64,000 nucleotides of DNA, from positions 72,001 through 136,000 of the forward strand of contig NZ_VFOF01000001.1 in assembly GCF_006715975.1 (NCBI RefSeq), read 5' to 3'. Source of the stretch: Zymomonas mobilis (lineage in GTDB: Bacteria > Pseudomonadota > Alphaproteobacteria > Sphingomonadales > Sphingomonadaceae). The notes under the pieces were generated by a model. That model was not told the DNA's origin, made no database searches, and saw only the letters and a program-made list of their open reading frames with translations. Positions within the stretch are counted from its first letter, which is position 1, and each line of letters begins with the position of its first letter. A program made the translations under genes and the position numbers. Shown here in pieces: positions 1 to 64,000 of this stretch.

Positions 1-359
1 ACTTCGAGTGAAGCTTCTAAATGCGCATCGATATCATCTCTTGTTGAAAAAAATTCGGGAGATGTTGCTGTTAAATGAGGGTGTCCATTTGAGAAAGATA
101 ATAAGAATCCGACAGTCAAATCTTTCGGTTGGATAAAAACTTTTTTACCATCAAGAGGACGCAGCCGGTCTTTCAGACCAGGGATACGATGCTCAAGTCT
201 AGCAATTATCATCCGACATAAAGGATTGATCATTGGCCGTGGTAAGGCCGTTAATGCCAATGAAAAGAATAAGTCCTGTCGTTCTGCCGACATAGCAAAA
301 AACGGAGAGGGTCGTGCCGATAACGGCAAATGTCGAGAGAGCAAAGAAGAGGCATCCAT
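1..359 (-). CDS. UbiT-like SCP2-domain protein, 3' end cut by window
   Basis: An open frame starts at the ATG at 357-359 and runs off the left edge, giving about 119 residues. The stretch RLEHRIPGLKDRLRPLDGK followed by the FIQPKDL segment resembles the SCP2 lipid-binding domain of YhbT/UbiT accessory factors. In that family the protein binds lipid and assists ubiquinone synthesis, mainly the oxygen-independent route. An in-frame TAA at 390-392 upstream limits the start, and a modest AAGG lies about 13 bases before the ATG. The 3' half is missing, so the assignment rests on the N-terminal half alone. A generic SCP2 sterol-carrier protein is the alternative. Confidence 0.6.
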   Translation of the reverse strand, partial: MDASSLLSRHLPLSARPSPFFAMSAERQDLFFSLALTALPRPMINPLCRMIIARLEHRIPGLKDRLRPLDGKKVFIQPKDLTVGFLLSFSNGHPHLTATSPEFFSTRDDIDAHLEASLE

Positions 360-530
360 AAATGCGAATTCAGCCTTTAAAAATATTGCTTAAATTATTC
401 TACGAAAAGCGCTTTTAGGCAAGACAGTGCAAGAATAAATTATCAAAAACAGTTAGATGGCCCTGAATTGGTTTTAGAATGTGGTTTCCTAACCAAAATT
501 TTGGATCAGAGTTACTCACATTTAAAGGAT

Positions 531-563
531 AAAAAAAGGCGGAGAAATCTCTTCCTCCGCCTT
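531..563 (-). terminator. Intrinsic terminator of sppA
   Basis: A 9-bp perfect stem (536-544 with 555-563) has a 10-base loop. On the minus strand it is followed by seven T residues (complement of the A run at 531-537). It lies 26 bases past the sppA stop codon. Confidence 0.85.
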
Positions 564-588
564 AATCAATTCATCACCATCGAATGGA

Positions 589-2502
589 TCAAGGATGCAA
601 AGCTGTTTGAGCCATTAAACGGTCGGCAAGATATTTATCTTCCGACGTAGGTTTAACATCAATATTACATTCCAGACAGCGTGCCTGCATGGTTGATGAC
701 TGTGCAATATGTCTCATAGCGGCAACCATTTGTATCAGTTTCGCTTGGCTACTACCGGCTAAAGAACCGAAGGCATCCATGTTAGGATTTTGAGCCACTA
801 TTTTGGCATCTGAAGACTGATGCTGGAAAACATTCTTCAATATCATTTCAAAGAAAGACGGTTCCTCATCAATAAACTGCATATGCGTATGTGATGGATC
901 AAGATGTGCCCTTTTAGCTGCATCTGAAACAGCATCCTGTAAAGAGCCATACTGATCAATAAGACCAATTTTTTGGGCATCCACGCCTGACCAAACGCGC
1001 CCTTCAGCAATTTCCCGAACTCTAGTCAAAGGTAAATGTCTGGAGGTAGCAACAATCGACGTAAAATGATCGTAGACCGTATCCACGCCGAACTGCATCA
1101 GTTGGTCGAACTCAGTTGTGGTTCCTCGGAAGACATCGGGCTGACCAGATAAAGGTGTCGTTTTTACCCCATCAGCAGAAAGGCCAATTTTGTGGAGTGT
1201 CTGCTGAAATGTTGGAATAAGTGAAAAGACACCGATAGAGCCAGTAATCGTGGATGAGTCTGCAAAAATTTTATCAGCGGGTGTCGATATCCAATAGCCA
1301 CCGGAAGCCGCAACCGATCCCATTGAAACAACAACAGGTAGGCCTTTGGTTTTTGCGGCCAAAATTGCTGAACGCATTTGTTCAGAAGCCGAGACTGAAC
1401 CACCTGGAGAATCTACTCTGACAACCAAGGCTTTGATATCGCCTTTTGTTACAGCATCAAGAATAAGAGAGGATATAGTAGAACCACTCACCTGACCAGA
1501 TCGAGTCTCTTCATCAACAATTTCACCGGAAACTGTAACAACACCGATTGCACTTCCTGTGGAAGATGGCGGGTTCGCTCCGATAAAAGACGAAAGAGAA
1601 ACGGCTTTAAAGCTCCCAGGCTGCTTATCTTTACCGACAATCGCAGCAACACGATTCCCAAAATCAATCGAATTTCCGACATGATCAATAATACCTGCAG
1701 ATTGGGCAAGCTCTGCAAAGCTGTGACCCGCCTTTAGAAAGCTGGTCGGGTTAAGAGCCCATTCTGAAATATGAGCCTTGGGTCGAGCATGGCTTATATC
1801 TTGTAAAGTTGTTTGCCATAAGGAATCAGCCAGTGCTTGGTTAGCGGCTTTTGCATCTGGAGACTGATCCGTACGGGTAAAGGGTTCAACAAAAGATTTA
1901 AAACGACCGACCCGATAAATCTTGGTTTCAACACCTAACTTATCCAGCAAACCTTTATAATAAAGCTGGTTACCACCAACGCCCAATAAGGCAACTTCAC
2001 CCAGATTAGGTAACCATATTTCACTACCATGTGCCGCGATCCTATAACGGGCATCATTATAGAAGCCCGCAAAAGAAAGGACCGGCTTGCCAGCGGATCT
2101 TACCTTATCCAAAGCGTTATCAACGGAGTTTATAGCAGCACGGCCACCGCCTGAAAAATCAGATAAATCAAGAACAACCGCCTTAATCTTAGGATTATGG
2201 GCCGCTTGCTCTAAACCGTAGACAACTTCCCTCAGAAGGATTTCGTTTTGGCTACCCTTGTCTTGAACAAGATCTAGAAAACTGGTGCCCTCCGTTTTTT
2301 CGACCAAGTTTCCGGAAAAATCTATCAGTAGAGCGCCATCAGCCGCAGCAGAGGCCCCTAGGTTTCGGTTCGAAATAGCAATATTTTTGTTGGTTAAGCA
2401 TAAACCTATAAAAATAGTACCAAAAAATAAAACTAGTAGAATGAGGGCAAGCACATCTTTTATGCCGACCAGCATTTTCCAGAACAGCCGCAAGAATTTC
2501 AA
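589..2502 (-). CDS. sppA: Signal peptide peptidase SppA, 67K type
   Basis: A 637-residue, double-length SppA (two tandem S49 halves), the enzyme that degrades cleaved signal peptides in the cytoplasmic membrane. One hydrophobic segment (about residues 12-36) anchors the N terminus. In the N-terminal half the stretch RVGRFKSFVEPF holds the likely catalytic lysine. In the C-terminal half DSPGGSVSASEQ and GSVAASGGYW hold the nucleophilic serine region, which matches the Lys/Ser dyad split between halves in Escherichia coli SppA. The start codon is TTG, chosen because AAGGAG sits 8 bases upstream and no better start exists. The gene is monocistronic, ending at the terminator at 531-563. Confidence 0.93.
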   Translation of the reverse strand: MKFLRLFWKMLVGIKDVLALILLVLFFGTIFIGLCLTNKNIAISNRNLGASAAADGALLIDFSGNLVEKTEGTSFLDLVQDKGSQNEILLREVVYGLEQAAHNPKIKAVVLDLSDFSGGGRAAINSVDNALDKVRSAGKPVLSFAGFYNDARYRIAAHGSEIWLPNLGEVALLGVGGNQLYYKGLLDKLGVETKIYRVGRFKSFVEPFTRTDQSPDAKAANQALADSLWQTTLQDISHARPKAHISEWALNPTSFLKAGHSFAELAQSAGIIDHVGNSIDFGNRVAAIVGKDKQPGSFKAVSLSSFIGANPPSSTGSAIGVVTVSGEIVDEETRSGQVSGSTISSLILDAVTKGDIKALVVRVDSPGGSVSASEQMRSAILAAKTKGLPVVVSMGSVAASGGYWISTPADKIFADSSTITGSIGVFSLIPTFQQTLHKIGLSADGVKTTPLSGQPDVFRGTTTEFDQLMQFGVDTVYDHFTSIVATSRHLPLTRVREIAEGRVWSGVDAQKIGLIDQYGSLQDAVSDAAKRAHLDPSHTHMQFIDEEPSFFEMILKNVFQHQSSDAKIVAQNPNMDAFGSLAGSSQAKLIQMVAAMRHIAQSSTMQARCLECNIDVKPTSEDKYLADRLMAQTALHP

Positions 2503-2768
2503 CGTTTGGGCTCCTTAAATTCAGCATTGTATGCTTTGTTGAGCCTGAGCCATAAAAAAGAGTCAAGCTTGATGACCAAAAATTGCAAGGCAAAATTTAT
2601 ACAAGCCTAGTAATCAGCATTTTGAATCACACATCGTAGATACACAGAATGATAGAGATATCCTGATTTTCAGAATTTAAATATAGCTGAGCATATATTG
2701 CGGGAATTCGGTCAGAGATTTGAAATAGAAAATAGAGGAATAATTTTCCTAAATTTTTTTTCTGGCCG

Positions 2769-2796
2769 CTTGACGTTCATAAATACTACCCCATAT
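2769..2796 (+). promoter_or_regulatory. RpoH (sigma-32) heat-shock promoter of groESL
   Basis: CTTGACG at 2769-2775 and CCCCATAT at 2789-2796 are separated by 13 bases. This is nearly the consensus for alphaproteobacterial RpoH promoters. It lies 76 bases before the groES start. No CIRCE inverted repeat for HrcA is visible here, so heat-shock control is probably by RpoH alone. Confidence 0.85.
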
Positions 2797-2872
2797 GTGG
2801 GACATTGGCACTTCACAAGGGAGAGTGCCAGAAAGAATTCCCCATACTTTTCGCAAGGGAAAAGGTGAAAAT

Positions 2873-3160
2873 ATGAATTTTCGTCCGCTACATGATCGAG
2901 TTTTAGTCCGTCGCGTTGCTGCTGAAGAAAAAACAGCTGGCGGCATCATTATCCCCGATACGGCCAAGGAAAAACCACAGGAAGGCGAAGTTATCGCCGC
3001 CGGTACCGGTGTTCATAGCGAAGACGGTAAAGTTGTTCCTTTGGACGTCAAAGCGGGTGATCGGGTTCTGTTTGGCAAATGGTCAGGCACCGAAGTCCGG
3101 GTTGATGGTGAAGACCTCCTCATCATGAAGGAAAGCGATATTCTTGGCGTTATCAGCTAA
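2873..3160 (+). CDS. groES: Co-chaperonin GroES
   Basis: A 95-residue protein of standard length. It starts [15 protein letters not shown] and carries the mobile loop around [14 protein letters not shown] (about residues 18-32). It forms the heptameric lid on GroEL in the cytoplasm. The open frame extends upstream to 2795, but the ATG at 2873 fits the family N terminus and has a GGTGAAAAT leader. The upstream extension also overlaps the RpoH -10 element, so it cannot be translated from that promoter. groEL follows after 119 bases in the same operon. Confidence 0.97.
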
Positions 3161-3279
3161 GATTCTTTTCTGACATATAGCAGGGCGTCGTTTAACGCTT
3201 ACTTACTATTATTAGTATTCTTGTCATTTTGTTATGCATAGAAAAACAAAATCAGGAACGCTTAAGCTGGAGAATTTAA

Positions 3280-4929
<1,650 letters not shown>

Positions 4930-4975
4930 TCCAGACACTATGTCGAGATGGCCTTCGATTGTCAGGCCATCAAAT

Positions 4976-5008
4976 AAAAAGCCCCTGCGTTTTGCAGGGG
5001 CTTTTTTT
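4976..5008. terminator. Bidirectional terminator between groEL and malic enzyme
   Basis: The stem GCCCCTGC (4981-4988) pairs with GCAGGGGC (4994-5001) across a 5-base loop. It is followed by seven T on the plus strand and preceded by an A run at 4976-4980, which gives a U run on the minus strand. It serves both convergent genes. Confidence 0.93.
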
Positions 5009-5027
5009 ATATTACCTACTCTTTGAA

Positions 5028-6713
5028 TTAGGCCACGTGATATGTGGAATACTCTGGATGCCAATAGTAATCTTTTATAAGACTCAAAAGCTCTTTGTCG
5101 TCTTTTTTCTCAGCAACGTTATCCTCTACCGCAGCCTTAGCCACAGCTAAAGCGATAACATAGCTCACATCTTCGATATCATCGAAAGAAGGTAGTATTG
5201 CGGTGCCTTCATTACGAGCTGATGGTGCAGTATCTGCTAATGCATAAGCCGCAGCAACCATCATATTATCGGTGACCCTTGTTGCTTTAGAAGCTAAAAC
5301 ACCAAGACCGATCCCAGGGAAAATATAGGCGTTATTACATTGAGCAATTGGGAAGCTATTCCCACTAATAACGACAGGAGCAAAAGGGCTACCCGTTGCG
5401 ACTAAAGCTTTACCATTCGTCCATTTGAGAATGTCTTCGGGGGTCGCTTCCATATGAGAAGTCGGATTGGATAAAGGCATAACAAAAGGCGCTTCACAAT
5501 GAGAGGCCAGTGTTTTGATAACTTCTTCTGTGAACAACCCTTTTTGGCCGGAAACACCGACAAGAACAGTCGCCTGACTCTGCCTTACGACTTCTAACAA
5601 AGAAAAGCCGTGTTCACTAACTTCCCAATTTTTTAACTTACTAAGAGGTTGTGCCAATTTTTTCTGGAAATCAGGGATATCCTGCATATCATCGGTGATA
5701 AGACCGTTACGATCAACCATGTAAATCTGACCACGAGCAGTTATCTCATCAAGCCCTTCGGCAACCATTGCCGAAACAATTTGCTCTGCAATACCGCATC
5801 CGGCAGAACCAGCACCAAGGAAAACAATGCGCTGATCTTTAATAGAAGTTTTGCGCGTTTTACAAGCGGAGTAAAGCGTCGCTAGAGCAACCGCAGAGGT
5901 TCCCTGAATATCATCGTTAAAGCAGCAATACTGATCGCGGTATTTTTTGAGTAAGGGTAACGCATTTTTCTGGGCAAAATCTTCAAAATGCAGAAATATA
6001 TCTGGCCATTGCTGCATTACAGCTTGAACAAATTGATCAACAAAGCTGTAATATTCATCGCCCGTTATACGTTTATGATGCCATCCCATATAAAATGGAT
6101 CATTGAGCAATTTTTCATTATTGGTGCCAACATCGAGAACAATTGGTAATACTGTTTCTGGATCGATTCCGCCACAGGCAGTGTAAAGCGCCAATTTGCC
6201 GATGGGAATCCCCATACCGCCAACCCCGAGATCACCTAATCCCAATATTCGTTCACCATCGGTAACGACGATGATTTTGACATTATCCTGTTCGGTTTGT
6301 TTAAGGATTTCACCTATCTTATCACGGTCAGGATAAGCAATGAAGAGACCACGATTTTTCTGAAAAAGATGAGAATATGTCTGACATGCACTACCCACTG
6401 TAGGAGTATAAAGAATGGGCATCATCTCGGTAATATGATGGGCGGCAAGATAAAAGAAAAGCGTTTCATTTTCATCTTGAAGCGCACGCAAGAAAATATA
6501 GCGATCTAAATCAGTTTGCTGTTCTTTATACTGCTGGTAACAACGATCAGCCTGAATTTCTATCGTCTCTACTTGAGCCGGTATCAAACCATTTAATTGA
6601 AATAGGTCTCTTTCTTTCTCAGAAAAAGCACTGCCTTTATTTAAAAGCGGGTTACGAATTAAGGAAACTCGGTTCTCTTTTATCGGTCTATTTTGCTTTG
6701 ACGGATGGGGCAT
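5028..6713 (-). CDS. maeA: NAD-dependent malic enzyme
   Basis: A 561-residue enzyme of the large MaeA/SfcA type (E. coli MaeA is about the same length). It converts malate to pyruvate and CO2 with NAD(P) reduction. Seen in the sequence: [15 protein letters not shown] near residue 100, [15 protein letters not shown], the metal-binding [16 protein letters not shown], and a Rossmann motif [17 protein letters not shown]. Cofactor preference is inferred from family size, not demonstrated. The gene is transcribed alone, convergent with groEL. The 156-bp gap to recN is AT-rich and holds its promoter. Confidence 0.92.
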
Positions 6714-6869
6714 AAAAAATTTTCCTTACAATAAATATAATAAAAATACATATATTTATTATTTAATGACTAAATATGTCATCATATCCTAGGCTGTATA
6801 ACCGCGATGAATATTGATAAACAAAACGAATTGTCCGCACGCATTCAATCCGAAGAATTTGTTATTACT

Positions 6870-8546
6870 TTAATGCCGTAATAGACGACGAGCTTGAGCT
6901 CGGGCCTCATCGGTCACTTCTGCCCCGGATAGCATCCGTGCAATTTCTTCTTGTCTTTCTTCCCAATTTAATGATTTCACTTCCGTGCGGGTAGAAAATG
7001 CATTCTTGGAAGATAGCTGAGAGTGATGTTTGCGAATAAGCCAATGCTGCGCAGCACGTGCAGCGACTTGCGGGCTGTGAGTAATAACGAGCAGCTGGGA
7101 ATTTTCAGATAGCCGAGCCAACCGTTCACCAATAGCACTGGCAACGGCACCGCCTACGCCTTGGTCGATCTCATCGAAAATAATCGTTTCAGTGCCTTCG
7201 GCACCGGCTAGCACGACTTTTAATGCTAACATAAAACGGGAAAGCTCGCCTCCGCTGGCAATTTTCATTAAAGGTGCAAAATCAGCACCAGGGTTTGTTG
7301 AAATAGTAAACTCAACACGATCGCATCCATCTGCACCCCATTGAGAAGCTTCCAATTTTTCGATCCGCGTCTGAAATTTCGCAGCCTCCATTTTTAAAGG
7401 AGGCAATTCATCCATAACGGCTTTATCGAAAAGTTCTGCCGATTTTTGGCGGAGCAAATGCAATTTTTCAGCAGCCTGCTGATAGTTATCTCGAGCTGAT
7501 TTATTTTCTGCAAGTAAGAGAGCAATACCCTGCTCACCAGATTCTATTTGATCAAGCTTATCCTGTAAGCCTTTTGTAAAAGCAGGAAGTTCGTCCGGTG
7601 CTATCCGATGTTTGCGAGCTAAAGCGCGTAAATCAAACAGCCGAGCCTCGATACCATCCAGTCGAACAGGATCATTATCTAGCATCATCGCGGTATGTCC
7701 AAGCTTTTCGCTGGCATCCCCAGCCTCATTCAAAGCTTTATCAAGGGATTCAAGCGCCTCAGCTAAAGTAGGATGCTCAAAAGAAATGCGTCCGAGTCTT
7801 CGCCCCGCTTGCCTTAAGAGCGTCAGCGCTCCATCGTGACCATCAAGCCATTGACCAATAGCTTCCATATCTTCGGCTAGTCGAGCTCCTTTTTGGAGTG
7901 TTGTGCGCTCATCAGCGAGCGCGGTTTCTTCGCCTTCTTGTGGAGCAAAAGCGATCAGTTCTTGCACTGCGTGCTCAAGCCATTCCTTATCTTGCTCACG
8001 CTCTTCTTTTAATGACAAAGCTTTCTCGAGCGCCTTCTCTGTTTCTTGCCAATAATGATAGGCTTTGGAAACAGGGCTGATATCGATATGCCCAAAATTG
8101 TCGAGTAAGAGACGATGACTTCGTGGATTAAGCAATCCTCTTTCGTCATGTTGACCATGTATTTCAATTAAATCGCTGGCAACTTCTCGCAGCAAAGAAA
8201 CAGAAATAGGCTGATCATTTAATAATGCCCGACTGCCCCCATCAGCCTTAACGACCCTTCTGATAATCAAAGGCTCGCCTTCTTCGACAGTTAAAGCATT
8301 TTGCTGTAGATAACTGTAAAGGGCATGGCCAGTCGGTAATGAAAAGCAAGCCGTGACGATACCCTGTTTTGAATCAGGTCGAACAAGGCCACTATCCGCT
8401 CTAGCCCCTAGAGCTAGCCCTAAGGCATCAAGAAGAATCGATTTACCAGCCCCAGTCTCTCCGGTCAGGACTCCTAGCCCTTCGGAAAAATCAAGGTCGA
8501 GTGCATCAATCAGCACGATGTCACGAATGCTAAGCGAAATAAGCAT
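6870..8546 (-). CDS. recN: DNA repair protein RecN
   Basis: A 558-residue SMC-like ATPase acting early in double-strand-break repair. The Walker A sequence GETGAGKSILLDAL lies near residue 30, a long coiled-coil region in the middle contains the family's IHGQHDERGLL motif (about residue 133), and the C-terminal half has ASGGELSRFMLALK (ABC signature) and the Walker B stretch IIFDEIDQGVGG. The start MLISLSIRDIVLIDAL matches the family. I see no clear LexA operator in the short space before it. It is followed downstream by the malic enzyme gene, with a separating AT-rich gap. Confidence 0.96.
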   Translation of the reverse strand: MLISLSIRDIVLIDALDLDFSEGLGVLTGETGAGKSILLDALGLALGARADSGLVRPDSKQGIVTACFSLPTGHALYSYLQQNALTVEEGEPLIIRRVVKADGGSRALLNDQPISVSLLREVASDLIEIHGQHDERGLLNPRSHRLLLDNFGHIDISPVSKAYHYWQETEKALEKALSLKEEREQDKEWLEHAVQELIAFAPQEGEETALADERTTLQKGARLAEDMEAIGQWLDGHDGALTLLRQAGRRLGRISFEHPTLAEALESLDKALNEAGDASEKLGHTAMMLDNDPVRLDGIEARLFDLRALARKHRIAPDELPAFTKGLQDKLDQIESGEQGIALLLAENKSARDNYQQAAEKLHLLRQKSAELFDKAVMDELPPLKMEAAKFQTRIEKLEASQWGADGCDRVEFTISTNPGADFAPLMKIASGGELSRFMLALKVVLAGAEGTETIIFDEIDQGVGGAVASAIGERLARLSENSQLLVITHSPQVAARAAQHWLIRKHHSQLSSKNAFSTRTEVKSLNWEERQEEIARMLSGAEVTDEARAQARRLLRH

Positions 8547-8601
8547 AACGTCTTTATCTAAAGTATTTCTGGCTCGAATCCATCTGAAACAGAAAATTTT
8601 A

Positions 8602-9783
8602 TCAGGAGCGTGGCTTTAGCCTTGGTGCCTGACCACTTTGTTCGCGTGCATGGATGATGCTGAGGTAACTATCGGCCAAAATCTGGTTTACATTATCCCA
8701 GCCACAATATTCGCTCATTTTATAGCCTCTATAACCAACTTCTTCGCGGAGATTTTTGTCTTCACAATATATTTGCAAGGCATCAGCAAAGTCTTTGATT
8801 GCGCCTGGTCGGATAAGACGTCCCATTGATGGATCATCAATCAGGCTTTCGCTTCCGGTCGCCTGCGCAGCAACTACGGCGCGCCCTGTGGCCATAGCTT
8901 CAAGTGTCACATTGCCGAAAGTTTCAGTTACCGATGGGTTGAAAAGAATATCGATTGAGGCCACCGCACGCGCTAAAGCTTGCCCTGTTTGGAAACCGGC
9001 AAAAATAGCTTGCGGCAGTCGGCGAGTGAACCACTCTCTGGCTGGGCCTTCTCCTATCACTAGAACTTTGTGGGGTATTTTTCTCCGTTCCAGCTCATCA
9101 ATTGTATCGGAAAAAACGTCGAGTCCTTTTTCCATAACCAGCCGCCCGACAAAACCAATAATGACCTCATCTTCATTTATACCAAATTCACGGCGTAAAT
9201 TAACATCGCGGGCCTCAGGGCGGAATAAGGTTCGGTCTACACCCCGTGACCAAATTCTGACATCGTAGCTCATACGTTGTTCCCGAAGAACTTGAGCCAT
9301 GGATTCTGACGGTGCAAAGATGGCATCACATCGACGGTAAAGCCTTCTAAGTATTGCCTCGATGACAGGTTCCAAAAAAGGCATACCATAATATCGAGGA
9401 TAAGTTTCAAAACGTGTATGGACAGAAGCAACGACTGGCAAATTCCATTTACGCGCCAAGGAAACAGCACGATGTCCAAGATATTCAGGGCTAGCAATAT
9501 GAAAAATATTAGGCGAAAATTTCTTAATATCTCGACGGACACGAGACGTGAGAGAAATCGGGATACAGTATTCACTTCGCCCAGGAAAAGGGACTGCTGG
9601 AACAGAAACGACATCACCTACTGCGGGGAAAGCTGGATTTTCGCTAATGGGTGAATAAATACGCACCGAAGCGCCTTGTTTCAACAAATAGCCAACTAGT
9701 CGGTTAAGAGCCTGATTTGCACCATCACGAACATAATTGTAATTACCAGTGAATAGGGCAAGGCGAAGGTTACGAATATCCAT
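8602..9783 (-). CDS. GT4-family glycosyltransferase
   Basis: About 393 residues with a GT-B fold. The N-terminal Rossmann half starts RLALFTGNYNYVRDGANQ. The C-terminal half carries GFVGRLVMEKGLDVF, VLVIGEGPAREWF and the nucleotide-sugar-binding NPSVTETFGNVTLEAMATG, whose E...E pattern is typical of retaining GT4 enzymes. Relatives in this subgroup transfer mannose or similar sugars to lipids. Donor and acceptor cannot be read from sequence. The frame extends to a TTG at 9810, but the ATG at 9783 aligns with the family N terminus. It lies 55 bases upstream of recN and could be cotranscribed with it. Confidence 0.85.
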   Translation of the reverse strand: MDIRNLRLALFTGNYNYVRDGANQALNRLVGYLLKQGASVRIYSPISENPAFPAVGDVVSVPAVPFPGRSEYCIPISLTSRVRRDIKKFSPNIFHIASPEYLGHRAVSLARKWNLPVVASVHTRFETYPRYYGMPFLEPVIEAILRRLYRRCDAIFAPSESMAQVLREQRMSYDVRIWSRGVDRTLFRPEARDVNLRREFGINEDEVIIGFVGRLVMEKGLDVFSDTIDELERRKIPHKVLVIGEGPAREWFTRRLPQAIFAGFQTGQALARAVASIDILFNPSVTETFGNVTLEAMATGRAVVAAQATGSESLIDDPSMGRLIRPGAIKDFADALQIYCEDKNLREEVGYRGYKMSEYCGWDNVNQILADSYLSIIHAREQSGQAPRLKPRS

Positions 9784-9955
9784 ATATTTCTTTAATAAAA
9801 TAGAACGCAAAATGCGTTTAAAAAAAACTCATATGAGTTATTTTCTCACATAAAGGCTTCATCTGAATAGATGGTGACTTTTTGATCCAATTATTGGAAA
9901 TTTTTAATATTTTACCATCTGCAATTCAAAATAAATCGCCTTATCAGAAAAATTA

Positions 9956-10375
9956 TTATTTTTTAGAAGATTTATCTTTAGCTTTTTCCTGAACCACGGG
10001 AAAATTACAAACAGGCAAATTGAGCGTTTTGGTATCCTTACATTGGCGGATTTGTGCAGAGCCATCAGGTCCAAGAAAAACCGCAAAATCCTGAGAATGA
10101 GAGTTATCGTTTTGGCAACGAACGCTCCACATCGCTAAGTTATCATATCCCTCTTTATTGGGGGTAGCTGCGCTTACTCTACGGCAGAAAAAACCAGAAT
10201 CGTTTAACGCCCCACGAAGAACTGCAAAGCGTTGTATCTCTGGTAGCTGCTGTAGCCTTTGGCTATATGCCAGTGAGGCCGCGACAGGTGCGGCCTGAAC
10301 AGCGCAAAATGGAAGACAAAAAGACAAGACAGCGCCTGTCGATAACACAGCATTAAAGAAGCTTTTTCTAAACAT
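9956..10375 (-). CDS. Small secreted protein of unknown function
   Basis: About 139 residues. A signal peptide (MFRKSFFNAVLSTGAVLSF, cleavage probably after VQA) is followed by a small domain with four cysteines (FFCRRV, VRCQN, RQCKD, PVCNF) and a lysine-rich tail. I do not recognise the family. The ATG at 10375 is chosen because AAGGAC lies 5-7 bases upstream; the open frame begins at 10396. It follows the coiled-coil gene by 31 bases and is probably in the same operon. It is likely periplasmic, and the cysteines suggest disulphides. Confidence 0.7.
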   Translation of the reverse strand: MFRKSFFNAVLSTGAVLSFCLPFCAVQAAPVAASLAYSQRLQQLPEIQRFAVLRGALNDSGFFCRRVSAATPNKEGYDNLAMWSVRCQNDNSHSQDFAVFLGPDGSAQIRQCKDTKTLNLPVCNFPVVQEKAKDKSSKK

Positions 10376-10406
10376 GATTTGTCCTTTTGCCATCAACCTT
10401 AAGAAT

Positions 10407-13400
10407 TTATTGGCGATGCTTTTCTATGGCTTGAGATAGAGCAGCGTAAAGCTTACCAATATCAGAAGACATAAGGGTGACACTTAAGGCAGTTCCGTCT
10501 CTATTATTGATTACCCGCCGTAACATAGCTTCAAAATCATGAATGTAATGATTTACGTGCTCACGGAAAGCGAGATTTTTTTCATATTCTCTCTGAATAA
10601 CTTTTAATTCATTGTTATCGAGAAGACGGACAGCCCGCCGAGAGAAGACACCCCGATCACCTTTTAGATATGATAACCATGCCGTATCTGAAACATCGGC
10701 AGACATAAGGCGGGTAATGTCTATCGTCTTGGAACGCAGTGCATCAATGAGCCAAGCAACATGGCGGGTAAAGTTACCATCATCATGTGTTTCAATTTCT
10801 TCTTTGGCTTCGCTAATGCGCTTCTCAATGCCGGCCGTGATATTGGTAATAGTCAGCATTTGCTGCATCAGGCGTTCGGTTGCCTTACGAGCAGACTCAA
10901 CACTCTTTTCTGCAACTGCATCAACAGAGGAAAGGCCACTTTTTACCTTTTCAACCAAAGTATGGTCGATAGCCTCAGTGATTTGCGTTTGTAGTGTTCT
11001 ACTAAAATCTGCACCGAGAGATGCCATCAAAGCTTTCTCTTCTTTTCGTGTTTCAATGATTAACTTTTGTATACTCTCCATTTCAGATTTAAGCGCGGGC
11101 GTTGCCTTCGTTACCAAACCATGATTTTGTGTTTGGATATTCGCCATCAAATCACTTAATTGGCCGAGTTTCTGGATAAACCCACTTAATTGCGTATTGG
11201 CTGATTCAACTAATTGATCAAACGCCTCTTGATGTTGACCATAGCTTTTTTCAATTTCACCTATAAATGCCCGAATTTGATCCTGCCGATGATCCAAATC
11301 ATTTTCAGTACTATCGACTAATTTGGCTAAATTGTCTTTTTGAGTCAGAAGATTCTGCCCAGCTACATCGATTTTCTGAGCTACGTTAGCTGCATGTTCT
11401 TCGATGGTAACAATTTTAGGCGCCAGTAAATCGGCAGCCCGAGTATTTTCATCAAATTGTTCGGCAATACGAGTCAAAGCCGCCGGCATATGGATATCCA
11501 TAGCTTGTACAGCTTCCGCAACCTGTTCGGACAACCCTCGGGCACGTTCGGTGAGTTTAGAAATGCCCCAGTCGCTATTCATCAGCATCGCACCAGTTTC
11601 ACTGATTTGATCTGATAAATGGCGAATATCTGTATAAAGAGATTTTAAATGAGCGCCGCCGCTATCTTGTAAGGTGTTAAAATTGACACCTGCGTTATCC
11701 GTCAGTTGATTAATCTGATCAAAAAGAGATTGAGCTTCTTCGCTATGTTTTGTCAAATAAGCGCGCATCCTATTCAGATGATCATTAGCCCCCTTTTCTT
11801 GTTCAGAAAGGGTGACATCTAATGTTTTACCCCAATCCTGAAGCATCATACGCGCTTGGTTATGTTCATTACTGAGTGTTTCGGTCAGTCGTGACAGGTT
11901 TCTATGAACAACTTCGAATTCGGCAGTTAAGGATTCTGCAAAATTGTCGCCCGTTTTAGCCAATTTATCCTGCCCAGTTTCAAGGTGATTTTCAAAATAC
12001 TGGACAATGTCTTGAGTCTGTTTCTCGATAATTTCTAACCGTTGAATAAAGTCAGTCGTCATCTTCGAGGCTAATTGCTCGATCGAGGCATGATGTTTTT
12101 CTATATTTTGGTCAAAAATACGGCTGATATCATTCGTACGATCTTGAATATTATTTAAATTATTCTGAAATTGAGCAACAAAATATTCCGATATATCTTT
12201 GTAATCATGTTGACTATTCTGAACAGCATCTTTGATTTTTCCAGAAAGCTGAGCAGTTTGAGAATCTATACCCTGTATAGCCTGATAAAAATCATCAGAC
12301 ATCTGAGTGTAAAGCGCTGAAATAGTTGTTTGACTTGTCTGTATTTGGGTATCAAGCTTATCTGAAATACGGGTAGCGTATTCATTTACTTCACCCAGAC
12401 GAGCCGTCATATTAAATGAAAGGTGACCTGCTAGCTCATCTAAAGCGGCGCGGCTTCCTCGGATTCTTTCATCCAGTTGATCTGCCATATTCGCAATATG
12501 CCGATCAGAATCTTGCATTTTTTCCGCAATCAACCGGACAATCTTATCTCCAAAAGCCGCAACAGCCTGCGCACTAGCAGCTAGACGCGCATCGATATTT
12601 TTATCCAAATGATCAAGATGCTGAATTTCTTTAGCCAGATTGTTAGTCGCCGCTGTTGTAATATTTTCTACTCGGGGAGCTAAATCTGATAATGTCTGAA
12701 GATGAGATGTTAACACTTTTGCTTGTTCTGAAGCTGAATGATGCGCATTATTCAACAGATTGATCAAACTCTCTGTTTCTTTGCGTGCATTAGGTAAAGA
12801 GTCGAGCAAGGGCCCAAGACTTTCGCGTGCTTTGTCCGTTGCTTCAGTCAAACGATCGGTATGGCGTTGAAGCCCTACAGCTTCAGCTCGCATATTCATG
12901 CCGATATCAGCTAATCTTTCTGAGGATTGCTCTCCTACTTTTAAAAGCTGATCGGCCTGTGCTGCCAAAATTTTCTGATTATCTTCAACCTTGGCGCTGA
13001 GCTGTTGTATAACTTCGTCAAGCGCATCCGTTTCTTTTCGGACAGAAGAAACCATCTGGCTAAATCGATGCGCTTCCTGCTGACTAAATGGTCGGAAGAC
13101 CAGATAAAGAATACCTAAAAGCGAAAGAGGCCCACTAGCAAGGGGTAGATAATAGCGAAGAGCCGCCATAGAGACACTGTCTGTTTCGATAGCGGTAATA
13201 ACAGCTGCTGCGATAATTATTCCAGCAACAGCTAAAGCAATGGCTGGAATAAGACTTTTCGGCTTTGGAACAGATAATGCGGTGGATGCCGTATTCGATG
13301 TAGCCAGAGGAGGAGGTGTCGTTGCTGGACGAACAGGCTCTTGTTCCTGCGGCTCTGTTTCTTTTTTCGCCTCGATACCGGCCAGTTCTGCCAGCTGCTG

Positions 13401-13460
13401 CTGTCGCCGATATATCTCCCGCAGCCTTGCTGCGCCATCAACCCCTATTGCCATAGGCAA
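10407..13460 (-). CDS. Large membrane-anchored coiled-coil protein
   Basis: 1017 residues. A short cytoplasmic N terminus (GVDGAARLREIYRRQQQLAE, then a Pro/Glu-rich linker) is followed by two hydrophobic segments at about residues 72-93 and 100-120. About 800 residues of Gln/Glu/Ala/Ile-rich heptad-like sequence come next, with repeated ISDKLDTQIQ and IDSQTAQLSGKI style units. The C-terminal 130 residues look globular and charged. The helical part recalls methyl-accepting or apolipoprotein-like coiled coils, but there is no HAMP or signalling hairpin motif that I can see. A structural or envelope-linking role is inference only. The start could be the second Met (MAIGVDG). Confidence 0.8.
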   Translation of the reverse strand: MPMAIGVDGAARLREIYRRQQQLAELAGIEAKKETEPQEQEPVRPATTPPPLATSNTASTALSVPKPKSLIPAIALAVAGIIIAAAVITAIETDSVSMAALRYYLPLASGPLSLLGILYLVFRPFSQQEAHRFSQMVSSVRKETDALDEVIQQLSAKVEDNQKILAAQADQLLKVGEQSSERLADIGMNMRAEAVGLQRHTDRLTEATDKARESLGPLLDSLPNARKETESLINLLNNAHHSASEQAKVLTSHLQTLSDLAPRVENITTAATNNLAKEIQHLDHLDKNIDARLAASAQAVAAFGDKIVRLIAEKMQDSDRHIANMADQLDERIRGSRAALDELAGHLSFNMTARLGEVNEYATRISDKLDTQIQTSQTTISALYTQMSDDFYQAIQGIDSQTAQLSGKIKDAVQNSQHDYKDISEYFVAQFQNNLNNIQDRTNDISRIFDQNIEKHHASIEQLASKMTTDFIQRLEIIEKQTQDIVQYFENHLETGQDKLAKTGDNFAESLTAEFEVVHRNLSRLTETLSNEHNQARMMLQDWGKTLDVTLSEQEKGANDHLNRMRAYLTKHSEEAQSLFDQINQLTDNAGVNFNTLQDSGGAHLKSLYTDIRHLSDQISETGAMLMNSDWGISKLTERARGLSEQVAEAVQAMDIHMPAALTRIAEQFDENTRAADLLAPKIVTIEEHAANVAQKIDVAGQNLLTQKDNLAKLVDSTENDLDHRQDQIRAFIGEIEKSYGQHQEAFDQLVESANTQLSGFIQKLGQLSDLMANIQTQNHGLVTKATPALKSEMESIQKLIIETRKEEKALMASLGADFSRTLQTQITEAIDHTLVEKVKSGLSSVDAVAEKSVESARKATERLMQQMLTITNITAGIEKRISEAKEEIETHDDGNFTRHVAWLIDALRSKTIDITRLMSADVSDTAWLSYLKGDRGVFSRRAVRLLDNNELKVIQREYEKNLAFREHVNHYIHDFEAMLRRVINNRDGTALSVTLMSSDIGKLYAALSQAIEKHRQ

Positions 13461-13643
13461 GACAGTATCAATTTTAAATTAAGGCGAATAGCCCTATACT
13501 TATCCTTTCACAGATTAGTATATGAAAAACGCTTTTTTAGAGGGTGATTTGTTCATTTAGGAAGAGAAATAATCTAATTTACAGTTGTGGATTAGAATTC
13601 AACACTTAGATTTAAAAAAATATTTAATTCTGGCGGTATTATA

Positions 13644-15023
13644 GTGAATCTTGATAAAAAGCTTACTCTCGACAAAAAAAACGACCAGAATAATGCGTTT
13701 TCAACGTCCTGCGCCCTGATTAATGTTGGTCACCCGTCCCAAAGCCCAGACGTAGCTAATTTAGCTCTTTTCCCTGTCGCAGGGATGCCTTTGCTTGAAT
13801 ATCAAATCCGTATAGTCATAGAAACCGGTATTGATCATATTGTTTTATGGGTAGAAAATTCTTTTTCCGACTTTAGCGAGAATAACGCCTCAGTTTTAGA
13901 AAATGAGTCTGGTCTTAATTTTTACCTTGTCAGCATAGTGGATAAGCTTCGTCGAGAAGGTATCCAACTAACTTTGGCACATACTAATCAGGAAGTAGCT
14001 GCCGCTTTTTCAGCCGAACAACATATCCTTTTGATTCAAGAGGGATGCTTGCCGTCGCCTAATTTAATAGTGTCATTACTACAAATTTCGTCCCCAGCCA
14101 TTCTAACCGTAAAAGACGTAGATTCATCTCAAAATTTCGAACGCATTGATGCATCAAATCGATGGGGTGGAATGGTTTTGATTGACGGCGATAGTGTGCA
14201 GTCAGTTCTTACTATTCCTGAGGAATGGGACTTGTTCTCGACGTTAATGCGCCAAGCTGTGCAATCTGGCTATAATCGAATTAAGGCTGATACGCCTTCA
14301 GGAATACAAAAAAGCTATCAAAATCTGGTTTTGAAAATTACTGGGCAAGAAAATCCAGATTCCATAACAAAAATTCTACTACAAATGCAAACTGGGGAAG
14401 AGAAAAGTAATCTTTTTGAAAAGCATGTTTTTCCTGCTTTTGAAAGTAGAGTTATACCTTGGCTTGCTAGACATAAAAAATCTGGTTTTGGATTATTTAT
14501 AGCCACCTCTGCATTGGTGATTTTAGCACTACCTGCGGCATTGACAGGCATGACAGCACTGTCTGTATTGCTTCTTATCTTATCTGGCTTTTCGGGAGAT
14601 AGTTGCAATAAACTGAATGAGCTTCAATTAAAGGCAGGAAGAAAAAGGTGCACACAACAAATTTACTACGGTCGCCGGATTATTGCAGGATTAAGCCTTA
14701 CCCTAAGCTGCTATCCTGTTAGCAGGCAGATTGGATGGGGTGTATTACCTTTAGTTTTCCTTGTTATTTTTGCTAATATTGCAGCAGGCCAAGAAGAAAA
14801 TTGTAGCAAGCGATGGGCTACAGGTCACAAGGAATATTACTATCTTTATTTCGAATATATTATTTGGATAATGGCACCGTTTTCTCTTCTATCATATTAC
14901 AATTTACATTGTTGGATAGGAGGATTATGGCTTTTATCCTCTTTGTCTATTTTTAGTTACTGGAAATCTTCACAAAGGTTTAAAAAAATTAACGATAGCC
15001 TTTTTTTCTCGAAGTCATCTTAA
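13644..15023 (+). CDS. Degenerate nucleotidyltransferase-like membrane protein
   Basis: 459 residues starting at GTG (GGCGG lies 7 bases upstream). The N-terminal half reads like a MobA/GlmU-type NTP transferase: CALINVGHPS where LAAGxGxR is expected, then LFPVAGMPLLEYQIRI and DHIVLWVE. The glycine-rich loop and its arginine are missing, and so is the lysine of the usual KP motif. The C-terminal half (about residues 285-440) has four or five hydrophobic segments. Its layout recalls bifunctional NTP-transferase/CDP-alcohol phosphotransferase proteins, but the CDP-alcohol motif (DGxxAR...D) is not there. It is probably a catalytically dead or diverged membrane protein. The DUF2336 gene follows after 115 bases. 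Confidence 0.6.
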   Translation: MNLDKKLTLDKKNDQNNAFSTSCALINVGHPSQSPDVANLALFPVAGMPLLEYQIRIVIETGIDHIVLWVENSFSDFSENNASVLENESGLNFYLVSIVDKLRREGIQLTLAHTNQEVAAAFSAEQHILLIQEGCLPSPNLIVSLLQISSPAILTVKDVDSSQNFERIDASNRWGGMVLIDGDSVQSVLTIPEEWDLFSTLMRQAVQSGYNRIKADTPSGIQKSYQNLVLKITGQENPDSITKILLQMQTGEEKSNLFEKHVFPAFESRVIPWLARHKKSGFGLFIATSALVILALPAALTGMTALSVLLLILSGFSGDSCNKLNELQLKAGRKRCTQQIYYGRRIIAGLSLTLSCYPVSRQIGWGVLPLVFLVIFANIAAGQEENCSKRWATGHKEYYYLYFEYIIWIMAPFSLLSYYNLHCWIGGLWLLSSLSIFSYWKSSQRFKKINDSLFFSKSS

Positions 15024-15138
15024 CCTAATTTTAGGTTTTCACCGCTAAAGTAGGATCAAGAATTATTTTTTCTTATTAGGAAGAAATAAAATCCTTTTTT
15101 GGCTGGCGATGATTATCTGTCGTTAACGGCCATCCGTT

Positions 15139-16302
15139 ATGGTTGGCATTATGGTAGCAGAAAAATATCAAAAAGAAGTAAAATCCTCTCTGGTAGATTA
15201 TGCCAGAGAAGCCTTACGCTACGAATGCAAAAGAAAAGAACAAATCTGTATAGATTTGCAGATACCCAGCTCGCTTCGTCTGACTGAAGTCGAGCGTTAT
15301 CGCATTATGAAGCTGTTCGAACGTATTGCTATCGCAGCAGAGAATGAAATTAGATTGCATCTGATCGCTCTTCTTGAAGACTTTGCTCCCATGTCGCTTA
15401 TTATGATTTTAAATGATCCAACCAAGCATTTGACCTTAAATTGGTTGCCGGAGAGTGCTCTACTACGCGATCCACATTTTGTTGAGATATTGATACGACG
15501 GGTACGCGAATACTTTTTGCAAAAGAACGCTCTGGAAATGCAAAATGCATCACTAAAAGAACCTGATGCATTAGATGATCTGATTAGCCAGAGCATTTCT
15601 GATGTAGCCTTACCCGCCATGGCATTATTGATTGCAGAAAATCGCCGCCTAGATCACTTTGAGGATCCAGTTTTATCAAGAACGGATTTACCAACAGAAT
15701 TACAATATAAATTGCTATGGTGGGTTGCTGCCTGTTTACGCCCTTTTTTACTAGAGTCCCAAATTCAGGACGATCGAGTAGATGAAGCGCTTTCTTTCGC
15801 GGTAAGGCAGGTTTTAGCGCATTATGATGAAGGTGATACGCTAGAGGCAAGAGCATTAAAATTAGCTCATAATTTACATAAATATAAAAAACTTTCAGAT
15901 GATTTTATTCTGCAATCGGCGTTGGGTGGACATATCGTCTTGGTAGTTGCAGCCTTGGCTATCAGATCCAGCGTTAGTCACCATCTCCTATGGAATATTG
16001 TATTAGATGGCGACGGCAGCCCGCTTTTATTGCTGTTAAAAGCGATAGGTATGGAACGGCAGACGTCGATAGCGCTCACAATTCAAGTTACAGAACATAG
16101 TCTTGATGAACATCTGTTAACCGAAAGAATCAACGCATTTGACTCTTTAAGTGAATTGGAAGCCGATAAGGCATTAGCTTTATGGCGATTGGATGAATGC
16201 TACCGCGAAGCTATCTATGAAATAGACATACAATACAACAAAGTCAGAGAAAAAAGACTTCGCGCTGCTAGCCCTGATTTTTTTCAGCAGGATTGCCTTT
16301 GA
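15139..16302 (+). CDS. DUF2336 family protein
   Basis: 387 residues (383 if the second ATG at 15151 is used; neither has a strong ribosome site). Almost entirely helical, with Leu-rich HEAT-like stretches such as LTEVERYRIMKLFERIAI and SQSISDVALPAMALLI. This matches the alphaproteobacterial DUF2336 group, whose function is unknown. Its stop codon overlaps the start of the histidine kinase gene (TGATG at 16300-16304), so the two are translationally coupled. A role in the kinase's signalling pathway is a reasonable inference. Confidence 0.75.
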   Translation: MVGIMVAEKYQKEVKSSLVDYAREALRYECKRKEQICIDLQIPSSLRLTEVERYRIMKLFERIAIAAENEIRLHLIALLEDFAPMSLIMILNDPTKHLTLNWLPESALLRDPHFVEILIRRVREYFLQKNALEMQNASLKEPDALDDLISQSISDVALPAMALLIAENRRLDHFEDPVLSRTDLPTELQYKLLWWVAACLRPFLLESQIQDDRVDEALSFAVRQVLAHYDEGDTLEARALKLAHNLHKYKKLSDDFILQSALGGHIVLVVAALAIRSSVSHHLLWNIVLDGDGSPLLLLLKAIGMERQTSIALTIQVTEHSLDEHLLTERINAFDSLSELEADKALALWRLDECYREAIYEIDIQYNKVREKRLRAASPDFFQQDCL

Positions 16303-17750
16303 TGACAATAAATACAGTCTCGAGCCAGACCGATTTGGACGAACAAAAAACAACAGCTATCATTGATAGCGAAGACAGGCTGGTCAAGGCTGATGAGCTG
16401 ATTACTGATTTACATATCAGTAATGGCGGTAAGCCATACGGTTCTCTGACATTGACTGCATTAAATAGAGTTGTGCATTTAGCAAGACGATTACAGGCTC
16501 GAATATCCCGTCGCATTCTGTTCAAAAATAATGATAAAAACTATGATCTTTGGGTAGATGCTTTGCCGAAAGAGGATGGTACCGTTTTGATCGAAATAAC
16601 GGGCTGGCAATCAAAGATTCAAGAAGACACGGCAAAGGACACGCTTAAATTTAAAAATCAAAGTGTTCCGAATGGACCTGAGCAAAACACTGACGGCATT
16701 CATCCATCTGATTTTACAGAAGAAGAGGAAATGCGTGGCTGGAAGTGGCAAGTTGATGCAGAATTAAATTTAACTAGCTTTCCTGATGCACTCATTGAGT
16801 TGGTGGGCATAGATCCAGACCTCTACCTAAAAAAGCCTTTTGCGCGTCTATTTAAGCTTGAGACGAATGAAGATGGTCATTTTCCGATAATGGAAGCTTT
16901 AGCAAACCATCATAATTTTTGCGCGCAATTTGCAAAAATTACCAGCGATGGCCCATCTGTATGGTTATCAGGTCAGCCTATTTTTGATACTTCCAAAAAG
17001 TTTAGAGGCTTTGAAGGTGGTATTACTTTAGCGACGAAGCCACAAATGCAAACTGTGAATCTACGATCACAAGATAAAGTCACCTTACATTTACCGGATA
17101 GAATTGATCATAGTTTCAAGCCGCCCCTTTATCGTATTATTGAAAATGCAGAGCGGATATCCTCGCGGAATGATGGCTATTTACATAGTAATTACGTTCG
17201 CTATGCCTCGGATATTACGGCAGCCAGTCAACATCTAATGATGCTGGTTGATGATCTTGCTGACTTACAGGAAATGGAAAATGCTGGCTTTCGGATTGAA
17301 GCTCAACCCGTTGATCTGAGCGAAATTGCAAAGCAAGCGATTGCATTGAACAGTTGGAAAATTCAAGGGCAAGATATAAAAATTGACACTCCAAAATTGG
17401 GTGAAAATGTTATTGCCCATGCGGATGCTCGTCGCGTTATGCAAATCCTGTTGAATTTGATTAGCAATGCTTTGCGCTACTCTCCCCCCAAAGCAAGCAT
17501 CTGGATAAGGGTAGAGCAAGATCAGAATAAAGCTTATATTACTATCGCAGATCAGGGAAAAGGTATCGCAACCGAGGATCAGCAGCGTATTTTTGAAAAA
17601 TTTGAGCGATTAAATCCGCAAGACGGTAGTGGCGCCGGTCTAGGGCTTTTTATCTCGCGGGAACTAGCTCGTGCGATGCAAGGTGATATTATGGTAGATA
17701 GCGCCCCCGGTCAGGGGGCACGCTTCACGCTAATGCTACCACTTTTGTAA
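16302..17750 (+). CDS. PAS-domain sensor histidine kinase
   Basis: 482 residues. The N-terminal 150 are poorly conserved, then comes a PAS-like domain (about 140-255). The phosphoacceptor box is DHSFKPPL with His270, the counterpart of the usual SHELRTPL. N-box LLNLISNALRYSP, G1 DQGKGI and G2 GAGLGLFIS of the HATPase_c domain follow, ending in MLPLL. No transmembrane segment is visible, so it is probably cytoplasmic. The ATG at 16302 overlaps the DUF2336 stop and is preferred over a TTG at 16293. No response regulator gene lies beside it. Its stop codon directly abuts the gltA stop. Confidence 0.88.
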   Translation: MTINTVSSQTDLDEQKTTAIIDSEDRLVKADELITDLHISNGGKPYGSLTLTALNRVVHLARRLQARISRRILFKNNDKNYDLWVDALPKEDGTVLIEITGWQSKIQEDTAKDTLKFKNQSVPNGPEQNTDGIHPSDFTEEEEMRGWKWQVDAELNLTSFPDALIELVGIDPDLYLKKPFARLFKLETNEDGHFPIMEALANHHNFCAQFAKITSDGPSVWLSGQPIFDTSKKFRGFEGGITLATKPQMQTVNLRSQDKVTLHLPDRIDHSFKPPLYRIIENAERISSRNDGYLHSNYVRYASDITAASQHLMMLVDDLADLQEMENAGFRIEAQPVDLSEIAKQAIALNSWKIQGQDIKIDTPKLGENVIAHADARRVMQILLNLISNALRYSPPKASIWIRVEQDQNKAYITIADQGKGIATEDQQRIFEKFERLNPQDGSGAGLGLFISRELARAMQGDIMVDSAPGQGARFTLMLPLL

Positions 17751-19052
17751 TTATCGGTTTTCTATATTCACATAATCCCGCGTAGATACACCCGTATATA
17801 TTTGCCGTGGGCGGCCGATCTTTTGTTCGGGATCAGTTATCATCTCATTCCATTGTGCCATCCATCCAGCAGTTCTCGCTAAAGCGAAAAGGGCTGTAAA
17901 CATGGAAGTTGGAAAGCCTATGGCCGAGAGAATAAGCCCCGAATAGAAATCAACATTAGGATAGAGTTGTCTTTCTATAAAATATGAATCTTTACGGGCA
18001 ATTTCTTCGAGAGCCCGTGCCGTATCGAATATGGGATCGGTAACCCCTGTTTTATCTAAAATAGCGGCGGCCGTTTTTGCTAAGACACGCGCTCGTGGAT
18101 CATAATTTTTATAAATACGATGCCCAAAACCCATAAGACGGAAAGGGTCATCACGATTTTTGGCACGCTCGATAAAGTGAGGAATATTTTCAGGCGTACC
18201 GATTTCTTTCAGCATCGCGAGAGTAGCTTCATTTGCACCCCCATGCGAAGGCCCCCATAAGCAAGCTATGCCAGCAGCAATACAGGCATAAGGATTAGCA
18301 CCGGATGATCCCGCCAGTCGAACGGTAGAAGTCGAAGCATTTTGTTCATGATCAGCATGAAGAATAAAAATTTTATTCAATGCGGATTCAATCAAAGGAT
18401 CAACGATGTAGGATTCTGCTGGAACACTAAAAGTCATTCGCAGAAAATTACCCACATAACTGAGACTATTATCCGGGTAGATAAATGGCTGTCCGACTGA
18501 ATATTTATAAGCCATGGCTGCAATTGTCGGCAATTTAGCTAACAAGCGGTGGCAAGATGCCATTCTTTGTTTGGGATCATGGATATGGATTGCTTCAGGG
18601 TAAAAAGCAGAGAGCGCTCCGACAACACCACAAAGAACAGCCATGGGATGAGCATCACGTCGAAAACCTCTGTAGAAGGCTGAAAGCTGCTCATTCACCA
18701 TAGTGTGGTGCGTAATGATATCTGAGAAAGACGCAAAATTATCTGTGTTTGGTAATTCACCATGCAGAAGTAGGTAGGCGACTTCTGGAAAAGTCGATTT
18801 TTCTGCTAATTGCTCAATGGGATATCCACGATAAAGTAAGATACCTTTTTCACCATCAACATAGGTAATTTGGGACTGGCAGCTGGCTGTTGACAAAAAG
18901 CCAGGATCATAAGTCAAAGCGCCACTTTGACTATGCAATTTGCGGATATCAATTCCTAATGTACCTGCCGTGCTTTCTCGCACAGGGAAACGATATTCCT
19001 CGTTATTCAGGCCAATAATTGCTTCATTAGGAGAATTCGTTATCCCGCTCAT
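17751..19052 (-). CDS. gltA: Citrate synthase
   Basis: 433 residues. It condenses acetyl-CoA and oxaloacetate to citrate. Visible active-site segments are [26 protein letters not shown] and [11 protein letters not shown], which hold the catalytic His, His and Asp regions. Length and the N-terminal domain fit the type II bacterial enzyme that is sensitive to NADH. It has its own 149-bp upstream gap before gltX on the same strand. It is convergent with the histidine kinase with no bases between the stop codons. Confidence 0.97.
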
Positions 19053-19201
19053 TTAACTGCTTATCCTGTTCTCTATGATCTTTTTATGCTCCTATTTTGA
19101 ATAGGAATAAGAAAATAGACCTAAAAAGTATAATAATCCCCCTCATTCTTCCGAAAGCTATTATCCTGATTTCGAAAGGATGGGGAGAGTGTTTTCGCTT
19201 T

Positions 19202-20647
19202 TTAATTATGGGTTGGTGATAATGATAATTGATCATCCAAACGGACAAGGCTTTCTTCCCGACCTAAAAGAATCATAACATCAAAAATACCAGGAGATAT
19301 CGTCCGCCCAGTTAAAGCCGCCCGTAAAGGCTGGGCAACTTTTCCCATTTTTAAATCTGCCTGCTCAGCTACATCATGCAACGCTTTTTCAAGGCTTTCT
19401 GCATCCCATTCTGGCAGATCACCAAGCGTTTTTCGTAAAATTGCAAGTAAGCTACCACTGGTATTTTCAAGCTGCTTTGCAGCTTTGTCTTCCAGCTTTA
19501 AAGGACGATTTTCAAAAAGGAAAAGGCTATTCTCAGCTAATTCATTTAAATTTTTAGCACGCGGTTTCAGGAATGGCATGGCCTGTAAAAGCAAAGCTTG
19601 TTCACTGGAAGAAAGGCTATGTCCAAGATTTTTTTCTACTCGAGGAAGAATCAAATCTGTCAATCGCTGGTCATCTGCTTCTCGAATATAATGGCCGTTG
19701 ATATTTTCTAATTTTTTAAAGTCAAAACGGGAAGGTGAACGGCCAACAGCACCAAGATCAAACCATTCAACGGCCTGCTCACGGGAGATGATTTCATCAT
19801 CACCATGTCCCCAGCCAAGGCGGAGTAGGTAATTGCTGATGGCTTCCGGTAAATAACCGAAGTCATCGCGATAAGCTTCAACGCCTAATGCGCCATGTCG
19901 TTTTGAAAGCTTTGCACCATCAGGTCCATGGATAAGAGGAATATGCGCATATTGCGGAGCTTCCCAGTTCATAGCCCGAATAATACCCAACTGACGGAAC
20001 GTATTATTAAGATGGTCATCACCGCGGATAACATGGTTAACACCCATATCATGATCATCAACGACGACAGCCAGCATGTAGGTCGGCGTTCCATCGGAAC
20101 GTAGCAGAATCATGTCGTCCAATTCTGCATTCTTTACAGTGACATCGCCCTGCACCAAATCATGAAGCGTAGTTTCACCTTCTTGTTCTGCTTTTAAACG
20201 CACAACATAAGGTGCGCCAGCAGGTGCCTCGGATGGATCGCGATCACGCCAGCGACCATCATAACGTTGTGGCTGTTTTTTAGCGCGTTGTTCAGCACGC
20301 ATGGCTTCCAGTTCTTCTGGCGTCGCAAAACATTTATAGGCATTGCCTGCTTTCAGGAGAGCTTCGGCTACTTCTGCATGGCGAGGTGCCCGTTCAAACT
20401 GGTAGGTAATGTCACCATCCCAGTCGAGGCCAAGCCAGCGCATACCATCAATAATTGCGTCGATGGCTTCTTTCGTCGAACGAACGCGATCGGTGTCTTC
20501 AATTCTAAGCTGGAACTGGCCACCGTTGTGGCGAGCAAAAAGCCAGTTAAATAATGCGGTACGCGCCCCGCCGATATGTAAAAAGCCGGTCGGGGACGGC
20601 GCAAAGCGGGTAACAACGGATGGGTTTTTAGCTGGACCTGCGCTCAT
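19202..20647 (-). CDS. gltX: Glutamyl-tRNA synthetase
   Basis: 481 residues, class I aminoacyl-tRNA synthetase charging tRNA-Glu. The HIGH-type motif is [20 protein letters not shown] and the KMSKS-type motif is [13 protein letters not shown]. The C-terminal anticodon-binding domain is present. It is divergent from comEC across 172 bases that must hold both promoters. Confidence 0.96.
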
Positions 20648-20819
20648 GCGCTTTACTCCTGAAATATATGAACCGGCTGCGTAAATAGCGGTTTTGATAA
20701 GAAAATTTAAATACCGACTGTCCGTAAAGCATTTAGGGTATTAACGGCAATATCTGCTTAAAGCTTTCTTTGATTTTAAGTGGGCTGTTTATGCCTCTTT
20801 AGCATGGATAAGAAAAGGA

Positions 20820-23800
20820 ATGAAATTTCTTGGGTTCCAGTTTCCGAAATCAGCAAGGATAGATGCTGAGAAGATTAGGAAAAGGTTGTTCTCTTTTGGA
20901 GGATGGCTGGAACAGAAATTAGAACAAGAAGGTGACCAATTGCCTTTATGGTTACCGATCGCTTTTGGCGGCGGGATTCTTTTATGGTTTACGATTCCGA
21001 ATAGCGATGGGTGGATAGGCTGCGGTTGTTTGCTGCTGGCCTTGGGATTGATGGCATGGCCATGGGCGGGAAAGAAAAGAGCCGCTAAAGCTATTTTGAT
21101 TATGGTGATGGCAGGCTGTTTTGGGATGGCTGATATCTGGTTCAGAGCGTATTATGTCGCACCGATAGCGCCCCCAAATTTAGGCGTTTGTGAGGTTCGT
21201 GGACAAATCCTTCAAAGTGAGCAACAGCCATCCAGAAAGCGGATGCGTTTAGTGATTGCAGCGCCGCTCTACCTATCCTCTTTGGCAGCGATGGATGCGG
21301 CTGATGAAGAGCCAGCCTCAACAGATAAAAGTAAATTACATCAGGGTGGTCGTGGTCAGGTTTTTGGCCATCGCGAGGTAAGGTATAATCAAGACGAAGC
21401 TGCGGCAAAGAGGCTTTCTTTTGCTGAGCAAGGCGGAGACGCGGATAAAAATGAATTATCAGATAACGGATTAGTTTTTGCCAATAGAGTGGCGGCGTAT
21501 CCTCAAGATAAGGATATAGCGAAGAGATCGTCTTTCATCCTGCAAGTTGCAAGCACCGATAAAAGTAAATCTTATCCAATAGAGGGCAGCCAGAGTTTTA
21601 CCGATCGAGTGAGTAGATATCACCGAGATGGAGCGGTGGTGCGAGAAGATTCCTTCGCCGATCAAAGGGCAAATGCCGACATAGATAAATTACGCCAAGT
21701 AGGTAGCGGCTTTGCCTATCGGGAAGTGGGATATCATCAAAGTAAGGCTGTTACGGAGGGGAATGCCTTTCTCGAAAAGGACGCCGACAAGACAAATTTT
21801 AGACGGGTATCGGGCGGCTGGAAGGAAGAAGGCGATTTTTCTAGCACGGATCAAGGAAGCAAGACCGAAGACGATAGTGGCAAGAGACTGAATAGCGGTG
21901 ATGTGGCCGAGATGGGGATATTCTGCCACGAAAAGAAGCTGCGTGGATGGAGACACTTTCCAAAAACAGAACAAGAGGCAAGTGAAGAAGACATAGATAC
22001 GGGGGCAAGATTAAAGGCAGAGGATGCGGCAAAAATTGCTGCAATGACCGGAATAGTTCATTCAAGACCTAGAACGATTTTGGCCGAAGCGGAGGTAGAT
22101 AGAGGAAAAAACGATAGCGCGTTTTCTGGCACAAAAGCACCCTTTCACAATTTGAGTGCAAGCGCATTAGGTAAGCCCGTTTCTCAACAGAGATGGGCTT
22201 CTTTTTTTAAAGAAACTGTAGCTGTTAAGAAGCCTCTATGGACGGTGGATTCTATAAAGGCGGCTGTTTCCGCTAAAAAAGCAGAAGATGGTTTTGCCCC
22301 TGAAAATCATTTCGATTTAGGGCAAGGAAGCCATTCAAAGCAGATAGAGCCGAGGATAGCATCCTTATTTCGGTTATGGCCTGCCTCTGAAAAACAAGGG
22401 CTCCATAAAGCATATCTCGCTTCTGTCCTTCCTGTGTCGATGCCTGTCTTATCAACTGACTTTTCAAGATTTCCATTTTCAGGATGGTTGGGGAAGAAAA
22501 CAACGCCCTCCCCTCATCTAATCCATATCAGAATATCGGTTAGTGACCGTTTTGACTTTGCCGGATTGGAAGCGGGAGCAAAAATAGCGATAAAAGCGAA
22601 GTTGACGCCTCCCATGCCCGCCATAGTGCCAGCGGGCTATGATTATGCCGAAATAGCATGGTTTCAGGGTATTTCCGCCACGGGTCATGCCTTGGGACAA
22701 CCCGTTATTCTTGCAAGGCCAGTCTTATCCGGTTTTTCTTTGGTCATGGCTTCCATCCATCAAAAGCTGACCCGCCATATCATCAAGAAAGTCGGAGAGA
22801 AATCAGGTGGTATCGAGGCGGCCTTTGTCACCAATGATGTCGGATCGATCAGCGAAAGCGATACTGTCGCGATGAGAAAAGCCGGATTGACGCATCTGTT
22901 ATCGGTCGGTGGGATGCATATCGGTGTCGTGATTGCGGCAGTGATGTTTATCACGATCCGTTTATTGGCATTGTCGCCTTATCTGGCGCTTCATTTTCCG
23001 TTGCGTATGATCGCCGCTTGCAATGCAGCCTTAGCTGGAATGGTTTATACCTTTGTCGCCGGTTGCGAGATTCCGACGGTTCGGTCGATGCTGACGGCCT
23101 TCTTTATCCTTTTCGGCATGATGATTGGCCGGAAGGCTGTAAGTTTGAGGTTGGTCGCGGCGGCAGCGATGCTGATCTTGATGATCCAACCAGAGACCAT
23201 TTTATCCCCCAGCTTTCAGTTGAGCTTTGCGGCTGTGGCTACTGTGATTGCTTTAGCCGAAGCACCTCTCATGGAGATTTTCGCGAACAGGCGTGAAGCC
23301 GGATGGTTGAAAAAAACGGCTCTGATTGTGGCTGAAATTATCATCGGCGGCGTGATGGTCGAAGCGGTGGTGTCGCCGATCACTTTATACCATTTTCACC
23401 AATCCGGTTTTTATGGCGCTTTAGCTAATATTTTAGCTATTCCGTTGACGACCTTTATCACCATACCGGCTGAAGCTTTGGCTTTGGTGACTGATCCGGT
23501 GGGATGTTCTGCGCCTTTCTGGTGGGTAACAGATCAATCCATCCGGTTATTGATTGCGATTGCCCATTATGTTGCTGCCTTGCCAATGGCTGGGTTTATG
23601 TTGCCGATGATCGGGGCTTGGCTGTGTTTGTTTATGATGGCGGGTTGGCTGTGGCTTGGGTTGTGGCAAACGTCATGGCGATTATGGGGCCTTGTGCCTT
23701 TGGTATTGGGTGTGATCGTTATCCTTTTGAACCCGAAGCCAGATTGGGTCATTAGTCGAGATGGGAAGACGATTGCTTTCAAGACCGACAATCCGAAACA

Positions 23801-24212
23801 GCCTTATAGTTTTGTCTGGCCCGATAAGGATAGTTACAGTCAGGATCAGATCGCTAATCTGATTGGTTTTGACCAAGAGGAAGAAAGCCGCCTTTTTGGC
23901 AGAAATCTCTGTCAGAAGGGATTGTGCAATATTGCGATCGATCATCAGCGTTATCATTTGCTGGCGATCAAAGGCAAAGTCGCAGGCTTATCGTCAGAGG
24001 AATGTGGCCGGAATGACTGGGTTGTGAGTTCGGGTAATCTGCCCGTTTCATGCAATCCCCAAATGATGAAAATAGACCGTCCTGTCTTGGCGAAAATGGG
24101 TGGCCTTGTTTTTTACGAGAAGTCGATTTTCCTAAGAAGGCCAAAGATGGTTACGGGGTATTCAGTGAATGATCGGCATCCTTGGATGGGTAATATTCGA
24201 GCGCAGAGTTAG
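20820..24212 (+). CDS. comEC: ComEC/Rec2-family DNA channel protein with large insertion
   Basis: 1130 residues, against about 700-750 usual for the family. It forms the inner-membrane channel that takes up single-stranded DNA in natural transformation. Residues 1-147 and about 563-620 form the two parts of a DUF4131 domain: GVCEVRGQILQSEQQPSRKR and, after the insert, LEAGAKIAIKAKLTPP with YAEIAWFQGI. The Competence domain then carries LTHLLSVGGMHIGV and many membrane segments to about residue 980. The metallo-beta-lactamase-like C-terminal domain is absent, as in some relatives. Between the two DUF4131 parts lies a hydrophilic insert of about 415 residues with degenerate tandem repeats (21315-21779). 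The frame is intact throughout. Confidence 0.9.
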   Translation: MKFLGFQFPKSARIDAEKIRKRLFSFGGWLEQKLEQEGDQLPLWLPIAFGGGILLWFTIPNSDGWIGCGCLLLALGLMAWPWAGKKRAAKAILIMVMAGCFGMADIWFRAYYVAPIAPPNLGVCEVRGQILQSEQQPSRKRMRLVIAAPLYLSSLAAMDAADEEPASTDKSKLHQGGRGQVFGHREVRYNQDEAAAKRLSFAEQGGDADKNELSDNGLVFANRVAAYPQDKDIAKRSSFILQVASTDKSKSYPIEGSQSFTDRVSRYHRDGAVVREDSFADQRANADIDKLRQVGSGFAYREVGYHQSKAVTEGNAFLEKDADKTNFRRVSGGWKEEGDFSSTDQGSKTEDDSGKRLNSGDVAEMGIFCHEKKLRGWRHFPKTEQEASEEDIDTGARLKAEDAAKIAAMTGIVHSRPRTILAEAEVDRGKNDSAFSGTKAPFHNLSASALGKPVSQQRWASFFKETVAVKKPLWTVDSIKAAVSAKKAEDGFAPENHFDLGQGSHSKQIEPRIASLFRLWPASEKQGLHKAYLASVLPVSMPVLSTDFSRFPFSGWLGKKTTPSPHLIHIRISVSDRFDFAGLEAGAKIAIKAKLTPPMPAIVPAGYDYAEIAWFQGISATGHALGQPVILARPVLSGFSLVMASIHQKLTRHIIKKVGEKSGGIEAAFVTNDVGSISESDTVAMRKAGLTHLLSVGGMHIGVVIAAVMFITIRLLALSPYLALHFPLRMIAACNAALAGMVYTFVAGCEIPTVRSMLTAFFILFGMMIGRKAVSLRLVAAAAMLILMIQPETILSPSFQLSFAAVATVIALAEAPLMEIFANRREAGWLKKTALIVAEIIIGGVMVEAVVSPITLYHFHQSGFYGALANILAIPLTTFITIPAEALALVTDPVGCSAPFWWVTDQSIRLLIAIAHYVAALPMAGFMLPMIGAWLCLFMMAGWLWLGLWQTSWRLWGLVPLVLGVIVILLNPKPDWVISRDGKTIAFKTDNPKQPYSFVWPDKDSYSQDQIANLIGFDQEEESRLFGRNLCQKGLCNIAIDHQRYHLLAIKGKVAGLSSEECGRNDWVVSSGNLPVSCNPQMMKIDRPVLAKMGGLVFYEKSIFLRRPKMVTGYSVNDRHPWMGNIRAQS
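21315..21779 (+). repeat. Tandem degenerate repeats inside comEC
   Basis: Four units of 41, 37, 40 and 37 codons start at 21315, 21438, 21549 and 21669. A partial fifth starts at 21780. The shared pattern is D-K-x-L/S, a Gly-rich turn, F-x-x-R-V/E, Y-x-x-D/S-x-A-x-x-R, S-F-x-x-Q. Units 1 and 3 both begin STDKSK, while units 2, 4 and 5 begin with a DADK-like sequence, which implies duplication of a 77-78 codon pair. Confidence 0.8.
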
Positions 24213-24219
24213 TAGGGTT

Positions 24220-25438
24220 TCATCCCGTCACCAAGGCATACCATGCTGTAATCGCGAGAATAAGAAAAGGCGTCTTTGATCCTGTTATCCTCAGCAAGAG
24301 GACAGCAGCAGAAGAGCATATTAAAATTTGGAAGAGTTTCGAGGCAATAACCGAAGGGTAAACGACCATTTCGCCCAAGGATAAAAAGATCATTTGAAGC
24401 GCTATGGCGACGATTGAAGCGATGCCAAATTTCCATCCTCCCAAAGGAAGTGAAAATTCCAGTATTGAGAATTCTTTTCCTTCAATTAATCGGCCAATGG
24501 CAGACCATCGGGTAATATATAAGCCCCAAGCGACGAGTGATATTTTATCAGAAATGCTGTGACTGGTTAACAGTTGGGAAATCAGCAAAAGAATTGCGAA
24601 GAGAAATTGAGTTTTACCTTGGAAAAGTCGTGTAACTTGCCTTGATACGAGGATTATCCAACCTAAGACAAAAGAAACAGGCTTAAAACCGCAAGCTTTC
24701 TTTTGGAAAATTGCCGAATTAAAAGATGGCAAGGCATTTATTTTTAACACGAATTCTTTACTCCCAGCTAGCCATAGAATGAGCAACCAGAGAGAAGATC
24801 GTATAATTTGATAAAAAATATAACTTTTATCTAAGAAAAAATTATTAAAATCAAAGATAAACTCTGTTTTGTTTTTTAAAGACACAAATCCGATATTAAT
24901 ATTACTTTGATGAAATACTTTCAATATTGGGAATTTAATGCCTGAAATATCCCATCCTATCCCGTGGAGAGACACACCCATATAAGAAATCCACGCAATC
25001 CATAGAGCGACGACAAGGATAGAGCGCGTTTTGGCATCTTTTAAACCACAATATTCCTCTATCGAGACCACAGTAGAAGTCATAACAATAGAAGGGAAAG
25101 AGATAATAAAGCACAAAGATATGACGTATGGGATTTGATGAAGCGAAGTAATAGGTAGATTTTTTACGCTGCCAATCAACGCAATAAAAATTAAATGCAT
25201 TGTTAAAATAAAAAATGATGCCAAAAAGCTACCAAAAAAAATATCTCTTTTCTGTATAGGAAAGGAGGAAAGTAAATTTTCCGGTATTGGTTTTTTTACT
25301 GTTAATTTGATTAATAAAAACCCGATTAGAGGGTATATCATAGAAAACATACTGCCTGTTATCACAGGGATAGCATCTTTATTATAAGCGATAATTTTAT
25401 CTAAAACTGTAAATGTGGCATATCCATAGCTATTGTTA
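24220..25438 (-). pseudogene. ABC transporter permease, C-terminal part (split by IS)
   Basis: The frame is open from the IS border at 25438 to the stop at 24220, so the apparent GTG start at 25365 is internal. It is very hydrophobic, with about ten membrane segments, and resembles ABC-2-type export permeases without a family I can name. Its N terminus lies at 26519-26648. Removing 25439-26518 and one copy of the TA target joins the two parts in frame with no stop, giving a 448-residue permease. Base composition is AT-rich compared with gltX or comEC, which suggests acquired DNA. It is convergent with comEC, with 7 bases between stops. Confidence 0.8.
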
Positions 25439-26287
25439 GGTTATGTTGACAAAGGGTATAATTTAAGATTTTTAGAGATAACTTGAGAACAAGTTTTGTA
25501 GGGCAGATAGGATGCGAGGAGATCTGACAGACGCGGAGTGGGAGATAATAGAGGGTCTTCTTCCAAGCGAACGAGGCCGCTGCGCGCGTCCCGCCAAAAG
25601 TAATCGGTTATTTCTCAATGGTATGCTTTATGTGCTTCGAACAGGCTGCCCGTGGCGAGATATGCATGAACGTTATGGGAAATGGAATTCGGTCTATGTT
25701 CGGTTTCGTAGGTGGGCAGAACAGGGTGTCTGGGACGCTCTTCTTGAAACCCTGGTTGACCTTGGCCTGACAGATGACTGGCAACATATGATAGATAGTA
25801 CGATTATTCGCGCCCACAGCCAAGCGGCTGGCGCAAAAGGGGGACGTATAAGGAAGGCTTTGGTCGCAGCCGCGGAGGCTTTACGAGCAAGATCCACGCC
25901 CGTTCCGATGGTCAAGGCCGCCCTCTAGCTTTCGAACTTACAGGTGGTGAGGTCTCTGATTATTCTGGCGCTGATAGCTTGATAGATATCCCTGTCACAA
26001 CACCCCACCGTTTTCTCGCTGATAAAGGATATGATAGCGATAGGTTACGCGAAAAACTGCTTTTTCGAGGCATCCTTCCTGTTATCCCGCCTCGTTCCAA
26101 TCGGAAAAAGCCTATTCCTTATAATCTCCAGCACTACAAAGATCGTAATCGTATTGAGCGGATGTTCAATAAGTTGAAGCAGTTCAGACGTATTGCCACA
26201 CGCTATGACAAAACCAGAAAATCTTTCCTCGCCTTCCTTCATATCGCGGCCGTAAAATTGTGGTTACCTTCCTTTGTCAACATAACC
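25439..26287 (+). mobile_element. IS5-family insertion sequence (IS427-like), intact
   Basis: An 849-bp element. The perfect 17-bp terminal inverted repeats are GGTTATGTTGACAAAGG at 25439-25455 and its complement at 26271-26287. A TA dinucleotide flanks it at 25437-25438 and 26288-26289, consistent with the 2-bp target duplication of the IS427 group. It carries one transposase read in two frames. It sits inside the remains of an older related element and splits an ABC permease gene. Confidence 0.92.
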
Positions 26288-26290
26288 TAG
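25512..26290 (+). CDS. IS5-family transposase, made by -1 frameshift
   Basis: Frame 1 (25512-25928) starts MRGDLTDAEWEIIEGLLPSE and holds the first catalytic Asp in MIDSTIIRAHSQAAGAKGG. The second part lies in the -1 frame and holds GRSRGGFTSKIHARSDGQ, the second Asp in FLADKGYDSDRLR and the Glu in RIERMFNKLKQFRRIATRYD, so the DDE triad is complete. The likely slip site is the AAAAGGGGG run at 25835-25843, as in the IS427 group. The fused product would be about 258 residues. Its TAG stop (26288-26290) is formed by the TA target copy plus the next base, outside the element itself. Confidence 0.85.
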
Positions 26291-26518
26291 TCGTCAGTCA
26301 AGCCAAGGCCAACCTGTTCGAAGCACAGAAAGCATGCTGTTAAATATAATCGGTTACTTTAGGACGAACGCGATCAGCAGCCTCGTTTACTCGGGAGAAA
26401 ATCCTTTATAACTGTCCATTCCTTGTCCGTCAGGTCTCCACGTATCCAATCTGTATCCTAAAAAACTTGCTTTTGACTTATCTTTTCAAATTTTTATAAA
26501 TATTTTGTAAACAGAACC
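26290..26518 (-). mobile_element. Degenerate older IS remnant, inverted
   Basis: Read on the minus strand from 26518, this begins GGTTCTGTTTACAAA and follows the first part of the IS at 25439 base by base with many changes, through the counterpart of the transposase start. It has stop codons, lost the stretch equivalent to about 25645-25751, and stops at the border of the newer IS. A TA at 26519-26520 marks its original insertion point. About 500 bp of its 3' part is gone. Confidence 0.85.
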
Positions 26519-26648
26519 TAGGCAAGATAAGCAATCCGCATATAATAGCGACAATGATATGTACAGCGAATGCCATAGGTTGCCTCAAGAGGCCAAGTAT
26601 TACTATATGCGCATATTTTATTATTGCTTTTAAAGATAAGGAATTCAT
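26519..26648 (-). pseudogene. ABC transporter permease, N-terminal part (split by IS)
   Basis: It starts MNSLSLKAIIKYAHIVI at the ATG at 26648, which overlaps the stop of the ATPase gene (ATGA, 26645-26648), so the two genes were translationally coupled. It encodes 43 native residues including a first membrane segment, then runs into the older IS and stops at 26478. It joins in frame with the part at 24220-25438 if both IS elements and one TA are removed. Confidence 0.85.
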
Positions 26649-27328
26649 AGATCGAATCCCCCACCTTCATATTTTTTAAAATTAATCGGAGAGTCTATTT
26701 TTGATAATTGTCCGGCTGACATGACGACCACTTTATCAGCATATTTTAAGACAGATTTAATGTCGTGACTGGCGACGATTACAGAATGATTTTGCGCATA
26801 GTCTTTCAATCTTGACCATATTAGGTCTGATGCGGTGATATCGACTTCCGAGGTTGGTTCATCGAGAATAAGTAATTCGGGACTGCCCAATAGGGCTTGC
26901 GCAATCAGAAGTTTTCGAAGATTGCCGCCTGAAAAGTGATTTAATGCTGTGTTAGCGAGAGAATCTAACCCAACTATTTTTAAAACATGCGCGACCTCGG
27001 CCTCGGTTTGAGACGAATAAAGGCAACGCAAAATTGCGCAGGCCGAAAGAAATTCTATGGCAGATAAAGGAGAATATAGCCCCCTGCCTTGAGGCGCGTA
27101 TCCGATCGAACGGCGATAATGATTTATTTGTTGATTGATGGGTTTGTTTTCCCAAAAGATACAATCATTACCTGTTTTCAGTGAAGATGAAAGACAACCG
27201 AGTAAGGTTGATTTACCAGAACCATTTCCTCCGATAATAGCAAGAATACCGTGAGACCATTCAAAATTTATATTTTGAAGTATTTCTTTATTCTTGACTG
27301 AAAAATTTAGATTTTTGACTAAAATCAT
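26645..27328 (-). CDS. ABC transporter ATP-binding protein
   Basis: 227 residues. Walker A IIGGNGSGKSTLLG is near residue 38, Q-loop GYAPQGRGLYSP, signature HFSGGNLRKLLIAQ, Walker B LLILDEPTSEVD and the switch region VIVASHD. It would power export by the split permease that follows with a 4-base overlap. With the permease broken, it is probably a stranded subunit. Substrate unknown. The 247-bp AT-rich gap to the beta-lactamase gene holds both divergent promoters. Confidence 0.9.
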   Translation of the reverse strand: MILVKNLNFSVKNKEILQNINFEWSHGILAIIGGNGSGKSTLLGCLSSSLKTGNDCIFWENKPINQQINHYRRSIGYAPQGRGLYSPLSAIEFLSACAILRCLYSSQTEAEVAHVLKIVGLDSLANTALNHFSGGNLRKLLIAQALLGSPELLILDEPTSEVDITASDLIWSRLKDYAQNHSVIVASHDIKSVLKYADKVVVMSAGQLSKIDSPINFKKYEGGGFDL

Positions 27329-27575
27329 AATTTAACTTCTTTTTTATATTGTTTAAAAAAGTCTCACTCAAACAAAGGAAATGATTTTTTATATTATAAT
27401 ATATAGTTTTTTACGCAGAAAAAATAACACATTATATTTTAAAAGATAAATTTTTTGATAATATCAATTTTATTACAGATTAATTTAAGGCTTATACTGA
27501 AACTAGATTTTTGTAATATATGGATACACAGCGATCTGCGGCAAAAATAAATATATCAGGTAAGGAATCGCAGTA

Positions 27576-28466
27576 ATGCGGAGGCGGGAGTTTTTGGCGG
27601 CAGGGGCAGCGGGAACGGCTTTTCTTTTTCCGGCTGTATGGGCTGAGAAACCTGTCACGACTGAAGCCCCTACCACGATAGAAGAGATCGCGCGGGAATA
27701 TGAGCGGGCGACAGGTGGTCATGCGGGTATCTATGCCCAAAATATAGCGACAGGTCAAAGTATCGCATGGCGAGCGAATGAGCGCTTTCTTATGTGCAGC
27801 ACTTTCAAGGCTTCTCTTGTCGCCTTTACCCTGCTGCGTTGCGATCAAAGGCAAGAAAGTCTTAATCATTCGGTTGATTACAAGGCTGCCGATATCGGCG
27901 ATTTATATGCGCCTTTTGCTAAAAGTAATCTTGGTCGGGGGAAGATGTCGGTTGCTGAACTTTGTCAGGGAGCGATTGAACAAAGCGACAATTTTTGTGC
28001 AAACAAACTTTTAGCGTGCAGTGGCGGGGCGTTGGCTCTGACAGAATTTTGGCGACAGATCGGCGACTATGAAAGTCGCTTGGACGCGATCGAACCCTTT
28101 TTAAATGAAACCCGTTATGGCGGGATAGAAAATACCACGACACCGGCTTCTATGGCGCGTAATTTACAGAAAGTTGTCTTAGGTGGTGTTTTATCGGAAA
28201 CATCAAAACAACAGCTAGCCACTTGGCTCAAAGGATGTCGGACAGGTCAAAATCGTATCCGTGCCGGATTACCTGAAAACTGGGTTATCGGAGATAAAAC
28301 AGGCACGAATGGCGCAAATGCAGCCGGAGATATTGCCGTCATTTGGCCAAGACCAGATAAAGCGATTACCCTTTCTATTTATGTTTGGGGTGGTTCCCCG
28401 ACCGCAGATCAAATGACCGCGCTATTTTCAAAAGCAGCCCGTCTTGTAGCCAAGAATATTGCCTAA
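27576..28466 (+). CDS. Class A beta-lactamase with Tat signal
   Basis: 296 residues. A twin-arginine signal (MRRREFLAAGAAGTAF) precedes the mature enzyme, which is exported folded to the periplasm to hydrolyse beta-lactams. All class A motifs are visible: CSTFK with Ser75 and Lys78 (standard Ser70/Lys73), QSDN (Ser130 loop), EPFLN (Glu166 to Asn170) and DKTGTNG (Lys234-Gly236). The residue before the nucleophile is Cys, as in KPC-like enzymes, but the partner Cys238 is Asn here. No AmpR-like regulator is next to it. The spectrum cannot be told from sequence. Confidence 0.93.
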   Translation: MRRREFLAAGAAGTAFLFPAVWAEKPVTTEAPTTIEEIAREYERATGGHAGIYAQNIATGQSIAWRANERFLMCSTFKASLVAFTLLRCDQRQESLNHSVDYKAADIGDLYAPFAKSNLGRGKMSVAELCQGAIEQSDNFCANKLLACSGGALALTEFWRQIGDYESRLDAIEPFLNETRYGGIENTTTPASMARNLQKVVLGGVLSETSKQQLATWLKGCRTGQNRIRAGLPENWVIGDKTGTNGANAAGDIAVIWPRPDKAITLSIYVWGGSPTADQMTALFSKAARLVAKNIA

Positions 28467-28552
28467 GCTTGCCAAGAAGGACGGCATAAAAGGCTCATTC
28501 ATTCCTGCTTTTTATACAGCGACAGCGGATTAAATTGGAGACTACCAGCTAT

Positions 28553-29383
28553 TCATCCGCGGGGTCTATACCCCGATTCTCTGGCGATCCGTCCTAAAAT
28601 ACCTTTTACAATAACGTCTAATAAATTATTCGGCTCATAATTCGCAGGTGCGACATAACTTGCCCGATCTTCTGCAATTAATTTTCCCATCTTATCTTGG
28701 TTTGGCTTATCAGGATCAAATACAGCGATAGCGCTTCCTCCTTGCATTCTGACCATTTTCATCGAAGGAATATCTGTATCCCCATCACCAATAAAAACCA
28801 TTCTTTCAAATGGAATCGGTCTTTCTTGCATTGGTATCCATTTATTAATAGCGCTATTATCCCACGTATTTTCTATACCTTTATTAATCCGAAACAAAAA
28901 TTGAGTTTTAGTTGTGTAGTTAATAGAAACAGAAGGCCACTCAGCAGCTTTTGAAGCTTCGTTATAAGCAAAGCTTGATGCAAATATCTTTTTAAAGTTG
29001 TTACTTATGGACGTGCCTTCAATCATTTCTCGAATACCCGATGAAATGACGTAGTGTTCTAGAATCAAATTCATTTTTTCTGCATATTTATTAATACGAG
29101 CAAACCATTCAACAACACCATCAAAGAATAAAATACTTTTTCCATGATTATAAAAGAAATTTTTATCTATTTTTATTCCCTTTGGCTGTGCCGATGTTAA
29201 TATCTGCTGCATATATGTAAGAACTTCGTCTCCATCTCTCTTTTTGCATTCTTTTTTTACAATATCCCAAAAATCCTTAGGATTATTATAACCAATCGCT
29301 TTCAAGAGTGAGTATTCTTGCATTGATCCTGGAGAGAGTGTCCCATCAAAATCATACACAATTGCTGTTCTTTTTGGTTTCAT
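28553..29383 (-). CDS. HAD-superfamily phosphatase
   Basis: 276 residues. Motif I is VYDFDGTLSPGS (nucleophile Asp and acid Asp), and motif IV is FIGDGDTDIPSM near residue 200. A helical cap lies between. The fold is like phosphoserine phosphatase-type HAD enzymes. Substrate is not predictable. The gene is clearly more AT-rich than its neighbours and stands alone, which suggests horizontal acquisition. The 167-bp upstream gap is very AT-rich. Confidence 0.85.
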   Translation of the reverse strand: MKPKRTAIVYDFDGTLSPGSMQEYSLLKAIGYNNPKDFWDIVKKECKKRDGDEVLTYMQQILTSAQPKGIKIDKNFFYNHGKSILFFDGVVEWFARINKYAEKMNLILEHYVISSGIREMIEGTSISNNFKKIFASSFAYNEASKAAEWPSVSINYTTKTQFLFRINKGIENTWDNSAINKWIPMQERPIPFERMVFIGDGDTDIPSMKMVRMQGGSAIAVFDPDKPNQDKMGKLIAEDRASYVAPANYEPNNLLDVIVKGILGRIARESGYRPRG

Positions 29384-29550
29384 AGTAATTCTCTTATTTT
29401 TTAAGAAAATTTAATTCATATTTTTAATAATTCAATATTTATTTTTTATATTAAAATCCATTTTATTAAAACATTGGCTCCCTGAATAGCTATCAGGTAT
29501 AGAAAAAGGCGTATCCTGATTTTTCAGAAGCCCATCCTTGATCATTTATT

Positions 29551-30372
29551 TTAGGAAGAGAACCATATTTTTAGCTGATTTTTTGCAGCTTCACTTCCGT
29601 GATCAGCCGATTGTTTTAGCCAATAAGACGAATTGTTCTTATCGACCGTTACGCCTTCGCCATTATAATACATAATGCCCAAAGCGAGTTCGGCTTGTGC
29701 AAAACCGTGATTGGCCGCTTGTTGATACCAATAGACGGCTTTCCCCTTATCAACCGCGAGGCCATCCCCGTTATAATACAGATTACCAAGGTTATATTCA
29801 GCCTGTGCATTCCCCTGCTCGGCTGCCTTTTGATACCAATAAAGGGTTTTGGATTTATCAAGCGCGACGGTGTCGCCGCTCGCATACATAACGCCTAGAT
29901 TTAATTGCGATTGCGGGTCATTTTGGTTGGCTGCTTGTTGATATAGATCCGCAGCTTTGGCTTTATCGACGGTAACTGCATCGCCGTTGTAATACATGTT
30001 GCCAAGAGCGACTTGGCCTTGGGCATCGCCATGATTAACCGCTTGCTGATACCAGTAAAGCGCCTTGGATTTATCAACCGCTACGCCGTCGCCATTATAA
30101 TATAGCGTGCCGAGATTATATTCAGCGGGCGCAAAGCCTTTATTGGCGGCCTGCTGTATCAAGTTAAAGGCTTTGCCTTTATCGGCCGCGAGACCGTCAC
30201 CATGAGCATATTTCAGGCCGAGCGTTAAGGCATCCTGTGGCGTTTTCGGGTTCGGTTTTTTTAGACTTAAAGCCCCCCAGAGGAGCAAAGCTCCCAATAT
30301 TATGGCGGCTGAAATAAGAGCCGCTTTCCATCCTATTTTTTTCACTGTCCTTAATATCCCGCTGGTCTTCAT
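29551..30372 (-). CDS. Membrane-anchored Sel1-repeat protein
   Basis: 273 residues. One membrane segment (about 15-34) is followed by six Sel1-like repeats of 36 residues, each with the pattern A-x-x-x-LG-x-M/L-YYNGDG-V-x-VDK-x-KA-x-YWYQQAA. The repeats also show at DNA level as a 108-base period. Sel1 proteins are scaffolds for protein contacts. It lies divergent from the cyclodeaminase gene. A longer Sel1 protein at 57461 shares the motif style. Confidence 0.88.
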   Translation of the reverse strand: MKTSGILRTVKKIGWKAALISAAIILGALLLWGALSLKKPNPKTPQDALTLGLKYAHGDGLAADKGKAFNLIQQAANKGFAPAEYNLGTLYYNGDGVAVDKSKALYWYQQAVNHGDAQGQVALGNMYYNGDAVTVDKAKAADLYQQAANQNDPQSQLNLGVMYASGDTVALDKSKTLYWYQKAAEQGNAQAEYNLGNLYYNGDGLAVDKGKAVYWYQQAANHGFAQAELALGIMYYNGEGVTVDKNNSSYWLKQSADHGSEAAKNQLKIWFSS

Positions 30373-30575
30373 CGATTATATTTTGTCCCTACGCCTCCCT
30401 TTATTTACGGAATATGACAGAAATGCCCCCTGCCTGATGTTTGCTATTGCGCCACAAAGTATTGATCAACAAATCACGCTTGCAATTGGGCGGCCGCTTT
30501 TAAGATCGAAGATATTAGGCGGGCGGGATTCCTTTTTTCTTTGCAAAAGATCAAGGAGATCAGGATAACAGCCAG

Positions 30576-31481
30576 ATGAAATTCTATTCTATCGCCGAAA
30601 CAAAGAAGATTTTGACCTATCCTGTCTTGGTTGAAGCTTTGAAGCAGACAATTCAGGCATATGATCGGGGTGATATTCATTGTCCCGAGCGGGTCACGAC
30701 GATGGCTCCCGATAGATCAAGCCTGTTGATGGTCATGCCCGCGACCAGTCGGGAAATATTGGTCACCAAAATATTGACGATTTGCCCTGATAATGCGGCT
30801 TCTGAGCGGCCTGTCATCCAAGGGCAGATATCCTGTGCTGATGCCGAAAACGGCAAGATGCTGTTCGTTTTGGATGCCCCAACGGTCACCATGTTACGGA
30901 CATCGGCTTTGTCTATGTTGGCGATCGAATTACTGGCAAAACAGCCGATAGAAAAGATTTTGATTATTGGGACGGGCGTGCAGGCCGTTGCCCATTGTGA
31001 GGCGCTGGCGGCGCTTTATCCTGATATTTCAGTTTCTATCAGAGGCCGTTCAATGGAACGGAGCCGTGCCTTTTGTCAGCGGCTATCATCCTTGCCTTTG
31101 CGATTGCAGCCAGACGAAAGAGACGGATCTGATTTCGATGTGGTGATTACGGTCACTTCCAGTCGTGAAGTTATCTATAATGAGCCAGCCTTGGCGGGAC
31201 GATTGGTGATTGCGGTGGGTGCCTTTAGGCCGGAGATGATCGAGATTGCGCCCGAAATTGTGAGAAATAGCGTGGTCTATGTCGATGATTTGATTGGGGC
31301 GCCGAGTGAGGCAGGCGATATTATTCAGGCCGGTTTGGAATGGTCAAAAGTGCAGCCTTTGGCTTTAGCATTAGAGAGCAAGCCCCTTAAGGATCAGCCG
31401 ATCTTGTTTAAATCGGTGGGTTGTGCCGCTTGGGATTTGGCAGCTTGTCAGGTCGTGTATGAGTTTGCCGGAAAGCGATGA
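30576..31481 (+). CDS. Ornithine cyclodeaminase/mu-crystallin family protein
   Basis: 301 residues. The family core is visible: VTKILTICPDN, FVLDAPTVTMLRTSALS and the NAD-binding IIGTGVQAVAHCEAL (about residue 130), followed by VYVDDLIGAPSEAGD. Members act as NAD-dependent ornithine cyclodeaminases, alanine dehydrogenases or imine reductases. The substrate is not clear. An AAGGAGATCAGGA region lies 12-25 bases upstream. No operon partner is evident. Confidence 0.87.
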   Translation: MKFYSIAETKKILTYPVLVEALKQTIQAYDRGDIHCPERVTTMAPDRSSLLMVMPATSREILVTKILTICPDNAASERPVIQGQISCADAENGKMLFVLDAPTVTMLRTSALSMLAIELLAKQPIEKILIIGTGVQAVAHCEALAALYPDISVSIRGRSMERSRAFCQRLSSLPLRLQPDERDGSDFDVVITVTSSREVIYNEPALAGRLVIAVGAFRPEMIEIAPEIVRNSVVYVDDLIGAPSEAGDIIQAGLEWSKVQPLALALESKPLKDQPILFKSVGCAAWDLAACQVVYEFAGKR

Positions 31482-31835
31482 TGCTCGGACAGTCGGCTAG
31501 CGCGGTAGCCATAAGGCTGTACTGCAAAGCAAAAAAGTACATTAGAAAAAATTGAAAATCACTTTGATGGCATTGAGAAGAAAGAGGTATTTTCAGATGT
31601 AGCCTATAAATATCGTCCTATAATAATAACGTTGAATAGATATCTCGTTATTCATCGAATGCATTTTAACGTATCAAAATATCAATATTATATAATAAAA
31701 TTTAATACATCTTAAATAGATATATGTGTTAATTTTATCTATATTTAAATAATATTTATTTTTTATTTTGCAGATAAAATATTTACCATTAGGTTGCCCC
31801 GAAATTTACATTATTTCATAAAAACAGGGGACTTC
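31482..31835. other. 354-bp AT-rich intergenic region
   Basis: No open frame with coding character, RNA fold or repeat could be supported. The second half is almost pure A/T and probably holds the promoter of the gene at 31836. Confidence 0.6.
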
Positions 31836-32702
31836 ATGAAAATTAATCCATTTATTCTGGCTGCACTTATGGGCTGTTCTATGCCTGTTTTAGCAGAAAC
31901 CCTTAACAATGAATCTGTCGTTACCTTGACCAATACGGGTTTGGGTGATGAAGCGATTGTTGCGAAGATCAAAAATTCGGATGCTAATTACGATCTTTCA
32001 ACCGATCAGCTGATTGCTTTACGACGGCGTGGTGTATCCAGTCCGGTTTTGGCGGCGATGCTGGAGAAAAGCGCGCCTAAAGCTGCGGCGATGTCGATGG
32101 ATTCGCCTGATCCGATGGTGCCTCATTCGCCTGGTGTTTATCTGTTTAATGCGCATTCCGTCCCGCCGAAGATGCGGTATATGGAGTCAACCGTCACCAA
32201 TCAGGCCAAAACAGGGGGCGTCTGGGGCTATGCTTTGACGAGCGGTATTGCTTCCATGAGCATCAAAGCCTCTATCCAGAACGAACATGCGCTTAACCGG
32301 ACGGATGATGAGCAGCCGGTTTTCTATTTTTTCTTTGATGAGGCCAATAACCAGCAGGCTGCAAGCACGTGGAGTGCTGGCACGCAGGCTACCGTTAATT
32401 CGCCGAATGCGTTTACTTTGATTAAGATGCAAAGCAAAAGCGGAAAGAATGGTCATCGTGAAATACGCGTCGGTAGTCGCAATATTGGCGGTGCAAAAAG
32501 CGGCGTTATGGATAAAGACCAGATACCGTTTGATTTCGAAATGGTCAGAGCCGGTGTTTATAAAGTAACGCCGAAATATGCCTTGAAGCCGGGTGAATAT
32601 GGATTTTTATACGAGATGACCAGCAATGGCGCCAAAGGGGCTTTGAGTGGTCGTATTTTTGATTTTTCGGTAATGGCTGACCGCGATTTAGACAAAAATT
32701 AG
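31836..32702 (+). CDS. Secreted protein of unknown function
   Basis: 288 residues. A clear signal peptide (MKINPFILAALMGCSMPVLA) is followed by a domain with VVTLTNTGLGDEAIVAKIK and LIALRRRGVSSPVLAAML, a pattern seen in several periplasmic proteins of unknown role. The second half looks beta-rich. The ATG at 31836 is taken because AGGGG lies about 6 bases upstream; the longer frame from 31794 has no signal at its N terminus. It is followed by a strong inverted repeat. Probably periplasmic. Confidence 0.75.
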   Translation: MKINPFILAALMGCSMPVLAETLNNESVVTLTNTGLGDEAIVAKIKNSDANYDLSTDQLIALRRRGVSSPVLAAMLEKSAPKAAAMSMDSPDPMVPHSPGVYLFNAHSVPPKMRYMESTVTNQAKTGGVWGYALTSGIASMSIKASIQNEHALNRTDDEQPVFYFFFDEANNQQAASTWSAGTQATVNSPNAFTLIKMQSKSGKNGHREIRVGSRNIGGAKSGVMDKDQIPFDFEMVRAGVYKVTPKYALKPGEYGFLYEMTSNGAKGALSGRIFDFSVMADRDLDKN

Positions 32703-32710
32703 GCTGTTTT

Positions 32711-32757
32711 TTCAGGGCTGTCCCTCGGGGGGTAATATTGGGGAAGACAGCCCTGAA
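32711..32757 (+). terminator. Perfect 12-bp inverted repeat after secreted-protein gene
   Basis: TTCAGGGCTGTC (32711-32722) pairs with GACAGCCCTGAA (32746-32757) around a 23-base loop, 8 bases past the stop codon. There is no T run after it, so it may act as a weak terminator or as a 3' end stabiliser. Confidence 0.5.
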
Positions 32758-33135
32758 AGATATTATTATATAATAATATAATAATTCGTTATTATTTACA
32801 TAACCTCTATTAATAGAGAATTGTTACCAATAAATTACAGGAAACAGATAAAATATATAAACTAACATTTTAAATAATTATTTTTTTAAATGGGTTTTCT
32901 TTTGAATTTATCCGCATCTGTATTTTTTATTTTTTAATAAAAAGAAATGCTAATCTTTAACATATCAAATCTATATTTTTAAGGAAAACAGAATAATCAA
33001 AAATTTATTTATCCAATAGATATTACTGAAAATATTTATCCGATAACGACTGTTATCTTTTAGGCAGAAAATCTATATAGCCGCTGTTATAAGGGCTTTT
33101 TGTCCCAAAAGCTTGATCATCAAAGCAGATTTCTT
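32758..33135. other. 378-bp AT-rich intergenic region
   Basis: Mostly A/T with no gene I can support. It must hold the promoter of the MFS gene. A TTG at 33100 at its end could extend that gene by 12 codons. Confidence 0.5.
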
Positions 33136-34581
33136 ATGACTTCCCCAAATCCAAAATCCGGCTTTTTGACGCCTGATCGCTATTTATTCCTGTTATCTTT
33201 GTTGGTGGCGGGCACCTCCTTTATGGAGAATTTGGACGGTAGTATTATCGTGACCGCCCTGCCCGCGATGAGCAAAAGTTTTTCAGTGCCTCCGATTGAT
33301 TTGAATATCGGGGTGTCCGCTTATTTGATGACTTTGGGGATATTTATTCCAGTTAGCGGATGGATTGCCGACCGTTTTGGTATCAGGCGGATTTTCACCC
33401 TTGCGATTACGATATTTACCTTGGGATCCGTTCTTTGCGGGATGTCGAGCGGGCTGGTCGAATTCGTTCTGTTGCGGATTATGCAGGGTATCGGCGGGGC
33501 AATGATGATTCCGGTCGGAAGATTGGCTGTCTTGCGGAATTTGCCCAAAGAAAAGCTCGTTAAAACAATGGCGACCTTGATCTGGCCTGCTTTGGCCGCG
33601 CCAATGTTGGGCCCTGTTTTGGGTGGGTTGATTGTGACCCATACGACTTGGCGCTGGATATTCTATCTTAATCTGCCTTTGGGATTGATCGCGATTGTGT
33701 CGGCTTTGTTATTGGCACCGAAATCGGGCGAAGTCGAAGCTCCACCTTTTGATTGGCCGGGTTTTCTGCTGACTAGCTTTTCACTGTTTTTTGTCATGGC
33801 CGCGATCGAAATGGGCGCGCAGCCGGAACCGCAATGGGCCACAATTGGCGGAATGACGGCCTTTGGTGGGTTGTTGATGGCGTTGGGATATCGTCACCTT
33901 AATCAGGCTGCCTATCCGATGATTAACCTCAAAACTTTGGGGATACAGAGTTTTTCGGTCAGCATTTTTGGTGGCAGTATCTTCCGGATTTCAATCAGTG
34001 CGACGCCTTTTCTGTTGCCTTTGATGTTCCAAATCGGCTTTGGGCTTAGTCCGTTTTTATCCGGTTCATTGCTGACAGCCATTTTTGCCGGTAATCTGTT
34101 GATGAAGCCTTTCACGACCTATTTTATTGAGCGCTTCGGTTTTCGGCCTATTTTGATCTGGAATAACATCCTTTGTAGCCTGTCTATTTTGGCCTGTGTA
34201 TTTCTGTCACCGCAATATCAATGGCTGATTATTTTTGTTCTGTTTACGAGCGGGGTGTTTCGTTCACTGCAATTCACTGCGATTGTGACGCTCGCTTATT
34301 CAGAAGTGCCAAAGGAATTAATGAGCACGGCGAATACCTTGTTCAGCACCTTGGTTCAGATATCTTTAGGTTTAGGGGTTACGGTTGGCGCTATTGCTTT
34401 GCGGTTGAGTCATGGTCTGGTTGGATGGTTTAATCTGGGTCAGCAACCCGACCTACCCTTCAGAATAGCTTTGGTTATGGTGACGATATTTTCCTGTTTC
34501 GGTTTGATAGACGCGATAAAGCTAAGCCCGACTGCTGGTCTGACCTTGTTAAAAGATAAGAAAAACCGTCGGAAGGCTTAA
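33136..34581 (+). CDS. DHA2-family MFS drug efflux transporter
   Basis: 481 residues from the ATG. About 14 hydrophobic segments, with FMENLDGSIIVTALPAM in the first one, which is the DHA2 (EmrB/QacA) signature region, and the motif A-like GWIADRFGIRR after the second. It exports hydrophobic compounds using the proton gradient. The frame opens with TTG at 33100, preceded by AAGGG at only 4 bases, so that start cannot be excluded; the ATG at 33136 fits the family N terminus but lacks a good ribosome site. No membrane-fusion partner gene is adjacent. Confidence 0.87.
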   Translation: MTSPNPKSGFLTPDRYLFLLSLLVAGTSFMENLDGSIIVTALPAMSKSFSVPPIDLNIGVSAYLMTLGIFIPVSGWIADRFGIRRIFTLAITIFTLGSVLCGMSSGLVEFVLLRIMQGIGGAMMIPVGRLAVLRNLPKEKLVKTMATLIWPALAAPMLGPVLGGLIVTHTTWRWIFYLNLPLGLIAIVSALLLAPKSGEVEAPPFDWPGFLLTSFSLFFVMAAIEMGAQPEPQWATIGGMTAFGGLLMALGYRHLNQAAYPMINLKTLGIQSFSVSIFGGSIFRISISATPFLLPLMFQIGFGLSPFLSGSLLTAIFAGNLLMKPFTTYFIERFGFRPILIWNNILCSLSILACVFLSPQYQWLIIFVLFTSGVFRSLQFTAIVTLAYSEVPKELMSTANTLFSTLVQISLGLGVTVGAIALRLSHGLVGWFNLGQQPDLPFRIALVMVTIFSCFGLIDAIKLSPTAGLTLLKDKKNRRKA

Positions 34582-34617
34582 GAGGAAGATAGCGGTATTT
34601 TCAAGGAGAGACGGGTT

Positions 34618-35550
34618 TTAAAAATCCGAACCGGATAGCCTCTGAAACAGGAAGTCCAGTTCATCCATTGAACTGTAATCGAGGCTGATGGTACCGCTTT
34701 CACCATTATAGGCGATGGTCACGGGGACTTTCAGGGATTCCGTTAAGAGCTGTTGCAGCGCCAGAATATCCGCATCATCGCCATTGGCGGCCAAGGTTTG
34801 CCCTTTTTTCGCTTTACTGGGGGCTTCCGTGGTTTTGCCATTTTTGATTTCTTGCACCAGCTTTTCAGTGTCACGTACCGAAAGGCCTTTGTCGATGACC
34901 TTTTCAGCCAGTTTTTGCGGATCAGGGGAGGTAATCAAAGCGCGGGCATGTCCCATCGTCAATTGACGTGTGACCAGTGCATCCTGCACGCCTTCCGGCA
35001 GATCGAGCAAGCGCAGTAAATTCGTTATATGGCTTCGGGATTTACCCACCAGTTTTGACAGCGCTTCGGGAGTATGGCCGAATTGCTCTGCCAGTTTTTG
35101 ATAGGCTCTGGCTTCTTCAATGGCGTTTAATTCTGCCCGCTGGATATTTTCAATAAGAGCGACTTCGAGCGTTTCAGATTCATCGAAATCACGGACAATA
35201 ACCGGAATATCATGAAGCCTTGCCCGTTGAGCTGCCCGCCAGCGGCGCTCGCCAGCGACGATCTGCCAACCACTGCCTTTTGGACGGACAACGATTGGTT
35301 GCAGAACGCCTCTTTGGGCGATCGATTCCGTTAATTCTTTCAGCTTTGTTTCGTCGAAAATGCGGCGGGGCTGATCTGGATGAGGAAAAATGGCCGCCAC
35401 AGGGAGGCTTCGCACCGCGCCGGAATTCTGGCTTTCGCGGCCTGAACCTTGGCTATCGGTCGCCGTTTCATCGGCTATTTCGCCTAATAAAGCAGAAAGA
35501 CCACGACCAAGGCCGCCTTTACGTGGACGGTTTTTCTTATCCAAACTCAT
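34618..35550 (-). CDS. parB: Chromosome partition protein ParB
   Basis: 310 residues. It has the CTPase/arginine-patch motifs GERRWRAAQRA and ENIQRAELNAIEEA, then a helix-turn-helix (EALSKLVGKSRSHITNLLRL) and a C-terminal dimerisation domain. It binds parS and spreads to load SMC and drive origin segregation with ParA. The start overlaps the parA stop by 4 bases. Candidate parS sites lie at 36947 and 38981. Confidence 0.97.
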   Translation of the reverse strand: MSLDKKNRPRKGGLGRGLSALLGEIADETATDSQGSGRESQNSGAVRSLPVAAIFPHPDQPRRIFDETKLKELTESIAQRGVLQPIVVRPKGSGWQIVAGERRWRAAQRARLHDIPVIVRDFDESETLEVALIENIQRAELNAIEEARAYQKLAEQFGHTPEALSKLVGKSRSHITNLLRLLDLPEGVQDALVTRQLTMGHARALITSPDPQKLAEKVIDKGLSVRDTEKLVQEIKNGKTTEAPSKAKKGQTLAANGDDADILALQQLLTESLKVPVTIAYNGESGTISLDYSSMDELDFLFQRLSGSDF

Positions 35551-36347
35551 GCAGATACCTGTGACTGATAAAAGGTTTTCTTGCTGGAAAGTCGGTCGAT
35601 GACTTCCCGTGCCAAGGCCATATAGGCTTCCGATCCGGCGCAGCGATGATCGTAAATCAAAGCAGGAATACCGTGGCTGGGTGCTTCGGAAAGCCGAACA
35701 TTACGAGGAATAGTGGTATTAAAAACGACCCGTCCCAAAACAGCCCGCACATCATCTGCGACCTGATCTGAAAGGCGGTTACGGCGATCATACATCGTCA
35801 GCGCAACGCCCAGGATTGAAAGGGTCGGATTGAAACGCGAACGCACCCGTTCGATTGTGGTTAGAAGTTGGCTCAACCCTTCAAGGGCGAAAAATTCGCA
35901 TTGCAGCGGCACCATCAGTTTATGCGCGGCAACAAGGGCATTAACGGTAAGCAAACCCAGAGAAGGAGGGCAATCAATCAGGCAAGCATCCCAACGGTCA
36001 GCGGGGGCTGTATCGAGAACATGCGCCAGCCGGTGGGTTCTTTCCCCGAGGCTTAAGAGGTCGATTTCAGCACCGGAGAGATCAACCGTTGCCGGAATAA
36101 TTTCCAATCCAGGGACAGCGGTTTTCACCACGCCTTCGGTAAGGGCAGCTTCCCCCGTCAGTACCTGATAGGCAGAAATACGACGATTTTCGTGTTTTAT
36201 ACCAAGACCAGTCGAGGCATTGCCTTGGGGATCAAAATCAATAACTAAGACCCGCCAGCCGATAGCTGCCAAGGCCGTTGACAGGTTAATCGCGGAGGTT
36301 GTTTTTCCGACGCCGCCCTTTTGGTTGGCGATGGCGATTCTGATCAC
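35547..36347 (-). CDS. parA: Chromosome partition ATPase ParA
   Basis: 266 residues. The deviant Walker A NQKGGVGKTTSAINLS is at residue 8, followed by VIDFDPQGNASTGLG and CLIDCPPSLGLLT. It forms the ATP-dependent DNA gradient that moves ParB-parS. It overlaps rsmG by 4 bases upstream and parB by 4 bases downstream, so rsmG-parA-parB are tightly coupled. Confidence 0.97.
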   Translation of the reverse strand: MIRIAIANQKGGVGKTTSAINLSTALAAIGWRVLVIDFDPQGNASTGLGIKHENRRISAYQVLTGEAALTEGVVKTAVPGLEIIPATVDLSGAEIDLLSLGERTHRLAHVLDTAPADRWDACLIDCPPSLGLLTVNALVAAHKLMVPLQCEFFALEGLSQLLTTIERVRSRFNPTLSILGVALTMYDRRNRLSDQVADDVRAVLGRVVFNTTIPRNVRLSEAPSHGIPALIYDHRCAGSEAYMALAREVIDRLSSKKTFYQSQVSA

Positions 36348-37006
36348 GTTTTTTTCCCCGTTTTATGTTTTTTGGGGTGGATATGGGTCGCGACAATAAT
36401 CGCCGATTGTGGATCTGTGGCGCTCGCCTCTATCCTGATATCACCTTGCCATAATTTACGGGTCTCTTCCAGTTCCATACGTGCATTTTGCCCTTTGGGG
36501 AGGAGCCACAGGCTGTCCTTATGAGAAAAAGGCAGTGCCAATTTCCATAATTTATCCAGAGGGGCGAACGCCCGAGCTGTAATAATATCAAAGGGTTGTG
36601 GTTCGATATTTTCCAGCCTTTGCCCTAAAATTGTGACGGGTGTTTCAGCAGCTTCAGCGGCTTTTTGTAAAAATTCAACTCTTTTCCGGCGGGATTCAAC
36701 CAAAGTAACCGCCATATCGGAAAGAATGGCGATGATAATGCCCGGGAAACCAGCCCCAGAACCGAGATCTAGCCAGTTTTCAGGTGAGCTTTTATGAAAG
36801 CTGGCTTCTTTCCGTGCCAAAGGGAGAAGTTGGGCAGAATCGATGATATGGCGACCCCATAAATCATCAACGGTAGAACGGGCGATCAGATTCTGCTGTG
36901 CCATTTCCACATGAAGGCAAGCAACAAAAGCATCAAGCTTTGCCACTGTTTCACGTGAAATACCGATATGTTGGTCTAGCCAGACCAGAGCTTCTTCCCG
37001 TGTCAT
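36344..37006 (-). CDS. rsmG: 16S rRNA (guanine-N7) methyltransferase RsmG
   Basis: 220 residues. The SAM-binding motif WLDLGSGAGFPGIIIAI is at about residue 77, and IITARAFAPLDKL is near 140. It methylates N7 of G527 in 16S rRNA. It overlaps mnmG by 4 bases, the usual order beside origins. A parS-like site lies inside the 5' part of the gene. Confidence 0.96.
   Translation of the reverse strand: MTREEALVWLDQHIGISRETVAKLDAFVACLHVEMAQQNLIARSTVDDLWGRHIIDSAQLLPLARKEASFHKSSPENWLDLGSGAGFPGIIIAILSDMAVTLVESRRKRVEFLQKAAEAAETPVTILGQRLENIEPQPFDIITARAFAPLDKLWKLALPFSHKDSLWLLPKGQNARMELEETRKLWQGDIRIEASATDPQSAIIVATHIHPKKHKTGKKT
36947..36962. promoter_or_regulatory. parS-like site in rsmG
   Basis: TGTTTCACGTGAAATA differs from the consensus TGTTTCACGTGAAACA at one base. 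It lies about 600 bp from parA and is read through by rsmG. Confidence 0.85.
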
Positions 37007-38850
37007 AATGTCACTTTTTTTGCATGAATCCAGATGGCGGCCAAAGCGGCAGGGGTAACACCCCTGACCCGAGAGGCAGCCGCCATATCGGGTGGGCGGG
37101 CAGCAGAGAAACGTTCAACCATTTCATTAGAGAGACCCGCTATCGCCGCATAGTTGAGCTGATCAGGTAATGGCATATTATCGTTACCGGCCAAGCGTGC
37201 CAGCTCGGCATCTTGTCTTTCAAGATAGGGCGCGTAACGACCATCGTCGATCATTTCAGTTACGACAGCATCGGAAAGCTGCGTTAATTCTGGTATTAAT
37301 TTTTCGAGATGTTCCCGCGTCACGGCCGGAAAGCGCAGCCATTCAAACAAGCTGTGCGAGGCACCTTCTGTGACATGAGCGCCGACATTTTGCATGTCGC
37401 GGCTGCTGGCGGTTTGTTGCAGCAGCTTTTGGCATTTTTCGCGTTCGGCCTGCCTTTTGGTTACAAAAGCCGTCATTTCTGCCCCCAAAGCACCGAAGGC
37501 TTTTGCCTGACCGGATAGTCGGGTGACGGCATTATCAGCACGAAGACCGAGGCGATATTCTGCTCTGGCGGTCAGCATACGATAAGGTTCGGTAACGCCT
37601 TGCAAGACCAGATCGTCGATCATGACCCCAATATAGCTGTTACGACGATCGAAAACAGGAGGTGTTTTGCCAGCGACAGAGCAAGCGGCGCTGATGCCGG
37701 CGACTAAGCCTTGCGCTGCGGCTTCTTCGTAACCGGTGGTGCCGTTGATTTGTCCAGCGCAGAAAACGCCCTTCATCGCCTTTAATTCGAGATGATGGGT
37801 AAGGCTGCGCGGATCAATAAATTCATATTCGACCGCATAGCCTGACTGAACGATTTCGGTTTTTTCGAGGCCTTCGATGCTGTTGATAAAAGCCTGCTGT
37901 ACGTCTTCGGGTAAGGAAGTCGAAACCCCATTCGGATAAATCAGCGGAGTGTCGAGCCCTTCTGGTTCCAGAAAAATCTGATGCCCGTCGCGGTCACCAA
38001 ATTTCATAATTTTATCTTCGATGGAAGGACAGTAGCGCGGCCCCCGCCCCTCTATCGCACCGCTAAACAGCGGAGAGCGATCTAAACCGGCGCGGATGAT
38101 ATCATGGGTTTGTTGATTGCTACGGGTCAAAGCGCAAGCGATTTGCGGAGCGACGCGCCCCGTTCCATAGCTGGCCATTGTCCATGGTTCTTCATCGGAA
38201 GGTTGGCGTTGCAATCTTGACCAGTCGATGGTTCGACCATCAAGCCGTGGCGGCGTGCCAGTTTTCAGCCTGCCCAGCGGTAAATCAAGGGCTTTCAACT
38301 GTTCGGCAAGACCAAGAGAAGGTTGTTCCCCAATGCGCCCACCGCGCCATTTTTTTTCGCCGCAGAACAACCAAGCATCAAGGAAAGTGCCAGTTGTAAG
38401 AACAACGCATTTCGTCGCAACCGAACGGCCATCAGCCAATAACACGCCCGCGATTTTGCCTGCATCCATTTGGAAGGATTCAGCCATGTCTTCGATAATT
38501 TGGAGGTTGGCTTGTTCAGAGAGAGCCGTCTGAATAGCTTTTCGGTAGCGATTGCGGTCGGCCTGAATTCTGGGACCTTGAACAGCGCTGCCTTTGCTAC
38601 GGTTGAGCATTCGGTAGTGAATGGCCGCATAATCAGCCGCATGAGGCATCAAGCCATCCCATGCGTCGATTTCACGTACAAGATGTCCCTTGCCCAATCC
38701 ACCAATGGCCGGATTACAGGACATTGCCCCGATCTGGTTGCTGTCCATCGTCACAAGGGCTGTTTTTGCCCCCATACGGGCGGCAACAGCCGCAGCTTCA
38801 CAGCCGGCATGACCGCCGCCTATGACTACAATGTCGAAAAACTCGTTCAT
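37003..38850 (-). CDS. mnmG: tRNA uridine 5-carboxymethylaminomethyl modification enzyme MnmG
   Basis: 615 residues. FAD-binding VVIGGGHAGCEAA is at the N terminus. The active-site cysteines are in MSCNPAIGGLGKGHLVREID and GPRYCPSIEDKI. It works with MnmE to modify the wobble uridine of tRNAs. The frame extends to a GTG at 38883, but MNEFFDIVVIGGG matches the family start; the ribosome site is weak for both. It is the first gene of the mnmG-rsmG-parA-parB operon. Confidence 0.96.
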   Translation of the reverse strand: MNEFFDIVVIGGGHAGCEAAAVAARMGAKTALVTMDSNQIGAMSCNPAIGGLGKGHLVREIDAWDGLMPHAADYAAIHYRMLNRSKGSAVQGPRIQADRNRYRKAIQTALSEQANLQIIEDMAESFQMDAGKIAGVLLADGRSVATKCVVLTTGTFLDAWLFCGEKKWRGGRIGEQPSLGLAEQLKALDLPLGRLKTGTPPRLDGRTIDWSRLQRQPSDEEPWTMASYGTGRVAPQIACALTRSNQQTHDIIRAGLDRSPLFSGAIEGRGPRYCPSIEDKIMKFGDRDGHQIFLEPEGLDTPLIYPNGVSTSLPEDVQQAFINSIEGLEKTEIVQSGYAVEYEFIDPRSLTHHLELKAMKGVFCAGQINGTTGYEEAAAQGLVAGISAACSVAGKTPPVFDRRNSYIGVMIDDLVLQGVTEPYRMLTARAEYRLGLRADNAVTRLSGQAKAFGALGAEMTAFVTKRQAEREKCQKLLQQTASSRDMQNVGAHVTEGASHSLFEWLRFPAVTREHLEKLIPELTQLSDAVVTEMIDDGRYAPYLERQDAELARLAGNDNMPLPDQLNYAAIAGLSNEMVERFSAARPPDMAAASRVRGVTPAALAAIWIHAKKVTL

Positions 38851-39272
38851 AACAGGGATAAAGATAATCCAGACGGGAAACACATAGAAACGCTATCAAC
38901 CAGTTTTCGGGGCGAAAAACAATCATCAACCTTTTTAAAGTCTGAAAATAGGCTTTAATCTTATCAGGATGAGGCCTTTTTGTTTCACGTGGAACGGGGA
39001 GAAGCGCAGGAGAGCACAAAGCTATCAGGGAAAGTGCTATTCAAAGAGAGTAAATGAACGCGGCAGGGTTTCTATCCTTTGTTTGGAAAGAGGAGATCAT
39101 CCGCTGGTTAGATATTTTTACAATATAGGGTGATCGTTCATTTTATAATTTTTATACAGCATTAAAGAACAAAAAAATCATTTAAAAAACATAATTGTCA
39201 TTATATTGTAATTATATGCTTTTTACATTAGGTTATATTTTAATATAATAACCCTAAAAAGATAAATACATT
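38851..39272. other. 422-bp intergenic region with parS and divergent promoters
   Basis: It lies between mnmG and the GumN-like gene, which diverge. It holds the parS site at 38981-38996, and its right third is very AT-rich. No gene is supported here. Confidence 0.6.
38981..38996. promoter_or_regulatory. parS-like site upstream of mnmG
   Basis: TGTTTCACGTGGAACG keeps the central palindrome of parS; the GTG arm reads GTGGAACG instead of GTGAAACA (two changes). It lies about 9 kb from the predicted origin and about 2 kb from the first site. Confidence 0.78.
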
Positions 39273-40229
39273 ATGAAAATATCAAAATTTTTACCGTTTG
39301 TTTTATTTGCTACATTGATAAGCCCTGCTTATGCCGAAAATAATACCTGCCCGCCACAAGCGCATGTTCCCTCTATTGATGAAGTAAAAGAAGCTTTGAA
39401 GCATAATCAAGATAGAGGTTTTCTTTGGAAAATCACAAAAGATGGCCATAGCTCATGGTTATATGGCACAATACATATCGCCAAAGAAAACTGGATGATG
39501 CCTGGGCCAACTGTGCTCAATGCTATTTCTAAAAGCGTAGCCGTTGGTGTTGAGCTAGATATCTTAAATCCAGAAAATATTAAGGCACTACAAGCCCCTG
39601 CAAATACCGAAACCCAAAAATGGTTAGACGAAAAAGGACTGCAGAAAAAAATAGAAGATGAAGAGCTGAAATTCTGCACACCGACAGCACAAGTCAAAGA
39701 TATGCCCTTAGCAGCTCGCGTTACACGTATGACGGCGTCAGTTGGTAAATGGGAAGGCTATTACCCCGATTATGGAATTGATCTGGTTCTTTTGGGATTC
39801 GCAAAATCGACAATGCGACAAATTATAGAACTGGAAGATGCAGCAACACAGCGCACAATTTTAGCCGGGCATGATAAAAAGCAAACCGCCCAAAAAATAG
39901 AGAATTACTTAAACGAAATTGCAAATGGTAAAGCCCTTTCAACCACCAAAGAGCTGGCTGCTGTTTGGGAAAAAAGCGATCTCCCAGGGTTAGAGAAATT
40001 TGCAGCCGAATGCGACAAGACAGAATTGTGCAAAGCGACCAATGTCGAGATAGGCGAACGCAATAATGCGATGGCCAAAAAGCTGGATGATATACATGTG
40101 GGCGGTACATCTATTTTTACCGGTGTTGGTTTTCTTCATATGGTAGGCCCTAAAGGCTTACCTGAGTTGATGAAAAAGCGCGGTTATACAGTTGAACAGA
40201 TACTTCCGTCCTCGAAAGCTTCACTTTAA
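39273..40229 (+). CDS. TraB/GumN family protein
   Basis: 318 residues. A signal peptide (MKISKFLPFVLFATLISPAYA) is followed by the family's two metal motifs: SWLYGTIHIAKENW (GTIH) near residue 62 and FTGVGFLHMVGPKGLPELM (GxxH) near the C terminus. Related proteins are proposed metal-dependent peptidases of the Tiki/TraB clan; the bacterial role is uncertain. Probably periplasmic. It starts the plus-strand island within the origin-proximal minus-strand operons. Confidence 0.85.
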   Translation: MKISKFLPFVLFATLISPAYAENNTCPPQAHVPSIDEVKEALKHNQDRGFLWKITKDGHSSWLYGTIHIAKENWMMPGPTVLNAISKSVAVGVELDILNPENIKALQAPANTETQKWLDEKGLQKKIEDEELKFCTPTAQVKDMPLAARVTRMTASVGKWEGYYPDYGIDLVLLGFAKSTMRQIIELEDAATQRTILAGHDKKQTAQKIENYLNEIANGKALSTTKELAAVWEKSDLPGLEKFAAECDKTELCKATNVEIGERNNAMAKKLDDIHVGGTSIFTGVGFLHMVGPKGLPELMKKRGYTVEQILPSSKASL

Positions 40230-40348
40230 GCTATTTTGGATAAAAGGTTATCTCTTCCCTCGCATTGCGCTTAATATTTTCAAGAGAAGAGATTTTTCCT
40301 TTTTTTCGATGAAAGGCTAGAGACGATATTTTTAGGAGACATCTTTTT

Positions 40349-40636
40349 ATGTTTATCGTCAATCTTTCTTATAAAAAGCCCATCAGCGAAATAGAAAAAT
40401 ACATAGAAGCGCATCGGGGATTTTTGGATATTTACTATAAAGCCGGTTATTTTCTGGCATCTGGTGCAAAAAATCCAAGGAATGGCGGCATCATAATAGT
40501 GAATAGTCAATTGAGCCGCGAGGCTTTGGAAAAGATTTTGTTAGAAGACCCATTTCAGCAAAATGAAATAGCGGATTACGAAATCATTGAATTTATGCCG
40601 ACAAAATATGCCCCCGCTCTGGCAGGCATATTCTAG
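40349..40636 (+). CDS. YciI-family protein
   Basis: 95 residues, a small dimeric alpha-beta barrel protein of unknown substrate. The family's His (EAHRGFLD) and Asp (LLEDPF) are visible. TTAGGAGA lies 9 bases before the ATG. It ends 12 bases from the mnmE stop, convergent. Confidence 0.8.
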   Translation: MFIVNLSYKKPISEIEKYIEAHRGFLDIYYKAGYFLASGAKNPRNGGIIIVNSQLSREALEKILLEDPFQQNEIADYEIIEFMPTKYAPALAGIF

Positions 40637-40648
40637 TCAAAGCAAGGT

Positions 40649-41953
40649 TCATTTACCGATGCAAAAACGGCTGAAGAGATTATCCAGCATATTTTCAACG
40701 CCAGCTTTTCCGGTGAGTTGATCGTAGCAGCGGCAGGCTTGTCGAACGGCTTCAGCGACAATCAGCATATCTTCGGCTTCCATAACCAAAGAGAGACTGT
40801 CAGCGGCATCTTTCACTAACCGGTGTTGGCGGCGGTTAAGGGTTACTTCGTCTTCTTTCGGCAAAGCTTTTTTACCCAGTTCGACCAATTTTTCCTGTAA
40901 TAAATCAACACCTTGTCCAGTTTTAGCCGATAAAGCGATGTCGATTTTTTCCGGTATTGGGAGCCGATCGGGCAGATCTATCTGTGGATAAAGGACAAGG
41001 ACTTCGCCTTCAGTATCGGGCGCGTCGTCGGCATCGCCTAGCCATAACAGGATATCGGCTTCGGCAATCGCTTTTCGGGCGCGGATGATGCCCGCCTGTT
41101 CGAGGATATCATCAGATTCATGAAGCCCCGCCGTATCGGAAAAGCGCATCGGGATGCCTTTTAGGGCAAAGCTGACTTCGATAACGTCACGGGTTGTTCC
41201 AGCGATTGGCGCAGTAATCGCAATATCCTGCCCCGTTAGAGCGTTAATTAAGGTCGATTTTCCAGCATTAGGACGACCAGCCAAAACCACCCGCAAGCCG
41301 TCCCGCAATCTTTCCATTGTGGGGCGTTGTTCAAAAGCACGATGTTCCGCAATCAGGATAGCGATCTTTTCTCTGATCGCTTCAAGATATTGGCGGCTTT
41401 CATTTTCGTCTTCTTCAATATCTTCAGAGAAGTCGAAACCGGCCTCTATTTGACCAGAGATTGTCAATAATCGGTCTTGCCATGAGGCGATTTGCCGCCC
41501 TAAAGCGCCCCCGCTCATCATCAAAGCGGCGCGTCTTTGGCTGGCAGTTTCGGCGCTTAATAAATCGCCAAGGCCTTCTGCTTCGTGAAGGCTGATGATG
41601 CCGTTGAGAAAAGCTCGACGGGTAAATTCTCCGGCTTCGGCTGGCCGTAAATCAGGCTGTTTTTCTAAGACTGAGAGCACCGCATCGACAACTGCCCTGC
41701 CCCCATGAACATGGAGTTCGAGCAGATCTTCGCCGGTGACTGTTTTGGGTGCCGGAAACCAGATAACCAAAGCCTGATCGAGTTGTTCGTTGGTATCGGG
41801 ATCGTAAAGATTTCTTAAAACAGCGCGGCGGGAATCCGGTAGGGATTTTTGGGTTAGAAGACGCGCAGTTTTGGCCGCAGCAGAACCGCTGATCCGGATC
41901 ACTGCAATACCTGCCGGTGGACGACCTGAAGATAAGGCAAAGATAGTTTTCAT
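40649..41953 (-). CDS. mnmE: tRNA modification GTPase MnmE
   Basis: 434 residues. The N-terminal folate-binding domain starts MKTIFALSSGRPPAGIAVIR. The G domain has GRPNAGKSTLINALTG and SDTAGLHESDD. The C terminus ends FCIGK, with the catalytic cysteine. Partner of MnmG. The Val of the usual PNVGKS is Ala. A perfect DnaA box (40983-40991) lies within the coding region. Confidence 0.96.
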   Translation of the reverse strand: MKTIFALSSGRPPAGIAVIRISGSAAAKTARLLTQKSLPDSRRAVLRNLYDPDTNEQLDQALVIWFPAPKTVTGEDLLELHVHGGRAVVDAVLSVLEKQPDLRPAEAGEFTRRAFLNGIISLHEAEGLGDLLSAETASQRRAALMMSGGALGRQIASWQDRLLTISGQIEAGFDFSEDIEEDENESRQYLEAIREKIAILIAEHRAFEQRPTMERLRDGLRVVLAGRPNAGKSTLINALTGQDIAITAPIAGTTRDVIEVSFALKGIPMRFSDTAGLHESDDILEQAGIIRARKAIAEADILLWLGDADDAPDTEGEVLVLYPQIDLPDRLPIPEKIDIALSAKTGQGVDLLQEKLVELGKKALPKEDEVTLNRRQHRLVKDAADSLSLVMEAEDMLIVAEAVRQACRCYDQLTGKAGVENMLDNLFSRFCIGK

Positions 41954-42177
41954 AGCGGAAAAGCCCTGTTGATCGCGGATGGCCTGCGGGCGGCCTTGGG
42001 AATATCGGGATGCTTTTACCTTGATCGCTTTAGTCTGTCACCCGCTATGGGGCAGGAAAATCATTGGAGACTTGGAGGCGCGAATTCTGCTTTCTATTTT
42101 GAAAAGCCTCTGGCAGATTGTTTTATCTGGCAAGTTTGCCGATTTTTTATAACATCCCGATCAGGGGACAGAAATTT

Positions 42178-42672
42178 ATGCCCCAGCTTTATTATCCTAC
42201 CGTGATAGGCCTGTTTTCAATTCGTGCTTCGGAAGAATATCTGGAGCAGGTATCAATTTTGTCCGATCTCTCCGTGAAAGAAGAGCAAAATTCGGCATCT
42301 GTTTTGGCCAATTCACCGTTGTTGCAGGAAACTGTGCGGCAGATTGAGGCCTATCTTGCAGGAAAGCTTTTCCGCTTTGATTTGCCTTTACAGCCGAGCA
42401 AAAGCCCGAGAGGGGAAGCGCTAAGGCAGGCTTTATGTCAGGTGCCCTATGGCGAAACTCCAAGCTATCGCCAATTGGCGATAATCGCGGATTCAGGCCC
42501 GAGAGCGATCGGGCAAGCTTGTGCCAGAAATCCTTTGGCGGTGATTGTGCCTTGCCACCGGATTATTAAAGCAGATGGTTCTTTGGGGCAGTATTCTTCC
42601 GGAAAAGGGGTTGAGACCAAGCAATGGTTGATTGACCATGAAAAGCGTTATCGCAAGCAGGCTTCGCGCTAG
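42178..42672 (+). CDS. ogt: Methylated-DNA--protein-cysteine methyltransferase
   Basis: 164 residues. The suicide acceptor motif VIVPCHRIIKADGS is present, with VPYGETPSYRQLA before it. It removes O6-alkyl groups from guanine in DNA. The ATG at 42178 is preceded by AGGGGAC; the longer frame from 42118 has no ribosome site and is not family-like. The N-terminal domain is short, as in Ogt. A hairpin at 42718 follows. Confidence 0.92.
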   Translation: MPQLYYPTVIGLFSIRASEEYLEQVSILSDLSVKEEQNSASVLANSPLLQETVRQIEAYLAGKLFRFDLPLQPSKSPRGEALRQALCQVPYGETPSYRQLAIIADSGPRAIGQACARNPLAVIVPCHRIIKADGSLGQYSSGKGVETKQWLIDHEKRYRKQASR

Positions 42673-42717
42673 ATTTTGACCTCGCCTTTCGGTCTGTTTG
42701 ACTTGTTTTGTGAAGAT

Positions 42718-42750
42718 GCTTTGTCAGGATAGCTTTCTATCTGTCAAAGC
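42718..42750 (+). terminator. Hairpin after ogt
   Basis: GCTTTG and GATAG pair with CTATC and CAAAGC across an internal loop and a 4-base apex. It is followed by a moderately T-rich stretch. It could terminate ogt before the next gene. Confidence 0.5.
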
Positions 42751-42795
42751 CTTCTTATTTCGAAAGCAACGGATGGCTTTCGGAAGGACAAAATA

Positions 42796-43494
42796 TTGGG
42801 TCAGAAAATAACTATCCCTTCTGTGGATAAAAATCGCAGAATTTCAGCCTATCAAGCTGCCCCCGAACATAAGCCGAAAGCGGTTATTGTCGTTATTCCT
42901 GAAATTTTCGGAATAAATGAGGGTATCCGCTTGCGGGTCGATCGCTGGGCTAAGGCTGGATATTGGGCCATTGCGGCCGATATTTTCTGGAATATTGCCC
43001 CTGATGTCGAGCTGGATCCCGATATTCCAGAACAAATGCAGCAGGCGATGGCATATTATCAAAAGCTGGAAAATAAAGAGGCTTTAATGACGATCGAGGC
43101 GGCTATCGCCTATGCCCGATCGCAACAGCCGGACAGCAAGATTGCGACGGTAGGTTATTATCTCGGCGGATTTTTATCCTTTCTTTTGGCAGCTGAAGAA
43201 AAAGTCGAGGCGGCTGTTTGCTATTATGGTGTCGATATTGACCAAAATTTGTCTGCCATGAAGGCAAATCATCCGCCCATTATGCTGCATTTTGGCGATC
43301 AGGATAATTTTGTTTCGGAAGCAGCTATCAAAGTTATCCATTCAGCTTTTCAAAACCAGCCGGATGCGCTGTTTTATCTTTATTCTGATGCCGGTCATGG
43401 TTTCGCGACCGAAAAAGGAAAGCGGCGCGCTGAAAAAGCGGCTAGACTGGCAGACCAGCGCAGTTTCGATTTTATTGAAAGGGTTCTATCATGA
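42796..43494 (+). CDS. Dienelactone hydrolase-family protein lacking the Cys nucleophile
   Basis: 232 residues with a TTG start; AAGGAC lies about 7 bases upstream. An alpha/beta hydrolase of the carboxymethylenebutenolidase group. The Asp (LHFGDQDNFVS) and His (DAGHGFATE) of the triad are present, but the nucleophile elbow reads VGYYLGG where G-x-C-x-G-G is expected, so the Cys is Tyr122. It overlaps the next gene by 4 bases. A DnaA-box sequence lies at its 5' end (42822-42830). It may be catalytically altered or inactive. Confidence 0.85.
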   Translation: MGQKITIPSVDKNRRISAYQAAPEHKPKAVIVVIPEIFGINEGIRLRVDRWAKAGYWAIAADIFWNIAPDVELDPDIPEQMQQAMAYYQKLENKEALMTIEAAIAYARSQQPDSKIATVGYYLGGFLSFLLAAEEKVEAAVCYYGVDIDQNLSAMKANHPPIMLHFGDQDNFVSEAAIKVIHSAFQNQPDALFYLYSDAGHGFATEKGKRRAEKAARLADQRSFDFIERVLS

Positions 43495-44489
43495 GTGAAG
43501 CTTATGCCATTGTTGCAGAAAGAGCCGGTGGCCCTGAAGTTTTAGTCAAAAAGCCGATTGATCTTCAAAATTTGAAACCCGAAGCCGGTCAGGTTTTATT
43601 AAAGCATCAAGCCATTGGTGTTAATTTTATTGATGTTTATCATCGGTCAGGTTTGTATCGGCAGAATTTTCCAGCCGCATTGGGTTGTGAAGCTGCAGGC
43701 GTTATTGAAGCCGTCGGTACGGATGTTAAAGGCTTTAAAGTTGGCGATCGGGTAGCAATTTTTACGTCGAAACCCGGCGCCTATGCGACCCATCGGATTG
43801 TTGAAGCCCGCGAATTAGTCGCTTTACCTGATGATATTTCAGCAGAAACCGCAGCGGCCGTTTTGTTAAAGGGCATGACCAGCTGGATGCTCGCTGAAAA
43901 ATGTCTGGCACATGCAGCGATCGCAGGCGAAGCACCGAAAATATTGGTTTTAGCCGCAGCCGGTGGTGTGGGTAGCCTGTTGGTGCCTTGGCTGAAATAT
44001 TTAGGTGCAACTGTTTTTGCGCATACCAGCACGGCTGAAAAAGCTGAAAAAGTAAAAGCCAATGGTGCCGATTATACGACCACCCTGCCCTATGCTGAAT
44101 TACCGCAATGGATTAAGCAGCAGAATAATGGCGAAGGCGTTCATGCGGTCTTGGATAGTGTCGGAGCGGATAGCTGGAAAAGCTCGCTGGCTTCGTTAAG
44201 AAAAAAAGGTTTGTGGGTTGTTTTCGGAAATGCCAGTGGCCCCGTTCCGCCATTATCACCGTTAGAATTGGCAGGAGCCGGATCGGTTTATATGACCCGA
44301 CCACGCCTTGTGGATTATGTGGATAACTCTGTGGATTTAACCACAGCAAGCCAGAAGTTGTTCGATTTACTAAGAAAAAATGTTTTGAAAGCAGAGATTA
44401 ACCAGCGTTTTTCTTTAGCTGATGTCGCAAAAGCCCATAGCTTGCTCGAAAGCCGGAAAACCACCGGATCTACGGTACTTATTCCCTAA
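43491..44489 (+). CDS. qor: NADPH:quinone oxidoreductase (zinc-independent MDR family)
   Basis: 332 residues. The GroES-like N-terminal domain has GVNFIDVYHRSGLY and GCEAAGVIEAVG; the Rossmann domain has LAAAGGVGSLLVPWLK. It reduces quinones with NADPH. The ATG overlaps the upstream stop (ATGA), so it is coupled with the hydrolase-like gene. Its 3' end holds three DnaA-box-like sequences (44310-44338). Confidence 0.92.
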   Translation: MSEAYAIVAERAGGPEVLVKKPIDLQNLKPEAGQVLLKHQAIGVNFIDVYHRSGLYRQNFPAALGCEAAGVIEAVGTDVKGFKVGDRVAIFTSKPGAYATHRIVEARELVALPDDISAETAAAVLLKGMTSWMLAEKCLAHAAIAGEAPKILVLAAAGGVGSLLVPWLKYLGATVFAHTSTAEKAEKVKANGADYTTTLPYAELPQWIKQQNNGEGVHAVLDSVGADSWKSSLASLRKKGLWVVFGNASGPVPPLSPLELAGAGSVYMTRPRLVDYVDNSVDLTTASQKLFDLLRKNVLKAEINQRFSLADVAKAHSLLESRKTTGSTVLIP

Positions 44490-44629
44490 AATCGCTGCTT
44501 TTTTGATAGAAAAAAACAACGTTATTTTTTCAAATTCGGCTGATTCAGAAATGGGTCAGCCGTTTTTTTTCAAGAATACAAAACTATTGAACAAAATAGT
44601 CCACAGCCTGTGGATAACTTTGTGGATTA
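44309..44629. promoter_or_regulatory. Secondary DnaA-box cluster at qor-rho
   Basis: Perfect boxes TGTGGATAA lie at 44318-44326 (inside qor) and 44609-44617 (after qor). One-base variants lie at 44310-44318 and 44621-44629, plus TGTGGATTT at 44330-44338. It is about 3.3 kb from the predicted origin. Confidence 0.6.
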
Positions 44630-44697
44630 AACAAAAGATAAAAGGTTATCCAAGGATAGGTGACCAGTCTTCCCGATAGAATGAGAAGAAAAACAAG

Positions 44698-44729
44698 GCC
44701 CTCTTTCCGATTTGGAAAGAAGGCTTTTT
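44698..44729. terminator. Bidirectional terminator between qor and rho
   Basis: An 11-bp stem with one G-T pair (44698-44708 with 44714-44724) has a 5-base loop and a T run at 44725-44729. On the minus strand the complement gives CTTGTTTTTC. It serves both convergent genes. Confidence 0.85.
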
Positions 44730-44780
44730 ACTGGTTAGCTGCTTTTTCTTGTCATGAAAAAGTAACGATTATGTTTTATT

Positions 44781-46037
44781 CTAGTGATTCATTGACGCGA
44801 AGAAGTCTTCGTTCGTTTTGGAATCTTTCATCTTGTCGAGCAAGAATTCCATCGCATCGACCGTACCCATCTGCATCAGGATACGACGCAGCACCCACAT
44901 TTTGGAAAGGGTGTCTTTGTCGACCAGCAATTCTTCCTTACGGGTACCTGATTTACCAACATCCATCGCTGGGAAGATACGCTTGTCAGCGACCTTACGA
45001 TCAAGCACGACTTCGGAGTTACCGGTACCTTTGAATTCTTCAAAGATGACTTCATCCATACGGCTGCCGGTATCGATAAGGGCGGTGGCAATGATCGAAA
45101 GCGAACCGCCTTCTTCGATATTACGCGCCGCACCGAAAAAGCGTTTCGGACGCTGAAGCGCGTTGGCATCGACACCACCAGTTAAAACCTTACCGGAGGA
45201 AGGCACAACCGTATTATAGGCGCGACCAAGGCGAGTGACGGAATCGAGCAGAATGACAACGTCTTTTTTATGCTCGACTAGTCTTTTCGCCTTTTCAATC
45301 ACCATTTCGGCGACCTGAACATGGCGCTGTGCTGGTTCATCAAAAGTAGAAGAAATAACTTCGCCTTTGACGGAGCGCTGCATATCCGTAACTTCTTCCG
45401 GACGTTCGTCAATCAGAAGAACAATCAGGAAGACTTCGGGGTGATTTTCCGAAATGGCGCGAGCGATATTCTGAAGTAAAACCGTCTTACCCACCCGAGG
45501 CGGTGCCACGATCAAAGAACGTTGGCCTTTACCCTGTGGAGCAACAATATCAATAACCCGTGCCGATTTGTCTTTATTCGTCGGATCGCTGATATCGAGA
45601 TTAAGCTTTTCGGAAGGATAAAGCGGCGTCAGATTGTCGAAATTGACGCGATGGCGGACATTATCAGGGTTATCAAAATTGACCGAAATAAGCTTGGTCA
45701 GAGCAAAATAGCGTTCGCTGTCTTTGGGTCCGCGAATTTCACCTTCAACCGTGTCACCGGTTCTTAAACCAAATTTTCTGACCTGATTGGGTGAAACGTA
45801 AATATCATCAGGACCCGCGAGATAATTAGCTTCTGGGCTACGTAAAAAACCGAATCCGTCGGGTAAAACCTCGATCGTCCCCAATCCCATGATCTGATCG
45901 CCTCTTTCGGCCTGAACCTTGAGAATGGCAAAGAGAAGGTCTTGCTTGCGTAATGTTGAAGCCCCCTCGATTCCGAGTTCTTCCGCCATTTTGACGAGTT
46001 CAGAGGGCGATTTTTGTTTGAGATCTTTTAGATGCAT
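44781..46037 (-). CDS. rho: Transcription termination factor Rho
   Basis: 418 residues. The N-terminal helical domain starts [20 protein letters not shown], the cold-shock RNA-binding domain has [12 protein letters not shown], and the ATPase domain has [17 protein letters not shown] and [13 protein letters not shown]. It forms an RNA-dependent hexameric helicase. Third gene of the leftward hemE-hemJ-rho series. Confidence 0.97.
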
Positions 46038-46132
46038 GTCGGGGAGTCCCGTAGGGGCAAAATTGAATTTATTGCCCGAAAAATGAAGAGAGGATCAAAA
46101 TAAGATGTGAAAGAGATTACCCTTTGGATAAT

Positions 46133-46160
46133 AAAGCGGGCACCGTTGGGAAACCCGCTT
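46133..46160 (-). terminator. Possible terminator between hemJ and rho
   Basis: AAGCGGG (46134-46140) pairs with CCCGCTT (46154-46160) with a 13-base loop. The U tract on the minus strand is poor (TATT), so termination may be partial, leaving rho partly cotranscribed. Confidence 0.45.
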
Positions 46161-46224
46161 AAAGATATTATCCATTAGAGTCAAGATCAGGAACAAAGAC
46201 TCTGACTTTTGGAGTAATCTTTCG

Positions 46225-46680
46225 TCAGAAGGGTTTGATGATCGCCAAGATGACCGCAACGGCGGCGATAATGCCGGGCACTTCGTTCATCAATCGAAGA
46301 CCACGTTCGCTGGACGGACGGAAGCCACGTGCCAGTTTTTTGGCATAAGCCACTGACCAGCCATGATAAACCGTGAGGATAATAACGGCGAGTAATTTGA
46401 CGTGGAACCAATGGCCGACATCGAAAGCCCCCACATGCACCGCCAGCAATAAACCGAAGACCCATGACAAAATCAGAGAAGGCGTCAGGATGATATGACG
46501 TAATCTTGTTTCACGATTTTGCCATTTTAAATCTTCGACAGAGCCGGGAACAGTCTGGCTGTGATAAATACAATAACGCGGTAAGGTGAAAAGCCCCGCC
46601 ATCCAGAAAATAACAAAGATAACATGGGCAGATTTGACCCAAGGGTACAGATTGTCAAGAAAACCCATCCATTCAATCAC
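46225..46680 (-). CDS. hemJ: Protoporphyrinogen IX oxidase HemJ
   Basis: 151 residues with four hydrophobic segments. Family features are YPWVKSAHVIFVIFWMAG and LPRYCIYHSQ at the N terminus and LKLLAVIILTVYH-like sequence in the middle. It oxidises protoporphyrinogen IX in heme synthesis at the inner membrane, matching hemE directly upstream. Confidence 0.92.
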   Translation of the reverse strand: MIEWMGFLDNLYPWVKSAHVIFVIFWMAGLFTLPRYCIYHSQTVPGSVEDLKWQNRETRLRHIILTPSLILSWVFGLLLAVHVGAFDVGHWFHVKLLAVIILTVYHGWSVAYAKKLARGFRPSSERGLRLMNEVPGIIAAVAVILAIIKPF

Positions 46681-46775
46681 AGGCTACTCCTCAATTATTT
46701 GCATTTTATTTGTCTCTTTCTTGCCAAAATGGGCATGATGAAATCGACAATCGTCAGTGCTGCCGTTTTTTTAGG

Positions 46776-47813
46776 TTAACCCCGTATTTTTTCCAGAAGC
46801 TGACTGACATGGGTGAGCGGTGTTTGGGGAAGAATCCCGTGACCGAGATTGAAGATATGCGGTCTTTCGGAAAAGGCGTCAAGAATAGTCGTGATAGATT
46901 GATCCAAAGCATCGCCACCCGATAACAGCACTAAAGGATCCAAATTACCCTGCACCGGAAAGCCCGCGGGTAGATATTGGTCAGCCCAATAAGGATCGAT
47001 AGTTTCATCCAAGCCGATAGCCGTGACTTTGGTGTCCGCGATATAGGCTTTTATCCGGCTGGCAGCCCCTTTTGGGAAGCCGATGATCGGAATATCGGGG
47101 TGCTTTTCCCTTAACTTCGACACCAGACGCGCGGTTGGGTCGATAACCCAACGTTCGAATTGTTGTGGCGAGAGCGTTCCCGCCCAACTGTCGAAAAGTT
47201 GAACCGCATCAACGCCAGCTTCGATCTGACCCGAGAGATAGTCGAGCGTTTGATCAATAATCGCGTCAATAATTTCAGAAAAAGCCTGTGGATCGCGATA
47301 GGCCATAGCCCGTGTCACGGCTTGGTCACGGCTGCCCTCGCCTGCCACCATATAGGTCGCAACCGTCCATGGGCTGCCTGAAAAGCCAAGAAAAGTGGTT
47401 TTAGGGGATAAGGTAGCCGCTACCTTGCGAACGGTTTCATAGACAGGGTTTAGGCGGTTGGGGGTTTTTTCCAAAAGGCGAAGATTATGATCGACCAAGG
47501 TCGGGGTCAGCTTTGGTCCTTCTCCTTTGACGAAAGCTAAATCCTGTCCAAGGGCATAGGGAATAACCAAAATATCAGAAAAGAGGATAGCTGCGTCGAA
47601 ACCAAACCGATGAATGGGCTGTAAAGTCGCTTCAGCAGCAGCTTTGGAATCTTCCACAAGCGGAAGAAAACCGGCCTTCTGCTCTCTCAGCTTTCGGTAT
47701 TCTGGCAAATAGCGTCCTGCCTGTCGCATCAGCCATACCGGAGGCCTCGTTTGTTTTTGGCCTGCGAGAACCTTTAACAGGGGTGCTTCAGGTTTTTTTC
47801 GCTGTTTACCCAT
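46776..47813 (-). CDS. hemE: Uroporphyrinogen decarboxylase
   Basis: 345 residues. The active-site stretch RPPVWLMRQAGRYLPEYR is at about residue 20 and GFSGSPWTVATYMVAGEGS near 140. It converts uroporphyrinogen III to coproporphyrinogen III. Its 5' end faces the predicted origin, the classic arrangement in Caulobacter and other alphaproteobacteria. Confidence 0.97.
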   Translation of the reverse strand: MGKQRKKPEAPLLKVLAGQKQTRPPVWLMRQAGRYLPEYRKLREQKAGFLPLVEDSKAAAEATLQPIHRFGFDAAILFSDILVIPYALGQDLAFVKGEGPKLTPTLVDHNLRLLEKTPNRLNPVYETVRKVAATLSPKTTFLGFSGSPWTVATYMVAGEGSRDQAVTRAMAYRDPQAFSEIIDAIIDQTLDYLSGQIEAGVDAVQLFDSWAGTLSPQQFERWVIDPTARLVSKLREKHPDIPIIGFPKGAASRIKAYIADTKVTAIGLDETIDPYWADQYLPAGFPVQGNLDPLVLLSGGDALDQSITTILDAFSERPHIFNLGHGILPQTPLTHVSQLLEKIRG

Positions 47814-48641
47814 AACTATCCTTAAGAATCTTTAAAATGGTTGTTGATGTTGTTGGGACTGTGGATAATGGGGATAACATTTTTATCCACTGAGTTATCC
47901 ACAATTTAGGGTTATGACGACTCATTGAGTCTTACGGAGTCGTGTGAGTTATACACATAATAGATTATCTTGAAATAAAATGGCTTACCCTGTGGATAAC
48001 TCAGTGGAAGGAATGTGGATAGTTTGAATAACTTTGTGGATAACTGGGGTCTATGTAGTTATCCACAATTTTATCCCATAGTTATCCACAGGCTTATCCA
48101 CAGAATTTAGGTCAAAAAAACAGAGCTTTATCTCGTCTAAAAATGGGCGGGAAAAAGCAGCTGAAAAGCGGTTTTAGGGCGGATATTGCGGGTCAATGAG
48201 AGTGAACGAATCGAGTATTTTTCGAGTCGCGAATCAATATAGAGGGTCAAAAAACGAAGGTGAAAGAAGCGATACTATAGGGGTCGAAGGCTTTTAAAAA
48301 AGAGCCGTATTTTTGATTGGGAAAAGTCATTTTTCCATGGCTTTATTCTCTTGGAAAAGCACCGAAACGGTCAAAATAGATAGTCTGCTTTCCAGTCGAT
48401 TGAGATCGTCTATTGATAAAGTCATCATTTGAGCCTGTCGCCTCTGCCTGTCTATTTTGACGTAATTTATGGGTATCTTTGACCTTCAAAAAATGAATTT
48501 TTCTCTGCTATCCCAAAAGGCACCCATCCATTCTGATAAAAAAGATCGGCTTTTTGGGGAAAGAGGCTATGTCTATGGCTGTGACACCCTATAATTTTTT
48601 CGGATTTCAGCTTGCGCTGAAATCTGTTCTGGAAGGCTTTT
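47814..48641. other. Predicted chromosomal replication origin (oriC) between hemE and maf
   Basis: 828 bp without a gene. Perfect DnaA boxes (TTATCCACA or complement) lie at 47860-47868, 47895-47903, 47991-47999, 48035-48043, 48059-48067, 48082-48090 and 48094-48102. One-base variants lie at 47869, 47883, 47949 and 48014. Seven GANTC sites lie at 47826, 47919, 47927, 47937, 48208, 48224 and 48231. Position beside hemE, divergent flanking genes and nearby parABS all match alphaproteobacterial origins. The unwinding element is not certain; A-rich stretches at 48110-48145 and 48290-48325 are candidates. The last 150 bp also hold the maf promoter. Confidence 0.9.
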
Positions 48642-49238
48642 ATGGCGCTTATTCTTGCTTCTTCATCGAAAATAAGATCGGCATTATTGTCGGCGGCAGC
48701 GGTACCTTTTACCGTTAAGACGGCCGAAGTGGACGAAACGCCGATTAAGCAGGAATGGCAGGCTGAAAAGCGAGATAATGGCCAATTAGCTTTGGTTTTA
48801 GCCGAAGCTAAGGCCAAGGCAGTGGCCGCAGATTATCCAGAGGATTTGGTTTTAGGATGTGATTCAACGGTGATGACCGATGATGGCGCGTTGTTAAGTA
48901 AGCCAGTCAGCCGCGAAGATGCTGCTAATCATTTGCGTTTATTGGCTGGAAAATCGCATATTTTGACCAGTGCGGTTGCGATTATCGAAAACGGCCAGAC
49001 GGTATTTCGTTATCACGACCGTGCGGTTTTGACGATCCGGGATTTTTCCGAAAGCTTTTTAGCACATTATCTAGATCAGGAATGGCCAGAAATCGGATAT
49101 TGTGTCGGTGGTTACCGTCTTGAGGGCCCTGGTATTCAGTTATTTGATCGTATTGAGGGCGATCATTTTACGATTATGGGGCTTCCTTTGCTTCCTTTGC
49201 TTGCCTATTTGCGCAAACGCTCAATAGTAGAGGCATGA
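48642..49238 (+). CDS. maf: Maf-family nucleotide pyrophosphatase
   Basis: 198 residues. The N terminus [18 protein letters not shown] and [10 protein letters not shown] are the Maf motifs. These house-cleaning enzymes hydrolyse non-canonical nucleotides; the exact subtype is not set here. The ATG follows an AAGG-containing leader. It overlaps aroE by 4 bases and starts the rightward maf-aroE-coaE-dnaQ operon. Confidence 0.93.
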
Positions 49239-50116
49239 GCAATATCGAAAATAAACGCCCCGCCCCAGCGACCGCCGGTGTAATCGGTTGGCCGATCGCC
49301 CATAGCCAATCGCCAGCACTCCATCGTTTTTGGTTGGAGGCTTGCCAGATCAATGGTGATTATAGCCGCTTTCCTGTGCATCCCGATCATTTAGCGCAAG
49401 CAATTAAAGCCTTGCCAGCCTTGGGTATGCGGGGGGTCAATGTGACCGTTCCCCATAAAGAAGCGGTTATTTCTTTACTGGATGAAATTGATCCGCTGGC
49501 GAAAAAAGCGGGTGCTGTTAACATTGTCCGAGTAGATGAAAATGGCCGTTTAAAAGGCTATAATAGTGACATTCCTGGTTTTATGGAGGCTTTGCAGCCT
49601 GCGATAAAAGCGCAAGGGGAAGGTTTGAGAAAAGCCTTTATTGTGGGGGCTGGTGGTGCCGCCCGTGCGGTGGCTTTGGGGCTGACCGAAGCGGGATTTA
49701 CCTGCCAGATTGTTAACCGTAATTTTGAAAAGGCCAGAGCCTTGGCCAGAGATATTGGTGCTTTACGTGGCGATATTGAATTTCATAGTTTGGAAGATAA
49801 TCGCGCGCCTGAATTTCAGCTTCAGGATGGTGAATTAGGGGTGGTCGTTAATGCCACAACTTTGGGCATGACGGGGCAGCCTCCGCTTGATCTTAGCCTT
49901 GAGAATGTTGATCCCCGCAGTTTGGTCTATGATGTCGTTTATGCCCCGTTAGAAACGCCTTTGTTGAAAGACGCCAAGGCACGCGGGATGCAGACTATTG
50001 ACGGTTTGTCGATGTTGATTGGTCAGGCAGCGGTTGCCTTTGAATTATTTTATGACCGTAAACCGCCCCGCGACCAAGATCAGGCTTTACGCGATTTATT
50101 GACGAAAAAGTCCTAA
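49235..50116 (+). CDS. aroE: Shikimate dehydrogenase
   Basis: 293 residues. The N terminus has [18 protein letters not shown], with the catalytic Lys in [11 protein letters not shown] and the NADP site in [15 protein letters not shown]. It reduces 3-dehydroshikimate in aromatic amino acid synthesis. The ATG overlaps the maf stop. Confidence 0.96.
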
Positions 50117-50142
50117 ATTTAGCGGGTTTTCGGGGAATAAAA

Positions 50143-50736
50143 ATGATTATTTTAGGCCTGACCGGCTCTATCGCGATGGGGAAATCAACGGTTGCCCGTC
50201 TTTTTTCTAGAATGCGGTTGCCTGTCTTTGACGCGGATAAAGTAGTGCATCAACTGCAAGCCCCTAATGGGCAGTTGTTACCCGCCATCGGTCAGGCCTT
50301 CCCCGGAGTGATTGATGAAAAAGGCGTCAATCGGCAAAAGTTGGGCGCTTTGCTTCTTCAAAATCCGGCGGGCTTTCGCCTTTTAGAGGCGATTATCCAT
50401 CCGGCCGTGGTTGAAGAATTACAGCTGTTTTTACGAAAAAATCGCAGCCAGCCTTTGGTTATTGTCGATATTCCCTTGTTATTTGAAGCCGGTTTTGATC
50501 GGTCGGTTGATTATATTGCTGTCGTTTCTGCACCCCATTGGATCCAAAAAAGGCGGGCTTTAGCGCGTCCAAATATGACCGAATCGCGTTTTTATGGCTT
50601 GTTAGCGCGCCAATGGCCTGACCGTAAAAAAAGACAGCATGCCGATTTTATTATTGAAAATGGCCGCAATATTATCGCTCTTGCTGCCCAAGTCAGGCAG
50701 ATCACCGGTTGCCTTGTCGGGCAAGGTAGCAGATAG
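50143..50736 (+). CDS. coaE: Dephospho-CoA kinase
   Basis: 197 residues. The P-loop GLTGSIAMGKSTVARL is at the start; FDADKVVHQL and IVDIPLLFEAGFD follow. It performs the last step of coenzyme A synthesis. A GGGAA-type ribosome site lies before the ATG. Confidence 0.95.
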   Translation: MIILGLTGSIAMGKSTVARLFSRMRLPVFDADKVVHQLQAPNGQLLPAIGQAFPGVIDEKGVNRQKLGALLLQNPAGFRLLEAIIHPAVVEELQLFLRKNRSQPLVIVDIPLLFEAGFDRSVDYIAVVSAPHWIQKRRALARPNMTESRFYGLLARQWPDRKKRQHADFIIENGRNIIALAAQVRQITGCLVGQGSR

Positions 50737-50743
50737 TGCTATT

Positions 50744-51448
50744 ATGCGCGAAATTGTCTTTGATACCGAAACAACTGGTCTGAGTCCCATTGATGGCGAT
50801 CGTCTGGTTGAAATCGGTTGTGTCGAGCTGATCAACAAGGTTGAAACAGGTAAGAGCTTCCACTGCTATTTTAATCCCCAGCGTCCTATGAACGCCGTTG
50901 CGGAATCTATTCATGGTTTATCCGATGAATTTTTAGCCGATAAACCGCTTTTTGTCGAAAAAGCGCAGGAATTGCTTTCCTTTATCAAGCTTTCCCCATT
51001 GGTGGCGCATAACGCAGCCTTCGATTTTGGTTTTCTTAATCATGAATTGGGGAAATGTGGTCTGCCGACGATTTGTATGACCCGTATGGTCGATACTTTG
51101 GCGATTGCCCGCAGCAAGCATCCCGGTGCCAAGCATACATTGGATGCGTTATGCACCCGCTATGGCATTGATCGCAGCCACCGTGTCAAACATGGGGCTT
51201 TGTTGGATGCCGAATTGTTAGCCCAGCTTTATGTCGAATTGAGCGGTGGGCGGCAGATCGGTATGGCTTTGGATGACAATAATGGTCAATCCGACGGACG
51301 GGCTTCTGTGCCAAATACGGTTTCAGGCCTGCCGAGAAATAAAAAAGTCAAAAGGCCGCCACGGCAGCATGAGGCAAGCCCGCAGGAATTGTTACGCCAT
51401 GGTGCTTTTATTGATAAAATTTCCAATCCTGTCTGGCGTCGGGCGTGA
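50744..51448 (+). CDS. dnaQ: DNA polymerase III epsilon subunit (proofreading exonuclease)
   Basis: 234 residues. ExoI motif FDTETTGLSPIDGDRLVEI, ExoII HNAAFDFGFLNHE and ExoIII HGALLDAELLAQLY are complete. It is the 3'-5' proofreading subunit of the replicase. The ATG at 50744 is 8 bases after the coaE stop; the frame extends to 50639 inside coaE but that part is not family-like. The ribosome site is weak, so coupling to coaE is likely. Confidence 0.95.
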   Translation: MREIVFDTETTGLSPIDGDRLVEIGCVELINKVETGKSFHCYFNPQRPMNAVAESIHGLSDEFLADKPLFVEKAQELLSFIKLSPLVAHNAAFDFGFLNHELGKCGLPTICMTRMVDTLAIARSKHPGAKHTLDALCTRYGIDRSHRVKHGALLDAELLAQLYVELSGGRQIGMALDDNNGQSDGRASVPNTVSGLPRNKKVKRPPRQHEASPQELLRHGAFIDKISNPVWRRA

Positions 51449-51560
51449 AACTAAAACGACCTGTTTTGCGTTAATATAGATGGGTGTCATCGTGTTCTCT
51501 TTTTGAGAGATTTGGGGCTTATAGGTTATAAAGTTTTTTTAGTGCATGGAGGGAGTCAAG

Positions 51561-52163
51561 ATGGATATCCGTATTGCCGGCCATCAGATTGATACGGGCG
51601 CTGCTTTAAGACAGTACGTTAATGATCATCTGGTTCAGATCGTCAGCAAATATTTCCCGCAATGCCTACGCGCTTCTGTCACTTTCGGCAGCCGACGCCA
51701 TGCCATTATTTCTTGTGATATTATTATCCATGCCATGCGGGATATTATCCTGAAAGCTGGCGGAATGGATAAGGATGCCCATGCTGCTTTCGATCAGGCT
51801 GCCGCCAAAATCGAAAAACAGTTACGACGACATCATCGCCGTTTACAGACCAAAATCCAGCAAAATACCCCGTCCATCGGGGAAGCCGCCGCTGTGTTGG
51901 CCGCAGAAACGGCAAAAGCCGATGAGGATAACGCCCATTATACCGTCTTTGATATTGAAGAAGACGAAAAAGAATTGGGCGAGCATCCGCCGGTTGTAGC
52001 CGAAATGCAGGTTGATATTCCGACCGCCAGCGTTTCCGATGCGGTTTTGATGCTTGATCTTAGAAATACGACAGCCTTGCTTTTTGTGAATAGCAAGTCG
52101 GGTAACCATAATATGGTGTATCGTCGTATGGATGGCACCATTGGATGGGTCGAACCCCAATAG
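51561..52163 (+). CDS. hpf: Ribosome hibernation promoting factor, long form
   Basis: 200 residues. The N-terminal S30AE domain starts MDIRIAGHQIDTGAALRQYV, and the C-terminal dimerisation domain has LDLRNTTALLFVNSKSGNHN. The long form dimerises ribosomes into 100S particles. The ATG at 51561 is chosen because GGAGGG lies about 9 bases upstream; the ATG at 51546 overlaps that site. Confidence 0.94.
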   Translation: MDIRIAGHQIDTGAALRQYVNDHLVQIVSKYFPQCLRASVTFGSRRHAIISCDIIIHAMRDIILKAGGMDKDAHAAFDQAAAKIEKQLRRHHRRLQTKIQQNTPSIGEAAAVLAAETAKADEDNAHYTVFDIEEDEKELGEHPPVVAEMQVDIPTASVSDAVLMLDLRNTTALLFVNSKSGNHNMVYRRMDGTIGWVEPQ

Positions 52164-52352
52164 TCGTAAAATATTCAGATATACGGAGATAACAAACGGG
52201 ATAAAGGCTGACCTTCAATAGGGCAGTCTTTATCCATGTTTCCGGAAGGAATATTGATAAAATCTTGGCTTTTTTTCTGACGGGCATCGTTCTGTCAGGA
52301 AATGTCTGATGCTGCGATCTTTGCAATCGTGGGCATATAAAGGCGAAAAATA

Positions 52353-52814
52353 ATGAATGAACTGGCCGATATAATCGCGCCGGATAGGATTGAGACGAAC
52401 TTTAATCCTTCTAATAAAAAAACGCTGTTCCAGCAGGTCGCCCAATGGGCCGGCCGTGAGTTTTTGATTAATCCCAAGGTGATCGTTGAGCGCCTGCATG
52501 AAAGAGAACATCTGGGCTCGACCGGTTTTGGTCATGGCGTGGCTATTCCGCATGGCAAGCTGGACAGTTTGGAAAAAGTGAGCGTCTTTTTTGTTCGCTT
52601 GAAAGAACCTATCGAATTCGATGCGGTCGATAAATTGCCGGTCGATTTGCTGTTTTTCCTGTTCTCGCCAACCGATGCGGGTATCGACCATCTGAGAAGT
52701 TTGGCCTGTATTAGCCGTCGGATGCGGGATGAAAATCTGCGTGCCAAATTGCGGGGTGCAGGTTCTAGTGACGCGCTTTATGCTTTGTTACTTGATGATA
52801 GCGTGCATTCATAA
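52353..52814 (+). CDS. ptsN: PTS IIA-like nitrogen regulatory protein PtsN
   Basis: 153 residues. The phosphorylated His is in GFGHGVAIPHGKLDS (about residue 68). Acts in the PTS-Ntr chain as a regulator rather than in sugar uptake. hpf then ptsN is the usual order beside rpoN; rpoN itself is not here. The stop overlaps the next start (TAATG). Confidence 0.95.
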   Translation: MNELADIIAPDRIETNFNPSNKKTLFQQVAQWAGREFLINPKVIVERLHEREHLGSTGFGHGVAIPHGKLDSLEKVSVFFVRLKEPIEFDAVDKLPVDLLFFLFSPTDAGIDHLRSLACISRRMRDENLRAKLRGAGSSDALYALLLDDSVHS

Positions 52815-53152
52815 TGACTGAACCGCGTTTAGTAACCCATATTTTGGTCAAGGCTTTGTTACGGCAGATGGATTCTGCCGGACAATCGATGATGGTTTTG
52901 AAAAAAGGGGATGCCGAAGCCGGTGGTCTGATCTTGGTTATAACCGAGCAAGGCCGACCACTCCATCTATTGGAACGGGTCTTCTTGCCGGAAGGCCATT
53001 ATGGCTGGGGCCGTTCGGTGCCGAGTGAAGGCGCAAATGAAGAAGGATTTACCCGATATCTGGAAAAACGTCAGCGTTTTGACCCTGATATCTGGATTAT
53101 CGAGCTGGAAGGGCTTCAAAGTGAAGCCCTTGCCCTGTCTCTTCTTCGTTAA
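52814..53152 (+). CDS. DUF1491 family protein
   Basis: 112 residues. The alphaproteobacterial DUF1491 features are MTEPRLVTHILVKALLRQ at the start, LKKGDAEAGGLILVI, and FDPDIWIIELEG near the end. Function unknown. It is coupled to ptsN by a TAATG overlap. The next gene converges with 3 bases between stops. Confidence 0.85.
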   Translation: MTEPRLVTHILVKALLRQMDSAGQSMMVLKKGDAEAGGLILVITEQGRPLHLLERVFLPEGHYGWGRSVPSEGANEEGFTRYLEKRQRFDPDIWIIELEGLQSEALALSLLR

Positions 53153-53155
53153 AGA

Positions 53156-53758
53156 TTAACGCGGCAACATCGGGCCGACGACCTGCTTTGGTGCGGCGGG
53201 CTGTGCTGTATCCAGAATTTTAAGAATAGCCGCAGAACGACCGTCCTGTCCGGCGTAATCTATCGCTGAACGTCCGGCAATATGGTCTTTAATTCTCGGA
53301 TCAGCATGGTTGTCGATCAGTAATCTCACCATTTGTATATTATGGTTTTGCACCGCGATGATAAGCGGGGTTTGGCCACTATTGTCGGTAAGATTGGGAT
53401 CAGCGCCGCTTTCCAATAAGAGCTGGGCACCGTCATCCCAACCGATTTGGGTGGCGAGCATCAGGGGCGTTTGGCCAGCCTTGTTTTTGACGTCTACCCT
53501 TGTTCTTTTATACAGAAAATAGGCCAGCCAAGGATTATCCCGTCCTTTAACCGCCAAGTGAAGCGCCGTATCGCCGCTACTATAGTCCTTGCTGTTGACG
53601 ATGCTGGGTTGTTGATCGACAAGGGTCGTAATCTGATTGGTATCATGATCACGAACAGCCTTTAAAAAAGTATAGCTGTCGCTTTGCGCTTGTACGGCTA
53701 TCGGGGCGGCTGCCAACCCCAAGGCCAGCATAACGCTGGAAATTTTTTTAAGGGACAT
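53156..53758 (-). CDS. Secreted ankyrin-repeat protein
   Basis: 200 residues. A signal peptide (MSLKKISSVMLALGLAAAP, cleaved near VQA) is followed by four or five ankyrin repeats with patterns such as GDTALHLAVKGRDNPW, GQTPLMLATQIGWDDG and GQTPLIIAVQNHNIQM. Probably a periplasmic scaffold. A short proline-ended tail follows. Confidence 0.9.
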   Translation of the reverse strand: MSLKKISSVMLALGLAAAPIAVQAQSDSYTFLKAVRDHDTNQITTLVDQQPSIVNSKDYSSGDTALHLAVKGRDNPWLAYFLYKRTRVDVKNKAGQTPLMLATQIGWDDGAQLLLESGADPNLTDNSGQTPLIIAVQNHNIQMVRLLIDNHADPRIKDHIAGRSAIDYAGQDGRSAAILKILDTAQPAAPKQVVGPMLPR

Positions 53759-53936
53759 TTGTTTCTCCGCTCCGAGACATGTTTTTTCCTGTTACGGTTC
53801 TTTTTATAATTATCAACGGGCGATCAGGCTATTTTCATTATATTACAGGAAATATCGCTACAAAAGGCCGGTTAACAGGTTATGGGGGATAATAACTTCT
53901 TTTCCAAAGAATTTTCCAGAGAATAAAGGTTTGTTG

Positions 53937-54371
53937 ATGATTGATCGTTTTTGGGAAAAAATCCCGTTGGACGCCATGAAAAGGGAAGAATGGGAGGCGC
54001 TCTGTGACGGTTGTGGCAAATGCTGTCTTTTCAAGTTGGAAGACGAAGATACCGGTGATGTCGTTTATACCAATGTGGCTTGCCGTCTTTTAGATCGTGC
54101 TAGCGGTCAATGCTGTGATTATCAGCATCGTAAGAAATACGTGCCCGATTGTGTCCGTCTGGATGTGTCCTTGTTAGGGAAAATTCCGTGGTTGCCGGAA
54201 AGCTGTGCATATCGTCTTCTTTATGAGAAGCAGCCTTTACCGGAATGGCATTATTTGATCTGTGGCGATCGCGAAGAAGTCCATAAAATCGGGGAATCTG
54301 TTCGGGGATGGACAGTGTCAGAAGATCAGGCTGGTGACCTCGAAAATCATCTGGTTGAGCCACCTGTGTGA
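53937..54371 (+). CDS. YcgN-family cysteine cluster protein (UPF0260)
   Basis: 144 residues. The cysteine pattern LCDGCGKCCLFKLED, then ACRLLD and QCCDYQ, marks a CxxCxxCC-type cluster expected to bind iron-sulphur or zinc. Role unknown. An ATG at 53937 is preferred over in-frame TTG codons just upstream; AAAGG lies 8 bases before it. No partner gene is close. Confidence 0.88.
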   Translation: MIDRFWEKIPLDAMKREEWEALCDGCGKCCLFKLEDEDTGDVVYTNVACRLLDRASGQCCDYQHRKKYVPDCVRLDVSLLGKIPWLPESCAYRLLYEKQPLPEWHYLICGDREEVHKIGESVRGWTVSEDQAGDLENHLVEPPV

Positions 54372-54708
54372 TAAGGCAAAAAATCGGTATTTGGGTATAA
54401 ATAGCTGGTTTTTGAAGGCGTTTTATCCGAGTGGCGAGAAATAAAATTTTCCTAAAATAAGAAAATATTTTGGGAATAAATTCGATATTTTTGATATTTT
54501 TTAAAATAAATATATGATATTTTGCGGTGTTTTTGTATTAAAATTTTTGTATTTTATTGTCTGTAATAATACGACTATATTCTCAACAGATTTTTTGAAT
54601 ATATAGACTATTCATGAAATAATATAAGAATATTAAATTGTAATATAAGAATATTATTTTGAATAAAAATTTATATTTAAATATTGGGTGTAAAATACGG
54701 AATTTGAT
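54372..54708. other. 337-bp AT-rich intergenic region
   Basis: The second part is almost all A/T, upstream of the TonB receptor gene, and must hold its promoter. I found no Fur-box-like palindrome that I could support, and no gene. Confidence 0.5.
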
Positions 54709-57138
54709 ATGGCGCTATGCCAAGAAAAAGATGAATTGTTATTGTCTTTATCTATACCTTACCTGTTATCACCGCTGATCATTCTTTATATTTCGATTTT
54801 TCCTTCCTACCTATCCGCGCAGTCTACATCGCTGGATTCAAAAGACTTGAAACCCTCGCCACTTTCCCTCTCGGATCAAGGACAGGTGATTTTAGAAGAT
54901 GGAGAGAAGGCGAAGACATCAAATCCGAATGAGTCCAGCCGGATATCTGAAGGTAAGCAGGATGGCGCGCAGTCTGCTGCGATAGGGCGAAAGGCTTCTG
55001 ATCAGAAGGCCGCTGATATTGTTGTTACTTCCAAAAAATATTCTGAAAATATCCAGAATATTGGCCGTTCTGTCAGTGTTATTTCGGGTGATGCCCTTGT
55101 TACCCGTAATGTGAACAATGTTTTTGATCTGCAATATCAGACGCCGTCTTTGCAAGTGACGCCGCAATTTGGAAGCGGACAGCCTGTTTTTGCGATGCGG
55201 GGCGTCGGGTTTAATAATTATTCCAGCAACAATACGTCTTCTGTGCTGGTTTATATGGATGAGGTCGCCAATCCTATTGGTTTTGCAACCAACGGGATGA
55301 TGTTTGATATTCAGCGGGTTGAAGTCGCGAGAGGCCCGCAAGGTATGGCTTCCGGTCGCAATACGACAGGAGGATCTGTCAATTATACTTTGAACAAGCC
55401 GAGCGACCATTATACCGGCAGTTTATCGGTTCAATATGGCCGTTTTAACGCGACCAAAGTTGATGGCTATATTTCGGGACCTATTAATGATCGGCTCCGT
55501 TTCCGGCTATCAGGACAAAGTGAGCAAGGAGGCGCTTGGCAGCATAACGACCAAGGGCAATCTTTGGGGCGCGTTAATCGCAACGCCGCCAGATTATTAT
55601 TTGATTATGATGCCAATGATGATCTGACTTTCGAGCTGAATTTACATGGAAGTTACGACCGTTCGGAAGCCAATGGATTACATCTGTTCTCTCCGTTGAC
55701 GGCCGCCTCTGGTCAAGTTTTGCCTGCCGATCAAAGCCGTTACATTACCCGTTGGGGCACGTCGGCGGCCTTTGCCCGTGAGGTCGGTGTCAATCAAGAT
55801 ACGAAGCCTTTCAGCCATATTGATACTGGCGGGGTTAGCTTTCGGAGTGAGCAGCAATTCTCTTTTGCTAAATTGACGAATATCTTCAGCTATGACGGAA
55901 TTCGGCGGCGAGAATATGATAATTTTGATGCTTCAACCTTAGGCTTGGCGGATGTTTCTTTCCGGACGAAAGCCCGTGTTCTTGCCAATGAAATCAGGCT
56001 GACTTCTGATCCGCATGAGCATTTGAATTGGGTTGCAGGAATCTATTATGGTCGCCAGAGTTTGAGTGATCGCTATCAATCGGGTTTTACGGATGCCGCG
56101 GCCTATGGAGCCGATGGTGATGTGCGTTATAGCCAAAGGGTCAATACGGTTGCTGCCTTTGGTCAGGTTAATTATCATTTTTCGGATAAGCTAAATTTTA
56201 TCGGTGGCTTTCGGATTGAGCATGAATCCCGCACGCTTTTAAATCTGGCTTCCCATTATATTACCGATGGCGTTATCATTAATCCTGATAATGCGATTGG
56301 TCACCGTAATACCAGTTTTACCCAGCCAACCGGTAAAGTTGAAATTGATTATCATCCGGTAAAAAACGATATGCTTTATGCGTCTTTTACGCGGGGTATA
56401 AAATCAGGCGGTTTTACAACCTATAATTCTAATAATGCCGCCTTATCGGCAAAGCCTTTCAAAGCGGAATCTTTGTTGGCCTATGAAGTTGGTAACAAAT
56501 TATCTTTAAATCAGGCGCATTTGACCCTGAATGTTGTGGGTTTTTATTATGATTATTCCAATCAGCAAATTCAGTCAGCGACTTTTAATAGTGCCAATGG
56601 TGGGTTGATTGGTCAGATTGTGAACGCGCCAAAATCGCATCTTTATGGTGGCGAAATCGAAGCAACATGGACGCCGCTTAAGGACTTGACGCTGTCGCAG
56701 TCTGCGGGTTGGGCTGTCGGGCAATTCGATCGCTTTTCATCTTTGAAAGGCGTGCAGAAATTGCCAGATAATAGCTATGCCGGTATTTACAAAAGTCGGA
56801 AGGGTGAATCCCTGCCCTTTCCGAAATTTACCTTGAATGGCTCGGCCAGTTATCGCTGGACGATTGGTGATTTTTATCTGACCACGGGTATGAATTACAG
56901 TCGGAGAAGCCGTTATCATTCCTTCTTCGGGGGAATCTATAACGTGCCTAGCTATACATTATGGGGTGCCGATATAACGCTTTCTCCGAAAAACAGTCGC
57001 TGGACGGTGGCTATTTTTGGGAAAAATATTTTCAACAAGCGCTATGATGTCACCCGCAATTTTTTCATATCCGGTGATAATATTGCCCTGTCGGGTATGC
57101 CCGCTACTTGGGGTGTTCGGTTAAGCGGAAAATTCTGA
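54709..57138 (+). CDS. TonB-dependent outer membrane receptor
   Basis: 809 residues. A signal peptide-like N terminus (about residues 10-37) is followed by a Ser/Gln-rich linker, the TonB box region DIVVTSKKYSENIQ, the plug domain (VFAMRGVGFNNYSSNN, VEVARGPQGMASGRNTTGG) and a 22-strand barrel ending in Phe (GVRLSGKF). It imports a siderophore or another large nutrient. The ligand cannot be told; the type is common in sphingomonads, many of which have many copies. No TonB or ABC genes are nearby. Confidence 0.93.
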   Translation: MALCQEKDELLLSLSIPYLLSPLIILYISIFPSYLSAQSTSLDSKDLKPSPLSLSDQGQVILEDGEKAKTSNPNESSRISEGKQDGAQSAAIGRKASDQKAADIVVTSKKYSENIQNIGRSVSVISGDALVTRNVNNVFDLQYQTPSLQVTPQFGSGQPVFAMRGVGFNNYSSNNTSSVLVYMDEVANPIGFATNGMMFDIQRVEVARGPQGMASGRNTTGGSVNYTLNKPSDHYTGSLSVQYGRFNATKVDGYISGPINDRLRFRLSGQSEQGGAWQHNDQGQSLGRVNRNAARLLFDYDANDDLTFELNLHGSYDRSEANGLHLFSPLTAASGQVLPADQSRYITRWGTSAAFAREVGVNQDTKPFSHIDTGGVSFRSEQQFSFAKLTNIFSYDGIRRREYDNFDASTLGLADVSFRTKARVLANEIRLTSDPHEHLNWVAGIYYGRQSLSDRYQSGFTDAAAYGADGDVRYSQRVNTVAAFGQVNYHFSDKLNFIGGFRIEHESRTLLNLASHYITDGVIINPDNAIGHRNTSFTQPTGKVEIDYHPVKNDMLYASFTRGIKSGGFTTYNSNNAALSAKPFKAESLLAYEVGNKLSLNQAHLTLNVVGFYYDYSNQQIQSATFNSANGGLIGQIVNAPKSHLYGGEIEATWTPLKDLTLSQSAGWAVGQFDRFSSLKGVQKLPDNSYAGIYKSRKGESLPFPKFTLNGSASYRWTIGDFYLTTGMNYSRRSRYHSFFGGIYNVPSYTLWGADITLSPKNSRWTVAIFGKNIFNKRYDVTRNFFISGDNIALSGMPATWGVRLSGKF

Positions 57139-57460
57139 TCCAGATGTAATCTTGGATGAGGTGAGAGGAAAGCTCAAAACCTCTTTTATAGATAAGCAAA
57201 AGAACAGCCTATTGTTGATTACCTTGATTCGGCAATAAAACGGAATTGGATTCGTTTTTGAGCAATTAGCAGCTCGATTAAAAATAAGAAAAAAGATAAT
57301 AAATTTTGAATGAGTTCTCAAAGAATAGCCTGAAAGGCTATTCGGGAGGAATATTCCGTCGATAAAAATTAAGAAAATCAAATAAATATCAATAAAACTC
57401 TATATACAAAATTTCGCAAGAATGTAATAATTTAATGATGCATTTTTGAAGAATGTTAAC
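57139..57460. other. 322-bp AT-rich intergenic region with hairpin
   Basis: Holds a perfect 9-bp stem with a 3-base loop (57323-57331 with 57335-57343) and no T run after it. The rest is AT-rich. No gene is supported. Confidence 0.5.
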
Positions 57461-59305
57461 ATGAAAAAACCTATCTTGCGCCGATTATTGTTAAAAATAT
57501 CCATTGCAGTCTTATCTGTAGCAATACCGATTGGATCTGATGCCTTTGCCCTGACAACTATGGGAAAATATCAGATCATCCGTATCAAAGATGCTGCAGA
57601 GCGCGGTGATCGTAATGCTGAACGCCTTCTTGGATATTTGTATTCGAAGGGGGGTATCGGAGGAATTCCAAAAGATTTCCATCTGGCATTACATTGGTAT
57701 GAGGAAGCCGCCAAAGATCGAGATTCTGAAGCCGCGCAAATGCTTGGCCTGCTTTATTATAATGGGGATGGTGTTCCTGCCGATATAGGAAAGGCAGCCT
57801 ATTGGTTTGAAAAAGCCGCGCATGAAGGCAACTGGGAAGCTGCCAGACGTTTAGCCACATTGTATATTAATGGTGAAGGCGTCGCCAAAAATGTCCAAAA
57901 AGGCATTTCATGGTACGAAAAAGCAATCATATTGGGCGATACCGAATCCAGCCGTCGATTAGGGATGCTTTATTGGATGGGGGAGGATGTTCCGCGTAAC
58001 CCCAAAAAGGCGCTGCATTTGCTCGAAAAATCAGCCAATGACGGTAACAGCAAAGCATCGAGAACGCTCGCTCAGTTCTATTCTGATGGAGAGAGTCTGC
58101 CTGTTGATAAAAATAAAGCCGTGCATTGGTTGGAAAAAGCAGCAGAACAAGGCGATACGCCTTCTCGGAGTGTTTTGGCTACTGAGTATTATTTTGGAAA
58201 AGATCTTACGTCATCGGATAAAGGAAAAGCCGCCTATTGGTACGAAAAAGCGGCAAAAGACTATGATGGCGTTTCTGCAAAAATGCTTGGAAGTCTTTAC
58301 TATAATGGAAGCGGTGTAAAATTAGATAAAGAAAAAGGTATTTATTGGTTAAAACGGGCTGCCGAATTAGGTGAACCAGAAGCCCAAAAACTAGTCGGTA
58401 TTTTTTATCAAAAATCGAATGAGCTCGCCGACAAAGAAAAATCTGAATTTTGGCTCAAACTGGCGGCGATGCATGGTGACGAAGAAGCCAAAAAATGGGT
58501 TCATATTCTTTATGAAAATCCAGATCCAAAAATTTTAGAAACCCATAAAAACGTGATGCAGGCCTTGCAAGCAAAGGCTGAAAGCGGCGATAAAGAAGCC
58601 CAATATGATCTGGCTTTAAAATATTATGAGGGTGTTGAAATCCCTCAAGATTTTACACAAGCGGCCAACTGGTTTCAAAAGGCATCGGATCAGGGCGATT
58701 ATAGTGCTGAGGTCAATCTTGGTGCCCTTTATTATCAAGGGAAAGGGGTTTCTCAAGATTTTCAAAAAGCGGCAGCTTTATTTCAGAAAGCGGCAGATCA
58801 GAATTATGCTCGTGCAGAATTATTTCTAGGAATTTTATACGAAAAAGGCGAAGGCGTTGCCAAAAATACTGAAAAGGCTTTGAAATTATATCAACAAGCG
58901 GCTGATCAAGATGAACCCGATGCCGCATTCATATTGGGATATGCCTATGATAAGGGAGACATTATCCCGAAAAACGCCAATAAAGCCGCGCGTTGGTATG
59001 AAAAAGCCGCACAGGCGGGTAGCCTTCGTGGCCAGATCAATATCGGGAATGATTATTTAACCGGCACTGGCGTCTCGAAAAACGTTCAGACCGCGATTTA
59101 TTGGTTTCAGAAAGCGGCTGAAGAAAATAATATGATGGCCGAGTATAATCTCGGAATGGCCTATGCCGACAAAAACAATAAGGATATTTTTGATAAAGAA
59201 ACGGCGACTTATTGGCTCCAGAAAGCCGTCGAGCATGGCTCTTCTAAGGCGAAGGCATATCTTGATGAAATCGATAATGAAGAAAAGCTCTCTTTGAATA
59301 AATAA
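57461..59305 (+). CDS. Long secreted Sel1-repeat protein
   Basis: 614 residues. A signal peptide (MKKPILRRLLLKISIAVLS) is followed by about 14 Sel1-like repeats of roughly 36 residues, with patterns such as MLGLLYYNGDGVP, AAYWFEKAAHEG and NLGALYYQGKGVSQ. A spacer between repeat blocks lies around residues 365-385. Sel1 arrays are solenoid scaffolds. The ATG at 57461 fits the signal peptide; the frame opens at a TTG at 57446. It converges with the Mrr gene. Confidence 0.9.
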   Translation: MKKPILRRLLLKISIAVLSVAIPIGSDAFALTTMGKYQIIRIKDAAERGDRNAERLLGYLYSKGGIGGIPKDFHLALHWYEEAAKDRDSEAAQMLGLLYYNGDGVPADIGKAAYWFEKAAHEGNWEAARRLATLYINGEGVAKNVQKGISWYEKAIILGDTESSRRLGMLYWMGEDVPRNPKKALHLLEKSANDGNSKASRTLAQFYSDGESLPVDKNKAVHWLEKAAEQGDTPSRSVLATEYYFGKDLTSSDKGKAAYWYEKAAKDYDGVSAKMLGSLYYNGSGVKLDKEKGIYWLKRAAELGEPEAQKLVGIFYQKSNELADKEKSEFWLKLAAMHGDEEAKKWVHILYENPDPKILETHKNVMQALQAKAESGDKEAQYDLALKYYEGVEIPQDFTQAANWFQKASDQGDYSAEVNLGALYYQGKGVSQDFQKAAALFQKAADQNYARAELFLGILYEKGEGVAKNTEKALKLYQQAADQDEPDAAFILGYAYDKGDIIPKNANKAARWYEKAAQAGSLRGQINIGNDYLTGTGVSKNVQTAIYWFQKAAEENNMMAEYNLGMAYADKNNKDIFDKETATYWLQKAVEHGSSKAKAYLDEIDNEEKLSLNK

Positions 59306-59321
59306 CCAGCGTTAAAGTTTT

Positions 59322-60245
59322 TTATTCGAGATTGAAGAAATCCTGATCAACGCGTTTGATTTCTATCGTTCGGCTAGTTCGGACGCCGACGTTATGTTCA
59401 ATCATCAAATCGGCCAGCATTTCGCCATTGATGAGTATTACCCGTTGCGGCAAATGTTCGACATATTCTAAGGCGGGCATGCTGAATGAAGAGGTCGTAA
59501 CAAAAACGCCTTTTGTTGCCCGATGGCCGACCAGACTACCAACAAAGGCCTGTATTTCAGGGCGACCGACACTAACATGAGGGGCATAGCGTTTAGCCTG
59601 CACATAGATGCGGTCTATGCCCAAGCGGTCTTCATTGATGACCCCGTCTACACCACCATCGCCCGTGCCACCAATCCGGCGTGCGGCGTCTTCATGATTA
59701 CCTCCATAACCCATGGCGACCATCAGATCGACAATCAGTTGTTCAAAAAAAGTCGGATTTTTCTCTGCAATTTGATGCAGAATTTCAGAGCGCAGTTCTG
59801 TCTGTAATTCTTTATGCGCGGCTTCCATTCGTTCTTCCGGCGTTCCGGTAACGTGATCTTGCGTTGTCGTTGGAACAGATGTTTCTTGAGTATCTTGGCT
59901 ATAATTGCGGTTACAATAGTCGATGAAGGGCGGATAATTTTTGAGTGTCGTTACCGTGATTTCAGAAGGTTTTGTTCGAAGGAGCTGTTTTCCGCTTTTG
60001 CTAATTGTGAATTGTCCTCTTGTCGGGATATTGAGCAATCCAGCTTTTGTAAGATAGGTTTTTGCCCAACTAATACGATTATGCAGTAAACGTTCCCGTC
60101 CACTGGGAAGCATTTCGTCCCGATCCGTTGCGGAAAGGCCTAACTCATCGGCGATAGCTATTTCTGCTTCTGCCATCCGTTTTTGCCCTGTTGCTGCGAA
60201 ACGCAGAACAGGAAGCATCAGTTGCGAGAAACTAGGAACCGCCAT
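59322..60245 (-). CDS. mrr: Mrr-type restriction endonuclease
   Basis: 307 residues. The N-terminal winged-helix half starts MAVPSFSQLMLPVLRFAAT. The C-terminal PD-(D/E)xK nuclease has GGTGDGGVDGVI and IYVQAKRYAPH, the Mrr catalytic Asp and QxK motif. Mrr enzymes cut methylated DNA (type IV restriction). A lone gene with no methyltransferase beside it, as expected for type IV. Its 5' end faces purH. Confidence 0.93.
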   Translation of the reverse strand: MAVPSFSQLMLPVLRFAATGQKRMAEAEIAIADELGLSATDRDEMLPSGRERLLHNRISWAKTYLTKAGLLNIPTRGQFTISKSGKQLLRTKPSEITVTTLKNYPPFIDYCNRNYSQDTQETSVPTTTQDHVTGTPEERMEAAHKELQTELRSEILHQIAEKNPTFFEQLIVDLMVAMGYGGNHEDAARRIGGTGDGGVDGVINEDRLGIDRIYVQAKRYAPHVSVGRPEIQAFVGSLVGHRATKGVFVTTSSFSMPALEYVEHLPQRVILINGEMLADLMIEHNVGVRTSRTIEIKRVDQDFFNLE

Positions 60246-60380
60246 TATCCAGCCTTTTATTCTTAATCTTGGTGAAACGCCTTACCTTGAGAGAGTATAA
60301 CTTTTGAAGCGGTTGGCTATAGCGTCTTTTAAGAGGGTAATTTTTAGAAATATCTTTGGGGCGTTGTTGAGGCGCGCAAA

Positions 60381-60409
60381 ATAGAGAAAGGCCGGATGAA
60401 ACCGGCCTT
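60381..60409 (-). terminator. Intrinsic terminator of purH
   Basis: The stem AAGGCCGG (60388-60395) pairs with CCGGCCTT (60402-60409) across a 6-base loop. On the minus strand it is followed by TCTCTATTTT. It lies 15 bases past the purH stop. Confidence 0.85.
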
Positions 60410-60423
60410 CCCATAATTTATTT

Positions 60424-62028
60424 TTAGTGGCGGAAGTGACGGGTTCCGGTGAAGATCATCGAAATACCGGCTTTGTTCGCGGCGTCGATTACTTCCTGAT
60501 CACGGATTGATCCGCCTGGCTGAATAACCGTTGTTGCCCCTGCTTCTGTTGCGGTGATTAAACCATCAGCAAAGGGAAAAAATGCATCAGAGGCAACCGC
60601 AGAGCCATGTGTGCGGACTTCTGACCAACCAGCTCTTTTAGCAGCATCTTCGGCTTTCCATGCGGCAATACGTGCGGATTCAAGGCGGTTCATCTGTCCT
60701 GCACCGATACCGACCGTCGCATTGTCACGGGCATAGACAATCGCATTGGATTTGACATGCTTGGCCACTGTCCATGCGAAAAGAGCATCTTTCATCTGCT
60801 GTTCGGTGGGTTTGGTTTCAGTGACAACCTGTAAGGCTGTTTCATCCAGCAAGCTACCATCACGGGACTGAACCAAAACGCCGCCTGCGATTGAGCGGAC
60901 ATTAAGGCCGTTCCGTTTCGGATCTTGCAATTTACCCGTAATCAGCAAGCGAAGATTTTTCTTTTTAGCGAAGATAGCTTTTGCCGTTTCATCCGCATCG
61001 GGAGCAACCACAACTTCGGTAAAGATTCCGGTGATGGCTTCAGCCGTTGCGCCATCCAATGGGCGATTGACCGCAATAATGCCGCCAAAAGCAGAAACAC
61101 TGTCGCAGGAGAGGGCTGCGTTATAGGCTTCAATCAGGCTGTCACCGGAGGCAACACCACAAGGATTGGCATGTTTCAGAATAACAACTGTCGGAGGACC
61201 ATCGCGGAATTCGCTGATCAGATCCAAAGCAGCATCGGCATCGCCATAGTTATTATAGCTGAGTGCTTTTCCCTGTAACTGTTCGGCCTGTGCTATGCCG
61301 TTAACGGCTGGCCAATCCGGTAAATTGGGCAAGGTCGGGATATAGAGCGCTGCTTTCTGGTGCGGATTTTCGCCGTAACGCAAAGAAGACGCTTTTTTCA
61401 GCGGAAGGGTTAACAGCTCTGGTAACTCTTCTTTGAGGTCAGCGGCGAACCATGCCGAAATAGCGGCATCATATTGAGCCGTAGCGGCATAAGCTTTTGC
61501 GGCGAAACGGCGGCGGCTGGTCAGGGTTGTTGCCCCGCCATTATCAGCCAGTTCGGCAATCAAGACCGAATAGTCTGAAGGATCGGTAACAATCGTCACG
61601 TGATCATGATTTTTGGCCGCTGAACGAACCATTGAAGGCCCGCCAATATCGATATTTTCGATGACTTCCTGCCGTCCGGCGCCTTTGGCAACGGTTTCAC
61701 GGAAAGGATAAAGATTGACCACAACCAGATCAATTGCGGTGATGTCATGCGCTTTCATCGCAGCGACATGTTCGGGGTTATTTCTGACCGCGAGCAAACC
61801 GCCATGAACCTTGGGATGAAGGGTTTTGACCCGACCATCCATCATTTCGGGGAAACCGGTGAAATCGCTGATATCCGTTACCGCCAAGCCTGCGTCTCGC
61901 AGTAATTTGGCTGTGCCTCCGGTGGAAATCAGTTTGATGTCATGGGCGGCCAAGGCCTGTCCCAATTCGACCAATCCTGTTTTATCAGAAACAGAAAGCA
62001 ATGCGGTTTTAATCGCTATATCGGTCAT
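60424..62028 (-). CDS. purH: Bifunctional purine synthesis protein PurH
   Basis: 534 residues. The N-terminal IMP cyclohydrolase half ([30 protein letters not shown]) and the AICAR transformylase half ([33 protein letters not shown]-like) end in GTRHFRH. It performs the last two steps of IMP synthesis. The ATG at 62028 is the standard start. Confidence 0.97.
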
Positions 62029-62336
62029 AGATGCCTTATCCTGTCAGTTTTTCCGACTAATCTGGGCGGCATAGGTGATTTATGGGGCAGGTTCCAGAGG
62101 GTTATCGATCTGTGGAATGAAAAACCTGTTATTAAAAGAGGATTGGGTAGGCTTTTTTGTTAAATAGACCCGCTTTATTTTAAAAAATATAAGGAAGATA
62201 ATGATACCATTTATGAGATGGATACTTTTCGGTTCTTAAATGGATAAGGCGGCTATCGTGGTCACATTCTGAAAGAAGATGATTGGTTTTATAGCCGCCT
62301 CGGAATCGATAATTCTGATGGGCAAAAAAGCTGGGG
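62029..62336. other. 308-bp intergenic region between purH and heparinase gene
   Basis: No gene is supported. It holds a 10-bp inverted repeat (62247-62256 with 62291-62300) with a 34-base spacer, close to the end of the heparinase-family gene. It must also hold the purH promoter. Confidence 0.5.
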
Positions 62337-64000
62337 TTATCCGGCTCTTTTCAAGACCCATGCGATGTTGCAGCCACCTGCCGGTGTCAGGCCGGAGATG
62401 GTGATTTGATTGGTTAGGCGTGGCCAGCCTGTCGGATCAATCCATAAGCTGGGTTCACAGCCCAATTTTCCACCACGGCAACGGAATTGCCATAAGGCAC
62501 CGCGTTCGATCCGGAGCAAAGCGCCCAAGCCGTCAGCGGTATTGGTGACTTCAACCCAAGGTGCCAGATGGAAGCGAAGGATGAAGGGCATTTCGCTGGC
62601 TCTTCTCCGTCCAGCAGGAAGCAGAATATCTTCGCCGCGTAATTCCCAGCCATTGGCAGACAAGGTCAGTTTACGGCGGTGAATAAAGCCGAAGCGCCGC
62701 ATATAACCATCATGGCTACCTTCGAGTAGGCTGCCATTTTGGCCTTCATGACGGTCGAGTTCGACTTCACTAACGCCGCGTCCCAAACTGCCGTCTTCCA
62801 TGATGGCGGTTGAGTTGCTGTCTTTCAGGATCAGAGTGGAATGCGCCGCCGTTGCACGCAGCAATTGGCTGAGCTCTGGCGGCAAGGCTTCGTTATTATC
62901 GCCTTGATCGAGATCGCTGCCTAAAAGCCCGCCACAATTGACAATAAGTCTATCTGCGCCGTCTGACATTTCGAAAGCCAAGGTCGAAGCCGAAGCGAGA
63001 CCTGCCCGATGGGTAACCGGAGGCGGTGCTGTATCAATAACCAAGGTGGTTTGGCCATGGCTGAGGCGTTGATAGCCCCATTCGCCGGCTCTGCTGAGCG
63101 GACGGCTACGGATACCAGCGGCATAGATGGCTGCATCGACCCGTTTTTTATCGACGGGCACGCCGCCTTGGAAACTGGCGAGGCCACCGTCACCTAATGT
63201 CACGCCAAGCAATGCCCTGACTGCTCGCGCCATAAGGCGGGTAATCATGGTATTGGGCTGCATATCGCGAGAGTGATAAACCGCGAGAAGCATCGCGCTA
63301 TATTCAATCAGTTCTAGCTGATCGTAAGGCGTGCGGCTGATAATGCCACCATCTTCAAAGAGGCAGCGGTTTAAGGCTTTGAGCAAGCCTTGTTCATGGC
63401 GTTGTAAAAAGGTTTTTTCATCAGGCAGCAGCAAAGTTGCAGCAACCAGCCCCATCCATGCAATCGCGCGATTAAGGCCATTTGGCATCTTATCGGCGCT
63501 GCGGGTCAGATGGCGGCCACCCCGAGCGAGGCTGTTTAATAATTTGGAGCGATAAACCAGATCGGTTGAAGAGAGAATAAGCGGGGCATAAGCACCCCAG
63601 AATAGGATTCTGCGTCCCCAAATATCTGGTTGCCATGCTTTATCATCAATTTCTTCCGCATGGACTTCGAGCCAGTTGCGGGTCAGCTTTTCCGCAATTT
63701 TCGCAACCTCTTGCCGGTTTCCCGCGGCAGCAAGGTCGCGAAGCCAGATAAAGCTGTGAAGATAATCGGTGAATTCAGGCGAAACGCCCTCTACAGGGAA
63801 AAGAGGGTGATCCAGCTTGATTTTTTCATGGAAGAAACGAATTTCTCCATTGCGGATGGCATTACCCGCTTCGGCATTACCGGAAAAAGGATCCCGTGGC
63901 ACCGCCATGAGCCGTAAAGGCGGCCGCCCCCGCAAACGCAGGGCATAAAAAGGCGTATGCCAAGACAACCGGCTGAGACGGTTTATGATCCGTTCGGTTA
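62337..64000 (-). CDS. Heparinase II/III-family protein, 5' end cut by window
   Basis: The frame is open to the right edge: upstream of the TTG at 63968 it continues without stop for at least 10 codons (reading IINRLSR before LSWHTPFY), so that TTG is internal. At least 553 residues. The N-terminal helical toroid and C-terminal beta-sandwich (TLVIDTAPPPVTH, AHSTLILKDSNSTAI, HRRKLTLSANGWEL) fit the family, which includes polysaccharide lyases. The substrate in sphingomonads is unknown. Confidence 0.85.
   Translation of the reverse strand, partial: TERIINRLSRLSWHTPFYALRLRGRPPLRLMAVPRDPFSGNAEAGNAIRNGEIRFFHEKIKLDHPLFPVEGVSPEFTDYLHSFIWLRDLAAAGNRQEVAKIAEKLTRNWLEVHAEEIDDKAWQPDIWGRRILFWGAYAPLILSSTDLVYRSKLLNSLARGGRHLTRSADKMPNGLNRAIAWMGLVAATLLLPDEKTFLQRHEQGLLKALNRCLFEDGGIISRTPYDQLELIEYSAMLLAVYHSRDMQPNTMITRLMARAVRALLGVTLGDGGLASFQGGVPVDKKRVDAAIYAAGIRSRPLSRAGEWGYQRLSHGQTTLVIDTAPPPVTHRAGLASASTLAFEMSDGADRLIVNCGGLLGSDLDQGDNNEALPPELSQLLRATAAHSTLILKDSNSTAIMEDGSLGRGVSEVELDRHEGQNGSLLEGSHDGYMRRFGFIHRRKLTLSANGWELRGEDILLPAGRRRASEMPFILRFHLAPWVEVTNTADGLGALLRIERGALWQFRCRGGKLGCEPSLWIDPTGWPRLTNQITISGLTPAGGCNIAWVLKRAG

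Follow-up and report, generated by a model that had tools for sequence, protein, structure and literature searches.

ComEC, a widespread DNA channel, serves in natural transformation, and its OB domain is believed to deliver DNA to the channel. In the window, the whole 64,000-nucleotide stretch of Zymomonas DNA analysed here, the ComEC-family protein carries about 420 extra residues within the OB domain (DUF4131), at a site where all four Zymomonas genomes examined have an extended linker and where part of the extra sequence here consists of tandem repeats. On balance, we consider it likely that a permissive hairpin of the OB domain has turned into a hypervariable, mostly disordered periplasmic spacer in Zymomonas, which in the window protein has partly grown by tandem duplication.

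Results

Identification of the ComEC frame

An open frame of 1130 residues encoding a ComEC with a split DUF4131 domain had been described in an earlier note on this DNA, and Pfam searches bear this out (Table 1). The Competence domain (PF03772) was matched with E 4.4e-62 and 210.3 bits, above the cut-off of 23, and is the sole match to this domain in the genome. DUF4131 (PF13567) was matched in two stretches (E 5e-6), the better of which pairs residues 570–625 with profile positions 106–160 of 165. The whole-protein DUF4131 score of 26.7 bits is below the Pfam cut-off of 31.6, probably because the insert splits the domain, and the flanking parts align with the N-termini of sphingomonad ComECs. 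The NCBIfam ComEC_N-term model (TIGR00360) was exceeded at 64.5 against a cut-off of 36.5, but the ComEC_Rec2 equivalog (TIGR00361) scored 100.2 bits against a cut-off of 190.05, with a match limited to residues 587–911, and the claim is therefore narrowed to a ComEC-family protein. Transmembrane-like hydropathy windows, with values of 1.6–2.4, lie at residues 41–106 and 628–970.

Table 1. Features of the comEC frame, in window coordinates
Feature	Residues	Position	Strand	Remarks
comEC ORF	1–1130	20820..24212	+	1130 aa, ATG start, open; split DUF4131 (OB) and Competence domain; no Lactamase_B match in Pfam
N-terminal part	1–149	20820..21266	+	TM-like segments; initial part of DUF4131; ends ...RKRMRLVIAAP
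Extra linker	150–569	21267..22526	+	420 aa; searches made gave no homolog; final ~20 residues (from aa ~550) possibly common to sister linkers
Repeat copy R1	167–207	21318..21440	+	self-alignment
Repeat copy R2	208–244	21441..21551	+	self-alignment
Repeat copy R3	245–285	21552..21674	+	partner of R1 in 78-aa duplication
Repeat copy R4	286–321	21675..21782	+	partner of R2 in 78-aa duplication
Linker remainder	322–569	21783..22526	+	no repeat shown there
Resumed DUF4131, Competence domain (aa 670–951), C-terminal region		22527..24209	+	strongly conserved

The gene adjoins those for glutamyl-tRNA synthetase and citrate synthase, and the comEC frame is open in all four Zymomonas genomes. Of the other competence genes, dprA exceeded its cut-off in all four, comF-like matches were found in all four but under the cut-off, and the comEA model exceeded its cut-off in none of the four; the same model also missed the control Caulobacter. 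From its sequence, the window protein is an ordinary, selected ComEC of the DUF4131-plus-Competence type, with a predicted role in DNA transport. It is like the DNA-uptake channel ComEC/Rec2 (PF03772 and PF13567) in its Competence domain and the DUF4131 stretches that precede it, and differs by the residues added inside DUF4131; lengths of 417–872 residues are given for the ComECs of 51 naturally competent strains in PMC6299819.

Two further features lie downstream of comEC. A frame at 24220–25365 (−) encodes a membrane-like protein of 381 residues with no Pfam match, which is 51% identical to a frame of the Zymomonas genome G001; no match above 40% identity was listed in the stretches of a second genome, G002. 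Just downstream of comEC, an IS4/IS5-type transposase is split over two ORFs, 25512–25928 and 25979–26290 (+; PF13340, then PF13586/PF01609), and is frameshifted or broken.

Extent and character of the insert

Homology with the sister ComECs runs to about residue 149 and returns from about residue 570, from where on the window protein is again like them. The limits are close to the residues 148–562 reported earlier. The description of the insert as hydrophilic and free of membrane segments also holds, as its highest 19-residue hydropathy window is 1.07. It is enriched in Lys, Asp, Glu, and Ser relative to the rest of the protein, in agreement with its having been called charged and rich in Lys, Asp, and Glu, but the charges are balanced (60 Lys and Arg, 60 Asp and Glu, net 0). 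The GC content of the insert (0.465) is near that of the left flank (0.467), with 0.491 in the right flank. Codon usage, taken as a gauge of age or foreignness, gave mixed results: the insert is nearer to that of Zymomonas than are sequences drawn by base composition (−0.027 versus −0.109, S.D. 0.023), but its reverse frames score alike, and both the insert and the left flank (0.005) fall below every one of the 36 training ORFs, of which the lowest is at 0.028.

By strand order, judged by eye, the insertion site would correspond to the turn between β2 and β3 of the OB domain; profile mapping of this hairpin onto a solved ComEC OB domain returned no ComEC match. The insert probably lies on the periplasmic side, outside the membrane, in keeping with the general ComEC topology given in PMC5031224 and PMC12455585. 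In a Uversky plot of hydropathy and charge, the repeats fall on the disordered side; the insert as a whole, its part outside the repeats, and the linkers of G001 and a third genome, G003, fall on the folded side. AlphaFold models were uninformative, both for the insert alone (mean pLDDT 39) and for the whole protein with a two-row alignment (mean pLDDT 29), in which the conserved core was also below 50.

Linker length across Zymomonas and Sphingomonadales

Linker spacing was counted as the residues between the strand ending RLVIA and the strand RISVSD in a single alignment of 47 sequences, six of them Zymomonas sequences from four genomes and 41 from other Sphingomonadales. The linker is 63 residues in G002 (twice), 90 in G003 (the metagenome-assembled genome Zymomonas sp. 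W26; twice), 136 in G001, and 422 in the window genome, and thus extended in every Zymomonas genome. In all 41 ComECs measured outside the genus, which represent part of the genomes with a Competence match (55 of 59 in one survey and 283 of 296 genomes of the order in another), it is 7–23 residues. The earlier note would have been refuted by an equivalent stretch in all sphingomonad ComECs; the 41 measured lack it, and it is not found in sphingomonads at large, yet an extended linker as such is general in the Zymomonas examined. Among the matches listed, at least four ComEC frames outside Zymomonas exceed 1000 residues (G254, G137, G095, and G239; 1029–1211 residues), and these were rejected as carriers of this insert, since their spacing is 9–11; their additional frame lies ahead of ComEC.

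The length change is exceptional within the window. Window ORFs of at least 120 residues, taken stop to stop with spurious frames included, were compared with those of the sister genomes under a filter of more than 40% identity, which left 50 matched in the stretches of G001 (covering the window up to about 47.8 kb) and 49 in those of G002, from 51 each before the filter. The internal gain in comEC, 287 residues versus G001 and 359 versus G002, is by far the largest among these. The next largest are 110 residues at 30519–31478, relative to a shorter G001 frame, and 57 in a possibly spurious ORF at 30206, with no larger gain among the rest. The first of these is a frame of 320 residues (+) whose G001 counterpart has 212 residues with internal gaps and may be broken.

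Several genomes of the order depart from a single Competence match. In 13 of 296 no such match was found, and G010, G141, G234, and G295 have two separate ones each; those of G010 are adjacent, overlap slightly, and differ in frame, which would fit a frameshifted comEC.

Tandem repeats in the insert

A tandem repeat overlooked by the earlier note was found, in which 155 residues of the insert (residues 167–321) make up four copies of a unit of 36–41 residues with a nested duplication of 78 residues. The best ungapped self-alignment, at a shift of 78 residues, scores 117, compared with 50 for the best of 300 shuffles, and is followed by shifts of 38, 116, and 40; the gapped self-match scores 109 versus at most 63 in 200 shuffles. 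R1 and R3 start with STDKSK, and R2 and R4 start with AD, which fits a duplication of about 39 residues followed by one of 78, and this is the order that we infer. At the DNA level, the copies are 49–58% identical by pair, and Tandem Repeats Finder found no repeat.

Selection on repeats, linkers, and flanks

A pairwise codon model was used to compare rates of change. ComEC outside the linker is under strong purifying selection, with ω of 0.09–0.11 for the flanks between the window and either G001 or G003 and 0.14 between G001 and G003. The linker common to G001 and G003 appears to evolve almost neutrally: its ω, 0.84 over 58 ungapped codons and 0.61 when all 88 aligned codons are used, does not differ from 1 in either case, and the 58 codons depart from the flank value when tested against 0.138 (p 2e-5).

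The duplicated halves of the window repeat, R1R2 and R3R4, differ at 71% of synonymous and 38% of nonsynonymous sites, with a BLOSUM sum of 111 in frame versus 17–42 in the five other frames. The 78-residue shift (77 ungapped codons) gives ω of 0.33 (2ΔlnL interval about 0.12–0.67; p 0.002 versus 1), a value that neutral simulations reached once in 150 runs and once in 40; the register was picked for high protein similarity, which lowers ω and lies outside the simulation. The other pairing, R1R2 plus R3R4, gives ω of 0.57 (p 0.19), not different from 1. By one comparison of copies, the repeats thus appear constrained as protein. A neutral expansion, one of the options raised in the earlier note, fits the G001–G003 linker but agrees less well with the window repeats, in which some constraint is seen. 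The array looks old, as its dS at the 78-residue shift is 1.73, whereas that of the window flanks is 1.27 versus G001 (the split from Z. mobilis) and 1.03 versus G003. The duplication would then date from around the species split or before it, or else the stretch mutates faster; if it came earlier, the sister lines would have lost the array.

The low ω, the in-frame similarity, and the age of the array are what might be expected if residues 167–321 formed a selected periplasmic module that gives the protein a further contact, such as one with DNA, peptidoglycan, or a pilus or uptake partner. We regard this as possible but unlikely, given that no homolog was found in the searches made, that the array is absent from the three sister species, and that the second pairing of copies and the choice of register both weaken the case for constraint. 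A net charge of zero offers no obvious grip on DNA, so that the direct DNA binding proposed for the insert in the earlier note is also disfavoured by its composition. A bolder version, in which the array is a working module of the OB domain that is replaced quickly between species, so that the outer loop of each ComEC tunes recognition of DNA or of a partner, is speculative and improbable.

Relation to sister linkers and search for a source

The linkers are Lys/Asp/Glu-rich in two genomes (window and G002, the latter with 12 basic and 15 acidic residues in 62) and Ser/Pro-rich with few acids in the other two (41% Ser and Pro in G001 and 35% in G003). Between G001 and G003 the linkers align at p 0.002, the lowest value that 500 shuffles allow. 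No sister linker aligns with that of the window better than shuffles do (p 0.79 for G001, 0.65 for G003, and 0.17 for G002), although MAFFT pairs its ~20 residues just ahead of RISVSD with the linker of W26. At the DNA level, the longest sister match to the window linker is 14 bases or fewer, in a BLAST comparison of limited reach that missed the window's own repeats too. The flanking DNA is 72–79% identical between the window and G001 or G003, so that some trace of drift from a homologous sequence should have remained; these comparisons make replacement, duplication, or rearrangement more likely as the origin of the window linker. Descent of the repeats from the sister linkers, suggested by a common V.RY...SF look, was rejected, as the repeat profile had no significant match there (E 0.23 or worse). 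A link between the purine-rich and pyrimidine-rich linkers by inversion or frameshift was likewise rejected, with six-frame protein comparison, of the same limited reach, giving G001–G003 matches alone.

The insert had been called foreign in the earlier note, and searches were made for a source. The insert matched none of the other three Zymomonas genomes, nor any of 384 further genomes of the class (385 including its own). Plasmids and phages gave no match by DNA, nor did viral contigs by a method suited to close relatives alone; within the genus, apart from itself, its DNA matched nothing better than E 0.015 over 25 bases. An intein or other known inserted domain was rejected, with Competence and DUF4131 the only Pfam matches of the whole protein (up to E 1), no NCBIfam match to the insert, and best E values of 0.49 in PHROGs and 0.35 in PDB. 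A segment from a phage, a plasmid, or another gene, inserted in frame in the window lineage, would account for the abrupt loss of homology at both ends, for repeats that are already diverged, as if acquired old, and for the lack of a related linker in the sisters. We nevertheless consider such an origin doubtful in view of these searches, of GC content like that of the left flank, and of extended linkers at the same site in the sisters.

Discussion

The explanation that we favour, a hypervariable spacer at a permissive hairpin, would run as follows. One surface hairpin of the periplasmic OB domain would have become permissive in the Zymomonas lineage, and sequence at this site would have been gained, lost, and replaced much faster than in the rest of the gene. 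In the window lineage, the linker would have grown to its present length partly through two rounds of in-frame tandem duplication. The OB fold would close around a mostly disordered, charge-balanced insert, most likely acting as a spacer, with DNA handling left to the conserved ComEC domains, and the repeat array may have kept some amino acid constraint, which could serve solubility or a weak contact.

Drift of the gene toward a pseudogene with the insert as debris, which would suit the low natural competence suggested as a Zymomonas trait in PMC8088579, is very improbable and largely refuted by the conserved core (flank ω 0.09–0.14), by the frame open throughout the genus sample, and by a transposon mutant of comEC (ZZ6_1210) in Z. 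mobilis TISTR 548, which PMC5571576 counts among the thermotolerance genes and also gives as necessary for ethanol tolerance. Two other papers pair this gene with ZMO1965 of ZM4 (PMC8237431) and also list the mutant (PMC7136397), and the mutant suggests that comEC matters in Zymomonas. The earlier argument from the open frame stands in that the gene is not in obvious decay, but it tells little of a function of the insert itself, as the same frame continues downstream into the conserved membrane domain.

No description of the insert was found in the titles or passages seen of the literature on Zymomonas comEC and competence and on ComEC OB-fold insertions. A close parallel is the ComEC of Moorella glycerini, for which PMC12455585 describes electrostatic DNA binding by the OB fold and a disordered β4–β5 loop of 28 residues. 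Both are long outgrowths on the OB domain, but the window insert is 15-fold longer, repetitive, and placed in another loop, apparently after the second strand.

The length range in Zymomonas, from 63 to 422 residues of unrelated sequence tolerated by the OB domain, marks a permissive site and suggests that the hairpin need not be compact. Tandem-repeat expansions occur in disordered linkers of other bacterial proteins, and the likeness lies in a permissive linker that lengthens by in-frame duplication; the window repeats differ in sitting within a domain of a DNA-transport channel and in having copies that look old and constrained. The Zymomonas ComECs are a case of rapid linker replacement inside a conserved membrane protein and offer natural insertion mutants for testing the role of the OB domain.

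Plasmid observations

Plasmid-sized contigs of the window genome match other Zymomonas plasmids at 87–95% over partial length, among the matches listed. One of them, the small contig C3 (15.4 kb), carries type I-C cas genes (L041:1–4379); its identity is 90% with a plasmid from Z. mobilis NCIMB 11163 and 88% with a subsp. pomaceae plasmid. In G001, two plasmid stretches of 6,000 bases each match plasmids from Z. mobilis ATCC 10988 at 100% identity. Also on a G001 plasmid, a type I restriction locus (L059:1190–5138) is 87–90% identical to Acetobacter plasmids in the best five of 18 Acetobacter records, a likeness that suggests exchange between fermentation neighbours.
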